This document shows, in pieces, positions 1 to 64,000 of a stretch of DNA of 64,000 bases. Position 1 is the stretch's first letter. Every line of letters starts with the position of its first letter. The stretch comes from Granulicella arctica (GTDB taxonomy: Bacteria > Acidobacteriota > Terriglobia > Terriglobales > Acidobacteriaceae). Both the position numbers and the translations under genes were made by a program. Under the pieces are notes generated by a model. It searched no databases, had not been told where the DNA came from, and saw only the letters and a program-made list of their open reading frames with translations. The stretch covers positions 1,736,001 to 1,800,000 of the forward strand of contig NZ_JACCCW010000002.1 of assembly GCF_013410065.1 (NCBI RefSeq), written 5' to 3'.

Positions 1-1403
1 TCACGGCCCAGGCGCAGACATCACTCCTGCCAGACGCGCCCTCCCCGGCAGACCTGAATGCACCCGCGCCAGCGGTCCGCAATGCGCCCGACACCTCCGA
101 CACTGTGACGATGTTCCCGCACACCGAGAGCTCCCGCTTCTTCATGGCGGGACAGGCGAACATCGTCTTCCAGTCGCACGGCCCCATGCACTCTCCTTAT
201 GAGGGCACCAACAGCTTTCTCAGCCGCGGCGAGTACAAGACCTCGCTCGTCGGCACGCTCTACCTGGGTGCACAGCTTTTGCGCACGCCTGAGCACGCCA
301 ACGACTTCATCCTTGACTTCGAATCCGCCGGTGGACGCGGCCTCAGCGAAGCTCTCGGCCTCGCCGGGTTTACCAACCTCGACGTCGTCCGCAACCCGAA
401 CCTTGGCTCGAAGCCGTACATCGCCCGCGTCCAGCTCCACCAGACCATCGGCCTCTCCAGCAAGCTCGTCGACACCACGCGGAATCCGTTCTCGCTCGCC
501 ACGCAAGCCCCGGAGCGCCGCCTCGAGCTCCACGTGGGCAAGATGAGCCTGCCCGACTACTTCGACGCCAACTCCATCGGCACCGACAGCCACCTCCAGT
601 TCCTCAACTGGACCGCGGACAACAACGGCGCGTGGGACTATGCCGCAGATACCCGTGGCTATACCTACGCCGCCGTCGCCGAGTACATCGACACCTGCTG
701 GTCCGCCCGCTATGCCATCTCCCTTATGCCCACCGTTCCCAACGGCATCGACCTCGACTGGGCGCTGCGTCGCGCCAGCGGCCAGAACGGCGAGGTCGAG
801 ATCCGCCACTCCCTGCTCGGCAAGCTCGTCAGCCCCGAGCGTAAGGGAACGCTCCGCTTCCTCACCTACGTCAACCACGCTCACATGGGGCTCTACCGCG
901 ATGCGGTCAAGGCATACCTCAATGGAACCGACCCCACGCCCGACGTCAACAAGCACGCCGTCTTCAGCTCTGTGAAGTACGGCTTCGGCGGCAACTTCGA
1001 GCAGGAGCTGACGCCGAACCTCCGTGCCTTCGGCCGGTTCGGCTGGAACGAAGGCCAGCACGAGTCCTTCGCCTACACCGAGGTCGACCAGACCATCGAG
1101 CTCGGCGGCGACTACTCCGGCCGGGCCTGGTCGCGCCCCAACGACAAACTGGGCCTCGCCTTCATCACCAACGCCATCGGCAAGGACCACCAGACCTACC
1201 TGAAGCTCGGCGGACTCGGCTTTCTGCTCGGCGACGGCAACCTGAACTACGCCCGCGAGGACATCCTCGAGAGCTACTACAACGCGCACGTCTGGCGCGG
1301 CATCTACTACGCCTTCGATCTCCAGTACATCGACCACCCCGGCTATAACAAAGACCGCGGTCCCACGCTGGTCGAGACCGTCCGCATGCACGTCGACTTT
1401 TAG
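1..1403 (+). CDS. Carbohydrate-selective porin, OprB-like (5' end missing)
   Basis: The frame is open from the first bases of the window, so the start codon lies upstream. The visible 466 residues begin with TAQAQTSLLPDAPSP, which looks like the region around a signal peptidase site. The rest is rich in alternating aromatic and polar residues and ends in a C-terminal Phe (VRMHVDF), as expected of an outer-membrane beta-barrel. Sequence flavour and length fit the OprB family, which admits sugars through the outer membrane; the substrate cannot be read from sequence. A GTG at 105 is an internal codon, not the start. A transposase remnant follows directly. The family call is from recall of such porins, not a search. 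Confidence 0.75.
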   Translation, partial: TAQAQTSLLPDAPSPADLNAPAPAVRNAPDTSDTVTMFPHTESSRFFMAGQANIVFQSHGPMHSPYEGTNSFLSRGEYKTSLVGTLYLGAQLLRTPEHANDFILDFESAGGRGLSEALGLAGFTNLDVVRNPNLGSKPYIARVQLHQTIGLSSKLVDTTRNPFSLATQAPERRLELHVGKMSLPDYFDANSIGTDSHLQFLNWTADNNGAWDYAADTRGYTYAAVAEYIDTCWSARYAISLMPTVPNGIDLDWALRRASGQNGEVEIRHSLLGKLVSPERKGTLRFLTYVNHAHMGLYRDAVKAYLNGTDPTPDVNKHAVFSSVKYGFGGNFEQELTPNLRAFGRFGWNEGQHESFAYTEVDQTIELGGDYSGRAWSRPNDKLGLAFITNAIGKDHQTYLKLGGLGFLLGDGNLNYAREDILESYYNAHVWRGIYYAFDLQYIDHPGYNKDRGPTLVETVRMHVDF

Positions 1404-1419
1404 GTATTTCGTTCCGGCA

Positions 1420-1722
1420 TTGGATGGTGCCTACTTTCCCCATAAATGGAAGCAGGCATTACGGCACAGGTATTTCACGGGAGCGGCCGTCAAACGCTTC
1501 TTCTGCGATACCCGCCAACCACTTCAGAACTACCTGTCCGACTTCATCGCTGCCTACAACTTCGCCAGAAGCCTCATGACACTTCACGGATTCATGCCCT
1601 ACGAGGACCTCTGTAATCCCTGGACCCAAACCCCAGACAGATTTACACTCAATCCCATCCTCCAATATGGCAGGACTAAACATCTAGTGAACATTCCAGC
1701 CTTGCCCAACAAGAAGGAATAA
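1420..1722 (+). pseudogene. IS481-family transposase C-terminal remnant
   Basis: About 85 residues from roughly 1460 resemble the C-terminal end of IS481/IS3-type transposases: an RHRYF start, LSDFIAAYNFARSL, a TPYE-like segment (MPYEDLC), a Trp-containing segment, then PDRFTLNPI. The DDE catalytic core that should precede this is absent, because the porin gene ends at 1403. No terminal inverted repeats were found. This is therefore a dead fragment of an insertion sequence, possibly marking an old rearrangement beside the porin. A TTG at 1420 could open the frame, but no function is expected. Confidence 0.7.
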
Positions 1723-1725
1723 CCC

Positions 1726-1962
1726 ATGAGCAGCGCCATTCTCTCAGACCAGAACCGCAATCTCGTAGGTGCAGCCTTCGGTGCACTCGCCGGGCTCGCG
1801 ATCACCCTGCAACTCCAACACGAAGCGGCAATCGCAGCACTATCCATCGCAGGACTCATCCTCTACCTGGGCCAATCCACGCAACACGGGCCAAAAACCA
1901 TAGCACTCTCCGGAGTACTCGGCCTCGCCTGCACGCGCCTCACGATTGCCTTAATCCAGTAA
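1726..1962 (+). CDS. Small hydrophobic protein, unknown
   Basis: A 78-residue frame with an upstream AAGGAA ribosome site starts 3 bases after the IS remnant. The protein is largely hydrophobic, with two or three possible membrane segments (about residues 13-28, 32-49 and 57-76, the last including the Cys). I recognise no family. It lies 9 bases before a response regulator gene and could be co-transcribed with it. It may be real, but its short length and position next to a broken mobile element keep confidence moderate. Confidence 0.45.
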   Translation: MSSAILSDQNRNLVGAAFGALAGLAITLQLQHEAAIAALSIAGLILYLGQSTQHGPKTIALSGVLGLACTRLTIALIQ

Positions 1963-1971
1963 TGTGGATGC

Positions 1972-2727
1972 ATGGCTGAAGCGAACCCAACCTCCCCGCT
2001 CATCGCTGTCATCGAAGACGAGGATCATCTCGCCCAGGGCCTGCTCTTCAACCTGCAAGCCGAAGGCTACCGCACTCACCACGAGGCCGACGGCGACGCT
2101 GCTCTAGCCTGGCTTCTCGCCACCGACGAAAAGCCCAGCGCCATCCTCCTCGACGTCATGCTCCCCGGCAAGGACGGCTTCGCCATCGTCCGTGCCCTTC
2201 GCGAAGCTCAGCGCTTCACGCCTGTCCTCATGCTCACCGCCAGAGGCCGCACCGAAGACATCCTCGAAGGTCTCGAAGCCGGAGCCGATGACTACCTTCC
2301 CAAGCCCTTCGATCTCAATATCCTGCTTATCCGCCTCAAGACGCTCCTCCGCCGCATGGCCTGGCAAAACGCGCCGTCCGAGCCCGATGCAGCTCCAATC
2401 GAGCCGCCGCAACCCGCCGAGTACGCCTTCGACCACCGCACCATCCGCTTCGACACTCTCGAGCTCGTCGCCCCCAATCGCCTCACCCATCTCACCCTGA
2501 TGGAAGCGGAACTGCTCCGTTACTTTACCGAGCGCGAGGGTCAGATCATCTCCCGCAAGGAGATCCTCGAACAGGTCTGGCGCGTCCACGAAGACACCGA
2601 CACCCGCGCCATCGACAACTTCATCGTCCGCCTCCGCCGCTACATCGAAGACGATCCCGCAAACCCAACCCACCTCGTCACCGTCCGTGGCGTCGGCTAC
2701 CGCTTCCTGCCAAACCCAACACCGTAA
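1972..2727 (+). CDS. OmpR/PhoB-type response regulator
   Basis: A 251-residue two-component regulator. The receiver domain (about 9-125) has the acidic pocket EDED at 15-18, the phospho-acceptor Asp61 in LLDVMLPGKDG, a conserved Thr in MLTARG and Lys111 in PKPF. A proline-rich linker follows, then a winged-helix DNA-binding domain (about 150-248) ending in the typical TVRGVGYRF. It should act in the cytoplasm as a transcription factor activated by phosphorylation. No sensor kinase gene is adjacent: a transposase remnant lies upstream and a convergent esterase only 3 bases downstream. It is therefore an orphan regulator here, and its targets are unknown. Confidence 0.9.
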   Translation: MAEANPTSPLIAVIEDEDHLAQGLLFNLQAEGYRTHHEADGDAALAWLLATDEKPSAILLDVMLPGKDGFAIVRALREAQRFTPVLMLTARGRTEDILEGLEAGADDYLPKPFDLNILLIRLKTLLRRMAWQNAPSEPDAAPIEPPQPAEYAFDHRTIRFDTLELVAPNRLTHLTLMEAELLRYFTEREGQIISRKEILEQVWRVHEDTDTRAIDNFIVRLRRYIEDDPANPTHLVTVRGVGYRFLPNPTP

Positions 2728-2730
2728 TCG

Positions 2731-4323
2731 CTACTTCGCCCAGACGCTATCCAGCAGCAGCTCCTGCTCGCGATGCTTGTCCGGCTCCACCATCGGCTCC
2801 GGCCCAAGATGCATCACCAGCCACTGCGAGCTCGCCGCATACACCGGCCACTTCGGCAAACCCTCGCCGTTCGGATCGCCGGTCTTCGCAAAGTTCGTCC
2901 AGTACCTCTGCATCGTCGCGCTGGTTTGAAAATCCTCCGGCCGCCACGCATAGCCGAAGCTGCTCAACAGATCGAGATCGCCAAACACATACGGAATCTC
3001 CGAAGAGTGATACGCCGCCAAGCCACCCGGATGATTCGGATCGGCAGGCGCAGCCAGATCAAACCGATAGCGATATACCGGCTGCTTGCCCGTCTTCGTC
3101 TGCGCTTCGAGCCACTTCCATGTCGAGTACGCAATAAAGTGGTCGCCAGCCAAATCCGCCTGCGCCCGCACAGCACTCGCATCGTCGGTCACCGGATTCA
3201 GCGCCAGCAACTCCGTCGCATGATCCGGCAAGAGCTTCTCCACCGCAGCCTTGAAGCTCTCCACCGTAGCCTTCGGGTCGATACCACCTTCATCGCGATT
3301 CCAGCCAGCCAGCATTGGAACATCGTTCTGCTTGCCCGCAGCATAGATCGCTCCCACGCTCTCCGGGAGGAAGTAGCCGTCTACATCGGGCCAGAATCGC
3401 ATCGGCTCGCCCGACTCCTTCTTCTTCATCTGCGCTTCCAGCAACTGCTGCGCCGGAATTGCACGAAGCTGCTCGAGCGTCGTGGCCGACAGCACCGTCT
3501 TTGCAAACTCATCGTTCTTCGCCGACACCTCCTGCAACGATTTGTATGAAGCCCCCGTGCTTCCATACAACGCTCCGCCGCTCTCGCCGATCACCCGCGC
3601 GAACAGCCCCTTCGCCAGCGGCGACGCCATCTGCGAGCTCACCGAGAACGATCCCGCGCTCTCGCCGAACAGCGTCACATTCTTCGGATCGCCGCCGAAC
3701 GCCTCGATGTTCTTCTGCACCCACGCGAGCGCCGCCGTCTGATCCAGCAGGCCGTAATCTCCCGCTGCGTTCTTGCCCGACTCCTTCGCCAGCTCCTCAT
3801 TCGCGAAGAACCCGAAGATGCCCAGCCGATAGTTCATCGTCACGACGACCACGCCGTTCTTCGCCAGATTCGCCCCATCCTGACGCCGCTCCGACGTGCT
3901 TCCCGCAAGAAATCCGCCGCCGTAGATCCACACCATCACCGGCAGCTTCGCCTTCTTGTCCTTCGCCGGAGTCCACACATTCAGCGTCAGACAGTCCTCA
4001 CTGATCCCCGGATCGCGAAACACCATGTCGTTGTAGATCGTCGGCTGCATACAGTGATTGCCGAACTCCGTCGCCTGGCGCACGCCGCTCCACTTTGCCG
4101 GAGCCATCGGCGCCTTCCAGCGCAGCGGTCCGACCGGCGGCGCGGCAAACGGAATCCCCAGAAACGCTCGCGTCTGCCCATCGACCTTGCCTTCCACCTT
4201 GCCCTGCTTCGTCTTTACCCGAAGATCTTTAGCATCCGCCGCCCGCGCCGGAGACACGCACACCGCGACCATCGCCACCAAAAGGGCAGAGCCCACACAG
4301 TTCGCCGTCTTCCAAGTCATCAC
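2731..4323 (-). CDS. Secreted type B carboxylesterase
   Basis: 530 residues with an N-terminal signal peptide (hydrophobic stretch, cut near SPARA-A at about 28). The alpha/beta-hydrolase fold of type B carboxylesterases is shown by the early QG.. and F.GIPFAAPP motifs, EDCLTLNVW, the oxyanion-hole segment YGGGF and the nucleophile elbow GESAG, with a His near the C-terminus in AYHSSEIPYVFG. It should hydrolyse esters in the periplasm; the natural substrate is unknown, and para-nitrobenzyl-esterase-like is as far as I can go. It is transcribed alone, converging on the response regulator. All catalytic elements look intact. Confidence 0.9.
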   Translation of the reverse strand: MMTWKTANCVGSALLVAMVAVCVSPARAADAKDLRVKTKQGKVEGKVDGQTRAFLGIPFAAPPVGPLRWKAPMAPAKWSGVRQATEFGNHCMQPTIYNDMVFRDPGISEDCLTLNVWTPAKDKKAKLPVMVWIYGGGFLAGSTSERRQDGANLAKNGVVVVTMNYRLGIFGFFANEELAKESGKNAAGDYGLLDQTAALAWVQKNIEAFGGDPKNVTLFGESAGSFSVSSQMASPLAKGLFARVIGESGGALYGSTGASYKSLQEVSAKNDEFAKTVLSATTLEQLRAIPAQQLLEAQMKKKESGEPMRFWPDVDGYFLPESVGAIYAAGKQNDVPMLAGWNRDEGGIDPKATVESFKAAVEKLLPDHATELLALNPVTDDASAVRAQADLAGDHFIAYSTWKWLEAQTKTGKQPVYRYRFDLAAPADPNHPGGLAAYHSSEIPYVFGDLDLLSSFGYAWRPEDFQTSATMQRYWTNFAKTGDPNGEGLPKWPVYAASSQWLVMHLGPEPMVEPDKHREQELLLDSVWAK

Positions 4324-4396
4324 GTTTCGATCCTTTGCCTGCGTCCGCCAGTCTACACGGCAACGTTTAGGAATGGCTCAGCTTGATGCGCTCTTG

Positions 4397-4456
4397 AAGG
4401 GGCGCGGCTTCAGCCGCGCCGTATGTCTGGGAAAGAAAAGGGATTTTAGTCCCTGA
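4397..4456. repeat. Two-hairpin intergenic repeat-like element
   Basis: A perfect hairpin (GGCGCGGC at 4401-4408, loop TTCA, GCCGCGCC at 4413-4420) is followed by a second short hairpin GGGATTTTAGTCCC (4440-4453) and CTGAGGGA. The composition, hairpin plus TTTAG loop plus CTGAGG, matches repeats I recall between genes in Acidobacteriaceae. Only one copy is in this window, so repeat status is inferred. It sits between divergent esterase and kdsA genes. Confidence 0.45.
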
Positions 4457-4490
4457 GGGAAAGCCAGCGTTGCCCATCACGCACAGGAAG

Positions 4491-4504
4491 TACACTTAAC
4501 CCCG
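4491..4504 (+). promoter_or_regulatory. Candidate -10 box at the kdsA GTG start (leaderless?)
   Basis: TACACT at 4491-4496 is a good -10 hexamer whose transcription start would fall on or next to the GTG start codon at 4504. No Shine-Dalgarno precedes that codon. A TTGCCC at 4470-4475 could be a -35, but the spacing is only 15 bases. This suggests a leaderless kdsA mRNA; it is inference. Confidence 0.3.
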
Positions 4505-5358
4505 TGACTTTACCCAACGCCATCGTAGAAGCCCGCAACGTCCGCATCGGCAACCAGCTCCCGCTCACCATCATCGCCGGCCCATGCGTGCTCGAGAGCC
4601 GCGACCACGCGCTCAAGACTGCTGCCACGCTCAAAGAGATCGCGACCCGCCTCAACTTCGGCCTCATCTACAAGACCTCCTTCGACAAGGCGAACCGCAC
4701 CAGCACCTCATCGCATCGCGGCTTCGGTCTCGACCACGCGCTGCCCATCTTCGCCGAGATCCGCGACACGCTCGGCCTTCCCGTCCTCACCGACGTCCAC
4801 GAAGCCGCCCAATGCGCGCCGCTCGCAGAAGCCGTCGACGTCCTCCAGATTCCCGCCTTCCTCTGCCGCCAGACCGACCTCCTACTCGCCGCGGCCGAGA
4901 CTGGAAAGATCGTCAACGTCAAGAAGGGCCAGTTCCTCGCGCCCTGGGATATGCAGAACGTCGTCGCCAAGCTCACCAGCACGGGCAATAAGAACGTCCT
5001 GCTCACCGAGCGCGGCGCCTCCTTCGGCTACAACACCCTCGTCTCCGACATGCGCTCGCTCCCCATCATGGCTCGCACCGGCGCGCCGATCGTCTTCGAC
5101 GCCACACATTCCGTCCAGCAGCCGGGCGGACAAGGCACAACCTCAGGCGGTCAGCGCGAGTTCGTCCCCACACTCGCCCGCGCCGCAGTCGCCGTCGGTG
5201 TCGCCGCCGTCTTCCTCGAGACTCACGAAGATCCCGATCATGCGCCCTCCGACGGTCCGAACATGATTCCGCTCCGCCAGTTCGAAGCGCTCATCCGCAG
5301 CCTCCTCGCCATCGACACGCTCGTCAAATCCCCCGACTTCCCGGTTGTGACCCTATGA
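4504..5358 (+). CDS. kdsA: 3-deoxy-8-phosphooctulonate (Kdo-8-P) synthase, metal-dependent type
   Basis: 284 residues, near-complete for KdsA. It condenses phosphoenolpyruvate with arabinose 5-phosphate to make Kdo 8-phosphate, the first committed step of the LPS inner-core sugar, in the cytoplasm. Visible motifs are [17 protein letters not shown] with the shifted [32 protein letters not shown] and [11 protein letters not shown]. Cys28 in AGPCV replaces the Asn of the E. coli enzyme; with the later His, Glu and Asp it marks the metal-dependent class. The start is GTG at 4504. The stop overlaps the kdsD start (ATGA), so the two genes form a translationally coupled Kdo pair. Confidence 0.95.
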
Positions 5359-6347
5359 GCGAGACGACTGCCAACAACACTCGCCACGACTCCCTCACTC
5401 GCACCCTCTCCCTCGAGATCGCCGGGCTCGTATCAGTCCGTGCCGCTCTCGACGGCAGCCTCGGCGAACGCCTTCTCGAAGCCGTCGAGCTCATCCTCAG
5501 TCGCACCGAGCGCGGCGGCAGAACGCTCGTCACCGGAGTCGGCAAATCCGGTCACATCGGCCGCAAGATCGCCGCGACTCTTACTTCTACCGGCTCGCCC
5601 GCGCACTTCCTCCACGCAGGCGAAGCAGGCCACGGCGACCTCGGCATCCTGCAGCCGCAGGACATCGTCCTCGCCATCTCCTGGTCCGGCGAAACCCCTG
5701 AACTCGCGCCCATCCTCGACTACACGCGCCGCTTCCACATCCCGCTCATTGCCCTCACCTCAAGCGCCGCCAGTGCCCTCGGCAGCGTAGCCGAGATCTG
5801 CCTCGAACTTCCAGCCATGCAGGAAGCCTGTCCCAACGGACTCGCACCAACCACCTCAACCACCATGCAGCTAGCCGTCGGCGACGCGCTCGCCGTCTGC
5901 CTGCTCGAAGCCCGCGGATTCTCCTCCGGCGAGTTCCACGACCTGCATCCAGCAGGCCGTCTCGGCGCAAGACTCCGCCGCGCAAACTCTCTGATGCACA
6001 CCGGCGACAGGCTTCCGCTCGTCCGCGAAGGCACGCTGCTCTCCGCCGCCATCGTCGAGATGACCTCCAAAGGCTTCGGTGTCACCGCCGTCCTCGACAC
6101 AACCGGCAAGCTGACCGGCATCGTCACCGATGGAGACCTACGCCGCACCTTCAAGGCCGGCTTCACCGATCGTCCCGTCGAAGAGGCCATGACCCTCAGT
6201 CCCTGGACGATCGACGCTCACACGCTCGCTCCCGAGATCCTCTTCCAGATGAACGCCCGCAGCGTCACCACTGTCTTTGTGCTCAAAGCAGGCGAGCCCA
6301 TCGGCATCCTGCACATCCACGACCTGCTGCGCATCGGCCTCGGCTAG
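5355..6347 (+). CDS. kdsD: Arabinose-5-phosphate isomerase (KdsD/KpsF/GutQ family)
   Basis: 330 residues. An N-terminal SIS sugar-isomerase domain (about 35-190) carries [17 protein letters not shown] and the SWSGETPEL phosphosugar-binding motif, with [10 protein letters not shown] after it. Two CBS domains follow (about 210-325). The enzyme interconverts ribulose 5-phosphate and arabinose 5-phosphate, supplying the substrate of KdsA immediately upstream. It overlaps kdsA by 4 bases, supporting one operon. The CBS pair may sense a nucleotide, but nothing in the sequence shows which. Its stop lies 3 bases from the stop of the convergent diguanylate cyclase gene. Confidence 0.95.
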
Positions 6348-6350
6348 TCG

Positions 6351-7205
6351 CTACAGCAGCGTCCATCGGTTTTTACCCGCCAGCTTCGCCCGATACAACG
6401 CCTTGTCCGTACGCGCAAACAGCGTGTCTGCCGTATCCTGCAAGCCCTTGCGACTGGAGACCCCAATACTCACCGTAATGGAGATCCGATCAGCCTGCCC
6501 TTCAACCGGGATTCTCATGCTCTCCAAGGCAACACGGAGCTTTTCCGCTACCTGACAAGCACCCTCCGCGGCAGTCGAAGGCAGGAGAAGAACAAACTCC
6601 TCTCCGCCATATCGCGCCAGCACATCATGCTCACGCAGCAGCGTCGTGCAGGTCTGCGCGATGGACTCCAGAACCAGATCGCCCACCGAGTGGCCGTATT
6701 TGTCATTGATACGCTTGAAGTCGTCTGCGTCGAAGATCAACAGAGACAAAGGTGTCAGGTAGCGCTCCGCATACGAGATCTCACGCCGCAGACGCTCCAT
6801 GAAATACGTTCGATTGAAGAGGCTCGTTAGGCCATCATGAGTAGAGATCTCCTGGAGCGCCTGGCGCGCCTCCTCCACATCCTCCAACAGCAGCACGATC
6901 GTCCCCCCAACGATAGGCGCAACAATTAATGGAATCGTCGATGTAGCCATATAAATTGCCCTGCCTGCCTCAGCCGAATATCCCATGAGTCGGATCAGCA
7001 GCCAGCCCAGAGCGATCGCCATCACCTCCGCCGTCCCAGTGACCCAGAGGACAGCACGCAGCGTCCCCATCTGGATCACCTTCCTGCGCAGCGGCTGCAA
7101 GATCAACTTGCGCGCGCCGGGCGCGACGGTCCGGTCCTTCCCAGGAGGAACACTCATGTTTTTTTGCCTGTCGGTCTCCAGTAGACCAAGTGTGTGCGAA
7201 ATCAT
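6351..7205 (-). CDS. Membrane-bound diguanylate cyclase (GGDEF)
   Basis: 284 residues. Two hydrophobic segments (about 48-74 and 84-107) anchor a cytoplasmic GGDEF domain (about 118-284). The catalytic loop is GGEEF (200-204), so it should be active in making cyclic di-GMP. An RxxD inhibitory I-site (REHD, 191-194) lies five residues before it, predicting product inhibition. There is no recognisable sensor domain other than the membrane part. The start at 7205 has an AAGG site just upstream; a Met at 7157 is an alternative. The target process (motility, biofilm or polysaccharide) is unknown, though flagellar genes lie about 5 kb away. Confidence 0.9.
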   Translation of the reverse strand: MISHTLGLLETDRQKNMSVPPGKDRTVAPGARKLILQPLRRKVIQMGTLRAVLWVTGTAEVMAIALGWLLIRLMGYSAEAGRAIYMATSTIPLIVAPIVGGTIVLLLEDVEEARQALQEISTHDGLTSLFNRTYFMERLRREISYAERYLTPLSLLIFDADDFKRINDKYGHSVGDLVLESIAQTCTTLLREHDVLARYGGEEFVLLLPSTAAEGACQVAEKLRVALESMRIPVEGQADRISITVSIGVSSRKGLQDTADTLFARTDKALYRAKLAGKNRWTLL

Positions 7206-7334
7206 AGACCTTCAGTAAAAAAAATAGCCAGGCTGAAACGTCATCCTAATGTATCGTGCCCGATGGCCGTAATTCCCTCGTCTTTCGCAATTTCATCCTC
7301 CACAGACGCTACACTGGAAGAGCACCACTCGACC

Positions 7335-9683
7335 ATGCGCCTCTTCACCCGCTACATTCTTCGCGAAGTCGTCTCCCATGCCCTCCTCGGCGGAGCTCTC
7401 TTCACCTTCGTGCTCTTCATGAAGGATCTGGGCACGATCCTGGAGCTCGTCGTCCGCAACTCGGCCTCGTTCTGGGACGTCGTGCGCATCTTCGCCTACA
7501 TGCTGCCCAACGCGCTCACCGTGACCATTCCGATGGCCGTCCTGGTCGGCATCCTGCTCGGCCTCAGCCGCCTCGCCGCCGACAGCGAGATCACCGCGAT
7601 GCGCGCCTGCGGCATGGGCGCATGGCAGTTCGTCCGCATCGTCTCGCTCATCTCCATCGCCGCCCTCGGGCTGGGCATCGTCAACTCGGTCTACCTTGCC
7701 CCACGCTCCGCCGCCGGCCTGCTCTCGCTCCAGGACTCGCTCAAGTCCTCACAAGCCAGCTTTGAAGTCCAGCCACGCGTCTTCTACGAGGACCTGAAAA
7801 ACTACGTCCTCTACGTGCAGAACGTCAAACCGGCAGCCGGAGCCGCCGTCTGGCAACATGTCTTCCTCGCCGACCTCACCGAGCCCGCCACGCCGCACAT
7901 CACCACCGCCGATCAGGCTCTCGTCGTCAATGGAGACAACCAGACACTCCAGATGCACCTCATGGACGGCGGCCAGCACCAGATCTCCAGCACCGACCCG
8001 AACCAATATGAGGTCTCGACCTTCAGCACCATGAACCTGCCCATCCAAACCGGCGCGCAGGACGATACCCATGTCAGCCGGTCGGATACGCCACTCCACG
8101 CCCTGACGCTGCCCGAACTCTGGCAGAAGGCAAAGCTTCCCAACGGCCGGCCGTACAGCATCGAGCTGAACACGCGCTTCTCCTACCCCTTCGCCTGCCT
8201 CGTGCTGATGCTGGTCGGCGTCCCGCTCGGCCTCTCCTCCAAACGCGGCGGCAAGAGCACCGGCTTCGTCATCACCATCCTGCTCGTCCTTGTCTATTAC
8301 GTCCTCTCGCTGGTTGGCATCGCCTTCGCCAAATCCGGCAAGCTCCCACCCTTCGTCGGCGTTTGGGGAGCCAACATCCTCTTCGCCATCGCCGGAGCCC
8401 TGTTGTTGCAGCAGCTCTCACGCGGCGGCATCGCCCTCAATATCTTCGCGTCCATCGGACAAACACTCAGCACCCAGTTCGCCCGCCTCTTCCGCAAAGA
8501 GGACGGCACACAAGGCTCCAGCCATCCTCCTACGGATCTGGCCACCTTCATGCGCCGCACCTTCCACATCCGTTTCCCGCTTCTGCTCGATGACTACGTG
8601 ATGCGCGAGTACTCGATGAACTTCGTCCTCGTGCTCTCTTCGCTCATTATGCTCTTCATCGTCTTCACCTTCTTCGAGCTGATCGGCGACATGATCCGCA
8701 ACCGCACGCCGCTCGTGACGGTGGGCGACTACCTGCTAAACCTGATCCCCTTTATCCTGTCGCAGGTCACGCCGCTCTGCTCGCTCGTCGCCGTGCTCAT
8801 CACCTTCGGCGCCTTCAGTAAGTCGTCCGAGCTAACAGCGATGAAGTCCTCTGGAATCAGCATCTATCGCGTCGTCGCGCCCGTGCTCGTCCTCGCCGCC
8901 GTCATCGCCGTCTCACTCTTCACCTTCGATGAGTTCTACCTCCCCGCCGCGAATCGTCGCCAGGAGGCCATCCGATCCGTCATCAAGGGCAAGCCTGCGC
9001 AGACCTTCCTGCGGCCTGATCGCAAGTGGATCTCCGGCCAGAACACAAACAACGGCGAGCCTACCCGCATCTTCTACTACCAGTTCTTTGACGCTGATAA
9101 AAACGTCTTCGCCAACCTCACCGTCTTCGAGTTCAGTCCCGGCAGCTTCAACCTCACCCGCCGCATCTTCGCAGGCAGCGCCCATTGGGACGATCGCGTG
9201 GATCGCTGGGTCTTCGAAAACGGCTGGCAGCGTACCTTCTCCGGGGAGACGACAGCCACCTTCCAGCCATTCACCCTCTCGACCTTCCCCGAGATACGCG
9301 AAAACCCCTCCTACTTCAAAAAAGAGGATCTCCAGTCGCAGGAGATGTCCTACACGGAGCTCTCGCGCTACATCGACGACCTGAAACAATCGGGCTTCGA
9401 CACCAAGCGCCTCAGCGTCCAGCTCGACCGCAAGATCGCCTATCCGCTCATCACGCTCATCATGGCGATCCTCGCCGTCCCATTTGCACTCTCCATGGGC
9501 AAACGGGGCGGACTCGCGGGCATCGCCACAGCCATTGGACTAGCCATCTCCTATTGGGTCGTCGACGGTGTCTTCGTCGCCATGGGCAACGTCAACACCC
9601 TCCCTGCGGTGCTCGCCGCCTGGTCGCCCGACCTGCTCTTCGCCATGGCCGGAACCTACCTTCTCCTCCGCACCCAGACCTAA
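7335..9683 (+). CDS. LptF-LptG fused LPS transport permease
   Basis: 782 residues holding two complete YjgP/YjgQ permease units in tandem. Unit one (about 1-380) starts MRLFTRYILREV and has the EITAMRACGM cytoplasmic motif, a periplasmic beta-jellyroll region and C-terminal membrane helices. Unit two (about 425-782) repeats the plan: DDYVMREYSMNF, SELTAMKSSGIS, a periplasmic domain with RKWISG, then closing helices with ALSMGKRGG. In other bacteria LptF and LptG are separate proteins that pair with the ATPase LptB to pull LPS from the inner membrane. Here one chain could form the whole transmembrane part. The start at 7335 is chosen because the LptF domain begins there; longer in-frame starts only add unlike sequence. 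Confidence 0.9.
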   Translation: MRLFTRYILREVVSHALLGGALFTFVLFMKDLGTILELVVRNSASFWDVVRIFAYMLPNALTVTIPMAVLVGILLGLSRLAADSEITAMRACGMGAWQFVRIVSLISIAALGLGIVNSVYLAPRSAAGLLSLQDSLKSSQASFEVQPRVFYEDLKNYVLYVQNVKPAAGAAVWQHVFLADLTEPATPHITTADQALVVNGDNQTLQMHLMDGGQHQISSTDPNQYEVSTFSTMNLPIQTGAQDDTHVSRSDTPLHALTLPELWQKAKLPNGRPYSIELNTRFSYPFACLVLMLVGVPLGLSSKRGGKSTGFVITILLVLVYYVLSLVGIAFAKSGKLPPFVGVWGANILFAIAGALLLQQLSRGGIALNIFASIGQTLSTQFARLFRKEDGTQGSSHPPTDLATFMRRTFHIRFPLLLDDYVMREYSMNFVLVLSSLIMLFIVFTFFELIGDMIRNRTPLVTVGDYLLNLIPFILSQVTPLCSLVAVLITFGAFSKSSELTAMKSSGISIYRVVAPVLVLAAVIAVSLFTFDEFYLPAANRRQEAIRSVIKGKPAQTFLRPDRKWISGQNTNNGEPTRIFYYQFFDADKNVFANLTVFEFSPGSFNLTRRIFAGSAHWDDRVDRWVFENGWQRTFSGETTATFQPFTLSTFPEIRENPSYFKKEDLQSQEMSYTELSRYIDDLKQSGFDTKRLSVQLDRKIAYPLITLIMAILAVPFALSMGKRGGLAGIATAIGLAISYWVVDGVFVAMGNVNTLPAVLAAWSPDLLFAMAGTYLLLRTQT

Positions 9684-9802
9684 AGCACCGAGCCAATGTC
9701 ATCTCTACGCCCTTTCTTATCAATAAGATCACCACACAATAGCAAGCACACTACCCGCTCGAGCGCGCCAGTTTAGCCAGCACCGGTTAGGATAGACAAA
9801 CC

Positions 9803-10534
9803 ATGAAACTCGCCTCCACTCTGCTCCTTACCTTTGCCCCTGCTGCGCTCCTCGCCAGCCAGGCATCCGCACAGACAGCGGCTGTCCAAAAGCCCGTCAC
9901 CCATCACCCCACCGCATCGTCTGCGAACGCGCTACCTCCGAATATTCCGAAGGTCGTCGGCATTGCCAAACCTCTCTACTCCCTCAAATACATCGACACT
10001 CACATCGGCACCGGCCCGCTCGCCGAGTCCAGCGTACTTGGAACCTCCCAAGCCAACTCCAAAGTTATCTTCTACACCGTCCACTACACTGGCTGGCTCG
10101 CCAAGGACGGCACCAAGTTTGACTCCTCCCTCGACCACCCCGGCAAGGAACCCATCACCTTTCCCTATGGCCTACACCGCGTCATTCCTGGCTGGGACAC
10201 CGGCTTCCAAGGCATGCACGTCGGTGGCAAGCGGCGCCTCTTCGTCCCCTGGCAGCTCGCTTACGGCGATTCCGGCCGTCCGCCCACTATCCCTGCCAAG
10301 TCAGATCTGATCTTCGATGTTGAACTGGTCAGCTTCTCCGACAAACCGCCTGCTTCCAAGACGCCACCCGCTCCAAAGGCACAGCCCGCTCCGCCGACAG
10401 CTCCGGCTGGCGCAGCGACTCCACTTCCGGCAACGAAGCCCGATGCTGCTCCGGCAACCAGCACCCCTGCACCATCGGCTACTCCGGCTCCGGATACCAC
10501 GCCCAAGCCTCCCTCGCATCCTGAGAGCCGCTAG
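9803..10534 (+). CDS. Exported FKBP-type peptidyl-prolyl isomerase
   Basis: 243 residues: a signal peptide (about 1-23, ending near SQASAQ), a short linker, one FKBP domain (about 85-182) and a Pro/Ala/Thr-rich tail of about 60 residues. The FKBP core shows VHYTGWL, the KFDSSLD turn, PYGLHRVIPGWD, GGKRRLFVPWQLAYG and the final FDVELVSF. It should catalyse proline isomerisation of folding proteins in the periplasm. The tail is low-complexity and may span a gap or contact the cell wall. It sits between the LptFG and MsbA-like genes, so helping envelope proteins fold is a reasonable but unproven role. Confidence 0.9.
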   Translation: MKLASTLLLTFAPAALLASQASAQTAAVQKPVTHHPTASSANALPPNIPKVVGIAKPLYSLKYIDTHIGTGPLAESSVLGTSQANSKVIFYTVHYTGWLAKDGTKFDSSLDHPGKEPITFPYGLHRVIPGWDTGFQGMHVGGKRRLFVPWQLAYGDSGRPPTIPAKSDLIFDVELVSFSDKPPASKTPPAPKAQPAPPTAPAGAATPLPATKPDAAPATSTPAPSATPAPDTTPKPPSHPESR

Positions 10535-10569
10535 CGCGTCCAATCCGTAGGACCTGAGAGAAACCATGC

Positions 10570-12321
10570 ATGTTTAAACGATTGCGACCGCTCGCCCCAT
10601 ACCTCAAGCGCTACTGGAAGAGCCTTGCCTGGGGCGCGGCCGCAACCATCCTCTATAACGTCCTGAAGGTCTTGCTGCCGCTCGTCATCGGCCATGCCAT
10701 CGACGACATGCAGCATGGCCTGACGGAACAGAAGATCCTGCATCATGCGCTCCGTCTACTTGTCCTCGCGCTCCTTTCCGCTATCTTCCTTTACACCATG
10801 CGGCAGGTCATCATTGGAGCGTCACGCGAGATTGAGTTCGATCTCCGCAACGATCTCTTCGCCAACCTCGAACGCCAGCCCGCGAGCTTCTACCATACGC
10901 ACCGGACCGGCGACATCATGGCCCGGACCACCAACGATCTGAACGCCGTCCGCCAGCTACTCGGCCCGGCCATCATGTACAGCGCGAACACCATCGTCTT
11001 CACCGTGGCCGCGCTGCCCTTCATGTATAAGATCAGCCCGAAGCTGACCTTCTTCGCCTTCGTGCCACTGCCGCTCGCGTCCGTTCTAGTGCAGTACTTC
11101 GGCAACCGCATCCACACACGCTTCGAGCGCATCCAGGCAATGTTCTCGGACATCTCCGCAAAGGCGCAGGAGAACTTCTCCGGAGCGCGGCTGATTCGTG
11201 CGTTTGCTCAGGAAGAGGCCGAGATCGCCTCCTTCGAGACTGCCAATCAGGAGTACATCAAACGCAGTCTGCACCTCGTTCGCTTGATGGCGATGCTTTG
11301 GCCTACACTCGAGTTCGTCCTCGGGCTCTCGCTGATGATTACGCTGCTGGTCGGTGGCCACGAGGTCGTCGCGCATCGTATTTCGGTCGGCCAGTTCACC
11401 TCGTTCAACGTCTACATGGTGCAACTGACGTGGCCAATGATCGCAGTAGGCTGGGTCGTCAATCTCTTCCAACGTGGCACAGCGTCCGTCGTCCGCATCG
11501 ACGAGCTTCTCACGCAGAAGCCTGCCATCGACGACGCCGAAGTCGACCACAAGACCAGCGAAGAGCCCTTCAACGGCACCATCGAGCTCCGCCACCTGAC
11601 CTTCTCCTATGCAGAAGGCTCTCCTGTACTGCACGACGTCAATCTGAGCATCCCGGCCGGAAGCAGTCTTGCCATCGTCGGCCCGACTGGATCAGGCAAG
11701 TCGACGCTCGTCGGTCTGATCCCGCGGCTGCACGATGCACCTCCAGGAAGCATCCTGATCGATGGACGCCCGATCCGCAAGTTCAGGCTCGAAGAGCTGC
11801 GGAAGAACATCGGCTTCGTACCGCAGGAGACCTTCCTCTTCTCCGACACCATCCGCCAGAACATCGCCTTCGGACAACCTGAGGCTACCGACGCCGAGAT
11901 ACAGGATGCCGCTGTCGTCGCGCACATTCGCACCGAGATCCTCGAGTTCCCCAAGGGCTTCGACACGATGGTCGGAGAGCGCGGAGTCACCCTGTCCGGT
12001 GGACAGAAGCAGCGTAGCGCCATCGCCCGCGCTGTCATCCGCGACCCACGCATCCTGATCCTCGACGATGCGCTGGCAAGCGTCGATACCTATACAGAAG
12101 AGCAGATCCTAAGCGGCCTGCGTCGAGTGATGCAGGGACGGACAACAATTTTCATCTCGCATCGTATTTCGACTGCGCGCAACGCCGATCAGATCGCCGT
12201 GCTGGTCGAAGGCCGCATCGCAGAGCTTGGCACACACGATGAACTGATCGCACGCAAGGGCTACTACACCAGCCTCTACGAAAAACAACGCCTCGAAGAG
12301 GAGCTTGCGGTCGCGCAGTAG
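10570..12321 (+). CDS. MsbA-like ABC exporter (fused permease-ATPase)
   Basis: 583 residues. An N-terminal six-helix exporter domain (about 15-310) is fused to an ATPase domain (about 335-575) with Walker A GPTGSGKST at 371-379, a Q-loop (VPQETFLF), signature LSGGQKQR, Walker B ILILDDALASVD and the switch His in ISHR. Half-transporters of this type dimerise in the inner membrane. Placement after kdsA, kdsD and LptFG suggests lipid A-core flipping (MsbA role), but exporters of this family are hard to assign by sequence and a drug or lipid exporter is possible. Its stop codon abuts the stop of convergent fliS with no spacer. Confidence 0.85.
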   Translation: MFKRLRPLAPYLKRYWKSLAWGAAATILYNVLKVLLPLVIGHAIDDMQHGLTEQKILHHALRLLVLALLSAIFLYTMRQVIIGASREIEFDLRNDLFANLERQPASFYHTHRTGDIMARTTNDLNAVRQLLGPAIMYSANTIVFTVAALPFMYKISPKLTFFAFVPLPLASVLVQYFGNRIHTRFERIQAMFSDISAKAQENFSGARLIRAFAQEEAEIASFETANQEYIKRSLHLVRLMAMLWPTLEFVLGLSLMITLLVGGHEVVAHRISVGQFTSFNVYMVQLTWPMIAVGWVVNLFQRGTASVVRIDELLTQKPAIDDAEVDHKTSEEPFNGTIELRHLTFSYAEGSPVLHDVNLSIPAGSSLAIVGPTGSGKSTLVGLIPRLHDAPPGSILIDGRPIRKFRLEELRKNIGFVPQETFLFSDTIRQNIAFGQPEATDAEIQDAAVVAHIRTEILEFPKGFDTMVGERGVTLSGGQKQRSAIARAVIRDPRILILDDALASVDTYTEEQILSGLRRVMQGRTTIFISHRISTARNADQIAVLVEGRIAELGTHDELIARKGYYTSLYEKQRLEEELAVAQ

Positions 12322-12795
12322 TCAGGCTGACCAGCGCACCGGAGCGCGCGGCTCCTCAACAATTGACGGCATCCGTGCCGGCAGCGCCCTCTCTTCTCGC
12401 GTACGAAGTTCGCGTGGCAGAAGCTTTCCAGCCTCGGGGTCCTTCGCCACGATCGCCCAGGCATCGCGAACGTTCCGGACGCAGCCGATCACCTCTTGAA
12501 ACTGCTCTTTGGATGCGAAGTGCGAGGCTTCGAGCGTCATCGTGAACATGGTCGCGTAAAACTCCGCGAGCGCAATCGCCGGGCTGCCGCCGACATCTGG
12601 ACGTAGCCGCGCCTGTAGATACATCAGGATGTCGATCACCTTCTTCACTGCGATGCGCCGCCCGTGCACGTCATCTTCTTCCACGCTCTGGATCGCACGA
12701 TAGAGGAAACGAATAGCGCCATCATAGAGCGCCACGATCAACTGCACTCCAGTCGCTCCTGCCAAAGATTGCTGCCGATAGTTTGCGTCGCTCAT
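12322..12795 (-). CDS. fliS: Flagellar export chaperone FliS
   Basis: 157 residues from the chosen ATG at 12795; an ATG at 12810 would add five residues and overlap the fliD stop. The N-terminal YRQQSLAGATGVQLIVALYDGAIRFL is the classic FliS opening, followed by the helical bundle with KVIDILMYL. FliS binds flagellin in the cytoplasm and keeps it unfolded for export. The last 30 or so residues form a Pro/Arg-rich extension of no known use. It follows fliD by 7 bases on the same strand, the usual fliD-fliS order. GGGTGA upstream of 12795 serves as ribosome site. Confidence 0.9.
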   Translation of the reverse strand: MSDANYRQQSLAGATGVQLIVALYDGAIRFLYRAIQSVEEDDVHGRRIAVKKVIDILMYLQARLRPDVGGSPAIALAEFYATMFTMTLEASHFASKEQFQEVIGCVRNVRDAWAIVAKDPEAGKLLPRELRTREERALPARMPSIVEEPRAPVRWSA

Positions 12796-12802
12796 CTGTC
12801 TA

Positions 12803-14173
12803 TCACCCATTACCCGTGTTGTAGCCGGTCAGCGCGCTGTACAGCTCGTTGACCTCGTTTAGTTGACTCGGAATCGCCTGAAGAATCTCATTGGCTGTAT
12901 TCAGTTCAGTGGTCAAAGCGGTCTTCTGAGTCGCCAACAGCGCATTTTCATTGGTGATGTTCAGGTTGAGAGCCGTCTCCTCCGTGCTGTTCTGCTGTTG
13001 CGCAAGGTAGACAACCCCATCAGGAGCCTGTGAACCCAAACTATTCAGGGTCGTCGCGAGGCTCTGCCCGAAGCTGCCAGTGTTTTGCAGGTAACCAACG
13101 ACGTCGGAATAATCGCTGTCGAGTGTCGATTGCAATGTATCCGTATTCAATGAGAGGGTTCCATCCGTATTGAAGGAGATGCCGAGCTGCGTCACACTGC
13201 TGATGCTGCCACTCGCCGTGCCGGCAATCATTGCCTGGCTAAGTTGGGTCTGAAGCAGCGAGAGCGTTGGGCTGCCATACAGCGGCTCCGCATTGCCGCT
13301 AGAATCCTTCCCCTCCTGTGTGGTGATGTCTTTGACGACAGCGTTGTAAGCCGTCACAAACGTGCTGAGCGCCGTACTCACATCTGTATCATCGTTCGTA
13401 ATCTGCACCTGCACCTGAGTGCCGGGCAGCGCTGAGAGCAGCTGAAAGGTGACACCGGGAATAGCATTCGTCACCGTGTTCGACGCGCTGCTGACGCTGA
13501 TGCCATCCACGGTCAGGCTCGCATTCACACCAGTCTGCCCAACGCTGAAGCCGATGCTGTTTCCAGTCGTCGAATCCGTGAGCGCACTCGTGATCGTGAG
13601 CTGACCCGCAGAGCCACTGGTCGAACTGACCAGGGACAGCCGTGATCCGTTCGCGTCCGTAATCACAGAGGCGTTCACACCGATATCTGCTGAGTTGATC
13701 GCCGTAGCCAATGTACTCAGAGAGTCGCTACTACTGTCCACCGTCACGGTCTGCGCTGTACCTGATCCAACCTGAATCGTAATGCTGCCGGAGAGCGTGT
13801 CGTCGGCATTCGTAAGTGTGTCGGAGTAGTTCGACGAGGTCTCCGCCAACGACTTGACCACCACCGTATGGCTTCCCGCAACCGAAGCCGAGGTAGCGCC
13901 AGTCAGCGTAAGAACATTCGTATCCGAACTGGACCCCTGCTTCTCCGACAGCACGCCCGTGAAATCGGTCAACGCCTGGACCGATGTCGTCAACGTGCCA
14001 AGGTCCGTTCCAAGCGTGGAAAGAACCGTATCCTGTGCGCTGAGGGCAGTCAGTTCGTTCTGCCAGGGAGTCTCGATCGCCAACTCCGAGGCCTGGATCG
14101 CCGTCACGGTCGTAGCGACATCGAAGCCCGCTCCGCTGGTCGCCGATCCGAAGTTAATTCCGACTGTACTCAT
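12803..14173 (-). CDS. fliD: Flagellar filament cap protein FliD (HAP2)
   Basis: 456 residues, rich in Ser, Thr, Ala and Gly with no Cys and almost no aromatic residues, typical of secreted flagellar axial proteins. The N-terminal region around residues 10-110 (FDVATTVTAIQASELAIETP, then a Leu/Thr heptad stretch) and the C-terminal coiled-coil region (about 395-450) are those of the FliD_N and FliD_C domains. It should form the pentamer or decamer at the filament tip under which flagellin folds. The ribosome site GAGG precedes ATG 14173, and a sigma-54-like promoter lies 35 bases upstream. It is transcribed with fliS. Confidence 0.9.
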   Translation of the reverse strand: MSTVGINFGSATSGAGFDVATTVTAIQASELAIETPWQNELTALSAQDTVLSTLGTDLGTLTTSVQALTDFTGVLSEKQGSSSDTNVLTLTGATSASVAGSHTVVVKSLAETSSNYSDTLTNADDTLSGSITIQVGSGTAQTVTVDSSSDSLSTLATAINSADIGVNASVITDANGSRLSLVSSTSGSAGQLTITSALTDSTTGNSIGFSVGQTGVNASLTVDGISVSSASNTVTNAIPGVTFQLLSALPGTQVQVQITNDDTDVSTALSTFVTAYNAVVKDITTQEGKDSSGNAEPLYGSPTLSLLQTQLSQAMIAGTASGSISSVTQLGISFNTDGTLSLNTDTLQSTLDSDYSDVVGYLQNTGSFGQSLATTLNSLGSQAPDGVVYLAQQQNSTEETALNLNITNENALLATQKTALTTELNTANEILQAIPSQLNEVNELYSALTGYNTGNG

Positions 14174-14207
14174 TCCGAGACCTCAAAAGGTTTGTTCTGT
14201 TGAGAAC

Positions 14208-14224
14208 AGCACCCCTCATGCCAA
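14208..14224 (-). promoter_or_regulatory. Sigma-54-like promoter of fliD-fliS
   Basis: On the minus strand the bases read TTGGCATGAGGGGTGCT, with GG and GC exactly 10 bases apart as in -24/-12 promoters (consensus TGGCAC-N5-TTGC). A transcript would start near 14197, leaving about a 24-base leader before fliD. Sigma-54 control of flagellar genes is well known in other phyla; use here is inferred. Confidence 0.55.
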
Positions 14225-14275
14225 AGGTTGAGAGGTCGTCTAAGAAAAAACTAAGAGTGGAAAGGGTCAAAAGAA

Positions 14276-14307
14276 TTGGCAGCCGGTACAGAAGCCCCGG
14301 CTGCCAA
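14276..14307 (-). terminator. Rho-independent terminator after flagellin
   Basis: A perfect 11-base stem (TTGGCAGCCGG at 14276-14286 with its complement at 14297-14307) is followed on the minus strand by TTCTTTTG. It starts 10 bases after the flagellin stop at 14317 and separates flagellin from the fliD promoter. Confidence 0.85.
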
Positions 14308-14316
14308 TCGCGCTGT

Positions 14317-15168
14317 TTACTGAAGCAGCTTGAGGACTTCCTGCTGTACGCTGTTGGCCTGCGCCAGAGCACTGATACCGGTCTGGCTGAGCACCTCATA
14401 CTTCGACAGGTTGCTCGAAGCCTGGCCGTAGTCGGTGGACATGATGCTCGACTCGGCTGAGGTGAGGTTGACGCTCTCCGCACTGGCAACGTTCGAAGCG
14501 GCGGTCAGCTGGTTACTGTCCGCACCGAGTGTGCCTCGCTGAAAGGCGACATCCGCGATCGCAGCCGTCACATCAGTAAGCGCAGTCTCTGCATCGGTGT
14601 TACTGGTGAGATCCGTTCCCGTGAGTGACTCGCCGGCTGCTCCTCCGGTAGTCGTTCCGACGCTGCCCGCGGTCAGTACGCCTACCGTCTCAGCAAAGGT
14701 CGTGGTGCCAGACGTGGTGCCGTCGCTGACGACGATGTTGGTTGCCGCAGCGGTGAAGATCTGGTCACCGTTGTAGTTGGTGGTGCTGCCGATGTTGCCG
14801 ATCTCGGTCAGGATGCTCTGGTACTCCGCATTTGCAGCACCAAGCTGGGAAGCATTCAGCGTACCGTTGGAGGCTTCGGTCGCCAGCGTCGTTGCACGAT
14901 CCAGCAGATTGGTCACCTGCGAGAGAGCTCCATCCGCTGTCTGCAATAAGCCGACACCATCGGTAGCATTCTGTGAAGACTGCGTGAGTGCTGTGACGTT
15001 TGCCTGAAGGCCATTTGCAAGCGCAAGGCCAGCTGCATCGTCTGCGCCGCTGTTGATGCGCGAACCCGAAGAGAGCTGCTCGAGCGTGGTCTGAAGGCTC
15101 GACTGCGTCTGGTTCAGATTGTTCTGCGCATAGATGGCTGAGATATTGTTGAGGACACTCAAGGACAT
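14317..15168 (-). CDS. fliC: Flagellin
   Basis: 283 residues, at the short end for flagellins. The N-terminal D0/D1 region (NNISAIYAQNNLNQTQ, LEQLSSGSRINSGADDAAGLALANGL) and the C-terminal D1/D0 region ending LAQANSVQQEVLKLLQ are well conserved. Between them is a small Thr/Gly/Ser-rich domain (about 135-195), the surface-exposed variable part. It is the structural subunit of the flagellar filament, exported with the help of FliS encoded nearby. It has its own long leader with a hairpin, a sigma-28-like promoter and a strong terminator, so it is a single-gene transcript. No Cys is present. Confidence 0.95.
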   Translation of the reverse strand: MSLSVLNNISAIYAQNNLNQTQSSLQTTLEQLSSGSRINSGADDAAGLALANGLQANVTALTQSSQNATDGVGLLQTADGALSQVTNLLDRATTLATEASNGTLNASQLGAANAEYQSILTEIGNIGSTTNYNGDQIFTAAATNIVVSDGTTSGTTTFAETVGVLTAGSVGTTTGGAAGESLTGTDLTSNTDAETALTDVTAAIADVAFQRGTLGADSNQLTAASNVASAESVNLTSAESSIMSTDYGQASSNLSKYEVLSQTGISALAQANSVQQEVLKLLQ

Positions 15169-15228
15169 AGAATTCCGCTCCTGTATTGCTCAGTTTGAAT
15201 TCCCGCGTCGCCTGTCCCGAGTGCTGGA

Positions 15229-15265
15229 TCGAAGACGGCCGTTACAGTTCGCCGATCGTCTTCGA
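15229..15265 (-). promoter_or_regulatory. Hairpin in the flagellin leader
   Basis: A perfect 9-base inverted repeat, TCGAAGACG at 15229-15237 and CGTCTTCGA at 15257-15265, lies in the untranslated leader about 60 bases before the flagellin ATG. It may stabilise the mRNA or bind a regulator; the role is unknown. Confidence 0.4.
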
Positions 15266-15298
15266 TTCCAGTAGCGGAAGGCTCCGCGTTCCCACACC

Positions 15299-15325
15299 TC
15301 ATCGGCTTGGTCTGACGGCGCATTA
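15299..15325 (-). promoter_or_regulatory. Sigma-28 (FliA)-like promoter of flagellin
   Basis: On the minus strand TAAT, 15 bases, then GCCGATGA matches the flagellar sigma factor pattern TAAA-N15-GCCGATAA with two mismatches. It would give a leader of about 120 bases before flagellin. The flagellin gene is the expected target of this sigma factor. Confidence 0.5.
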
Positions 15326-15422
15326 GTCGCTTTCGCACTTCCGTCCGTACCTTCGATAAAGCGCCATCCGACCTATAGAAGCAGCGCCTCCGGTCGATGA
15401 GAGACAACAAGGAAGGATCTCC

Positions 15423-15683
15423 ATGATTGAACTCACCCGACTGAACGGAAATGGCCTGATCGTCAACTGCGATCTGATCAAGTACGCCGAGGCAGCACCC
15501 GACACCGTTTTAACTCTGGTCACAGGCGAGAAATTAGTCGTCCTCGAGACCTGCGCTCAGGTATACGAGCTCTCCCTGCGCTATCGAGCAGAGGTTCTTC
15601 GAGGAGCATGGCCGGAGGCGTCGATCCCTTTGAGCGCGAAGAGTGCCTACGATGCTGCCGAACTGGTGCACCAGCAGCCTTGA
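15423..15683 (+). CDS. flbD: FlbD-family flagellar protein
   Basis: 86 residues. The first 55 match the small FlbD family seen beside motA/motB: MIELTRLNG, a second strand ending at NCDLIKYAEAAPDTV, then LTLVTGEKLVVLET. The exact function is not settled; it is a short cytoplasmic protein encoded in flagellar operons and should not be confused with the Caulobacter regulator of the same name. The C-terminal 30 residues are an unusual extension. AAGGAAGGA lies upstream of the ATG. It leads the flbD-motA-motB operon, divergent from flagellin. Confidence 0.85.
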   Translation: MIELTRLNGNGLIVNCDLIKYAEAAPDTVLTLVTGEKLVVLETCAQVYELSLRYRAEVLRGAWPEASIPLSAKSAYDAAELVHQQP

Positions 15684-15738
15684 GCCGAACCACACCCATC
15701 GAACAGTAACCAGACAACAGAAAAGAGGAATGGGACCC

Positions 15739-16548
15739 ATGGACATCGCAAGCTTTGGCGGGATCGCACTCGCGATCATCGGCATCCTGGCAGGCATGAT
15801 GATCGAAGGCGGAAGCATCGCGCAGATCACGCAGCCGACCGCAGCCATGATCGTGTTCGGCGGCACCGTCGGCGCCGTCATGCTCCAGTTTCCGCTCAGC
15901 ATCTTTCTTGCTGCGCTCAAGAGTATCGTCAAGGTCTTTCTGCATAAAGGTGCCGACGGTGAGGCTGTCCTCACGCAGATCGTCGGCTTCGCCAACAAGG
16001 CTCGCAAGAGCGGCATCGTCTCGCTCGATCAGGAGTTAGGTTCCATCACCGACCCCTTTCTGAAGCAGGCACTGATGCTCGCCGTCGATGGGACGGAGCC
16101 GAATGAGGTTCGCAAGATCATGCAGCTCGAGCTCGACAACAAATCCGAGATCGAGGAGAAGATTCCCGCTGTCTTCGAGGCCGCGGGCGGCTACTCACCG
16201 ACCGTCGGCATCATTGGCGCAGTGCTCGGCCTCATCCAGGTCATGAAAAATCTCGACAACATCGACGAGGTCGGCCGCGGTATTGCCACTGCCTTCGTCG
16301 CAACCATCTATGGCGTCGCGCTCGCCAACCTCATCTGCCTCCCCGCCGCAGGCAAGCTCAAGTTCCGCCATCGCGAGGAGCAGATGATCAAGGAGATGAT
16401 GCTCGAAGGCGTCATCTCGATCCTCGAAGGCATGAACCCGCGCATGATCGAAACCAAGCTGCGCACCTATCTCTTCGAGTCAAAGTCCGAGGGCTCCGGC
16501 AGGGCTTCGGGCAACGCCATGGGCAAGGTTTCGGAGGCCACGGCGTGA
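15739..16548 (+). CDS. motA: Flagellar motor stator protein MotA
   Basis: 269 residues from ATG 15739, chosen because AAGAGGA stands 9 bases before it; an ATG at 15730 is too close to that site. Four membrane segments are visible: residues about 3-22, 30-52, 145-165 and 175-200. The large cytoplasmic loop between the second and third contains the charged region that meets the rotor, and AGGYSPTVGIIGAVLGLI begins helix three. MotA with MotB forms the ion-driven stator in the inner membrane. Its end overlaps the motB start by 4 bases (GTGA). Confidence 0.95.
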   Translation: MDIASFGGIALAIIGILAGMMIEGGSIAQITQPTAAMIVFGGTVGAVMLQFPLSIFLAALKSIVKVFLHKGADGEAVLTQIVGFANKARKSGIVSLDQELGSITDPFLKQALMLAVDGTEPNEVRKIMQLELDNKSEIEEKIPAVFEAAGGYSPTVGIIGAVLGLIQVMKNLDNIDEVGRGIATAFVATIYGVALANLICLPAAGKLKFRHREEQMIKEMMLEGVISILEGMNPRMIETKLRTYLFESKSEGSGRASGNAMGKVSEATA

Positions 16549-17288
16549 GCAAAAAGAAGCATCCCGAACATGTAAACCACGAGCGCTGGCTGGTCTCCTA
16601 CGCCGACTTCATCACGCTGCTCTTTGCGTTCTTCGTCGTGCTCTTCGCCACGAGCCAGTCAGACAAGAAGAAGCAGGCAGAGCTCGCAGTCGCCATGCAG
16701 GCGGCCTTCAGTCCAGCTGCTATCTTTGAGCCTCATTCGAAGAAACCAGCTCTCACAGAAGGAACAGCGGCAGCCGAGACCATCGCGCCCATTGCGCCGC
16801 CGGTTCCAATTCCTCCGTCACAGCTACGAGAGATGCCCGGTCTCAGCAAACTGCTACAGGAGATTGTAAAATCCAGCGGGCTTCCGCCTGGAAGCGTATC
16901 CATACGCAGGACGCAGGAAGGTCTGGTCATCACGCTCCAGGAGGCCGGATTCTTCGCCTCTGGCTCCGCCGCTGTGCAGCCGCATTCGCTGCCCGTACTT
17001 GCGAAGATCGCCGCCGCGCTGCCCTCCGGGCCAATGCACATCGAAGGCCACACCGACACGATACCCATCCACACGACGCAGTTCGCTACCAACTGGGAGC
17101 TCTCGTCCGCGCGGGCCACCACGATCGCCCGCTACCTGCTTGATCACAGCGAAGTAAAGCCGACAGAGCTGGCGGCAACGGGCTACGCCGAGTTCCATCC
17201 TGTTGCGGACAACGCTACCGAAGAGGGCCGTGCGAAGAACCGCCGCGTGGACATCATTCTGCTGTCACACCCAGCACCTTCACAATGA
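16545..17288 (+). CDS. motB: Flagellar motor stator protein MotB
   Basis: 247 residues, GTG start overlapping motA. A short basic N-terminus is followed by one membrane helix (about 17-38) with the ion-carrying Asp in [18 protein letters not shown], a periplasmic linker, and an OmpA-like peptidoglycan-binding domain (about 135-240) with [19 protein letters not shown] and RRVDI. The Asp-containing helix is the proton or sodium pathway; the OmpA domain anchors the stator to the cell wall. Complete and well conserved. Confidence 0.95.
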
Positions 17289-17685
17289 CGCGCTTGCTTC
17301 GCTGCCCGTCGAACTCCGCATAGAAGATGCGTTGCCACGTCCCCAAGTCCAGCCTTCCAGCGGTGACCGGCAGCGTCGTCTCATGATGCAGCAGCAGCGC
17401 CTTCAGATGAGCGTCGGCGTTATCCTCACCGGTCTGGTGATGGCGATACTCTGGCCGCGAAGGTGCAAGCTTCTCCACCCACTCGCTAATGTCCTCGATC
17501 AGCCCGTCTTCATTGTCGTTCACATAGATCGCCGCCGTAATGTGCATCGGCGAAACGAAGCACAGTCCGTCCGCGATGCCGCTACGACGGACGATCTGCT
17601 CCACCTGCGGCGTAATGTGAACCATCTTGTACCGCTCGTCTGTGTTGAAGGTCAGGTACTCCGTATGAGCTTTCATCGTCACCAT
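17254..17685 (-). CDS. YjbQ/UPF0047 family protein
   Basis: 143 residues from ATG 17685, which is preceded by GGGAGA; a longer open frame upstream has no matching sequence. The motifs [49 protein letters not shown] and [16 protein letters not shown] are signatures of the YjbQ family, short beta-rich trimers with conserved His residues. Members have been reported to have weak thiamine-phosphate synthase activity, but the cell role is unclear. Its 3' end overlaps the motB end by about 35 bases on the opposite strand. Confidence 0.9.
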
Positions 17686-17771
17686 AAAACGTCTCCCAAT
17701 ATCTTGCCAGAGTCCCGCTCCGGCTCCTTCTATACTTGCATGATGCGACAACTCCAAGAGGCCAACAAGGG

Positions 17772-18383
17772 ATGACGCTCTACGTTGCCACCACCAACCC
17801 CGGCAAGATCCGCGACTTCGCAACTGCCGCGGGCGAGATCTCCATCGAACCGCTGCCCGGACTCGCCGCGATCCCTGCCCCTGCGGAGGACGAGCCCACC
17901 TTTGAAGGCAATGCGCGGACGAAGGCGCTCTATTACTCCACCCACGCACCGGGGCTGATCGTTCTGGCCGATGACTCCGGCCTGGAGGTCGACGCCCTCG
18001 ACGGAGCTCCCGGCGTGCGCTCCGCCCGCTATGCCGACGACTCCGGCTATCCCACTAGCCCCGGAGCAACGCTCGACGAGCGGAACAACGCATGCCTGCT
18101 TCACGCGCTTGCCGATGTAGCCGAGAGCCAGCGCAAGGGGCGGTATCGCTGCTCCCTCGCCGCGGCCCGTGACGGCAAGATACTCGAAGTCGCAGACGGT
18201 ACTGTGGCAGGGGAGATTCTCAATGTTCCACGTGGAACATCCGGCTTCGGATACGACCCACTCTTCTTCCTGCCTCAGTATCAGAAGACGATGTCCGAGC
18301 TGGACCCGGTAACCCGCCTCTCAGTCAGTCATCGCGGTAACGCGCTTCGAAAATTATTGGCCATCCTTGCCTTACCAAACTAG
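17772..18383 (+). CDS. rdgB: Non-canonical purine NTP pyrophosphatase (RdgB/HAM1)
   Basis: 203 residues from ATG 17772, which gives the standard N-terminus [16 protein letters not shown]. Further motifs are [33 protein letters not shown] and GFGYDPLFF, then [19 protein letters not shown]. The enzyme hydrolyses ITP, XTP and their deoxy forms to the monophosphates, keeping deaminated purines out of DNA and RNA. A perfect parS palindrome lies inside the reading frame, encoding the NVPRGTS turn in a spot that other family members also fill with similar residues. It diverges from yjbQ. Confidence 0.95.
18223..18240. other. parS centromere-like site (inside rdgB)
   Basis: A perfect 18-base palindrome whose 16-base core TGTTCCACGTGGAACA (18224-18239) matches the chromosomal ParB-binding site parS; the B. 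subtilis form differs only by T/A for C/G at two symmetric positions. It is embedded in the rdgB coding region. A second copy is at 58167-58188. Confidence 0.85.
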
Positions 18384-18440
18384 CCACGACAAGTATTTCG
18401 CACAATCGAATCGCTAATCGCACAAATCGAACGGCTTTCC

Positions 18441-18470
18441 TTGACGGTCACCAAAGCGCGGCGGAATAAT
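18441..18470 (+). promoter_or_regulatory. Sigma-70-type promoter of the sdh operon
   Basis: TTGACG (18441-18446) and AATAAT (18465-18470) are separated by 18 bases, about 60 bases before the sdhC start. A strong AGGAG ribosome site precedes the ATG at 18529. Confidence 0.55.
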
Positions 18471-18528
18471 CCTTGTGTCTCGCCTCGACGGTTTCGTTTT
18501 GAGCCAAGTACCTTTAGGAGTCTGATTT

Positions 18529-19326
18529 ATGGCCACTGCCGCCTCTCCAGCATCACCTGTCCTGCGCGGAGTGCAACCTCTGCGCGCGGGTCAGGGGCAC
18601 TCCTTTCTCTGGCGCAAGCTGCACTCTCTGTCAGGCATCGTACCCATCGGCGCCTTTCTCGTAGAGCACATCCTCTCGAACTTCGAGGCGCTGAATGGCC
18701 CTCTGGCATACGCCCAGCAGGTGAAGTTCCTCAACTCGCTTCCGCTGGTGCGGGTGCTGGAGTGGGCCTTCATCTTCATTCCGCTGGCCTTCCATGCCCT
18801 GTATGGCGTGTTTATCGCCTTCCGCGGCCGGGCGAGCGTCAATGTCTATCCCTGGGCCGGCAACTGGATGTATCTGACGCAGCGCGTGACCGGCCTGATC
18901 GCCCTGGCGTATATCGTGCAGCACGTCTGGCGGCAACGGTTCAGCGGCGTCAGCCTGCCGGAGCACCCCGGCGCAGCGTTCGCCAAGGTGCAGCACGAGC
19001 TGGCCAATCCATGGATGCTCGCCATCTACATCATCGCGATGATTGCGACCTGCTGGCACTTCTCCTACGGGATCTGGCTCTTCGCCGCAAAGTGGGGCAT
19101 CACCCCCGGCGACCGTGCCCGCAAACGCTTCGGCTACGTCTGTACCGCGCTAGGAATCGTGCTCACGGTTATGGGCCTCGCCAGCATCTACGCCTTCGTC
19201 GGACCGAAGTACCAGAACGCCCCGGCAGACGTCATGCCCACGCAATCTGCTGACGTTACGCTACCAGCACCAACTGTAGCGCCTCCAAATTCAACTAACC
19301 CGTCACAACCGGGCGAGGTGCGATGA
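18529..19326 (+). CDS. sdhC: Succinate dehydrogenase cytochrome b subunit (B-type)
   Basis: 265 residues with five membrane segments (about 40-58, 77-98, 118-138, 165-190 and 205-230), as in the single large anchor of di-heme succinate:quinone reductases such as that of B. subtilis. His residues in HSLSGIVPIGAFLVEHI, FHALYG, YIVQHVW and CWHFSYGIW are candidate heme ligands. It binds two hemes b and holds SdhA and SdhB on the inner membrane while reducing quinone. The last 35 residues are a Pro/Thr-rich cytoplasmic or periplasmic tail. It heads the operon, but sdhA does not follow directly. Confidence 0.92.
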   Translation: MATAASPASPVLRGVQPLRAGQGHSFLWRKLHSLSGIVPIGAFLVEHILSNFEALNGPLAYAQQVKFLNSLPLVRVLEWAFIFIPLAFHALYGVFIAFRGRASVNVYPWAGNWMYLTQRVTGLIALAYIVQHVWRQRFSGVSLPEHPGAAFAKVQHELANPWMLAIYIIAMIATCWHFSYGIWLFAAKWGITPGDRARKRFGYVCTALGIVLTVMGLASIYAFVGPKYQNAPADVMPTQSADVTLPAPTVAPPNSTNPSQPGEVR

Positions 19327-19332
19327 CCGGAC

Positions 19333-19728
19333 ATGCGTTCGTTGACTCCATTCGAAGCTCTCAGCTGCAACCTTGTTCAGATTGCGTGTTTCTCAGTAGC
19401 CGTGTTTCTTTTTTACAAAATCTGTCGGGAGGTAAGTTCTATTGATGGGGCGCCGTCAATAGAAGACTGGACTACAGAAAAACCTTTTCATCCGTTTGTG
19501 GTCTTTAAAGCTCACCGCGCTAATTTTCCTTCAAGCTGGCTAACATCGCTGTATTGGGTACTTGTACTCACTGGTTTCGCAGCTAATATAACGCTCACGT
19601 TTCATAACAGGGCTGCATATTGGTTTACAAACGTAATTTGTGCAGTATGCGGCTGCGCCATTGCAGCACCTGCAATTCGCAATGAATTTGCAAAACGCTT
19701 ATCCGGCAGTTCGAACAAATCGAGATAG
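19333..19728 (+). CDS. Unknown three-helix membrane protein inserted in the sdh operon
   Basis: 131 residues, 6 bases after sdhC and 10 before sdhA. Three hydrophobic segments are visible (about 11-28, 68-90 and 94-116), with a basic C-terminus. I recognise no family. The DNA is clearly richer in A and T than the sdh genes on both sides, with rare-looking codons and T-runs, which suggests recent acquisition. It is not needed for a B-type enzyme, whose anchor is already encoded by sdhC. There is no good ribosome site directly before ATG 19333, so translation may depend on coupling to sdhC. Real but unexplained. Confidence 0.55.
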   Translation: MRSLTPFEALSCNLVQIACFSVAVFLFYKICREVSSIDGAPSIEDWTTEKPFHPFVVFKAHRANFPSSWLTSLYWVLVLTGFAANITLTFHNRAAYWFTNVICAVCGCAIAAPAIRNEFAKRLSGSSNKSR

Positions 19729-19738
19729 GAAAAATCCG

Positions 19739-21511
19739 ATGGCAGTATCACCCAGAATTATCGTAGTCGGCGGCGGACTCGCCGGGCTCGCTTCGGTCAT
19801 CAAGATCGCCGAGGCAGGCGGCAAGGTCGACCTGTTCTCGATCGTCCCGGTCAAGCGCTCGCATTCGGTCTGCGCGCAGGGCGGCATCAACGCGGCCAAA
19901 GATCTCAAGGGCGAGGGCGACACCGTCCTGAAGCACTTCGACGACACCGTCTATGGCGGCGACTTCCTCGCTAACCAGACACCGGTCAAAAACATGACCG
20001 CGCAGGGACCGGCGATTATCGACCTGCTCGACCGCATGGGCGTTCCCTTCAACCGTACGCCCGAGGGCCTGTTGGACTTCCGGCGGTTCGGCGGCACGCT
20101 CTATCAACGGACGGCGTTTGCGGGTGCAACCACCGGGCAGCAGTTGCTCTATGCGCTGGACGAGCAGGTACGACGGTATGAGGCCGAGGGCAAGGTCACA
20201 AAGTACGAAGGCTGGGAGTTCCTCTCGGCAGTCCTCGACAGCAAGGGCGCCGCTCGCGGCATCTGCGCGATGGATCTTCGCTCCATGGAGACTCGCACCT
20301 TTCCCGCCGACGCCGCCATCATCTGCACCGGTGGCAACGGGGCCATCTTCGGAAAGTCCACGAACTCCGTGGTTTGCACTGGATCGGCCCAGTCCGCTCT
20401 CTACCAACAGGGAGCCTTCTACGCGAACGGCGAGTTCATCCAGGTCCATCCGACCGCCATCCCCGGCGAAGACAAGCTCCGGCTCATGTCCGAGTCAGCC
20501 CGAGGCGAAGGTGGCCGCGTCTGGGTCCCCAAAGACAAGAACGACAAGCGTGTCGCACGGTCCATCCCCGAAGCCGACCGCTGGTACTTCCTCGAGGAGT
20601 GGTATCCGAAGTATGGGAACCTCGTCCCCCGCGACGTCGCCACCCGCGCCATCTTCAAGGTCGTCTACGAGCACGGCATGGGCATCGATGGCCAGCCCAT
20701 GGTCTACCTCGACCTCACCCATCTCCCCAAAGAACGCCTCCACAAGCTCGAAGGCATCCTCGAGATCTACGAGAAGTTCGTCGGCGACGACCCTCGCGAA
20801 GTCCCCATGAAGATCTTCCCCGGCATGCACTACACCATGGGCGGCCTCTGGGTCGATTTCAACCAGCAGACCAACATCCCCGGCGTCTTCGCCGCGGGCG
20901 AGGCCGACTACTCCATCCATGGCGCCAACCGCCTCGGAGCCAACTCCCTGCTCTCCTGCATCTACGGAGGCTTCGTCGCCGGGCCTCAGGCGATGGCCTA
21001 TGCCAAAGCGCTTCCCGCGCAGGAGGGCGACGGTGGTCACGCTGCCGAGCTTCAGCGCCAGAAAGAAAAGAACGCGCTGCTTCTCAATAATCCCGGCACC
21101 GAAAACCCTTTCAAGCTCTGGCGCGAGCTCGGCGAGACTATGACCAAACACGCCACCATCATCCGCTACAACGCTGGGCTGGATGAAGCGGACGCAAAGC
21201 TTGTGGAACTATTAGAACGCTACAAAAACGTCAACTTGTCCGACAAGAGCCAGTGGGCCAATACCAGCTTCGCCTTCGCGCGCCAGCTCTACAACATGCT
21301 CCAACTCGGCCGCGTCATTGTTCAGGGCGCACGGCTCCGCGATGAGTCTCGTGGAGCGCATTACAAGCCCGATTTCCCGGAGCGGAATGACGAGAAGTTC
21401 CTGAAGACGACGAAGGCTAGTTTTGTGGGCGAAACGCCGAAGTTCGAGTTTGAAGAGGTTGATACGTCGCACATCACGCCGAGGCCGCGGAGGTACGATG
21501 CGACGGCTTAA
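19739..21511 (+). CDS. sdhA: Succinate dehydrogenase flavoprotein subunit
   Basis: 590 residues from ATG 19739, preceded by AGGA. The N-terminus IIVVGGGLAGLASVIKIAE is the FAD dinucleotide fold; SHSVCAQGGINAA holds the His that binds FAD covalently; HPTAIPG and SESARGEGG are substrate-site motifs; and HYTMGGLWVD and GANRLGANSLLSCIYGG complete the FAD domain. It oxidises succinate to fumarate in the citric acid cycle on the cytoplasmic face. The sequence style (HSVCAQGGIN, long C-terminal helical domain) is that of B-type enzymes. Complete. Confidence 0.97.
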   Translation: MAVSPRIIVVGGGLAGLASVIKIAEAGGKVDLFSIVPVKRSHSVCAQGGINAAKDLKGEGDTVLKHFDDTVYGGDFLANQTPVKNMTAQGPAIIDLLDRMGVPFNRTPEGLLDFRRFGGTLYQRTAFAGATTGQQLLYALDEQVRRYEAEGKVTKYEGWEFLSAVLDSKGAARGICAMDLRSMETRTFPADAAIICTGGNGAIFGKSTNSVVCTGSAQSALYQQGAFYANGEFIQVHPTAIPGEDKLRLMSESARGEGGRVWVPKDKNDKRVARSIPEADRWYFLEEWYPKYGNLVPRDVATRAIFKVVYEHGMGIDGQPMVYLDLTHLPKERLHKLEGILEIYEKFVGDDPREVPMKIFPGMHYTMGGLWVDFNQQTNIPGVFAAGEADYSIHGANRLGANSLLSCIYGGFVAGPQAMAYAKALPAQEGDGGHAAELQRQKEKNALLLNNPGTENPFKLWRELGETMTKHATIIRYNAGLDEADAKLVELLERYKNVNLSDKSQWANTSFAFARQLYNMLQLGRVIVQGARLRDESRGAHYKPDFPERNDEKFLKTTKASFVGETPKFEFEEVDTSHITPRPRRYDATA

Positions 21512-21527
21512 GGGTGTTTTGGAGCGG

Positions 21528-21582
21528 TGTAACTACAAAAGCGGAACTCCAGTTTTGTAGTTACATTTTTGTAGTTACAAAA
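21528..21582. repeat. GTAACTAC inverted and direct repeats between sdhA and sdhB
   Basis: A perfect 13-base inverted repeat, TGTAACTACAAAA at 21528-21540 and its complement at 21553-21565, is followed by a direct repeat of the right arm (TTTTGTAGTTAC at 21567-21578). Each arm has the form TGTA-N2-TACA, a small dyad. The block is AT-rich and lies in the 159-base gap before sdhB. It could be an mRNA hairpin or an operator for a BlaI/CopY-like repressor; both are inference. Confidence 0.6.
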
Positions 21583-21670
21583 TTTTCGATGATGCAAAAG
21601 TGGCCCTCGCGGGACGGATGGTTTGTCAAGAGGGGACATGATGGGCAAGCGGCTCCCGGAGGAGTGGACG

Positions 21671-22420
21671 ATGGCAGCGAAGACGATCAAGGTTGAGATC
21701 AAGCGGCAGAGCGGACCGGACGGCAAGGCAGTGGTGGAGAAGTTCGAGATTCCCTACCGGCCGAACATGAACATCACCTCGTTGCTGGGGGAGATCGCCT
21801 GCGACCCGGTGACGTCAGACGGTAAGAACACGACGCCGATTACGTATGACTCGAATTGCCTGGAGGAGATCTGCGGGTCGTGCGCGATGTTGATCAATGG
21901 TAAGGCGCGGATGGCTTGCTCAGCGCTCGTGGATAAGCTGGAGCAGCCGATTCGTTTAGCGCCGCTGTCGAAGTTCCCCGTAGTGCGAGACCTCGCTGTG
22001 GACCGCTCGGTGTTGTTCCAGAATTTGAAGGCGGTACAGGCGTGGGTGCCGATCGACGGAACGTATGATCTGGGATCGGGGCCGAAGCAGTTTCCGCAGT
22101 TGCAGGAGGAGTTGTATCCGCTGTCGAACTGCATCTCGTGCACGATCTGCATGGAGGTGTGCCCGCAGTTCAACGACTCGACGAACTTTGTGGGCGCGGC
22201 GACGATTGCGCAGGTGAAGCTGTTCAATGCAAATCCAACGGGCAAGGTGCTGAAAGAGGAGCGGCTGCGAGCGCTGGCGGGGGACGGTGGTGTGCAAGAG
22301 TGCGGCTTCGCGCAAAACTGCGTGGAGGCATGCCCGAAGCAGTTGCCGCTGACCGAAGCGATCTCGGATGTGAGCCGCGATGTGATGGTGCAACAGGTGA
22401 AAGACTTCTTTGTGCGGTAG
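21671..22420 (+). CDS. sdhB: Succinate dehydrogenase iron-sulfur subunit
   Basis: 249 residues from ATG 21671, chosen because GGAGGAG lies 6 bases before it. The N-terminal ferredoxin domain binds a 2Fe-2S cluster through the Cys residues in NCLEEICGSCAMLING and the following MAC. The C-terminal domain has CISCTICMEVCP and CGFAQNCVEACPK for the 4Fe-4S and 3Fe-4S clusters. It passes electrons from FAD in SdhA to the heme anchor SdhC. It is separated from sdhA by 159 bases containing the GTAACTAC repeats, which may let its expression be set separately. Confidence 0.96.
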   Translation: MAAKTIKVEIKRQSGPDGKAVVEKFEIPYRPNMNITSLLGEIACDPVTSDGKNTTPITYDSNCLEEICGSCAMLINGKARMACSALVDKLEQPIRLAPLSKFPVVRDLAVDRSVLFQNLKAVQAWVPIDGTYDLGSGPKQFPQLQEELYPLSNCISCTICMEVCPQFNDSTNFVGAATIAQVKLFNANPTGKVLKEERLRALAGDGGVQECGFAQNCVEACPKQLPLTEAISDVSRDVMVQQVKDFFVR

Positions 22421-22446
22421 GGTTACGCATCATTGATCGAAAGCAT

Positions 22447-22474
22447 GAACGCCCCACCATCTGGCGGGGCGTTC
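22447..22474. terminator. Bidirectional hairpin terminator after sdhB
   Basis: GAACGCCCC (22447-22455) pairs with GGGGCGTTC (22466-22474), followed by GTGTTTGTA. It lies between the ends of sdhB and the convergent small gene at 22495. Confidence 0.7.
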
Positions 22475-22494
22475 GTGTTTGTATCTGAATCGCT

Positions 22495-22698
22495 CTACTT
22501 CGAAAAGATACTGTCCGAGGGAGTCGATTCTTCATGGGCAATTTGGCGATTTTCTCCTCGCTTAGCCATCTCCATCGCGATACGGTCTATCTTGTGCTGT
22601 TCGGATTGGCCCACCTCGGTCACGTCTCCGCTTTCGGGCTCGATTGCTTCGTGTGAAGGACGTGCTGCAGTCTTCGTGGAATTTACACCCTGTGCCAT
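22495..22698 (-). CDS. Small acidic/charged protein, unknown
   Basis: 67 residues from ATG 22698, which has AGAGGT 6 bases upstream on the minus strand. The protein is hydrophilic and charged (segments such as QSEQHKIDRIAMEMAKRGENRQIA), with one probable helix around residues 32-48 and no Cys or membrane segment. I recognise no domain. Its good ribosome site and location before a terminator hairpin support a real small gene. Confidence 0.5.
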   Translation of the reverse strand: MAQGVNSTKTAARPSHEAIEPESGDVTEVGQSEQHKIDRIAMEMAKRGENRQIAHEESTPSDSIFSK

Positions 22699-22788
22699 AT
22701 CAGTACCTCTGCTAAGAAGGATGGGGTGCGGTGGGTGGCGGGTTGTCCGACGGAGGTTGCTACAATTTTTGAGGCTGGAAAGGACAGA

Positions 22789-23919
22789 ATGACGGACGCA
22801 GTAGAGGTACATGCTGGGGCGCTGGTGATCGATGGACATGCGGATACGCCGCAACGGTTTGTAGATGAGGGGTGGGAGTTTACAGGAGCCCTGGATGGGG
22901 GGATGCTGTCGCTGGAAGCGGCGCGCGCTGGGGGGCTAGGGGCGGAGTTCTTTGCGATCTGGGCGGAGCCGGGGCAGTGGAAGGAACGTTATGCACATCG
23001 GACGCTGGCGCTGATCGATGGGGTGCTGGAGCAGGTGCGGCGGCATCCGGCGGAGTTGGCGTTGTGCTGTTCGGCTGAGGAGATCGTTGCAGCACATGCG
23101 GCGAAGAAATTTGCGGTGCTAATGGGAATCGAGGGTGGTCATTCGATCGAGAACGACCTGGGGCTGCTGCGAGACTATTATCGGCTGGGCGTGCGATATA
23201 TGACGCTGACTTGGGCGAACACGAATGAGTGGGCGGACTCTTCGGGCGACCTGGACGACGAGACGGTGGTGCATCATGGCGGCCTGACGGCGTTTGGGCG
23301 CGAGGTCGTGCTCGAGATGAACCGGCTGGGGATGATGGTGGATGTGTCGCATGTATCGGATGCGTGCTTCTGGCAGGTGCTGGAGGTGTCGCGGGTGCCG
23401 GTGATTGCGTCACACTCGTCGGCGCGGGCGTTGGCGAGTGCTGAGCGGAATATGACCGACGAGATGCTGCGAGCAGTAGCGGCAAACGGCGGGGTGGTGA
23501 TGGTGAACTTTTATCCGGCGTTTCTCGACGATGCGTGGCGTGAAGCATGGATCGCACTGCGACCGGAGCGCGACCGGGCTCGGGCAACGCTCACAGCAAA
23601 GTATGGCAAGGATGTTCCTTATACGGTGCTCAGCCGGGTGGAGAAGGAGCTGGCGGCGCGGCTGCCTCGGGTGCCCTTTGCGACGCTGATCGACCATATC
23701 GACCATGTGGCGAAGGTGGCGGGGATCGCGCATGTGGGGATCGGGACGGACTTCGACGGGATTCAGGCGCTGCCGGGGGGAATCGACTCAGCAGCGGACC
23801 TGTGGAAGGTGACGGCGGCGCTGATGGAGCGCGGGTACTCGGCGGAGGAGATGCGGATGCTGTTGGGAGGAAATCTACTGCGGGTGTTTGGGGCGGTTGC
23901 GGCTGGGGCGGGATGTTAG
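22789..23919 (+). CDS. Membrane dipeptidase (M19, renal dipeptidase family)
   Basis: 376 residues from ATG 22789, with AAAGGA upstream. Metal-binding motifs of the amidohydrolase fold are all present: VIDGHADTP (HxD), the Glu in MGIEGGHSIEND, DVSHVSD, IASHSSARAL and GIGTDFDG. Members are two-zinc enzymes that cut dipeptides, including some D-amino acid or beta-lactam-like substrates. There is no signal peptide, so this one appears cytoplasmic. It is transcribed alone and divergent from the small gene at 22495. The physiological substrate is not evident. Confidence 0.9.
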   Translation: MTDAVEVHAGALVIDGHADTPQRFVDEGWEFTGALDGGMLSLEAARAGGLGAEFFAIWAEPGQWKERYAHRTLALIDGVLEQVRRHPAELALCCSAEEIVAAHAAKKFAVLMGIEGGHSIENDLGLLRDYYRLGVRYMTLTWANTNEWADSSGDLDDETVVHHGGLTAFGREVVLEMNRLGMMVDVSHVSDACFWQVLEVSRVPVIASHSSARALASAERNMTDEMLRAVAANGGVVMVNFYPAFLDDAWREAWIALRPERDRARATLTAKYGKDVPYTVLSRVEKELAARLPRVPFATLIDHIDHVAKVAGIAHVGIGTDFDGIQALPGGIDSAADLWKVTAALMERGYSAEEMRMLLGGNLLRVFGAVAAGAGC

Positions 23920-23922
23920 CAG

Positions 23923-23962
23923 TCCCACCCTTTGCGATGAAGCTGCAAAGGATGGGGCACCC
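23923..23962. repeat. Dispersed hairpin repeat, copy A
   Basis: CCCACCCTTTGC pairs imperfectly with GCAAAGGATGGG and is followed by GCACCC. It lies directly after the dipeptidase stop. Similar hairpins that share the CCCA..TGGGG arms occur at 27267-27301 and 37995-38026. They look like an Acidobacteriaceae intergenic repeat and may act as terminators. Confidence 0.5.
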
Positions 23963-23977
23963 GGTTTGATTGCGGAG

Positions 23978-24271
23978 CTACTTGTTGGCGATGATGGCGA
24001 TCTTGTAGATCTTCAGCTCGTTTGAGAAGAGAGTGGAGGCGTTCGCCATAAGAGCCTTGGCGATGTCGCCGTTGAGATGAGCGTCGCGGCCGGTTTCGTC
24101 ATCGAAGGTGTCGAAGACGGCATAAGCTCCGTCGTCTTCCTTGATGCCGTACCAGGTGACGGTGCCGTGCTCGGCTTTGGCCATCTCGGCGCCTTGCTTG
24201 AGGAAGGCTTCGACATCTGCTTCCTTACCGGGCTTGGCCTTCAGTGCTACGTAGAGCGCAAACTTTGCCAT
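23978..24271 (-). CDS. Antibiotic biosynthesis monooxygenase (ABM) domain protein
   Basis: 97 residues forming a single ABM-type ferredoxin-like fold: KFALYVALKAKPGKEADVEAFL at the start, a TVTWYGIKEDD strand, YAVFDTFDDETGRDAHLNG, then a C-terminal helix and strand. Proteins of this family act as small dimeric oxygenases on quinones or heme, or have no known substrate. Nothing nearby suggests a biosynthetic pathway, so a general quinone or stress role is only a guess. It has a GGAGAG-like ribosome site and appears monocistronic. Confidence 0.85.
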   Translation of the reverse strand: MAKFALYVALKAKPGKEADVEAFLKQGAEMAKAEHGTVTWYGIKEDDGAYAVFDTFDDETGRDAHLNGDIAKALMANASTLFSNELKIYKIAIIANK

Positions 24272-24339
24272 GGTGATCTCTCCTGGATGATTGGATGCGG
24301 ATGATGATCCATGGATGTGCCATCCCTTATGCTTTTGGT

Positions 24340-24816
24340 ATGTGCGCTACGATTCCTCACTACTCGTTACGACTCGCCACTCCAGACGATGCGGAGGCGA
24401 TTGCGCGACATCGTGCACAGATGTTTCGGGACATGAGTGCCGTTACGGATGAAGAGGCCGAAACGCTCTTTGCAGCGAGCGTCCCCTGGTTCAGAGATCT
24501 GCTCTCAACCGAGCTGTATGTAGGCTGGCTCGTGCTTTGTGACGAGGAGATCGTAGCCGGGGGCGGCATCCATCTGCGAGAGATGGGGCCTGTACCCGGC
24601 TGCCTTCGCGTGGGCCGTTGGGGTCATATTGCGAATATTTACACCGCTCCTGCGCATCGCCGACGTGGCGTTGCACGGCTGCTAATGGAGACGATGCTTG
24701 CATGGAGCGAGGCTCATCAGGTCGACCATGTTACTTTGGCAGCGTCCGAAGACGGCAGGCGACTGTATGAATCGATGGGCTTTATCCCGACTCCGGATAT
24801 GAAGCTGCGCCGGTGA
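24340..24816 (+). CDS. GNAT-family N-acetyltransferase
   Basis: 158 residues from ATG 24340; an earlier in-frame ATG at 24295 adds 15 residues that do not fit the fold. The sequence shows a typical GNAT layout: YSLRLATPDDAEAIARHRAQMF, the beta-4 strand GRWGHIANIYTAPAHRRRGVARLLM with the acetyl-CoA binding QxxGxG-like loop (HRRRGVA), and a final ASEDGRRLYESMGF. It should transfer an acetyl group from acetyl-CoA to an amine; the acceptor is unknown. It stands alone between the ABM and cyclophilin genes. Confidence 0.9.
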   Translation: MCATIPHYSLRLATPDDAEAIARHRAQMFRDMSAVTDEEAETLFAASVPWFRDLLSTELYVGWLVLCDEEIVAGGGIHLREMGPVPGCLRVGRWGHIANIYTAPAHRRRGVARLLMETMLAWSEAHQVDHVTLAASEDGRRLYESMGFIPTPDMKLRR

Positions 24817-24883
24817 GAGAATTGGTGCCGCTTTGCCTCGTGGGCTTGGCTGCGGTAGCCTGTTTGCTGGAGCTTAAGACGGA

Positions 24884-25693
24884 ATGATTCTTCGTAGTGT
24901 GTTTTTTGCGTTGGCATTGGGTTCGGTTGGATTTGCACAGAGCACGCCTCAGGCACCGGCGACTCCTCCAGCGTCCACGACTCCTTCAACACCGGCTTCG
25001 ACGCCCTCTTCGGCTCAGGACCTGCCGGATGCTCCAAGCACAACGGAACAGTTGAAGCCGCCTGCGGTGCCGACGGGACCGACCGTGGTGATTGATACGA
25101 CGATGGGACGGCTGACGTGCAAGCTCTTCGACAAGGAAGCGCCGGTTACGACGGCGAACTTCATTGGCCTGGCCGATGGGTCGAAGGAGTGGACCGATCC
25201 CGAGACGATGAAGAAGGTGAAGGGCAAGCCGTTCTATAACGGCGTGACGTTCCATCGGGTGATTCCGGGGTTTATGATCCAGGGCGGCGATCGACTGGGA
25301 ACGGGAATGGGTGACGCCGGGTACTTCTTCCAGGATGAGATTGATCCGTCGCTGACGTTCGACGTACCGGGACGGCTGGCGATGGCGAATGCAGGCCAGG
25401 GGCCGTCGGGTGGCGGGACGAACGGGTCGCAGTTCTTTATCACCGAGGTTCCCGTACCGGAGCTGAATGGAAAGCACACGATCTTTGGACAATGCGACGA
25501 ACATAGCGTGCTGCTGGTAGCTTCGATTGCGCGGGTGGATCGCGACTCGAGCGACAAGCCGACGACGCCGGTGATGATTAACAAGGTCACTGTCGTACGC
25601 GAGGGGCAGGCGCTGCCGCCTCTGCCTGCGGCTCCTGCTCCGGCAGCAGCAACATCGACTGCACCGGCTACGCCTGCTCTCATTCCCAGATAA
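24884..25693 (+). CDS. Exported cyclophilin-type peptidyl-prolyl isomerase
   Basis: 269 residues. A signal peptide (about 1-19, ending GFAQS) is followed by a Pro/Ser/Thr-rich spacer (20-60), the cyclophilin domain (about 66-240) and an Ala/Pro-rich tail. Domain motifs are TTMGRLTCKLFDKEAPVTTANFIGLA, FYNGVTFHRVIPGFMIQGGD and GTNGSQFFITEVPVPELNGKHTIFG, including the catalytic Arg in FHRVI. It should speed proline isomerisation of proteins in the periplasm. The cytosolic cyclophilin downstream is probably a paralogue. Confidence 0.93.
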   Translation: MILRSVFFALALGSVGFAQSTPQAPATPPASTTPSTPASTPSSAQDLPDAPSTTEQLKPPAVPTGPTVVIDTTMGRLTCKLFDKEAPVTTANFIGLADGSKEWTDPETMKKVKGKPFYNGVTFHRVIPGFMIQGGDRLGTGMGDAGYFFQDEIDPSLTFDVPGRLAMANAGQGPSGGGTNGSQFFITEVPVPELNGKHTIFGQCDEHSVLLVASIARVDRDSSDKPTTPVMINKVTVVREGQALPPLPAAPAPAAATSTAPATPALIPR

Positions 25694-25765
25694 GTTTTCT
25701 TTGTCCCTGCGTAGCGCGGGGGTGCATCTTACTTTGCTGCAATAACCAAGTCAGGAGAATACGAA

Positions 25766-26287
25766 ATGCCAACGAAACCAGGCACCTATGCCACATTCAA
25801 GACGTCGGAAGGAACCGTTGTCTGCGAGCTGTTCGAGAAGGACGCTCCGGAGACGGTGGCGAACTTTATCGGTCTCGCCGAGGGAACGAAGGATTGGAAC
25901 AGCCGCAGCAAGAAGGGCTCGAAGCTGTATGACGGAACCGTGTTTCATCGCGTGATTCCGCAGTTCATGATCCAAGGTGGCGACCCGGAAGGTACAGGCA
26001 TGGGCGGCCCCGGCTACAAGTTTGCCGATGAGACGCGCGGTTCGAAGCACGGCTTCCAGGAGAAGGGCAAGCTGGCGATGGCGAACTCCGGGCCGAACAC
26101 GAACGGTTCACAGTTCTTCATCACCGTTGCCGATACGAGCTGGCTGACGGGCAAGCATACGATCTTCGGCGAAGTGGTCGAAGGGTACGACATTGTGGAG
26201 AAGATCTCGAAGGTTGGCCGCGATGGCATGGACCGTCCGAAGACGGCGGTTGTTCTGGAGTCGGTGACGATCGAGCGGGTTGCTTAG
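25766..26287 (+). CDS. Cytoplasmic cyclophilin-type peptidyl-prolyl isomerase
   Basis: 173 residues with no signal peptide, essentially one cyclophilin domain: TSEGTVVCELFEKDAPETVANFIGLAEG, LYDGTVFHRVIPQFMIQGGDPEGTGMGGPGY, GKLAMANSGPNTNGSQFFIT and WLTGKHTIFGEVVEGYD. The catalytic Arg (FHRVI) and the Gln in FMIQGG are present. It follows the exported cyclophilin by 72 bases on the same strand and ends at a strong terminator. It probably acts as a folding helper in the cytoplasm. Confidence 0.95.
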   Translation: MPTKPGTYATFKTSEGTVVCELFEKDAPETVANFIGLAEGTKDWNSRSKKGSKLYDGTVFHRVIPQFMIQGGDPEGTGMGGPGYKFADETRGSKHGFQEKGKLAMANSGPNTNGSQFFITVADTSWLTGKHTIFGEVVEGYDIVEKISKVGRDGMDRPKTAVVLESVTIERVA

Positions 26288-26304
26288 TTTGCTTATAGAT
26301 AGAT

Positions 26305-26335
26305 AGAAAAGCCCGCTCACTGAGCGGGCTTTTCT
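26305..26335. terminator. Bidirectional terminator between cyclophilin and mmuM
   Basis: AGAAAAGCCCGCTCA (26305-26319) faces TGAGCGGGCTTTTCT (26321-26335), a near-perfect palindrome flanked by A-run and T-run ends, so it can end transcripts from both sides. Confidence 0.9.
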
Positions 26336-26337
26336 AT

Positions 26338-27249
26338 TCATGCTGTTTGTGCAGCCAGCGATACCTGGCGAATATGTTCCGGGCGCGTGCGGCAGCAGCC
26401 CCCGACCAGTTGTGCACCGGCAGCGAACCACTGCGCTGCCATCTCTCCGAAGACCTCGGGCGCACCCTTCCCTGTCCATACACGATGCTCCGCGTCCCAA
26501 CCCTCGCCGGAGTTTGGATAGACGACGATTGGCTTTGCAGTCGCTGCACGCAGCTCGGCGATGAGACTCTCCATCAGCGCGGGCGGTGTGCAGTTGACGC
26601 CGATGGCTACGGTCTGCGGCAGCTTGTCGAGGAGTGCGGCGCAGTCGCGTAAGGTCTCGCCGTGCGCCACGTGCACGCCGTCATGACAGGTGAAGCAGAA
26701 CCATGCATGCAGATGCGGAAAGGGAGCGAGCGCCTCGGCGATGGCATGAGCCTCCTCCAGAGACGGCAGGGTCTCGAAGGCGAGCAGATCAGCTCCGCTC
26801 TCTGCCAGCACGGCGATGCGTTCGCTATGGAAGCGGACGAGATCCGCAAAGCTGCAACCATAGTTGCCGTGATACTCCGAACCATTGTGCAGAGCCGCTC
26901 CATAGGGACCGAGCGAGGCAGCGATCAGAACGCGGCGTGACGGATAGGCATCGCGAGCCTGTGCGGCTAACGAGATAGCACGCAACAGAGCACGGTCGGC
27001 GCGCTCCGGTGAGAGCCCGAACTCGGCATAGCCCATGCGCGAGACCTGATAGCTCGCCGTGAGGATCACCTCTGCACCAGCTTCGATATAGGCGCGATGC
27101 ACCGCGATGATTTTTTCGGGGAAGTCTTCGAGAACATGCGCCGACCAGAGCGGGCCGGATATGTCCGCGCCGAGATACTCGAGCTCTGAGGCCATGCCTC
27201 CATCGACGATGCGTGTTCCGGACAGAAGCGAGTTGGTGGAGAGGGTCAT
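26338..27249 (-). CDS. mmuM: Homocysteine S-methyltransferase (MmuM-like)
   Basis: 303 residues. It opens with the barrel motif RIVDGGMASELEYLGADI, and the zinc-binding Cys residues lie in IGVNCTPP and VGGCCRTRPEHI, as in the homocysteine methyltransferase family. Size and motifs fit MmuM, which uses S-methylmethionine or S-adenosylmethionine to make methionine from homocysteine in the cytoplasm. Sequence alone does not fix the methyl donor. It is convergent with the cyclophilin gene and preceded by hairpin repeat copy B. Confidence 0.9.
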   Translation of the reverse strand: MTLSTNSLLSGTRIVDGGMASELEYLGADISGPLWSAHVLEDFPEKIIAVHRAYIEAGAEVILTASYQVSRMGYAEFGLSPERADRALLRAISLAAQARDAYPSRRVLIAASLGPYGAALHNGSEYHGNYGCSFADLVRFHSERIAVLAESGADLLAFETLPSLEEAHAIAEALAPFPHLHAWFCFTCHDGVHVAHGETLRDCAALLDKLPQTVAIGVNCTPPALMESLIAELRAATAKPIVVYPNSGEGWDAEHRVWTGKGAPEVFGEMAAQWFAAGAQLVGGCCRTRPEHIRQVSLAAQTA

Positions 27250-27266
27250 GTTGTATGGTATGAGGT

Positions 27267-27301
27267 CCCCACCCTATAGCGTGATGCTGCCAAGGGTGGG
27301 G
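27267..27301. repeat. Dispersed hairpin repeat, copy B
   Basis: CCCCACCCT (27267-27275) pairs perfectly with AGGGTGGGG (27293-27301), loop 17 bases. Located between mmuM and mdh, it resembles the hairpin at 23923 in arm sequence. Confidence 0.5.
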
Positions 27302-27321
27302 GACACAGTGTGACGCGTTGT

Positions 27322-29173
<1,852 letters not shown>

Positions 29174-29274
29174 GTCTCTCCGGATTTCGTAACCGATAGA
29201 CAGAGTAACTGGTTTTTCGTCGCTTGAGCGATCAATTGAGAGGCAAAAGAATGGTTCCGGGGACATAACCTAAA

Positions 29275-29310
29275 ACGAACAGGCCAGCGATCATTCGCTG
29301 GCCTGTTCGT
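29275..29310. terminator. Hairpin terminator downstream of glnA
   Basis: A perfect 16-base stem (29275-29290 with 29295-29310, loop TCAT) lies 40 bases past the glnA stop on the minus strand. The T-run is weak on the minus strand (TTTAGG) and better on the plus strand (TTCTTGT). Confidence 0.75.
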
Positions 29311-29351
29311 TTCTTGTCTATTTCATTCGTTCTTTTCTTACTTATTTTGTT

Positions 29352-30782
29352 TTAGAAGTTGTTCCAGAGGAGCTGGTTGTAGACATCGTGGTGGTACTGG
29401 ACCTCGGGGGCCTTGACGATGGTGCCGAGGAGGCGGGCGCAGCGGTCGGCCGATGCCTGCTTCAGATCGGCGTAGCGAGCCTTGACGTCCTCACCGAGCA
29501 GCGTGGTGGTCCACTCCGCAGCGCGGAAGTTCTCGAGCGCGGTGTAGACGTTGTCCGGCAGGTAACGCTCGGCCTGGCGGAGGTTCTTGATCCGCGAGGT
29601 CTCGCCATGCAGTCCGCTCTTGAAGACGGAGTAGAGGACCATGTACGGGTTGGCATCGGGGCCGACGGAGCGGACTTCGACGCGCGCCGACTTCTCATTG
29701 CCGATGGGAATACGGACCATCGAACCGCGATCGGTGGCCGAGGCCTTGATCTGGTTCGGAGCTTCGAAGTGCGGATCGAGGCGGCGGTACGCATTGACGC
29801 TGGCGTTCAGGAGGAGGCAGATGTCGTTGCCGTGGGTGAGGATGCGGTCGACGAACTGCCAGGCGAACTTCGAGACCTTCTCTTCGCCCTTGGGGTCCCA
29901 GAACAGGTTCTTGCCGCCCTTGGTAATGGAAACGTTGGTGTGCATGCCGCTGCCGTTAACGCTGGTGACGGGCTTGGGCAGGAAACTGGCGGTCATACCC
30001 ATCTGGGTCGCGACCTGGCGACAGATCAGCTTGTAGAGCTGGATCTGGTCGGCTGCGGTGACGACGTCGCCGTAGGTGTAGTTGATCTCGAACTGTGAAG
30101 GAGCGACCTCGGGGTGGTCCTTCTCGTTCTCGAAGCCCATGGCGCGCTGGATCTCTGCGGCGGTGTCGATGAACTCGCGGAGAGGATCGCCGGGGAGAGA
30201 GTGGTAGTAGCCACCCTTGTTGACGTATTCGAAGCTGCCGGTCTCATGGAAGGTGCGCTCGGCATCGATACCGTCGAAGAGGAAGCCCTCGATCTCGTTG
30301 GCGGCGTTGAGGGTGTAGCCGTTCTTCTCGTAGGCCTCGTTGGCGAACTGCTTGAGGACGCCACGGATGTCGGCGGAGTAGGTACCGCCGTTCTTGTCGA
30401 CAACCTCGCCGAAGACGAGGACCTTGCCGGCGCCGAAGACGTCTGCGGGGACCCAGTAGAAGGCGCTCCAGTCAATGCCAAGGCGGAGATCAGACTCACG
30501 CTGCGCGGTAAAGCCGCGGATGGAAGAGCCGTCGAAGGTGAGGTTATCCCAGCCCTTGACGAAGAACTTCTTGTCGTAGTCGAGCATGTGGAGACGGCCT
30601 TCGAGGTCCGAGAAGACGACGGTGACGGCCTTGATGCGCGGCTCGTCGGTGAGGTACTTCAACCGCTCTTCCTGGATGACATCGGCGGGGACGCGCTTCT
30701 TGCGCTGCTCTTTTGCCATCAGGTTCAGGTCTTCCAACTCAGCGTAAGGGAGTTCCAGGAAATTGCGAAATTCGTTCAACAT
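29352..30782 (-). CDS. glnA: Glutamine synthetase, type I family
   Basis: 476 residues. The N-terminal beta-grasp domain has FVKGWDNLTFDGSSIRGF, where the Asp loop contacts the neighbouring subunit. Catalytic-domain motifs are AANEIEGFLFD, SQFEINY, VNGSGMHTNVSI and NASVNAYRRL, with ARVEVRSVGPDANPY late on. It makes glutamine from glutamate, ammonia and ATP. The Tyr of the usual adenylylation motif NLYxLP is not evident; that stretch reads RYLPDNVYTALE. Control may then be by transcription or feedback. A sigma-54-like promoter sits about 190 bases upstream. Well conserved and complete. Confidence 0.93.
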   Translation of the reverse strand: MLNEFRNFLELPYAELEDLNLMAKEQRKKRVPADVIQEERLKYLTDEPRIKAVTVVFSDLEGRLHMLDYDKKFFVKGWDNLTFDGSSIRGFTAQRESDLRLGIDWSAFYWVPADVFGAGKVLVFGEVVDKNGGTYSADIRGVLKQFANEAYEKNGYTLNAANEIEGFLFDGIDAERTFHETGSFEYVNKGGYYHSLPGDPLREFIDTAAEIQRAMGFENEKDHPEVAPSQFEINYTYGDVVTAADQIQLYKLICRQVATQMGMTASFLPKPVTSVNGSGMHTNVSITKGGKNLFWDPKGEEKVSKFAWQFVDRILTHGNDICLLLNASVNAYRRLDPHFEAPNQIKASATDRGSMVRIPIGNEKSARVEVRSVGPDANPYMVLYSVFKSGLHGETSRIKNLRQAERYLPDNVYTALENFRAAEWTTTLLGEDVKARYADLKQASADRCARLLGTIVKAPEVQYHHDVYNQLLWNNF

Positions 30783-30978
30783 GACATCCTTTCAGAATCT
30801 GAGGTACACCACTGCCGCAACGCGCTTGAGAGGGAGTTTGCGGATGAATTTAGAGAGCAAACGGCAGTCAATTTCGATCACCGGATACCTCAAAACTATC
30901 AGATTTCACGACAGAGTTGAGAAAGATTCATCGGAACCTAATGGCTTCTTTATATCTTTTCTGAAGGTGCGCCCGATT

Positions 30979-30996
30979 CTGCGTGCCTGCTGCCAA
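30979..30996 (-). promoter_or_regulatory. Sigma-54-like promoter of glnA
   Basis: The minus strand reads TTGGCAGCAGGCACGC, with GG and GC 10 bases apart as in -24/-12 promoters. The resulting leader would be about 185 bases. Nitrogen-regulated glnA promoters of this kind are common elsewhere; no enhancer site was identified. The rest of the 360-base glnA-aguB gap holds this leader and the hairpins before aguB. Confidence 0.4.
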
Positions 30997-31043
30997 AGTC
31001 AAGCAGACGCGAAAGATCGCTCGGCGGTACGATAGAAGAGTGA

Positions 31044-31107
31044 GCCTGTGCGCGCTGAAAGCCGCAGGCGGAGATGAACAAGGGCGCTGAGTTTCGCGGG
31101 CGCCCTT
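31044..31107 (+). promoter_or_regulatory. Two-hairpin leader upstream of aguB
   Basis: Hairpin one pairs GCCTGTG (31044-31050) with CGCAGGC (31063-31069). Hairpin two pairs AAGGGCGC (31080-31087) with GCGCCCTT (31100-31107), followed by ATCTTAT. The second looks like a weak terminator 36 bases before the aguB start, so attenuation is possible. It matches no riboswitch class I know. Confidence 0.4.
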
Positions 31108-31142
31108 ATCTTATGCAGGACAGACGTTTGGGAGTAAGTGGA

Positions 31143-32066
31143 ATGGCAAATTTAAGGGAAAATAAGCGAGTTGGTCTGATCCAGATGTCGTGCGGGGTGG
31201 ATACAGCGGCGAATCTGGACAAGGCGGCGGACAAGGTGCGCGAGGCGGCGCGGGCGGGAGCGAATGTGGTGTGCCTGCCGGAGTTGTTCCGGGCGCAGTA
31301 CTTCTGCCAGCGGGAGGAGCATGCGCTGTTCGATACGGCGGAGGCGATTCCAGGGCCGAGCACGGAACGGCTGAGCGCCATCGCAAAGGAAGAGGGCGTG
31401 GTGGTGATCGCTTCCCTGTTCGAGCGGCGGGCAGCGGGGCTTTACCACAATACGGCGGCGATTCTGGAGAGCGATGGGTCGCTCGCGGGCATCTACCGGA
31501 AGATGCATATCCCGGACGATCCGCTGTACTACGAGAAGTTTTATTTCACGCCGGGCGACCTGGGATACAAATCCTTTGCAACAACGCAGGGCTCTATCGG
31601 AACGCTCGTCTGCTGGGACCAGTGGTATCCGGAGGCAGCGCGGGAGACGGCGTTGCGTGGAGCGACGACGCTGTTCTATCCGACGGCGATTGGCTGGCAT
31701 CCGAGTGAGAAGGCGGAGTTCGGCGAGGCGCAGTATTCAGCCTGGCAGACGATTCAGCGCGGGCATGCGATTGCGAACGGCGTGTACGTGGCCGGAGTGA
31801 ACCGCGTCGGCTTCGAGCATGGCGACGTGACCCACGAGGGCGTCGTGATGAAGGGACCGGATGGCGCGGGGCTGGAGTTCTGGGGCGGAAGCTTTCTGGC
31901 CGACCCATTCGGACGGATTGTGGCGCAGGCTCCGCATGATCGGGAGGATATTCTGGTGGCGGAGATCGACCTGAAGCTGCTTGAGGATACGCGGCGCAAC
32001 TGGCCGTTTCTCAGGGACCGGCGGATCGATTCGTACAACGGCATCACCAGCAGATTTTTGGACTAA
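31143..32066 (+). CDS. aguB: N-carbamoylputrescine amidase
   Basis: 307 residues from ATG 31143, preceded by GGAG. It belongs to the nitrilase superfamily, with the catalytic Glu in CLPELF, Lys in YRKMHIPDD and Cys in GTLVCWDQWYPE; the PDDP, YYEKFYFTPGD and AIGWHP segments match N-carbamoylputrescine amidases. It turns N-carbamoylputrescine into putrescine, carbon dioxide and ammonia. The next gene, 5 bases on, encodes agmatine deiminase, which makes its substrate. Together they convert agmatine into putrescine in the cytoplasm. Confidence 0.95.
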   Translation: MANLRENKRVGLIQMSCGVDTAANLDKAADKVREAARAGANVVCLPELFRAQYFCQREEHALFDTAEAIPGPSTERLSAIAKEEGVVVIASLFERRAAGLYHNTAAILESDGSLAGIYRKMHIPDDPLYYEKFYFTPGDLGYKSFATTQGSIGTLVCWDQWYPEAARETALRGATTLFYPTAIGWHPSEKAEFGEAQYSAWQTIQRGHAIANGVYVAGVNRVGFEHGDVTHEGVVMKGPDGAGLEFWGGSFLADPFGRIVAQAPHDREDILVAEIDLKLLEDTRRNWPFLRDRRIDSYNGITSRFLD

Positions 32067-32071
32067 GGACG

Positions 32072-33573
<1,502 letters not shown>

Positions 33574-33683
33574 GCGCGGGGCTTCGAGGTAACGAGGACA
33601 AATTCTGCAAAAAGTAACACCAACGCGGCAAAAAAGCGTGCCGATCTGCATCTACCGTTGGAGAGAGTTTTCGTGAGGTGGAT

Positions 33684-34457
33684 ATGGCGGGACGTCTTGC
33701 AGGCAAAGTCGCAATCGTTACGGGGTCGGGTTCGGGGATTGGACAGGCCATCGCGGAGCGGCTCGCGCAGGAGGGTGCGGACGCGGTGATCGACTACCGC
33801 GACCACCCGGAGGGCGCGGAGGCAACGAAGGCAAAGATCGAGACTGCGGGCGGCAAGGCCATCCTGGTGAAGGCCGACATATCGAAGCTGGCCGACTCAC
33901 AGAACCTTGTCGAGCAGGCGTGGCAGCAGCTTGGACGATGCGACATTCTGGTGAACAACGCGGGCATCGAGAAGAACGCGGCCTTTTGGGATGTGACCGA
34001 GGCAGATTATGACGCTGTGCTCGGTGTGAATCTGAAGGGCGCGTTTTTCCTGACGCAGGCGTTTGTGCGCAAGCTGCGGGATGCGAAGCAGCCGGGGCGC
34101 GTGATCAACATCAGCTCGGTGCATGAGGACATGGTGTTCCCGAACTTCTCGACCTACTGCGCGTCGAAGGGTGGGATGCGGATGGTAATGCGGAACCTTG
34201 CAGTGGAGCTGGGGCCGCTGGGGATTACAGTGAATAACATCGCTCCGGGAGCGATCAACACGCCGATCAACACCTCGCTGCTGGCGGACAAGCCGAAGCT
34301 GAATGCGCTGCTCGCAAATATTCCGCTGGGACGGTTGGGCGAGCCGGGCGATGTAGCTTCGTTGGCAGCGTTTCTGGCGTCGGATGAGGCGGGGTACGTC
34401 ACGGGCTCGACCTATGTGGTCGATGGTGGGTTGATGCGGAACTATCACGAGCAGTAG
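33684..34457 (+). CDS. SDR-family oxidoreductase (glucose 1-dehydrogenase-like)
   Basis: 257 residues from ATG 33684, with GAGGTG upstream; a GTG at 33678 is an alternative. Classical short-chain dehydrogenase motifs are TGSGSGIGQAIAERL, LVNNAGI, NISSVHED and YCASKGG (catalytic Tyr and Lys), plus GLITVNNIAPGAINTPINT-like text and a C-terminal TGSTYVVDGGLM. It is probably NAD(P)-dependent, and the overall pattern is closest to glucose 1-dehydrogenases, but the substrate is uncertain. It stands alone between tadA and trhO. Confidence 0.9.
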   Translation: MAGRLAGKVAIVTGSGSGIGQAIAERLAQEGADAVIDYRDHPEGAEATKAKIETAGGKAILVKADISKLADSQNLVEQAWQQLGRCDILVNNAGIEKNAAFWDVTEADYDAVLGVNLKGAFFLTQAFVRKLRDAKQPGRVINISSVHEDMVFPNFSTYCASKGGMRMVMRNLAVELGPLGITVNNIAPGAINTPINTSLLADKPKLNALLANIPLGRLGEPGDVASLAAFLASDEAGYVTGSTYVVDGGLMRNYHEQ

Positions 34458-34528
34458 TTTGGTGGATTTCGGCCCGTTGCTCTCAGGAATTACAGGCCAA
34501 AAGCCTGATTTTCCTTGATAATAAGAGA

Positions 34529-35245
34529 GTGACTTACACGATCGCCGCTTTCTACCGCTTCGTCTCTTTGCCCGCTCCTGCCGCTCTGCGAGAGGAGTTA
34601 CTTGCCTTATTCGGCGAGGAGGACGAGTTCTGCGGTACGATGCTGATCGCTGGCGAGGGCGTAAACGGCACCATGGCAGGATCGGCTCAGACCATTGACC
34701 GTCTGCTGGACGTGTTGTGGCAAAAGACCGGCCTGGACCGGAGCGAGGTGAAGTTCTCGACCTCCGAAGAACGTCCCTTCGGGCGGCTGAAGTTTCAGGT
34801 CAAGCGCGAGATCATCGCCTTCCGCAAAGCCAAGGTCGATCCGACGCAGGCCGGCACGTATGTGGAGCCGCAGGATTGGAACACGTTGATCGCCGATCCC
34901 GAGGTGCTGGTCCTCGACACCCGAAATCGATATGAGGTCGAGATCGGCACCTTCGCAGACGCGACCGATCCCGGCATCGAAACGTTCTCGGAGTTCGCCA
35001 CCTATGTGCGCGAGAACCTCGACCCGGCGAAACACCGCAAGGTAGCCATGTTCTGCACCGGCGGCATCCGCTGCGAGAAGGCCTCGGCGTTCATGCTTCA
35101 GGAGGGCTTTGGTGAGGTCTACCACCTGAAAGGCGGCATTCTGAAGTACCTCGAAGACGTCCCGCAAGAGGCCAGTAAATGGGACGGCACGTGCTTTGTC
35201 TTCGACCGCCGGACTTCGGTCGGACATGAAGACTTTGAAGGCTGA
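34529..35245 (+). CDS. trhO: tRNA uridine-34 hydroxylase TrhO (YceA), short form
   Basis: 238 residues from a GTG start with AAGAGA just upstream. The N-terminal acylphosphatase-like domain (MLIAGEGVNGTMAGS) is followed by a rhodanese domain with active-site FCTGGIRCEKASAFM. TrhO adds a hydroxyl to U34 of certain tRNAs in an oxygen-dependent way. The protein stops at GHEDFEG, while E. coli YceA continues for about 110 residues including a cysteine-rich tail. Short forms exist, so this is probably not a broken gene. Confidence 0.88.
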   Translation: MTYTIAAFYRFVSLPAPAALREELLALFGEEDEFCGTMLIAGEGVNGTMAGSAQTIDRLLDVLWQKTGLDRSEVKFSTSEERPFGRLKFQVKREIIAFRKAKVDPTQAGTYVEPQDWNTLIADPEVLVLDTRNRYEVEIGTFADATDPGIETFSEFATYVRENLDPAKHRKVAMFCTGGIRCEKASAFMLQEGFGEVYHLKGGILKYLEDVPQEASKWDGTCFVFDRRTSVGHEDFEG

Positions 35246-35319
35246 TTGGCCAGGCAGTTCGACTGCGCATTCATCGCAAAACAAACAGTATTTGACAGAA
35301 ACGATAGAATAAAAGATCT

Positions 35320-35577
35320 ATGGAACTGCTTGTTTATTCCGCCTCCTGGTGCCGCGACTGCCGCGAAGCCAAGCGCTTTCTTGCGAAGCACAATATTAAG
35401 TTCAAAGAGATCGACATCGAGGCCGTGCCGGGTGCGGCGGACGAGGTGATCTCAAACGTGGGCAAGCGGGCGATTCCGCAGTTCGTGATCGACGGCAAGT
35501 GGGTACAGCCGTACAAGCCGGGGCGCGGCTTTATGCACGACGAGATGGCGGAGCTGTTCGGCGTGAGCGAGGCCTAG
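35320..35577 (+). CDS. Glutaredoxin-family protein
   Basis: 85 residues with the thioredoxin-like fold of small glutaredoxins: LLVYSASWCRDCREAKRFL holds the redox CxxC (CRDC), followed by the cis-Pro motif RAIPQFVIDG. It should reduce disulfides or carry electrons in the cytoplasm. The CRDC active site is unusual for glutathione-dependent glutaredoxins (CPYC), so the partner could be another thiol. It lies between trhO and purB on the same strand, possibly in the same transcript. Confidence 0.85.
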   Translation: MELLVYSASWCRDCREAKRFLAKHNIKFKEIDIEAVPGAADEVISNVGKRAIPQFVIDGKWVQPYKPGRGFMHDEMAELFGVSEA

Positions 35578-35632
35578 AGATCGACCGGGGCGACTTCCGA
35601 TAGACTTAATAGGTCTATTGAGGAGATTTGCT

Positions 35633-36928
35633 TTGATTGCACGTTATACCCGTCCCGAGATGGGCCATATCTGGTCCGACGAAAACAAGTATCGCTGCTG
35701 GCTGAAGGTTGAAGTAGCGGCATCGCAGGCGCTGGCGCGCGCGGGAATGGTCCCGCAAGAGGCCGCGGACGCGATCCGCGACAAGGGCAACTTTACCGTC
35801 GCACGCATCGATGAGATCGAGGCCGAGGTGCGGCACGATGTGATCGCCTTTACGACCACGGTAGCCGAGTACATCGGTCCCGAGTCGCGCTGGCTGCACT
35901 ATGGGCTCACCTCCACCGATGTCGTGGATACGGCACAGTCGCTGCAACTGAAGGAAGCCTCGGCGATCATTCGCGCGGGGATCGTGCGTCTGGCCGACGT
36001 GCTGAAGACGCGGGCGGTTGAGTTCAAGCACACGCCGTCGATTGGACGGACACATGGCATCCACGCCGAGCCGACCACATTTGGGCTGAAGCTGCTGCTC
36101 TGGTACTCGGAGGTACAGCGAAATCTGGTGCGCTTCGACGCGGCAGCAGAGGATCTGCGCGTCGGCAAGCTCTCGGGCGCCGTGGGGACCTTCGGCCACC
36201 TGAAGCCGGAGCATGAGGAGGCGATCTGCGCGGATCTCGGGCTGACGCCCGTCGCAGTCGCGACCCAGGTAGTCCAGCGGGATCGTCACGCGGCGTATGT
36301 GGCGACGCTGGCGGTGCTGGTATCGACGCTCGACAAGATTGCGACCGAGGTGCGGCACCTGCAACGGACCGAAGTGCGCGAGGCGGAGGAGTTCTTCTCG
36401 GAGAAGCAGAAGGGCTCGAGCGCGATGCCGCACAAGAAGAACCCGATTACGAGCGAGCAGATCAGCGGACTCGCGCGCGTGGTGCGGGCAAACGCACAGA
36501 CGGCGTTTGAGAACGTGGCGCTGTGGCATGAGCGCGATATTTCGCACTCTTCCGCCGAGCGCGTGATTCTTCCGGACTCGACCATCCTGGCGGATTATCT
36601 GCTCGCGAAGACAGCGACGTTGATCGAAAAGCTGATGGTGTATCCGAAGCGGATGCTGAAGAACCTGGAGTCGACGGGCGGACTGATCTTCTCCGGCCAG
36701 TTGCTGCTCGATCTGGCGGAGTCAGGGATGCTGCGCGAGGATGCATACCGTCTGGTGCAGGGTCACGCGATGCGGTCATGGAAAGAGGATCTGACCTTCC
36801 GGGACGAGATTGCGAAGGTGCCGGAGATTACGGCGCGGTTGTCGCCGGAGAAGCTGGCGCATGCGTTCGACTACACGCGGCAGTTGGCGAATGTCGATGC
36901 GATCTTTGCACGCGTGCTAGGCAAATAA
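35633..36928 (+). CDS. purB: Adenylosuccinate lyase
   Basis: 431 residues. The start is taken as TTG 35633 because AGGAGA lies 6 bases before it; another TTG at 35618 overlaps that site. The N-terminus MIARYTRPEMGHIWSDENKY is typical, as are TSTDVVDTAQSLQL, GRTHGIHAEP, the signature SSAMPHKKNPITSEQ and RDISHSSAERVILPDS. It catalyses two elimination steps in purine synthesis, releasing fumarate from SAICAR and adenylosuccinate. A small secreted-protein gene follows after one base. Confidence 0.95.
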   Translation: MIARYTRPEMGHIWSDENKYRCWLKVEVAASQALARAGMVPQEAADAIRDKGNFTVARIDEIEAEVRHDVIAFTTTVAEYIGPESRWLHYGLTSTDVVDTAQSLQLKEASAIIRAGIVRLADVLKTRAVEFKHTPSIGRTHGIHAEPTTFGLKLLLWYSEVQRNLVRFDAAAEDLRVGKLSGAVGTFGHLKPEHEEAICADLGLTPVAVATQVVQRDRHAAYVATLAVLVSTLDKIATEVRHLQRTEVREAEEFFSEKQKGSSAMPHKKNPITSEQISGLARVVRANAQTAFENVALWHERDISHSSAERVILPDSTILADYLLAKTATLIEKLMVYPKRMLKNLESTGGLIFSGQLLLDLAESGMLREDAYRLVQGHAMRSWKEDLTFRDEIAKVPEITARLSPEKLAHAFDYTRQLANVDAIFARVLGK

Positions 36929-36929
36929 T

Positions 36930-37394
36930 ATGCAATCCCGAGCAGGTCTAGTTATTGCATACGGATTGATTGCATGGGCTGCAGTCGTTCCCGTAGGCGC
37001 CCAACTACGTCCTTGCTCCCCGCTTACCCAAAGTGTTCCGGATAAGAGTTTCCAAGCTGGACAGGTTTGGAGCTACCGGACACGTTTGGGTGAGGAGATT
37101 TCTACCCTCACCGTTCTTCGAGTCGACTCTTATGGGACGATAGGTATTGTTGTGCATGTTCGTGTCGATGGTCTCGACGTCCATAATCCCCACGGTGAAC
37201 GAGTCCCTACGGTCGAACACATGCCATTTACTAGAGACGCTATGCTTCTTAGTGTCGACCGATTGCTCAGATCCCACCAACCGCTGCCTACCCTTGAAGG
37301 CCTTGATCGCTGGCGTGCTGATTGTGGCGGGGTATATACCGTCTCAGTGAGCGACGCTGTGAGTGTTATGGAAAAGACTTTAAACGCAAGATGA
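36930..37394 (+). CDS. Secreted protein of unknown function
   Basis: 154 residues, beginning 1 base after purB. A signal peptide is likely (residues 1-24, hydrophobic core LVIAYGLIAWAAVV, cut near PVGAQ). The mature part has two Cys (about 29 and 132) that could pair, and beta-rich text such as VWSYRTRLGEEISTLTVLRV. I recognise no domain. Base composition is richer in A and T than its neighbours. Its stop overlaps the start of the cysteine-cluster gene (ATGA), so the two are translationally coupled. Confidence 0.6.
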   Translation: MQSRAGLVIAYGLIAWAAVVPVGAQLRPCSPLTQSVPDKSFQAGQVWSYRTRLGEEISTLTVLRVDSYGTIGIVVHVRVDGLDVHNPHGERVPTVEHMPFTRDAMLLSVDRLLRSHQPLPTLEGLDRWRADCGGVYTVSVSDAVSVMEKTLNAR

Positions 37395-37984
37395 CATTCG
37401 ACCTTATCCAGATCGTGGATGCGGCTCTGGCCGATGCGACGCAACGGGGCGGACATTGGCTGGCGTGCAGGCCGGGGTGCTCACAGTGCTGCGTCGGAGT
37501 TTTTCCGATTGGCTGGCAGGATGCGGACCGGTTGCGCGATGGTCTGATTGCGCTGGGGGAGAGCGATCCAGAACGGGCAGCGCGGGTGCGTGCTCGCACA
37601 ACCGAAGCGCTTACGCGGCTCGATCCGTGGTTCCCAGGCGATGTGGCTACCGGGGTGCTCGGCGAGTCCTATGAAGCTGCGATCTTGTTCGAGGAGTTTG
37701 CGAACAACGAGCCTTGTCCGGCGCTCGATCTCGACCATGGGACATGCGATCTATACGAGACGCGACCGGTGCTCTGCCGAACCTTCGGACCACCGATGCG
37801 CACCGAGGAGGGCAATCTTGCGACCTGCGAGCTGTGCTTCATCGGAGCGGATACAGAGGAGATTGCGCGGTGCGAGCTCGATCCGAAGATTCCAGCCATT
37901 GAGGCTGAGGCGAACGCAACCTATGAAGCAGCCACGGAGCGGCGAGGGGAGACGCTGATTGCGTATGCTCTGCGTGGAGCTTGA
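37391..37984 (+). CDS. YkgJ-family cysteine cluster protein
   Basis: 197 residues from ATG 37391. Cysteine motifs fit the YkgJ/UPF0153 zinc- or iron-chelating family: CRPGCSQCCVGVFPI near residue 27, then CPALDLDHGTCDLYETRPVLCRTFGPP and CELCF. These residues probably bind a metal cluster; the cell function is unknown. No membrane or signal segment is seen. It starts inside the last codon of the secreted protein gene and ends 10 bases before hairpin repeat copy C. Confidence 0.88.
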   Translation: MTFDLIQIVDAALADATQRGGHWLACRPGCSQCCVGVFPIGWQDADRLRDGLIALGESDPERAARVRARTTEALTRLDPWFPGDVATGVLGESYEAAILFEEFANNEPCPALDLDHGTCDLYETRPVLCRTFGPPMRTEEGNLATCELCFIGADTEEIARCELDPKIPAIEAEANATYEAATERRGETLIAYALRGA

Positions 37985-37994
37985 TGGCGCACTA

Positions 37995-38026
37995 CCCACA
38001 TCTCAAAATCGAGATATGGGGCACCC
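37995..38026. repeat. Dispersed hairpin repeat, copy C
   Basis: CCCACATCTC (37995-38004) pairs, with one mismatch, with GAGATATGGGG (38011-38021), then CACCC. It carries the same CCCAC..TGGGGCACCC ends as the copy at 23923. Confidence 0.5.
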
Positions 38027-38066
38027 AGCGTTATGGCTGCTCTGCAATCAGCGATAATCGAAGGCG

Positions 38067-38675
38067 ATGATGATGATGAAGGACACGCGGAATCTTACGC
38101 TGGCGGTAACAGGTGCGAGCGGCAGTGTGTATGCCGTCGAGATGCTGCGTGCGCTCGAGGCGGATGAGCGGGTGGGCAAGGTGAACTTCATCGTGTCGGA
38201 GAACGCGCTGCGTGTGTTTGCCGAGGAGATGCAACTGAGCGGGCGAACCGGGCTGGTGGAAAAGCTGCTGGGCGCTGCTGCCGTCAAGACGCAGCAGCAT
38301 CCGGAGAGCGATATCGGCGCGAATGTGGCCAGCGGGAGCTACCCGTCGGACGGGATGATCGTGCTTCCCTGCTCCATGGGAACACTGGCGGGAATCGCAA
38401 ACGGGCTGGCAGCGAACCTGATCCAGAGAGCGGCAGATGTATGCCTGAAGGAGCGGCGGCCGCTGGTCCTGTGTGTCCGCGAGACGCCGCTGAACCGGAT
38501 TCATCTGCGCAACATGCAGCTTGCCTCGGACGCGGGGGCGACGATCTTTCCGGTGATTCCAACGCTTTACAACCTGCCGCAGAGCACAACGGAGATGGCG
38601 CGAGAGTTTGTAAACCGGGTGCTGGCGCATGTGGGCCTGCCACAGCCGGGCGCATACCAGTGGCACGCCGACTGA
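38067..38675 (+). CDS. UbiX-like flavin prenyltransferase
   Basis: 202 residues, starting with four Met codons in a row; GAAGGCG lies upstream. The flavodoxin-like fold has TLAVTGASGSVYAVEMLRAL, SENA, GMIVLPCSMGTLAGIANGLAANL and RRPLVLCVRETPLNRIH with LYNLPQS near the end. Such enzymes attach a prenyl group to FMN to make the cofactor of UbiD decarboxylases. A UbiD partner is not in the window, so use in menaquinone synthesis is only plausible. It converges closely (7 bases) on the hydrolase gene. Confidence 0.9.
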   Translation: MMMMKDTRNLTLAVTGASGSVYAVEMLRALEADERVGKVNFIVSENALRVFAEEMQLSGRTGLVEKLLGAAAVKTQQHPESDIGANVASGSYPSDGMIVLPCSMGTLAGIANGLAANLIQRAADVCLKERRPLVLCVRETPLNRIHLRNMQLASDAGATIFPVIPTLYNLPQSTTEMAREFVNRVLAHVGLPQPGAYQWHAD

Positions 38676-38682
38676 AGCTTTA

Positions 38683-39648
38683 CTACGGCTTCGGGAAGGT
38701 CTTCTCGCCGGGCGGCATGGGTGGTTGCGCCTTGAGAAACTCGATGGTGCCTTCGAGGTAGGGCTTCGCGCATTCGGCAGGGCCAAGGTGCCCGCATCCC
38801 TCCACAACCTCAAAGACGGACTGCGGGACGCCCTTATGGATGGTCTCACCGGCCGAGGGCGGGATAAGGTGGTCGGCACCTCCCCAGAGGATGAGCATGG
38901 GCTGTTTGAGGCTACCGAGGCGGAAGTCGAGCAGATAGCGGCCACCTGTCATGGAGCTAAGGCTGCGGTTGACGATCCAGCCGTTGCGCTGGAGCTTGCG
39001 CAGCGAGTCTTTCGCGACGAAGCCGGGGAGTACACGCGGCTCGGGCTCGAGGATATCGACGAGGCGTTGGACGCCGGCGACGTCGGTGGGGGCGAAGAGG
39101 TCGGGCGAGATATCCGCCGGGAAGTAGATGCCTGCGCTGTCGTAGAGGACGAGTCGATCGACCATGCCGGGGTGGTCAAGCGCGAGGCGCATGGCGATCC
39201 AGCCGCCCATCGACCAACCGATCACACTAGCTTTGGAGAGATGCATGGCCTGCATAAACTGGACGACGACGTTCTCCTCGGTTGCGATGGAATAGTCAAC
39301 GTCCGGGCGGGACGAGCGGCCATATCCGAGGAGGTCGGGTGCGTAGACGTGGAAGCCATTCGCCGCAAAGGTAGGGATCAGGTTCGCCCAGTCCTCGCCG
39401 CGCGAGCCGAGACCGTGGATGAGGACGAGCGGTACTCCGCCGCCACCTTTCGCCTGCGCCTCGTAGTAGTGGATACGGTTGCCGCCGAGGTCAACGTACT
39501 TCCCTTCCACGCCTGCACGCCAGAGCCGGTAGTAGATTGGGCGGTCGAGGAACCAGAGCGGATAGCGATAGAAGAGGCCGCCGACGATGACCACGATCAG
39601 CAGGAGAGAGGCAGCGATTCGCAACAGTCGTTTCATCGCGTCCCCCAC
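38683..39648 (-). CDS. Alpha/beta hydrolase, membrane-anchored
   Basis: 321 residues. An N-terminal hydrophobic helix (about 5-27) probably anchors the protein in the inner membrane with the catalytic part outside. The catalytic triad is visible: the nucleophile in GWSMGGWIA, Asp in LWGGADHLIPP and His in VEGCGHLGPAE; the oxyanion motif is HGLGSRGEDW. Substrate is unknown; the family includes esterases, lipases and C-C hydrolases. The nitroreductase gene lies 9 bases upstream on the same strand, so they are probably co-transcribed. Confidence 0.9.
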   Translation of the reverse strand: MGDAMKRLLRIAASLLLIVVIVGGLFYRYPLWFLDRPIYYRLWRAGVEGKYVDLGGNRIHYYEAQAKGGGGVPLVLIHGLGSRGEDWANLIPTFAANGFHVYAPDLLGYGRSSRPDVDYSIATEENVVVQFMQAMHLSKASVIGWSMGGWIAMRLALDHPGMVDRLVLYDSAGIYFPADISPDLFAPTDVAGVQRLVDILEPEPRVLPGFVAKDSLRKLQRNGWIVNRSLSSMTGGRYLLDFRLGSLKQPMLILWGGADHLIPPSAGETIHKGVPQSVFEVVEGCGHLGPAECAKPYLEGTIEFLKAQPPMPPGEKTFPKP

Positions 39649-39657
39649 CTCCCTGGC

Positions 39658-40305
39658 CTATTTGAGCGGCTTGCCGAACTCTTCGCTGAAGACAGTATGC
39701 CCTATCTCGAAGCGGCCACCGTCGAACTTATCCGGCCCCTTGACGTGGCCGATGGCAAGCAGTGCGACGACCCAGTAGCTGAGCGGCAAACGGAGGACCT
39801 CGTGAACCTTGTCCTGCTCAAAGCCTTCCATCGGAGCGGTATCGTAACCGAGAACCTCAGCCATCAGCATCATATGGGTGAAGGCGAGCATGACGTGCTT
39901 GTTGAGCCAGCCATGCATCTGCTCACTGGAGAAGCTGGAGAGATAGTTAGGAACGCTGCTGCGAGCCTGCTCGGCGTAGCTCTCGGGCATACCGCCCTCG
40001 CGGCCCTGTTGCAGCATCAGGTCTAGGTCCTTGCGCCAGCCATCGGCATCTCCGCAGGCAACGATCACGACGGATGCCTCCTCCACCTTGCCCTGGTTGT
40101 AGCTGGCTCCGCGGAGGCGTTTCTTTTGCTCCGGTGACTGCACAACGACGAAGCGCCATGGTTGCATGTTGTAGCCGCTAGGTGCCTGAAGACCGGCCTG
40201 AAGGATCTTTCGCAGGTCCTCCGGGGGGATAGGCTCTCCGTCGAAGCTGGGCGTAGCCCTCCGCTCGAAGACCACCTCGCTCAACTTCTTTTCAATCTTC
40301 GCCAT
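39658..40305 (-). CDS. Nitroreductase-family flavoprotein
   Basis: 215 residues with the FMN-binding nitroreductase fold: FERRATPSFDGEPIPPEDLRKILQAGLQAPSGYNMQPWRFVVVQ at the N-terminus (Arg and Ser bind FMN phosphate), HMMLMAEVLGYDTAPMEGF in the middle and WVVALLAIGHV late. It should reduce nitro compounds, quinones or enones with NAD(P)H as a homodimer; the true substrate cannot be read. It is followed closely by the hydrolase gene. Confidence 0.9.
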   Translation of the reverse strand: MAKIEKKLSEVVFERRATPSFDGEPIPPEDLRKILQAGLQAPSGYNMQPWRFVVVQSPEQKKRLRGASYNQGKVEEASVVIVACGDADGWRKDLDLMLQQGREGGMPESYAEQARSSVPNYLSSFSSEQMHGWLNKHVMLAFTHMMLMAEVLGYDTAPMEGFEQDKVHEVLRLPLSYWVVALLAIGHVKGPDKFDGGRFEIGHTVFSEEFGKPLK

Positions 40306-40466
40306 CGTTTCTCTCGACCCTCTCCGTGATCGTTAGGATGCTCATTTTGCCGCTGGAACTCCGCTCAGCCGGAGACAGCCGTGTTTCTTTTTACATGGCC
40401 CATGGTGCTGCTGGAATGAATTTCAAGATACCACTACTGGATCAAATCGACGTAAGCCGATCTCTT

Positions 40467-41513
40467 TCAAGGAATATCGCTCATAGCCTGCTCGGTGGCG
40501 TACGGGTTCTGGCCGGGGACATCGGCAAAGACCCAGACGCCGTGGAAGGGCTTGCGCAGCTCCGGGTAGGCAGCGAGCAGGGCGCTCATGGCGGCGATAT
40601 TCCGCTTGCGAGCGGCGGCCTGATCAGGGAGCGGATCGGCCTTGAGGTGAACCGCGACATCCACACTCGATGCGCCCAGGGAGTCGTCAGCGGCAAGGCT
40701 CGTAAAGCGGTATTCGGTGCCGTCCTTGGCCTTGACGACGAGCGGCGTGTCCACACCGATGCCCTGCGACAAGGCCGGCGGCGCAGCGGCGGTCTGCTCG
40801 GTCTGAAGCTTCTCCAGATGAGTGCTCTGAACAAAGCCCGCGGGCTGGAGGAGGTTTTGCGCCTCCTGATCGTAGAGCCAGGCGTTCCACGGCTCCTTGC
40901 TGGCGGTCATCTGGCGAGCCTGGGTCCAGTACCAGAGGCCGTCATGACCGGCGGCCGTGAGCGGACGGGGGTAGAGCCCGGCCATCAGCCACCTGCCCTG
41001 ATCCTGACGGAGCAGGAAGGAGAGACGCCAGGGAGCGGGGATACCGCGCACCTCAACGATGGCGAAGACATATTTGCCGGGCGGGAGGGCCGGGATCAGG
41101 AAATCGGCCTCGGCAATGGATTTGTTCAGCGTGCAGAAGAACTGGGCATCGGCAGCGCTGCCGTCGGCGTTGCGCTTCAGGGTGGACGCGTCGAGGAGGT
41201 AGACCTGATCGACAGCAAGGGTGCCGCCTTTGAGCTTCGCCGCTGTGTTGCCGACGACATCCGAGATAGCAGCGAAGTCCTTTGCGACCTCGGCGACGCT
41301 CAGGCTGCGGAGATCGGCAGCGTTACCCGCCTGCATGTCGGTGGCGAGGGTCTTCGCGGCAAACGCGAGAGCGTCCCGGTCGGCAGGAGCCATCTGGGAC
41401 TGCGACGTGCAGGTCTCTGAGAACGCCTGGCTGGAGAACTCCGGACCAAGGACTACGACGAAAAACGCCGCGGTCAGCGCCACCTTCAGTGCGGTTTGGA
41501 TCATGCGTACCAT
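40467..41513 (-). CDS. Secreted protein of unknown function
   Basis: 348 residues. A signal peptide is clear (about 1-34: hydrophobic ALKVALTAAFFVVVLG, cut near SQAFSE). The mature protein shows no domain I know; it has repeated helical text (RDALAFAAKTLATDMQAG), a beta-rich middle (RLSFLLRQDQGRWLMAGLYPRP) and a C-terminal part ending near VWVFADVPGQNPYATE. The Trp-rich segment DGLWYWTQARQM is distinctive. It starts with two Met near 41513. Divergent from the next secreted protein gene; role unknown. The 161 bases between it and the nitroreductase gene hold nothing recognisable. Confidence 0.75.
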   Translation of the reverse strand: MVRMIQTALKVALTAAFFVVVLGPEFSSQAFSETCTSQSQMAPADRDALAFAAKTLATDMQAGNAADLRSLSVAEVAKDFAAISDVVGNTAAKLKGGTLAVDQVYLLDASTLKRNADGSAADAQFFCTLNKSIAEADFLIPALPPGKYVFAIVEVRGIPAPWRLSFLLRQDQGRWLMAGLYPRPLTAAGHDGLWYWTQARQMTASKEPWNAWLYDQEAQNLLQPAGFVQSTHLEKLQTEQTAAAPPALSQGIGVDTPLVVKAKDGTEYRFTSLAADDSLGASSVDVAVHLKADPLPDQAAARKRNIAAMSALLAAYPELRKPFHGVWVFADVPGQNPYATEQAMSDIP

Positions 41514-41678
41514 CGTGTCTGGCAGAGCCTTCCTCCGGCGGGCCGGAGCCCCTTCGATCCCTGTCAGTCTAGTACAGATGCGGATGAGTCCGTAAAAGCA
41601 GTCTCGACACCATCGAGTGGGAGACTCCGCGATAGACTGGAGACGGTACCTTCAGGCGCGATTCGCGTCCTACAGATA

Positions 41679-42425
41679 ATGCTGCGAAATCTTCCAACCC
41701 GGTTTCCGATTACGCTGTCGCTCTGCGCCGCGTTTTGCGCTGGCGGGATGATGCAGGCGCAAATCCGCACACCTGGCTCGAAGCCTTCAGCGACGCTACC
41801 GGCGAATCCGCCAACATCCAGCTCTACAGTTGCGTCAGCAACGCCTCCGGCTCCGCTGACTCCGTCGCAGCAGCCTGCGCGGCGAGCGGAGGTAAAGTAC
41901 ACGGACGGTCAGCTTGCCGTGACGGCGGACAACTCCAGCCTGAACCAGATTCTGCGGGAGATCGGCCGGGAGACCGGAATCAAGATCACGGGCGGCGTCG
42001 CAGAGGAGCGCGTCTACGGCACCTACGGCCCGGGATCGACAGCAACCGTTCTGGCCGCGCTGCTGGATGGCACAGAGAGCAACATGCTGCTGTTGGAGAA
42101 CGATAAAAAATCGCCGGAAGAGCTGGTTTTGACGCCACGGCACGGTGGGCCAACGCCGCCCAATCCCAACGCCCCCGGCTTCGACGATGACAACTCCGCT
42201 GAGTCCCCTGCGACGACACAGCGGTCACGGCTCAATCCGCCTCCGTCTCAGGAGCCAGGCGAGCAACGGGAACCCTCCGCAGCTACACCACCCACATCCG
42301 TGCCGGGTGATCCCTCCACTGCCGCAGGAGGTGCCAGCGATCCGAATGGCGTGAAGACGCCACAGCAGATCTACGAGCAGTTGCAGCAGATGCAGAAACA
42401 GCATCAACCGCAAACGCCTCAGTAA
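41679..42425 (+). CDS. Secreted STN-domain-like protein
   Basis: 248 residues from ATG 41679; longer frames upstream have no signal-like start. A signal peptide (about 1-28, ending MMQAQ) is followed by a low-complexity Pro/Ser/Thr stretch, then about 50 residues (VTADNSSLNQILREIGRETG ... VLAALLDGTESNMLLL) that look like an STN domain, the short fold found in secretins and TonB receptors. The C-terminal 90 residues are Pro/Gln/Ser-rich and disordered. Outer-membrane or periplasmic binding is a guess. Confidence 0.65.
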   Translation: MLRNLPTRFPITLSLCAAFCAGGMMQAQIRTPGSKPSATLPANPPTSSSTVASATPPAPLTPSQQPARRAEVKYTDGQLAVTADNSSLNQILREIGRETGIKITGGVAEERVYGTYGPGSTATVLAALLDGTESNMLLLENDKKSPEELVLTPRHGGPTPPNPNAPGFDDDNSAESPATTQRSRLNPPPSQEPGEQREPSAATPPTSVPGDPSTAAGGASDPNGVKTPQQIYEQLQQMQKQHQPQTPQ

Positions 42426-42447
42426 ATTATTTGTTTATAGAGAGATA

Positions 42448-42480
42448 GAAGACAGCACTTCACATTCGCTCTCTGTCTTC
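42448..42480. terminator. Possible hairpin terminator
   Basis: GAAGACAG (42448-42455) pairs with CTGTCTTC (42473-42480) between two convergent genes; on the minus strand it is followed by TATCTCTCTATAAAC. Loop of 17 bases, so only a weak case. Confidence 0.3.
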
Positions 42481-42483
42481 AGG

Positions 42484-42657
42484 CTAACCTTCGACGGTTT
42501 GGGGTGCGGGGCTGACGCTATGCGCGGAGCGGCTCGCGACCTGACGAGCATGAATACGGAAGAGCGCAAACATCGCCCGGCAGACACCGTACGCCAGAAG
42601 AACTCCTGCTGCCGTCGATGCCAGAACCGCACACGCCAATACGATCGAAGTGCTCAC
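42484..42657 (-). CDS. Small single-pass membrane protein, unknown
   Basis: 57 residues from GTG 42657, which has AAGGGG 5 bases upstream. Residues 4-27 form one membrane helix (STSIVLACAVLASTAAGVLL), followed by a basic, Ser/Pro-rich tail. It is too short for a domain call and would face the cytoplasm by the positive-inside rule. The good ribosome site supports it; a longer ATG-started frame from 42786 lacks one. Confidence 0.45.
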   Translation of the reverse strand: MSTSIVLACAVLASTAAGVLLAYGVCRAMFALFRIHARQVASRSAHSVSPAPQTVEG

Positions 42658-42896
42658 ATAAACCCCTTGGATGGACAAAACGCCTGCATCCCGAAGGATT
42701 GCGCACGTCTGCCGGTTCCTATTCTTACAAAAAATCGCGCTCTCGGCTTGAATCCTGTGAAAATCGTATTGACCGTTTGGATACACTTTTCCCGATCTAG
42801 AGTCGCATGACGGAAGTAGCCCGCGCTGCGGTTGCGAACAAGATGCCGTATTCTAGAGACTTGGCTGATGCCGTCCAACGCTCAGCCGGGACCTCT

Positions 42897-45800
42897 ATGG
42901 GTATCACTCACATTACCGTTCGCGGCGCTCGCCAGCACAATCTGCGCAACGTCAACGTCAGCATTCCGCGCAACACGCTGACGGTCGTCACCGGGCTCTC
43001 GGGTTCGGGCAAGTCGTCGCTTGCGTTTGACACCATCTACGCGGAGGGGCAGCGGCGCTATGTCGAGACGCTATCCGCCTATGCGCGCCAGTTTCTGGAC
43101 CAGATGGAGCGGCCCGACGTCGACGCAATCGACGGGCTGAGTCCCGCGATCTCGATCGAGCAAAAAACGACCAGCCGCAGCCCGCGCTCGACCGTCGGGA
43201 CGATCACGGAGATCTACGACTACCTGCGCCTGCTGTACGCCTCCGTCGGCCAGCCGCACTGCCCAAGCTGCGGACGCACCATCTCGCGACAGTCGGTAGA
43301 CCAGATCGTCGAGCGCATCGTCGCCCTATCTCCGGGCGAGCGGATCACGGTTTACGCGCCGATTGTGCGCGGACGCAAGGGCGAGTTTCGCGAAGAGTTG
43401 GAGACGCTCGACCAGCAGGGCTTCCGAGTCCGCATCGACGGCGAGATGGTCGAACTGACCGATGGAATGCGGCTGGAGAAACGCAAAAACCATACCGTCG
43501 AGGCGGTGGTCGACCGGATCATTCTGAAGCCGGTAGCCGGCGTAGCCTCAGGCGCGGTGGCCGACGCCGCTCCGATCTACGATACGAAGCGGCTGGAGAA
43601 CTCCGTCGCCAAGGCGCTACAGATGGCCAACGGCCTGGTGCTGATCGCGATCCACGGCATGGAGGAGACACTGTACTCGTCCTCGATGGCGTGCCCCGAC
43701 TGCGGGATCAACGTGCCGCGACTCGAGCCGAGAAGCTTCTCGTTCAACTCGAACTACGGTGCATGTCCAGAGTGCCATGGCCTTGGCAGCATCTATGACT
43801 TCGATCCGGCGAAGACCATTGCAGACTGGTCGAAGCCTCTGCTGGATGGCGCGATGGGACCAGGATCAGCATCGCAATACCTGCTGCGTCTCATCAAGCT
43901 TGCGGCGGAGAAGTACAAGATCAATCTGAAGAAACCGTTCAGCGAACTAACCAAGGCGCAGCAGGACCTGCTGATGTATGGCCCGCCGAAGAACGAATCG
44001 AGCCGGACGGGCTTTCATGGCATCTTCGCGTACCTACGCAGCAACCTCGAAGAGACAAAGTCCGAGGGCTATCGCGAGTACATGATGCAGTTCATGTCGG
44101 CGACGGCGTGCCCGCGCTGCCAGGGCAAACGGCTACGGCCTGAATCGCTGGCAGTAACAGTGAACGGTGCGTCTATTGCTGACTTCACCGCCCTGCCCCT
44201 GGAGCGAGCGATCACCGCCGCAAAGGCGATGCTCTTCACCGGACGCGATCGCATCATCGCGGATCGGCTGCAACGCGAGGTGATCGAGCGGCTGGAATTT
44301 CTGAACGCAGTCGGGCTTGGCTATCTTTCGCTGGATCGTTCGGCAGCAACCCTTTCCGGTGGTGAAGGCCAACGCATTCGGCTAGCGACACAGATTGGAT
44401 CGAAGCTCCGCGGCGTGCTTTATGTGCTCGATGAGCCATCGATCGGCCTGCACCAGCGCGACAATCAGCGGCTGATCGCAGCGCTGGAATCGCTGCGCGA
44501 TCTCGGCAATACAGTCCTCGTCGTCGAACATGACGAGGACACGATCCGCAAGGCAGACTACGTGCTGGACCTTGGTCCCGGCGCTGGCAAGAACGGCGGC
44601 CACCTGATCGCAAGCGGCACCCCGCAGGAGGTCATGGACACACCCGGGTCGCTGACCGGGCAGTATCTCGCGGGCAAGATCGAGATTGTCGCACGTGCCG
44701 AGCCACGTGCACTCACAGGCAAGTGGCTGACCGTTGAAGATGCGCACTCGCACAATTTGCAACAGGTAACGGCACATTTTCCGCTCGCTGTGATGACGGT
44801 AGTGACAGGCGTCAGCGGCTCGGGCAAGAGCACGCTGGTCAACGACATTCTGTATCGCGCACTGGCGAAGGAGCTGTATGGCTCACGCGAGGAGCCGGGA
44901 CAGCACGGCGCGGTGCGCGGCATCGACCAACTCGACAAGGTCATCCAGATCGACCAATCGCCGATTGGCCGTACCCCACGCTCAAACCCCGCAACATATA
45001 CCGGCGTATTTACCGCAATGCGCGATCTGTTCGCGATGCTGCCGGATTCGCGTGAGCGCGGCTACAAGCCGGGACGGTTCAGCTTCAACGTGCAGGGCGG
45101 ACGCTGTGAGGCATGCCAGGGGGAAGGCCAGCGGCGAATTGAGATGAACTTCCTGCCGGACGTGTATGTTCTCTGCGATATATGTAACGGTCGTCGTTAC
45201 AATCAGGAGACGCTCACCGTCAAATTCAACGGCTACTCCATCGCAGACCTGCTGGACCTGCCGATCGCCGATGCGCTGCCGATCCTCAAAGACATCCCAA
45301 CTGTTGCTGTGAAGCTGCAAACGCTGGTCGATGTAGGGCTCGGGTACATCCACCTGGGGCAGTCGGCGACGACGCTCTCGGGCGGGGAGGCGCAGCGCAT
45401 GAAGCTCGCCCGTGAGCTCTCGAAGCGGCAGACGGGACGCACGCTATACCTGCTCGATGAACCAACCACCGGCCTGCACTTCGACGACGTGCGCAAGCTG
45501 CTGGAGGTCTTGCATCGGCTGACCGATCTGGGCAACACGGTCGTCATCATCGAGCACAACCTCGACATTATTCGTAACTCCGATTACATCCTCGACATGG
45601 GCCCTGAAGGCGGCGAGGGCGGCGGCCGCGTGATCGCGCATGGCACACCGGAGCAGGTAGCAACGGTCGCTGGCTCGCATACGGGAAGCTTTCTCGCACA
45701 ACACTATTCGTTGAAGCCGCACACGGGAAATGGTGCGGGCGGTGCGAGCTACGCAGGTGCTCAACCGAGCAACATCGTCGCCGCAGAGGATCGCAAAAAA

Positions 45801-45932
45801 GAGCCTCGCGGTAAGTTTGTCGCCCCCGAAAAGAAGACCGGCGTGCCGACTGCACGTGCATCCGCCAAACCAGCAAAGAAGCCTGCGAAGAAGGCCGCAA
45901 AGAAAGCTGCAGGAAGGCCGAAGAAGGCATGA
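42897..45932 (+). CDS. uvrA: Excinuclease ABC subunit A with lysine/alanine-rich tail
   Basis: 1011 residues from ATG 42897, which gives the standard [16 protein letters not shown] start; an ATG at 42807 would add 30 unusual residues. Both ATPase halves are complete: Walker [10 protein letters not shown] and GVSGSGKST, signatures [12 protein letters not shown] and [12 protein letters not shown], and zinc fingers ([16 protein letters not shown] with ACPECHG, CPRCQG, and [16 protein letters not shown] with CDICNG). It finds DNA damage and loads UvrB in nucleotide excision repair. The last 75 or so residues are extra: after HYSLKPHTG the chain becomes [18 protein letters not shown], resembling a histone H1 tail. 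Confidence 0.97.
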
Positions 45933-46903
45933 GCGACGATCCATTGAACGAGATCAAGGTCGGCGACTGGGAGGCCGCGACGGAAGCATCGCGCGAGTTC
46001 GACGATGCGTCGCTCCCCTCTGCACGCGTGCCACATCTCGGTCACGCGCTGCTCTTCTTCTCCATCACCGGGCTGCTCCTGCTCGTGTCGCAAGCCGTGC
46101 TGATCGTCCCAGTCATGTCGCATGGAACATCGCCAACCTCAGTAAGCCTGCTCCACCCAAAGCTGCTGCTCGGAACAGAAGCCGTCACCTATCTGCTGAC
46201 GCTCATCATCGCTTGGTTCGTCTTTCCTCTGCTGTGGCAGCGCAGCTTTCTGGCTGGTATCGAGTGGGGCGGATCGACGGCGCTACGCTATGCGCTAAAA
46301 CTGATTCCACTAGGCATTTTGTCGGGATGGACGGTGCAAGCAATCTCAAATCTGATCTCGATGCCGAAGTCCGTCCCCATGGACGACTTCTTCCGCTCGA
46401 CCTCCGATGTGTGGCTGGTAACCTTGTTCGGAACGCTGCTCGCGCCTCTGTTTGAAGAGGTCTGCTTTCGCGGCTTCCTGCTGCCTGCCTTCACCATCGC
46501 CTTCGACTGGCTCGGCCCTGTGCTGCGTTACGTCTTTGCCTTCTCGCTATGCCGTCTGCGCGGAGAAGAGCCGCCAGAGCATCTGATCATCCTCCGCGAA
46601 GCGCGTTCCGCAGGGCTTGCGAGGGACACGGGAAACATGGCGTTCCGCAGTCTACCCGCCGTGCTGCTTGCAAGTCTGCTCACGAGTGGCCTGTTTGGAT
46701 TGCTGCACGCGCAGCAGCTTGGATACACATGGTCCGCGGTGCTACTGCTGGCGGCGGTCTCGCTACTGCTGACAGTCGTGCGAATCCGCACGCGCTCCGT
46801 CGCCTGCTCCACACTCGTTCATAGCAGCTATAATCTGTCGGTCTTCCTCGTTCTGTTCATTGTGACCGGCGGCTACCAGCATCTGGATCGCATGGCGCGC
46901 TAG
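45929..46903 (+). CDS. CPBP-family intramembrane metalloprotease
   Basis: 324 residues, start overlapping the uvrA stop (ATGA). About seven membrane segments are visible. The CPBP (Abi) motifs are motif 1 [11 protein letters not shown] near residue 173, motif 2 HAQQLGYTW in a later helix and motif 3 HSSYNLSVF near the C-terminus, which together would hold a zinc. Between motifs 1 and 2 lies an unusual cytoplasmic insert of about 40 residues ([20 protein letters not shown]). Relatives include CaaX prenyl proteases and bacteriocin immunity proteins; substrate unknown. Confidence 0.9.
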
Positions 46904-46935
46904 CCGCAAGGGTTCGTTACAATCGGTAAGAGCCT

Positions 46936-47592
46936 ATGCCTACCGACAACCGCACCGCCCTGCTCGACCTGATCGCGACCCACTCCTTCAAACTCGGCGA
47001 CTTCCTGCTCGCCAGCGGCAAGCGCAGCGACTACTACATCGACTGCCGCACCACCACGCTCCATGCCGAAGGCGGACGCCTCGCCGGGCTGCTGCTGTAT
47101 GACGTGATCCGTGAGCGGATTCCACAAGCCGTGGCCGTCGGCGGCCTGACCATGGGCGCCGATCCTCTGGTCTCCAATACAGCAAGCGCAAGCGCATGGG
47201 CCCTCGCCGACTACAACGAGATTCGCGAACTCTCCAGCGCACTGGATCTGGAGGAAGACGATGATCCGGGCCCTCCCCCAAGCCTGATCCAGGGCTTTCT
47301 CGTGCGCAAGGCAGAGAAGACGCACGGCACCGGACGACGCGTCGAAGGCTTTCTGAAGCCCGGCGCACAAGTCGTGATCGTGGACGACGTATGCACGACC
47401 GGCGGCTCGACCATCACAGCAATCGAGGCCGCCCGCGAAGCCGGCATGGTCGTCGCCGGTGTGCTCTGCCTCGTAGACCGCGAGCAGGGTGGCCGAGCGA
47501 ACATCGAAGCAGCCGCAGGAGATGCCCCATTCATCGCACTCTTTACGGCAAGCGATGTCCGTGCCGCACACATTGCGCTGGCCGCGGGGTAG
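46936..47592 (+). CDS. pyrE: Orotate phosphoribosyltransferase
   Basis: 218 residues. It opens LLDLIATHSFKLGDFLLASGKRSDYYIDCR, and the PRPP-binding loop VVIVDDVCTTGGST is intact; FLVRKAEKTHGTGRRVEG is the catalytic Lys loop. It adds ribose 5-phosphate to orotate in pyrimidine synthesis, as a cytoplasmic dimer. Between the GGLTMGADPL segment and the loop lies an extra acidic, Pro-rich stretch of about 30 residues (ELSSALDLEEDDDPGPPP) that I do not recall in E. coli PyrE. Confidence 0.93.
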   Translation: MPTDNRTALLDLIATHSFKLGDFLLASGKRSDYYIDCRTTTLHAEGGRLAGLLLYDVIRERIPQAVAVGGLTMGADPLVSNTASASAWALADYNEIRELSSALDLEEDDDPGPPPSLIQGFLVRKAEKTHGTGRRVEGFLKPGAQVVIVDDVCTTGGSTITAIEAAREAGMVVAGVLCLVDREQGGRANIEAAAGDAPFIALFTASDVRAAHIALAAG

Positions 47593-47635
47593 TTCCTCCG
47601 TCACGAATCGGCCGCTTTCGGTAGACTAGAACGAT

Positions 47636-48700
47636 ATGATTCCGACTCTCGAATGGCTCCCAACCGGCGTTAATTTTCTCGATCAGACCAAGCTTCCGCT
47701 GGAGGAGACCTACGTTCTCGCGACCAGCTATCAGGAGGTCGCGACCGTCATCCGCGACATGATCGTGCGCGGAGCTCCGGCCATTGGCGTTTCAGCAGCG
47801 ATGGGCGTTGCCATTGGCATCGATCGCAGCAAGACAACCACCCTCGACGCACTGACCGCAGAGGTCGATGTCATCTGCGACACGCTCGCAGCGACGCGAC
47901 CCACCGCGGTGAATCTCTTCTGGGGCATCGGACGCATTCGCGACCTCTACAACCGTCTGGTGGAGGGCGGCGCGGATATCGCCACAATCAAGAAGGCCGT
48001 CGTCGAAGAGGCGTGCCAGATGTACGACGAGGACATCGCCGCCTGCAAGCAGATGGGCGCGCATGGCGCAGCGCTGATGCCGAAGACTGGCACGGTGCTG
48101 ACGCACTGCAACGCCGGCGCATTGGCAACCTGCGGCTACGGTTCTGCACTGGGAGTCATCCGTGCAGCAATCGAGCGCGGCCATACCATCGACGTCCTCG
48201 CCGACGAGACGCGGCCCTTTCTCCAGGGCGCACGTCTGACAGCCTGGGAGCTGATGAAAGACAACATCCAGACCACCGTTCTCTGCGACAACATGGCCGG
48301 CCATCTGATGAGCAAGGGCCGAATCCAAGCCGTGATCGTCGGCGCGGATCGCATCGCGGCAAACGGAGATACGGCAAACAAGATCGGCACCTACAGCGTC
48401 TCGATCCTCGCCAAGGAGCACGGCATCCCGTTCTACGTCGCGGCTCCATGGTCGACCATCGATCTCGCCACGCTGACCGGCGACGGCATCCCTATCGAGC
48501 AGCGCGCCGCGACCGAGGTGACCCACTCGAACGGCAAGCAGATGACGCCGGATGGCGTCGGCATCGAAAACCCCGCCTTCGACGTAACGCCGGCAAAGTA
48601 CGTAACGGCGATCATCACCGAGCGCGGCATCCTGCGCGCGCCCTACGAGGAGTCGATCCGAGCGATGACGGCGCAGGAACAGCCCATCCTCCGCAGCTAA
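47636..48700 (+). CDS. mtnA: S-methyl-5-thioribose-1-phosphate isomerase
   Basis: 354 residues of the eIF2B/MtnA fold: the early [38 protein letters not shown] with the catalytic Cys, [16 protein letters not shown] and [19 protein letters not shown] with the catalytic Asp. It isomerises methylthioribose 1-phosphate to methylthioribulose 1-phosphate in methionine salvage. No other salvage gene is close, although mmuM lies 20 kb away. Complete at both ends. Confidence 0.95.
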
Positions 48701-48726
48701 ACACAGCGAGCAAGCGAAGAGGTAGC

Positions 48727-49032
48727 GTGAGAATCCGATCTCTCAATCCGCGTCTCCACTCGCTTGCTCGCGGTACGTTTCTGGTGCTTGTAAGCCTTGC
48801 GGCGGCCTTCCTCCTCTCGGACTTCCCCCACAACCGCCCGACGCTCTTTCTGGCAATCCCTGCAGTGCTCGCCATCGTCGGAACGGCCGACACCGTCCGC
48901 TGCATGCAACCCCGCTGGAGCTTCTACCACGGGGGCGTGCTGCTGCTGATCTATATGGACCTGATGGCAGTCGCGATGATTCTTTTCTTCTTCCTGTATC
49001 CCTACGCCTTCTGGCTTGCGGCATCTCACTAG
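48727..49032 (+). CDS. Small membrane protein, unknown
   Basis: 101 residues from GTG 48727, with AAGAGG upstream. Three membrane segments (about 15-32, 40-60 and 70-95) follow a short basic N-terminus. The frame continues open into mtnA in another reading frame, but only this part has membrane-protein character and a ribosome site. I recognise no family. It lies between mtnA and mscL on the same strand and could be co-transcribed with mtnA. Confidence 0.6.
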   Translation: MRIRSLNPRLHSLARGTFLVLVSLAAAFLLSDFPHNRPTLFLAIPAVLAIVGTADTVRCMQPRWSFYHGGVLLLIYMDLMAVAMILFFFLYPYAFWLAASH

Positions 49033-49092
49033 GCATGCGGTAATGCAAAGGACGGGTGCTAAACTTCTGCTACTGCAAAATCGGAGGTTTAC

Positions 49093-49488
49093 ATGATCAA
49101 AGGTTTTCGGGACTTTATTCTACGCGGCAATGTAATCGACCTGGCCGTCGCCGTCATTATCGGAGCAGCCTTCACCGCGATCGTCACCGCTCTAGTGGCA
49201 GACATCATCACACCGCTGATCGCTGCAATCGTAGGCAAGCCGGACTTCTCCTACCTGATCCTTACTCTCCATGGCGGCAAGGTCCAATACGGCCTCTTCC
49301 TGAATGCTGTCATCTCGTTCGTCCTGATGGCAGGCGTGGTGTACTTCTTCCTCGTAGTGCCAATCAACTATCTACTCAACAAGATCAAGGCTCCGGTAGC
49401 CCCCACAACGAAGACCTGCGGCGAGTGTCTCTCCGAGATCCCTCTACCTGCGAAACGCTGCAAGTTCTGCGCACAACCAGTCGCCTAG
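49093..49488 (+). CDS. mscL: Large-conductance mechanosensitive channel with zinc-ribbon-like tail
   Basis: 131 residues. Residues 1-100 are a standard MscL: MIKGFRDFILRGNVIDLAVAVIIGAAF (helix one lining the pore) and the second helix AVISFVLMAGVVYFFLVVP. It opens when the inner membrane is stretched, releasing solutes during osmotic downshock. The C-terminus carries four Cys in two CxxC pairs (109/112 and 123/126, reading KTCGECLSEIPLPAKRCKFC) like a zinc ribbon, in place of the usual charged helical bundle. Confidence 0.93.
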   Translation: MIKGFRDFILRGNVIDLAVAVIIGAAFTAIVTALVADIITPLIAAIVGKPDFSYLILTLHGGKVQYGLFLNAVISFVLMAGVVYFFLVVPINYLLNKIKAPVAPTTKTCGECLSEIPLPAKRCKFCAQPVA

Positions 49489-49538
49489 CCACCTTCTTCC
49501 TACAACACGCGCATCTTCACCGAATCAGGAGCATCTCT

Positions 49539-51701
<2,163 letters not shown>

Positions 51702-51713
51702 GCCAGCAGTAAA

Positions 51714-51744
51714 AAAGGCCGCTTCCATCAGGGAAGCGGCCTTT
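51714..51744. terminator. Bidirectional terminator between M28 peptidase and thiC
   Basis: AAAGGCCGCTTCC (51714-51726) pairs perfectly with GGAAGCGGCCTTT (51732-51744), flanked by A-run and T-rich sequence, between convergent genes. Confidence 0.9.
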
Positions 51745-51765
51745 ATCTATCTTCAACAAATTGCG

Positions 51766-53376
<1,611 letters not shown>

Positions 53377-53394
53377 CTAAACTGATAGGTAACC

Positions 53395-53853
53395 ATGAGC
53401 ACCGCAACGAAGAGCCGCGCCCCGATCATCCTCGCCACTGTCGTCATTCTCGCCACGGTAGGGTACCTCGCGTTCACCGGCGTCCAGTCCAACAAGAGCT
53501 ACTACGTCACCATCAGCGAGCTACAAAGCATGGGCAACAAGGCCTATGTGCGGCATCTGCGCGTGGCAGGTAACGTCGCCCCGGGCAGCATCAAGCGCTC
53601 CGGAACCAACGCGAACTTCGTTCTGCTGGAGCAGGGGCGCAAGCTCCAGGTGGTCTATCAGGGCTCCGAGCCACCGCCCGACACCTTCAAGGACGACGCA
53701 CAAGCTCTGGCCGTCGGCATGTACGGACACGACGGCGTCTTCCACGCGACCCAACTCCAGGCTAAGTGCGCCTCGAAGTACGCCCCCAAGGACATGAAGC
53801 CCCTCAAGCCGACTACGAGCGCGACAGCCACCGTCCTGCCGGCCACCCGATAA
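53395..53853 (+). CDS. ccmE: Cytochrome c maturation heme chaperone CcmE, CxxxY type
   Basis: 152 residues: a short N-terminus, one membrane helix (about 9-29) and a periplasmic OB-fold domain (about 35-130) with GNKAYVRHLRVAGNV and FKDDAQALAVGMYGHDGVFHA. In E. coli CcmE a His binds heme covalently in the motif HxxxY; here the same place reads CASKY, with Cys125 and Tyr129. Cys-type CcmE proteins are known from archaea and sulfate reducers, where they go with reduced ccm sets. It carries heme towards apocytochromes and is first in the ccm operon. Confidence 0.93.
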   Translation: MSTATKSRAPIILATVVILATVGYLAFTGVQSNKSYYVTISELQSMGNKAYVRHLRVAGNVAPGSIKRSGTNANFVLLEQGRKLQVVYQGSEPPPDTFKDDAQALAVGMYGHDGVFHATQLQAKCASKYAPKDMKPLKPTTSATATVLPATR

Positions 53854-53866
53854 CCTTCTATACTCC

Positions 53867-54613
53867 ATGAAGACCATGGAGCCCGTTTCCTGCCAAGTCG
53901 GAAAAGAACAGAGCGCCGCCGCAGCGCCGCCCATCATCTCATCAGCAGTGGTGCAGCTCACAGGCGCATCGAAGATCTACGGCACCTTTGCCGCACTGCG
54001 CAATGTCACGACGAGCATCGCCGCAGGAAGCTGCACTGTTATCCTCGGCGAAAACGGCGCAGGCAAATCGACCCTGCTGAGGCTTATCGCCGGACTCATC
54101 ACCCCCACACGTGGCACCGTCGCCACCTTCTCCAGCACACCGCAGGAGCAGCGTCGCCGCATCGCCTACATGAGCCACGCGCCCATGCTCTACGACGAGC
54201 TCTCCGCCATGGAAAACCTCGCCTACTTCGCCGGTCTGCACCGCGACGAGGGCTGCAACTGCGTCGGCAGTCCGGAGATGGCCCTCCGCGCCGTCGGGCT
54301 CGACCCGAAGCTGACCCGGCCCGTCGGCCAATACTCGCAGGGGATGCGCCAGCGCACCTCGCTCGCCCGCGTCCTCCAGACCGACCCCGAACTCCTCCTG
54401 CTCGACGAGCCCTTCTCCAACCTCGACGTCGAATCCGGTGCCCACATGGTCGAGCTGCTCGCCGATTTCCGCACCTGGCCCGTCGCTGGTGGCGGCAGCC
54501 GGACGATCCTGTTGACCACCCATCAGGCACGCCTCGCCGACCCCATCGTCGACCTCACCATCACCATGCGCGCCGGGCAGATCATCCACACCGAGGCCGG
54601 CCCACGCAGATGA
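53867..54613 (+). CDS. ccmA: Heme exporter ATPase CcmA
   Basis: 248 residues. ATPase motifs are Walker A GENGAGKST, signature YSQGMRQRTSLA, Walker B LLLLDEPFSNLD and the switch His in TTHQ. It belongs to the CcmA group of ABC ATPases that work with CcmB and CcmC to load heme onto CcmE and release it. An unusual N-terminal extension of about 25 residues precedes the domain. It overlaps the next gene by 4 bases. Position in the operon and sequence agree. Confidence 0.9.
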   Translation: MKTMEPVSCQVGKEQSAAAAPPIISSAVVQLTGASKIYGTFAALRNVTTSIAAGSCTVILGENGAGKSTLLRLIAGLITPTRGTVATFSSTPQEQRRRIAYMSHAPMLYDELSAMENLAYFAGLHRDEGCNCVGSPEMALRAVGLDPKLTRPVGQYSQGMRQRTSLARVLQTDPELLLLDEPFSNLDVESGAHMVELLADFRTWPVAGGGSRTILLTTHQARLADPIVDLTITMRAGQIIHTEAGPRR

Positions 54614-55101
54614 AAGCAGCCAGCAAGACCAACGCGGCGCGCCTGCTCGACGGCCTCGGCATCGCCTACGAGCTTCGCCCCTACGAGGTCGATCTCGACG
54701 ACCTCACCGCCATCTCCGTCGCCCGCAAGATCGGCCTGCCCGCCGAGCAGGTCTTCAAAACGCTGCTCGCCCAAACCACCCCAGCCGGACACATCTTCGC
54801 CGTCATCCCCGGCGACGCCGAGCTCGACCTCAAAAAACTAGCCACAGCCGCAGGCATCAAAAAAGCCGAGCTTGCCTCGCTCAAGGAGGTCGAGCCCCTC
54901 ACCGGCTACGTCCGCGGCGGCGTCACCGTCATGGGCGCGAAGAAGCCCTTCCCTGCCTTCGCAGACGAGACCATCGAACTCTTCGACATCATCTCCATCT
55001 CCGCCGGACAGCGCGGCCTCCAGCTCGTACTCGCTCCCGCCGACTACCTCCGCGCAGCCGAAGCCGAACTCGCCGACCTGACAAAGGACACCCACGGATG
55101 A
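54610..55101 (+). CDS. ybaK: YbaK/EbsC-type Cys-tRNA(Pro) deacylase
   Basis: 163 residues with the YbaK fold: TNAARLLDGLGIAYELRPYEVD, AISVARKIGLPAEQVFKTLLAQT, KKLATAAGIKKAELASLKEVEPLTGYVRGGVTVMGAKK and ISAGQRGLQLVLAPADYL. These proteins hydrolyse Cys mischarged onto tRNA-Pro. It overlaps both neighbours by 4 bases (ATGA and ATGA), so it is translated as part of the ccm operon although it has no known place in heme handling. The frame is intact and conserved. Confidence 0.93.
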   Translation: MKAASKTNAARLLDGLGIAYELRPYEVDLDDLTAISVARKIGLPAEQVFKTLLAQTTPAGHIFAVIPGDAELDLKKLATAAGIKKAELASLKEVEPLTGYVRGGVTVMGAKKPFPAFADETIELFDIISISAGQRGLQLVLAPADYLRAAEAELADLTKDTHG

Positions 55102-55781
55102 CCTACCTCCGCCACGTCCTCGACCACCTCCGCAAAGATCTCCGCCTCGAGTGGCGCTCGCGCGACTCCGTCAATGGCATGCTCTTCTTCGCGTTGCTGG
55201 TGGTCATCGTCTTCTCCCTCGCCTTTGACCCCACAGCGACCGAATCGCGGCTCATCGCCGGAGGCATCCTCTGGGTCGCCATCCTCTTTGCGACCATCAC
55301 CGCACTCAACCAGTCCTGGGCCCGCGAGCAGCGCAACCAGGTCCTCGACGCGCAGCGCATGGCTCCCTCACCCGCCTCGGCGCTCTTCCTCGGCAAGGTC
55401 TTCAGCAACATGCTCTTCGTGCTTCTCGTCGAGCTGGTACTGGCCCCCCTCTTCGTCGTCTTCTATAACCTCCACGCCCTCGGCAACGGCTGGCTGCTGG
55501 CTCTGGTCATGCCACTCGGCACCTGGGCGCTGGTCTGCAACGGAACCTTCTTCGCCGCGCTCGGCCTGCGTACTCGCAACCGCGAGATGATGCTGCCGCT
55601 GGTGCTCTTCCCCATCTCGCTGCCCGCGCTACTGGCGATGATCCAGGCCACCACCGGCATCCTCACCGCGGAGCTCGACCCCATCCAGATCGGCTGGTGG
55701 ATACGCCTCCTCGCCGGGTACGACATCATCTTTACCACCGTCTGCCTGCTTCTGTTCGATATAGTTATCAGCGCCGAATAG
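55098..55781 (+). CDS. ccmB: Heme exporter permease CcmB
   Basis: 227 residues with six membrane segments (roughly 25-42, 50-70, 95-118, 128-148, 158-180 and 200-222). The N-terminus LRKDLRLEWRSRDSVNGMLFFALLVVIVFSLAFD is the CcmB hallmark, and the middle LDAQRMAPSPASALFLGKVFSNMLF matches as well. It is the membrane part of the CcmAB transporter. It starts inside the ybaK stop codon. The 24 bases before ccmC hold no obvious hairpin. Confidence 0.93.
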   Translation: MTYLRHVLDHLRKDLRLEWRSRDSVNGMLFFALLVVIVFSLAFDPTATESRLIAGGILWVAILFATITALNQSWAREQRNQVLDAQRMAPSPASALFLGKVFSNMLFVLLVELVLAPLFVVFYNLHALGNGWLLALVMPLGTWALVCNGTFFAALGLRTRNREMMLPLVLFPISLPALLAMIQATTGILTAELDPIQIGWWIRLLAGYDIIFTTVCLLLFDIVISAE

Positions 55782-55805
55782 AAAAAATCGCGGTAAACTT
55801 TAACC

Positions 55806-56555
55806 ATGAACCGGCAGGCCGACCAAACCATCCGCCCGATGCAACTCGTTGCCTTCTCGTGGCTGGTCGTCACGCTGGGCGTCCTCGTCATTGGGTTCCG
55901 CGAGGCGATCTTCCTCGTTCCTACCGATGCCGCGCAGGGCGATGTGGGACGCATCTTCTACTACCACGTTCCCATCGCGATGTTGAGCCTGGCATTTCCC
56001 TTCCTCAACTTCGCAGCCTCGCTCGCCTTTCTCTACTGGCGTCACCGCGATCCGCTCAAAGCTCTCTCCGCCGATGCCATGGCGCTCGCCTCGGCCGAAG
56101 TCACCATCGTCTATCTCAGCATCGTCCTTAGCACCGGAATGCTCTGGGGCAAGGCTGCCTGGGGAATCTGGTGGACCTGGGATGCACGCCTCACCAGCCT
56201 GCTGCTCCTCTGGCTCCTGTACGTCAGCTATCTGATCGTCCGCCGCTTCTCCTCTACCGGGCAGAGCCAGACCATCGCCGCTATCCTCTCCGTCTTCGCT
56301 GCCGTGGATTCGCCCATCGTCTACATGTCGATCCGCTGGTGGCGCACCCAGCATCCCGCACCGGTCTTCGGCGGCGGCCCGGGCTCCGGTCTCGATAAAT
56401 CCATGATGCCCGCCTTCGTCTGGAACATCGCCGCATGGGCGATGTGGGGCATCTTCATCACCGGCTACCGGTACGCGCTTGAGCGTCGCCGGCAGATCGC
56501 CGAGCAGGACGCCGCACTCAGCGCCATCGAAGCCTCCCTGGAGCTGACTCAATGA
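55806..56555 (+). CDS. ccmC: Heme delivery protein CcmC
   Basis: 249 residues with six membrane segments. The heme-handling motif WGKAAWGIWWTWDARLTSLLLLWLLYVSYL contains the tryptophan-rich WWD segment, and His residues flank it in YYHVPIAMLS and the later SIRWWRTQHPAPV loop. It presents heme to CcmE at the periplasmic face of the inner membrane. It is preceded by ccmB and its stop overlaps a small ccmD-like gene (ATGA). Confidence 0.93.
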   Translation: MNRQADQTIRPMQLVAFSWLVVTLGVLVIGFREAIFLVPTDAAQGDVGRIFYYHVPIAMLSLAFPFLNFAASLAFLYWRHRDPLKALSADAMALASAEVTIVYLSIVLSTGMLWGKAAWGIWWTWDARLTSLLLLWLLYVSYLIVRRFSSTGQSQTIAAILSVFAAVDSPIVYMSIRWWRTQHPAPVFGGGPGSGLDKSMMPAFVWNIAAWAMWGIFITGYRYALERRRQIAEQDAALSAIEASLELTQ

Positions 56556-56704
56556 CCTGGCACACTTTTTTCGACCTCAGTACCCTGGAAAGCCGCCATC
56601 TTCTGGCTGTCTACGCGCTCGTCCTGCTGACTCAAGGTGGGTATTTTGCGTGGACGCTCTGGGGATGGCTGAAGTTGAAGAAGCTCCCCCGGCTGAACTC
56701 GTAA
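56552..56704 (+). CDS. ccmD: Small CcmD-like membrane protein
   Basis: 50 residues from ATG 56552, overlapping the ccmC stop. One membrane helix (about 17-43, LAVYALVLLTQGGYFAWTLW) is followed by a basic end KLKKLPRLNS. Size, single helix and place after ccmC all match CcmD, which helps release heme-loaded CcmE from CcmABC. The sequence itself is too short for certainty. No ccmF or ccmH gene follows in this window. Confidence 0.7.
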   Translation: MTWHTFFDLSTLESRHLLAVYALVLLTQGGYFAWTLWGWLKLKKLPRLNS

Positions 56705-56730
56705 CTATCACTGCTACAAATAGCCTCACG

Positions 56731-56771
56731 CACAAAAAAAGCAACGAAGCTGGAAGATCTCCAACTTCGTT
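56731..56771 (-). terminator. Orphan minus-strand terminator after ccmD
   Basis: AACGAAG-C-TGGA (56743-56754) pairs with TCCA-A-CTTCGTT (56760-56771), one mismatch. On the minus strand the stem is followed by GCTTTTTTTGTG, a textbook intrinsic terminator, yet no minus-strand gene lies upstream of it. It suggests an unannotated minus-strand transcript between about 56771 and 56940. Confidence 0.7.
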
Positions 56772-56871
56772 GTCCGAGGAGGGCTACTTTGATGCGTTCG
56801 TCGCCCGATAGACGACGTGACGCGTCAGTCGGTGCAAACCCAGACTCGGATCAAAGGTTTCGCGGGATACA

Positions 56872-56877
56872 TATAAT
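56872..56877 (+). promoter_or_regulatory. Candidate -10 box upstream of the YVTN lipoprotein gene
   Basis: TATAAT at 56872-56877 in an AT-rich patch is a perfect -10 hexamer. No clear -35 was found. It precedes the 20-codon frame at 56881 and the lipoprotein start at 56940. Confidence 0.4.
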
Positions 56878-56880
56878 TTT

Positions 56881-56943
56881 ATGAATCGGAATTACAGTGG
56901 CGCTTGCGGGCAGTGCGCCCTGTCGCTAGACTCGCAGAAGTGA
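56881..56943 (+). CDS. Possible 20-residue leader peptide
   Basis: ATG 56881 opens a 20-codon frame, MNRNYSGACGQCALSLDSQK, whose TGA stop overlaps the GTG at 56940 of the next gene (GTGA). It holds two Cys in a CGQC arrangement. No ribosome site is seen before it, so it may be chance; the overlap suggests translational coupling. Confidence 0.25.
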   Translation: MNRNYSGACGQCALSLDSQK

Positions 56944-58166
56944 CGATCCCCCTCTCCAGTTGCCCCCCGCTGCGGCGTCTCGTTGCGACCCTCCCCTTGT
57001 GCCTGCTGGTTGCAGCGGCAGGATGTCGCCGTTTCGCCTTTCCCGATGTCCCCGCAGGCTACCGCGAGTTCGCCTATGTCAGTAACGGTGCGAGCAATAC
57101 CGTCACCGTCCTCGACCTCGTCTACCTCCGCCAGGACCGCACGCTGCGAGTCGGAAACAATCCTTCCGGGATGGACGTAAATCAAACAAAACAAGAGGTT
57201 TATGTCACAAACGCGCAGTCCGGATCGGTCTCCATAATCGATACCGCAAAGAACCAGGTCGCGGCAACGATTCCGGTCGGCCGGCTACCCTATTCACTCA
57301 GTGTGGAGCCCTCAGGTCTTCGCGCCTTTGTCGCCAACTCAGGCTCGAACAGCGTCAGCGTGATCGACCTCAACCAGCGCCGGGTAGTACAGGTAGCCGG
57401 AACCGGCGAACAGCCCGGCGTGGCGCGTGTCGCGCCTGACGCACGGACGCTGGTGGTCAGCAATCGGGGCAGCGGAAGCGTCTCCATCTTCAACGTCGCG
57501 CCCGATGTAGGGCCTGGCAGTGGCGCGCCGTTGAGCTTACGCGCCACCTTTGGCGGCTGCCCAGGGGCGACCGACGTTGCGATCCTTCCGGACTCATCGA
57601 AGGCGTTTGTCGCCTGCTCCGGAGGACATCAGGTGATGGCCGTCGGTCTGGCTGTGCTCCCCGGATCGTGGGCCGCCAGACATGACACCTCGTTGCTGGC
57701 GGACCACTTTCTGACGTTCCTGGATGTGGGTAAGACACCGGTGCATCTGGCCATGAAGCCGGATGGAGGCGAGATCTTCGTCTCGAATTATGCCTCCGAC
57801 AGCATCTCGGAGGTCTCCACCTCGACCAACGAGGTGGGCGGAACCTATGTCATCGGCAACAAGCCGGTGCATGGCATCGTCAGCGCGGACAATGGGACGC
57901 TGTGGGTCTCGAACTTCGGCGCGGACTCGGTCGGGATCTACAGCATCGACGACGGCAAGCTCGAGGGCAGCGTGCATACCGGTTCCGCGCCGGATGTCAT
58001 GGCGTTCTCGGCGGATGAGCACCTGCTGCTGGTGGCGGACGCACACTCGGGTGATGTATCGGTGATCCGAACGCAGGACAAGCAGGGGCCGGCGTTGTTT
58101 ACGATCCTTCCGGCTGGAGGGTCTCCGAACGACATTGTGGTGAAGGCGATGCAGGGCAAGCAGTAG
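56940..58166 (+). CDS. YVTN-repeat beta-propeller lipoprotein
   Basis: 408 residues from GTG 56940; a TTG at 56904 would add 12. The lipobox LVAAAGC near residue 29 marks it for lipid attachment. The mature part is a beta-propeller of YVTN-type repeats (YVSNGASNTVTVLDL, YVTNAQSGSVSIIDT, FVANSGSNSVSVIDL, VVSNRGSGSVSIF, FVSNYASDSISEV and WVSNFGADSVGIY), about seven blades. Such proteins sit at the cell envelope and are thought to bind other proteins or sugars. A parS palindrome lies directly after the stop. Confidence 0.9.
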   Translation: MTIPLSSCPPLRRLVATLPLCLLVAAAGCRRFAFPDVPAGYREFAYVSNGASNTVTVLDLVYLRQDRTLRVGNNPSGMDVNQTKQEVYVTNAQSGSVSIIDTAKNQVAATIPVGRLPYSLSVEPSGLRAFVANSGSNSVSVIDLNQRRVVQVAGTGEQPGVARVAPDARTLVVSNRGSGSVSIFNVAPDVGPGSGAPLSLRATFGGCPGATDVAILPDSSKAFVACSGGHQVMAVGLAVLPGSWAARHDTSLLADHFLTFLDVGKTPVHLAMKPDGGEIFVSNYASDSISEVSTSTNEVGGTYVIGNKPVHGIVSADNGTLWVSNFGADSVGIYSIDDGKLEGSVHTGSAPDVMAFSADEHLLLVADAHSGDVSVIRTQDKQGPALFTILPAGGSPNDIVVKAMQGKQ

Positions 58167-58188
58167 AAATGTTCCACGTGGAACATTT
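58167..58188. other. parS centromere-like site (intergenic)
   Basis: A perfect 22-base palindrome with the same 16-base core TGTTCCACGTGGAACA (58170-58185) as the copy at 18223. It fills the gap between the convergent lipoprotein and phosphatase genes. It matches the chromosomal ParB-binding site. Confidence 0.9.
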
Positions 58189-58194
58189 TGCGGC

Positions 58195-60384
58195 TTAGAC
58201 CTGGCGGGCGAGGACGAGGGTAATGTCGTCGGGCTGCTCGTCGGCGCCGATCCAGGCGTCGAGGGCCTGCATGACCTGACCGGAGATGATGTGGAGGGGC
58301 TGGTCGCGGTAGCGGCTGACGACCTCCATCAGGCGCTCCTCGCCGAAGTCGCCGAAGTCGTTCTCGGGCTCGGTAACGCCGTCGGAGTAGGCGACGAGGA
58401 TGTCGCCGGACTCCATCTTGAAGCGGCCTTCTTCATATTGCATACCGTCCATGAGGCCGACGACGGTGCCTCCCTTGTCTAAGCGGCGGACGGCTCCGTC
58501 GCGACCCAACAGCAGCGGCGGGAGCTGACCTGCGTTCGAGTAGGTAAGCCACGAGGTGGCGGCGTCGTAGTGGGCGAGGAAGAGGGTCGCGTACTTTTCC
58601 GGTGTGGTGCTGCGGTAGAGGTGGCGGTTGAGCAGCGCCATGATGCGTCCGGGCGAGGCAAAAAGCTCGCCTGAGTCCCCTGCCCTGCCGTCGCGGCTGA
58701 CGGTGAGGCCGGCGACGGAGGATTCGGCGTAGACAACCTCCTCGCTGGCGAAGCGGTAGGCGCGGACGGCGGAGTGCAATGTAGCCATAAGTAACGCGGC
58801 GGAGATACCTTTGCCGCTAATATCGCCCAAGGCAATACCGACACCCGCTTCGGTACGGCCGGGCTGGCCGTTTTGCATGTCCTGATAGAAGACGATGAAG
58901 TCGTAGTAGTCGCCGCTGACGGAGCGGGCGGGACGGCAGACACCGTGGAGCTCGAGGGTGGGGAGATCGCGGACGGAGGATGGGAAGAGGTTGGCCTGAA
59001 CCTCCTGGGCGATGGAGAGCTCGTTCTGGAGGCGCTCTTTCTCCTGCTGCTCTCCGAGGAGGCGCTGGAGCGAGAGAGTCATTTGGTTGAAGGAGCGGCT
59101 GAGGTCGGCGAGCTGGTCGGTGCGGGAGACGGCGATGCGGTGGTTGAGGTTCCCACTGTCGACGTGGAGGGTGGCGTCGTAGAGGTCGGAGACCGAAGCG
59201 GTCATGGTGCTGCTGAGGCGCCAAGCCATAACGAGGGCAAGGTTCTCGATGAGAACGAAGAGAAAGCACAGGATGAAGAGCCCGGTGCGGATCGTTGAGG
59301 TAACGACGCCGCCGAGGGACGAACCGAAGAGCTGGAGATAAAGTAGCGAGGGGCGGGAGTCAACGTAGATGGGAAGACTGTCGGGCTTGCCGGTATCCCA
59401 ATCGATGACGGTGGTTGTGGAGAGAAACGGGACGCGAATATCGGCGATGTTGACGGGAGGTGGTTCGGTTCCTCCGGAGATCTCGCGGGTCCTGGTCCGG
59501 CTGCTTCCCATCATGGAGCTGGCGGATCGGCTTCCAACAGGTCGATCGTCAGCAGCACTCTCGACTCGGACCCCGGCGTGGCCGAGCCCTTCCGCAACGA
59601 TCTCCATAAAGGCGCCGTTGACGGGGAGCCTGGTCAGGAGTGTGAAGAGTCGGCCGTCGTTCATACGCTGCTGTTCGATGGCGACGAGATAGATCTCGCT
59701 TCCGTCGAGAACGACGCTGCGGAAGCTGCCGCCCTTGAGTTCGGTAGCCCAGGCAGGAAGGCCAAGCGGCGCTCCGCCATAGGCTGCGTTTTTGGGAAGC
59801 GTGAGAGGTGCGCCGTTGATGAAGGCTTCGAGACTGCGATGAAGATGGAGATAGGATCGCTGCTCGGCCATCGCAGTGAGGTGTTCGATGTCGTTGATCT
59901 CCTCCACCTGGCTGGTGGTAGCAGAGGAGTTTCCGGGGGCCTGAGTGGCGATGAAATGAGCGATGCGGGCTGCGCGGCCGGCGTTGTCCGCGCCGATCTG
60001 GTCGAGTTCGGCCTGAACGCGGGTGTCGGCCAGGTGAATGGCGAACTGACCGGCGGCGATGTAGCCGGAGATCGTGACGAAGGTGACGACGAGTACGACG
60101 GGGGCGAGGCCGATGAGCAGATAGGTGATGATGAGCTTGTTGCGAAGGCTCCACATCATGCGGTTGCGGATGAACCGCACTACGAGGGGCAACCCGACGC
60201 CGAGAATGCCGAGGCCGACGAGGAATTGCAGGACTCTGAAGAAGGTTCCGGTTTCGCCGGGGATGAGGCTCAGCAACCAGCAGAGAACGAACGAGACGAT
60301 GAGCCAGAAGGCAGCGCCTGCCAGGCCGGTGGGAAGCTTGCGGTCGCGACCGTGCTGTCGAATTGCGTCGAGGATGGTCGGCAT
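58195..60384 (-). CDS. HAMP-containing SpoIIE-type PP2C serine phosphatase
   Basis: 729 residues from ATG 60384, just after the stop of the upstream gene. Two membrane segments near the N-terminus (about 25-70), a third near 85-110 and another near 390 frame a periplasmic sensor region (about 115-385). A HAMP linker (MAWRLSSTMTASVSDLYDATLHV, then NHRIAVSRTDQLADLSRSFNQM) and a coiled coil lead to the phosphatase domain (about 500-725) with DYYDFI-like metal ligands (GDYYDFIVF), ALGDISGKGISAALLMA and AYSDGVTEPEND. It probably dephosphorylates an anti-sigma-type antagonist in response to an envelope signal; partner unknown. Confidence 0.9.
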   Translation of the reverse strand: MPTILDAIRQHGRDRKLPTGLAGAAFWLIVSFVLCWLLSLIPGETGTFFRVLQFLVGLGILGVGLPLVVRFIRNRMMWSLRNKLIITYLLIGLAPVVLVVTFVTISGYIAAGQFAIHLADTRVQAELDQIGADNAGRAARIAHFIATQAPGNSSATTSQVEEINDIEHLTAMAEQRSYLHLHRSLEAFINGAPLTLPKNAAYGGAPLGLPAWATELKGGSFRSVVLDGSEIYLVAIEQQRMNDGRLFTLLTRLPVNGAFMEIVAEGLGHAGVRVESAADDRPVGSRSASSMMGSSRTRTREISGGTEPPPVNIADIRVPFLSTTTVIDWDTGKPDSLPIYVDSRPSLLYLQLFGSSLGGVVTSTIRTGLFILCFLFVLIENLALVMAWRLSSTMTASVSDLYDATLHVDSGNLNHRIAVSRTDQLADLSRSFNQMTLSLQRLLGEQQEKERLQNELSIAQEVQANLFPSSVRDLPTLELHGVCRPARSVSGDYYDFIVFYQDMQNGQPGRTEAGVGIALGDISGKGISAALLMATLHSAVRAYRFASEEVVYAESSVAGLTVSRDGRAGDSGELFASPGRIMALLNRHLYRSTTPEKYATLFLAHYDAATSWLTYSNAGQLPPLLLGRDGAVRRLDKGGTVVGLMDGMQYEEGRFKMESGDILVAYSDGVTEPENDFGDFGEERLMEVVSRYRDQPLHIISGQVMQALDAWIGADEQPDDITLVLARQV

Positions 60385-60389
60385 TCCGG

Positions 60390-61334
60390 TCAGCCCTCCA
60401 GCTCGGCCTGGCGCGCGAGCCGGAGGGTGTAGCGCGTGGCGGAGAAGTGGGCTCCTGCGAGGAGCATAAGGCCGGAGAGGAAGGCCCACATCATGAGGCC
60501 AACCGATATATAGAAGGGACCATAAACGGATTGGAAGTCCAGCCAGGGCTGTGCGAGGACGTAGAGATGCTTCGCTATCTCCCAGAGCGCGCCGACCACG
60601 ATGGCTGTGGGCAGGACGGCCCGGGCGGGAATCTGCCGGTTGGGAAGGATCCAATAGATAAGGAAGAAGAGCAGGATACTGACGACGACGGCGGAGATCT
60701 TCAAAGCCCCGACAGCGAGCAGGTTGAAGATGATGTTGTCAGTATGGCCGAAGAAGATCCAGGCGATCAGGTTCCTGTGGCCGGCGTTGAGGGCGACGGA
60801 GGTCATGGCGAGAGCACCGACGGCGAAGGCGAGACCGAGGGAGACGAACTGATTGTGGAGATAGGAGCGGTTTTCGTGGACTCCCCAGACGTTGTTGAGG
60901 GCGACCTCAAGCGGGAGAAAGACGCCGGTAGAGGTGATGAGCAGCATGACGAGCGAGAAGATCTGGGTCCCCTTATGAGGATGGGCGAGGAGGGCCATGT
61001 TGCGCATGACGAAGTCCTGACCTACGGGGAGGAAGCTCTTCATCAGGTCGGCGACGACATCTTCCATGGCACGGGAGTGGAAGAGCTGGCGGGAGAGCGT
61101 CAGCAGCAGGACGATGAAGGGAAAGAGCGAGAGGATAGCGTTGGCCGCGACGGAAAAGGCATAGGTATGGACCTCGGTCCTGGTCAGGTAGCGGACGAGG
61201 GCGACGAACTGGGGCCAGAGGCCGTTTTTGCGGACGACGGGGCGGAGCTCTTCGACCGGGACGACAGGGGGAGCGAGTTCGGTCGGCTCGGGTTTGGTAT
61301 GGGTTGGTCCGGTTTGTGAGGCGGGGACGATCAT
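60390..61334 (-). CDS. YihY/BrkB-family membrane protein
   Basis: 314 residues. A cytoplasmic Pro/Glu-rich N-terminus (about 1-45) is followed by six membrane segments with the family hallmarks: the early VRYLTRTEVHTYAFSVAANAILSLFPFIVLLLTL, GVFLPLEVALNNVWGVHENRSYLHNQFVSLGLAFAV and IYWILPNRQIPARAVLPTAIVVGALWEIAKHLY. The family was once called ribonuclease BN in error; its true function is unknown. The SpoIIE phosphatase gene starts 6 bases after its stop, so they are probably one operon. Confidence 0.9.
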   Translation of the reverse strand: MIVPASQTGPTHTKPEPTELAPPVVPVEELRPVVRKNGLWPQFVALVRYLTRTEVHTYAFSVAANAILSLFPFIVLLLTLSRQLFHSRAMEDVVADLMKSFLPVGQDFVMRNMALLAHPHKGTQIFSLVMLLITSTGVFLPLEVALNNVWGVHENRSYLHNQFVSLGLAFAVGALAMTSVALNAGHRNLIAWIFFGHTDNIIFNLLAVGALKISAVVVSILLFFLIYWILPNRQIPARAVLPTAIVVGALWEIAKHLYVLAQPWLDFQSVYGPFYISVGLMMWAFLSGLMLLAGAHFSATRYTLRLARQAELEG

Positions 61335-61417
61335 GGCTGGTTTGGTTAACCGATGCTAGCAGAGGGATGGAACAGGTAACAGTAACAGCAAGAACACCCG
61401 CAGGTCTTTCGGCTGGC

Positions 61418-62572
61418 TCAAGAGAATAGTTTTGTTTGGGGGAGAATGGATGAGCTTTGGATTTTTTCGATGGCCCAGCGTGCGGTTTCAGCGAGGACGG
61501 CATCGTCTCCGTTGCTCCAGAGGTTGAGTTGGGGGAGGAACTGCGGGTCGGCGGAGTTGCCCATGGCGATGGCGACGTTGCGGTGGAGGCGTTTGCGTTT
61601 GGTGCGCTCGAGAGGTGAACCCTTGAAGTGGAGCTTGAAGGTGGGGGCGTCCATCTGGGCTAGCCAGTCGAGGGCGGGGTTGACGAGTTCGAGGCGGGGC
61701 TGGGTGCCCTGCTTGTGGGCGATGGGAGCTTTGCGGTTCCAGGGGCAGACGTCCTGGCAGATGTCGCAGCCGAAGACCTGGCGGCCCATGGGTTCGCGGA
61801 GGGGCTCGGGAATGGTGCCCTTCTTCTCGATGGTGAGGTAGGCGATGCAGCGGGAGGCGTCCATCTGGCGCGGGGCGACGAGGGCGTCGGTGGGGCAGGC
61901 ATCGATGCAACGGGTGCAGGTGCCGCAGCGGTCCTGAGCAGGGAGGACGAGCTCCGCGGTCTCCGGGACGGGGAGCGAGGTGACGATGACGCCGAGGAGG
62001 AGCCAGGAGCCGAGGGACTGGTTAATGACACAGGTATTTTTGCCGATCCAGCCGATGCCTGCTTTGGTGGCGAAGTTGCGCTCGACGATGGGGCCGGTGT
62101 CGACGTAGCAGCGGGTTTCGCAGGGGGTGTGCTGCTGTAGGCCGGACTCGATGAGGCGGAGGCGGGCGATGAGGTCGTCGTGGTAGTCGGTGGGGATGAG
62201 CGCTTCTGTTTCGGACGGTTTTCCGGACCAGGCGTAGCGGGCGATCCAGCCGGTGTTGTTGGGGGCTGGGTCGATGGAGCGGGGGGCGGGGGCGTTGTAG
62301 TTGATGGCACAGACGATGACAGATCGAGCCCAGGGGATGGCGACGCGGACGGCGCTGCGGAGGAGGACGCCGTTCTCGTCGCGGCGCTTGAGGAAGTCCA
62401 TCTCGCCTGCGTGGCCGGCGTCGACCCAGGCGGTGAAGCGGGCGGCTGACTCGTTGGCTTCGCTGGAGGCAGGGGCGACACCGGCGGTGTCGAAGCCGGC
62501 GGCGGCGGCGAGATCGTCGATCCGATGGCGGAGCTCGGGCGTCCATGCGGCGAGGGTGGGGGCGATCTCCAG
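61418..62572 (-). CDS. queG: Epoxyqueuosine reductase
   Basis: 384 residues if started at CTG 62572, the usual length for QueG. The first ATG (62401) would drop about 57 conserved-looking N-terminal residues (LRHRIDDLAAAAGFDTAGVAP), while AAGGAG sits 5 bases before the CTG. Motifs are SVIVCAINYNAP, DTGPIVERNFATKAGIGWIGKN and two 4Fe-4S sets, CGTCTRCIDACPTDAL and CDICQDVCPWN; HEAT-like text closes the chain. With cobalamin and two clusters it reduces epoxyqueuosine to queuosine in tRNA. Confidence 0.9.
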   Translation of the reverse strand: MEIAPTLAAWTPELRHRIDDLAAAAGFDTAGVAPASSEANESAARFTAWVDAGHAGEMDFLKRRDENGVLLRSAVRVAIPWARSVIVCAINYNAPAPRSIDPAPNNTGWIARYAWSGKPSETEALIPTDYHDDLIARLRLIESGLQQHTPCETRCYVDTGPIVERNFATKAGIGWIGKNTCVINQSLGSWLLLGVIVTSLPVPETAELVLPAQDRCGTCTRCIDACPTDALVAPRQMDASRCIAYLTIEKKGTIPEPLREPMGRQVFGCDICQDVCPWNRKAPIAHKQGTQPRLELVNPALDWLAQMDAPTFKLHFKGSPLERTKRKRLHRNVAIAMGNSADPQFLPQLNLWSNGDDAVLAETARWAIEKIQSSSILPQTKLFS

Positions 62573-62577
62573 ATGAG

Positions 62578-62583
62578 CTCCTT
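62578..62583 (-). promoter_or_regulatory. Shine-Dalgarno that decides the CTG start of queG
   Basis: On the minus strand AAGGAG lies 5 bases before CTG 62572. No ATG, GTG or TTG occurs in frame within reach, so the CTG is the best start. Confidence 0.55.
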
Positions 62584-62624
62584 TGCAGCGTCGGCGAATG
62601 GTTGCCGCGGGATCGGCAGGCTCT

Positions 62625-63602
62625 CTATTGCGAGTCGTCGGCGTCGAGAGCCCGGTGCTTTTCCTGTATCCATTTTGGGAGTGCAGGTTTTTCTTCCGGC
62701 GATTCCGGGTGGCCCTGGGTCACGGCCCAATGATCGATCCAGGACGCTCCTACGTCGGAGATATAGTCGTCCGGTTGAGCGTAGGCAGGATCGGTGAGCG
62801 CGTCGTCGAGCGAGATGAACTGGTAGCCACGCCTGCGTAGCAGGGCCAGAAGATCGGTGATGTGATCCGCTTCGAGCCATGTGTCATGAAGGAGCAATAC
62901 CTGTTTTGGCTCATACCCCATCAGCTTGCGCGACTTCTGCTCATCGTGTGTGAACACATCGTCCGTATAAGCAAGCCATGCTTGCACGATCTTCTGCTGG
63001 GCGGCGATGTCTCCGTGTTGACGGCTGTTCCCATAGAGGTCGGCAAAGTACCAGTCGAAGCTGTCCATGGTGACCGGGGCGACCCGATAGCCACGAGCGG
63101 CGAGAAATGCCTCGGCCTGGCGGCGGGTGGCGAGATCGGGCCCTGCGTCGAGATAGGGGTGGCGCAGGTAGCGAAGAGTCTTGTGATGACGATTCAGGAG
63201 GATGCGCGTCACACTTTCGCCTTGAACCACATCGTCCTCCCAATCTTTCAGTTCTACGTGATTGAGAGAGGTATGGCTGAAGGTGTGGTTGCCAAGATCG
63301 AAGCCAGCGTCGAGCCAGGAGTTAAGGACGGCGATGCGGGCGTCGGCCTCGCCTGACTTATAGAGTCTTTCTTCATTGACGAAGCCGATTGCGGGAGCTT
63401 TTTCAGCCTGAAGAGAGGCCAGGAGCTTCTTGTTCATCTCAGTAACCTGCGCGGCGTCCATCGCCATGGCGCTCATTCCAGGCAGGTCGTCGACGGTGAT
63501 GGCGATCTTGCGCGAGGTGGTCTGCGCGTGGAGAGAGTGTGTGGACGAAATGGCTAATACTGTCATCACGCACACGAGCCAAGGCTTAAGCAGGGTATTC
63601 AT
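62625..63602 (-). CDS. Exported polysaccharide deacetylase-family protein
   Basis: 325 residues. A signal peptide (about 1-26, ending LHAQT) leads into a NodB-type domain: KIAITVDDLPG (catalytic Asp-Asp), NHTFSHTSLNHV (metal-binding His pair), LRHPYLDAGPD and QVLLLHDTWLEADHI. The family removes acetyl groups from peptidoglycan, chitin or other polysaccharides outside the inner membrane. The metal-binding Asp-His-His set appears complete; the substrate is unknown. It lies 52 bases upstream of queG on the same strand and reads into it. Confidence 0.9.
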   Translation of the reverse strand: MNTLLKPWLVCVMTVLAISSTHSLHAQTTSRKIAITVDDLPGMSAMAMDAAQVTEMNKKLLASLQAEKAPAIGFVNEERLYKSGEADARIAVLNSWLDAGFDLGNHTFSHTSLNHVELKDWEDDVVQGESVTRILLNRHHKTLRYLRHPYLDAGPDLATRRQAEAFLAARGYRVAPVTMDSFDWYFADLYGNSRQHGDIAAQQKIVQAWLAYTDDVFTHDEQKSRKLMGYEPKQVLLLHDTWLEADHITDLLALLRRRGYQFISLDDALTDPAYAQPDDYISDVGASWIDHWAVTQGHPESPEEKPALPKWIQEKHRALDADDSQ

Positions 63603-63941
63603 CGTACAGTTACTCCTTCTATTTCTCTCATTGGGCGATGAGCAGGGGCGACCAACATTTACACACGATCTTTAGCTTAGTTGAGATTGAGCCTTGCGAC
63701 TACGGTCATACTTGTTCGTTCCGAAACTGATTCTTTGTTGGTTCGCTAGAGCTATCGGATACCTTCTGCATGCGTGCGTGTCTAGCCTTGATGACCATAC
63801 TGCGCGTAGTCCATAATCATCCCTCGGTACGACCTTCAACCAAGAGGAAGGTGGAGGCGGCGCGACAGTTGCAGGACCAGCGAGCAACGTAGATTGGACA
63901 GATCGTTCCTGATCCATCCGAGCTAAGGGGGTAGAACCGAC
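63603..63941. other. Gene-poor stretch
   Basis: About 340 bases upstream of the deacetylase. A minus-strand frame of 81 codons (63672-63917) has no ribosome site or recognisable sequence, so I do not call it. No tRNA, repeat or terminator was seen. It probably holds divergent promoters for the deacetylase and the gene at the window end. Confidence 0.4.
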
Positions 63942-64000
63942 GTGCTTTCATTTGATGTTCGTCACTTATTGGGGGACAAGTTTGTTCTTGCCGTGTTTCT
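63942..64000 (+). CDS. Possible start of a gene cut by the window end
   Basis: GTG 63942 has AAGGGGG 10 bases upstream and opens a frame LSFDVRHLLGDKFVLAVF that runs off the end. The 20 residues suggest a protein with a hydrophobic segment beginning. Too short to identify; an ATG at 63954 in another frame is an alternative. Confidence 0.3.
   Translation, partial: MLSFDVRHLLGDKFVLAVF

Follow-up and report, generated by a model that had tools for sequence, protein, structure and literature searches.

This locus raises the question of why a perfect palindrome with an exact parS core should lie inside the reading frame of rdgB, and whether that palindrome, with a second copy near 58 kb, places the surrounding DNA near the replication origin, as an earlier note on this DNA had argued. 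The window referred to throughout is the whole stretch analysed, 64 kb in length (C2:1736001-1800000), from a genome of 4.31 Mb in three contigs (G000).

Both palindromes are present as the note had described them (Table 1). The copy in rdgB, A-TGTTCCACGTGGAACA-T, is perfect over its 18 bp, its core matches the 16-bp palindromic TGTTCCACGTGGAACA type without a mismatch, and by sequence it looks like a genuine parS. The start of rdgB is more likely the ATG at 17772 than the TTG at 17736, where the open reading frame as listed begins, and the site is indeed embedded in the coding frame, read as AAT GTT CCA CGT GGA ACA to encode NVPRGT. Each of these six codons is uncommon in G000, and the product of their synonymous fractions is ~2e-5. 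The copy near 58 kb is likewise an exact 16-mer, and the window holds no further match to the core even when 3 mismatches are allowed. At the same tolerance, shuffled versions of the window gave a mean of 0.20 matches, with two matches reached in 1 of 100 shuffles.

Table 1. Positions of the parS sites and neighbouring genes in the window (plain numbers) and of the origin-side features of the genome (contig or locus coordinates)
Feature	Position	Strand	Evidence or context
rdgB, non-canonical purine NTP pyrophosphatase, Ham1 family	17772..18383	+	Pfam PF01725, E=4.9e-51; PDB relatives 2pyu, 1k7k
parS site within rdgB	18223..18240		exact 16-mer core TGTTCCACGTGGAACA at 18224-18239
Beta-propeller (lactonase-like) gene, left of second parS	56904..58166	+	ORF and Pfam
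Second exact parS	58170..58185		between convergent genes, 3 bp past one stop, 9 bp before the opposing gene end
HAMP-SpoIIE phosphatase-type regulator, right of second parS	58195..60654	-	ORF and Pfam
dnaA	C1:1111967-1112449		cluster sits between dnaA and parB
oriC-side parS cluster	C1:1124329-1126606		11 exact sites and one near site
parA	L019:16762-17670		between cluster and parB; motif and sub-cut-off family matches
parB	C1:1128997-1129914		ORF L019:18998-19918

The inferred position of the window does not hold. The dnaA gene, parAB and the origin-side switch in GC skew all lie on another contig, ~1.5 Mb away. Over the sampled stretches the skew becomes positive at ~C1:1.1 Mb, and its return to negative is drawn out over ~C2:0.92-1.10 Mb, where the signal is noisy (negative from ~0.93 Mb, positive at 1.04-1.07 Mb and negative from ~1.10 Mb); the terminus is placed by this skew alone, a search with a dif consensus having found nothing useful. 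With C1 and C2 presumed to be joined head to tail, as the skew implies, each half of the chromosome measures ~2.15 Mb, and the rdgB site lies 1.51 Mb and the second site 1.47 Mb away from the origin, so that the window is not near it, and the positions of dnaA, parB and the skew switch exclude the near-origin reading. Both sites thus fall outside the origin domain (about 20% round oriC), a location that is usual for parS and not obligatory.

Across the whole genome the 16-mer has 38 exact, 8 one-mismatch and 4 two-mismatch matches, compared with no exact match and a single match at up to 2 mismatches for a reversed-pattern control. Copies at many places in the genome were the outcome that the earlier note had said would tell against it, yet 38 copies far exceed chance expectation and are non-randomly spaced. 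The cognate parA and parB adjoin 11 exact copies of the same site, as is characteristic of parS. The ParB of G000 is canonical, scoring above the TIGR00180 cut-off and containing the GERR and ENLQR boxes, and by our own mapping of positions it keeps the equivalents of R173 and G201, which are described as conserved across all ParBs in the relevant part of PMC7383237. As minor observations on this region, a low-complexity tract (ORFs of the NSNSNS and QMQMQM type) lies between parA and parB (L019:17681-18241), and short dispersed repeats of ~70-240 bp are common to the G000 loci L003, L005, L006, L007, L019 and L028, several of these copies being near dnaA and parAB.

The other 27 of the 38 exact sites lie outside the cluster; with sites grouped at 5 kb they make up 19 loci, separated by gaps of 24-486 kb. 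Distance from the origin is uniformly distributed across the two arms (KS p=0.97), and pairs occur as far out as 1.91 and 2.04 Mb. The spacing is also more regular than random in each of the 16 ways of grouping and including sites that were tried (P 0.00045-0.046, in a test designed after the positions had been seen). One pair (C2:998161) falls within the skew-transition zone and another (C2:866577) ~0.05 Mb outside it; an avoidance of the terminus like that of Noc is unsupported, given these two pairs. Most of the dispersed sites (21 of 27) are intergenic according to a home-made gene caller, which is weak and makes counts of site context approximate.

With a probability of about 0.68, the rdgB palindrome is one of these 27 dispersed exact parS sites, at each of which, as at the 11-site cluster, ParB likely forms a clamp. 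The best reading of the sequences is that they represent ParB-loading sites dispersed over the chromosome, a rare variant of ParABS. ParB would load as a CTP clamp at every exact site, and around each dispersed one a small domain of ParB-CTP clamps would form by local spreading, such that the 19 dispersed loci would tile the chromosome; by analogy with model ParABS systems, these could be local stations for SMC recruitment and loading or for chromosome organisation. The cluster at the origin, dense and replicated first, would stay the site that ParA pulls.

It is highly improbable that the palindromes are instead transcription terminators, or a mobile palindromic repeat, that merely resemble parS. 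Many sites do lie just past stop codons or between convergent genes by the rough gene calls, and inverted repeats of at least 28 bp (at least 6 extra bases on each side) surround 6 of the 38 sites in G000 and 14 of 111 in other genomes. Nevertheless, a TTTT within 12 nt on either strand accompanies only 5 of the 27 scattered sites, which as a set lack the signature of intrinsic terminators, and the flank common to scattered sites extends to only 2-3 bp on each side, which argues against copies of a longer repeat. In two relatives, G062 and G096, the parS core lies within a longer perfect inverted repeat, 42 and 38 bp in length (L121, L131), and between the two the arms differ by compensatory changes around a fixed core. 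Both this fixed 16-mer and the construction of the parAB cluster from the same 16-mer run counter to a terminator or repeat.

A reader other than the chromosomal ParB, controlling division in the manner of Bacillus Noc, is also very unlikely. There is a candidate in a second protein with a ParB domain, the gene for which lies at C1:328789-329280 (L017; a 684-aa ORF, near a 305-aa ORF), and a third, weak ParB-domain match occurs at C2:1251414. The 684-aa ORF exceeds the cut-off of the general ParB domain model but falls below those for PRTRC and Noc, and based on its below-cut-off NCBIfam match it is perhaps PRTRC-like and part of an integrated element. The scattered sites are identical in sequence to those at oriC, whereas Noc sites are reported to be unlike parS and to avoid the terminus (in the relevant parts of PMC7383237 and PMC4331003), and one pair here is in the skew-transition zone. 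The chromosomal ParB itself is no Noc by its score against TIGR04285 (203.3 bits, cut-off 315).

Exact sites lie inside a recognised Pfam domain in three genes: rdgB, an alanine racemase gene (alr) and a gene for a PMT-type glycosyltransferase. The glycosyltransferase site also encodes NVPRGT, while the exact site in alr encodes CSTWN and its one-mismatch partner MFHVE, both beside a 5-residue insertion that shows in the two top alignments with racemases of known structure. Between them the exact coding sites use two of the reading phases and the near site uses the remaining one, from which it follows that the DNA and not the peptide recurs. A parS inside a gene has a precedent in parS1 of C. 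glutamicum, located in trpCF according to the pertinent section of PMC7083940.

A match to rdgB was found in 58 of 60 genus genomes and could be read in 57 (G106 was unreadable), with one copy scored per genome. Over these 57 genes the site is exact in G000 only, with one mismatch in G085, three in G083 and 5-11 in the other 54. In a 25-taxon tree of ParB and RdgB, the closest relative of G000 is its sister G070 (support 0.995), which has 8 mismatches at the site, and G085 is placed elsewhere; independent gain in rdgB is therefore the simpler history. A conserved ancestral rdgB site was rejected, the site being exact in one genome of 57 and missing from the sister. The description of NVPRGT as a variable turn is correct for N (2/57) and V (5/57) but not for PRG, which is common (37/57 readable RdgBs in the genus) and means that part of the core is commonly encoded already. 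Judged by sequence, the rdgB copy looks like a lineage-specific gain at a place where the common PRGT peptide already permits part of the core.

This same history lends something to the notion of a coding coincidence confined to the rdgB palindrome, in which the codons of a PRGT-type peptide happened to complete the 16-mer and the site stands outside the dispersed set: PRG supplies part of the core in 37 of 57 genes, and just one of the 57 has the exact site. Coincidence is nonetheless improbable, considering the synonymous probability of ~2e-5 for the codon combination, the glycosyltransferase site with the same encoded peptide, and the half-old, half-new form in the same codons of G085, although that hybrid also occurs singly in G096 and G099.

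The relatives were sampled as 60 genus, 60 family and 395 phylum genomes, which overlap and each include G000. At least one exact copy is carried by 54 of 60 genus, 49 of 60 family and 161 of 395 phylum genomes, and more than five copies by 12, 4 and 8 genomes, respectively, with G000 counted each time. The 38 copies in G000 are the highest count in every sample, followed by G096 with 21 and G005, G017 and G062 with 15 each; 48 of the 60 genus genomes have 0-5. Seven relatives (G096, G071, G062, G005, G014, G017 and G060) each combine 3-11 scattered sites with a cluster lying a few kb or less from parB. Among ten other relatives scanned at up to 2 mismatches, every exact site of G117, G114 and G112 is by parB, as is the single exact site of G085; one further exact site is found 0.18-0.52 Mb off in G100, G098, G092 and G070, and three more in G082. 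The single 3.69 Mb contig of G017 has scattered sites and no exact one in the ~1.37 Mb opposite its cluster, which indicates that full tiling is not general. G110, a genus member that is 99% complete, has no exact parS, and its two one-mismatch sites near parB have changed end bases. Within an alignment of ParBs that leaves out G005, three substitutions at near-invariant columns in G000 gave no explanation for the high copy number, and the four specificity positions showed no change exclusive to G000.

Conservation of individual scattered sites is partial, some copies being retained between relatives at corresponding intergenic positions. For five of six scattered loci in G062, the aligned position in G096 also bears an exact site, with flanks 82-86% identical, when about 0.3 of 6 would be expected without constraint (by arithmetic from the flank identities). 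In G000, one site of the pair at C1:1464562 aligns exactly with a site in G070 at 75% flank identity, its partner being eroded in G070, and the site at C2:1292862 shares an intergenic gap, at a different base, with a site in G096. Only these 2 of the 19 scattered G000 loci were matched to site-bearing loci elsewhere; the others, including both window sites, found no partner among 60 compared loci, which were chosen for carrying sites.

These patterns bear on whether the scattered sites have been selected. It is possible, and is put forward tentatively, that this lineage has made parS into a selected, evenly spaced array of stations for loading ParB, and perhaps SMC, from origin to terminus, even in the codons of rdgB, alr and the glycosyltransferase gene. 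A less probable situation, and an unlikely one, is that the scattered sites are bound by ParB and idle, arising by drift and tolerated under neutral turnover as the ParA and SMC machinery ignores them. The scarcity of G000 loci matched in relatives, the 0-5 exact copies in 48 of 60 genus genomes and the lineage-specific rdgB copy are all in keeping with idle sites. Conversely, drift would not readily account for the exact sites shared by G062 and G096 despite eroded flanks, for the excess of exact over degenerate copies in G000 (38, 8 and 4 at 0, 1 and 2 mismatches), or for the regular spacing, and parS sites far from the origin come at a cost elsewhere. In Pseudomonas extra copies at a distance from ori are harmful, and with parS placed 1 or 1.5 Mb rightward of oriC strains are described as impossible to build or propagate (PMC5098823, in the part concerned). 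Caulobacter disfavours additional parS in the middle of the arm and tolerates it to a limited degree close to ter (PMC5815017, likewise in part). A selected array, if real, would stand as a natural exception to the rules on parS competence zones and SMC collisions drawn from model bacteria.

The G000 arrangement shares features with several known systems. The ParABS systems of Caulobacter, Pseudomonas and Corynebacterium have the same type of parS 16-mer, a parAB operon and a cluster on the oriC side. Elsewhere the vast majority of parS sites lie within the ori domain (as summarised in part of PMC7022226); in contrast to such oriC-clustered systems, 27 of the 38 exact sites in G000 are outside the cluster and reach the zone where skew puts the terminus. 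Scattered parS has been described as restricted to a few lineages, Bacilli included, and as seemingly counterproductive for avoiding SMC collisions (in the section of PMC8357415 on this subject). Like G000, B. subtilis Spo0J has several parS sites outside a tight cluster, but the ~10 sites given for it in part of PMC7022226 compare with 19 scattered loci here, regularly spaced and continuing into the terminus zone, in a bacterium whose rdgB finds its closest named records among the Acidobacteriaceae. The Noc/NBS system of Bacillus resembles G000 in its ~70 sites for a ParB-family protein round most of the chromosome (the relevant part of PMC4331003). It differs in using another DNA site and a paralogue that bears an amphipathic helix at its N-terminus, and in having no sites in the terminus region, whereas the G000 sites are true parS by sequence and extend into that zone. 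P. aeruginosa ParB also makes contacts at many chromosomal places (parts of PMC7022226 and PMC10419367), but these are half-parS with narrow peaks, unlike the full, exact 16-bp palindromes of G000. For the Acidobacteria, the available part of PMC2099444 contains nothing on the distribution of parS. The presence of exact parS at 1.0, 1.5 and 2.0 Mb from the origin suggests either that evolution can remove the limits found in model bacteria or that parS in dispersed form has a job of its own, a question that can be tested in the genus relatives, whose exact copies number 0 to 21.

G085 additionally provides what may be a natural case of ParB and parS co-evolution in the shifted consensus of its cluster. 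The parAB cluster of this genome (L314, C1:2876000-2882500) consists of five copies of TGCTCCACGTGGAGCA and one canonical site, a pattern to be expected if the sites track a single recognition protein, and a sixth copy of TGCTCCACGTGGAGCA lies 43 kb away. The exact TGCTCCACGTGGAGCA was found in no other of the 60 genus genomes, and the ParB alignment revealed no obvious residue to explain the shift. The rdgB of G085 carries TGCTCCACGTGGAACA in the codons that hold the G000 site, one half being new and the other old. This hybrid occurs at two further places in G085. It is also present once each in G096 and G099, outside any known cluster, and these single occurrences mean that the G085 rdgB form could be due to chance. 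In G075, however, TGCTCCACGTGGAACA is found four times beside parA- and parB-like ORFs (recognised by motif), which makes it plausible, though not proven, that the hybrid is a working site.
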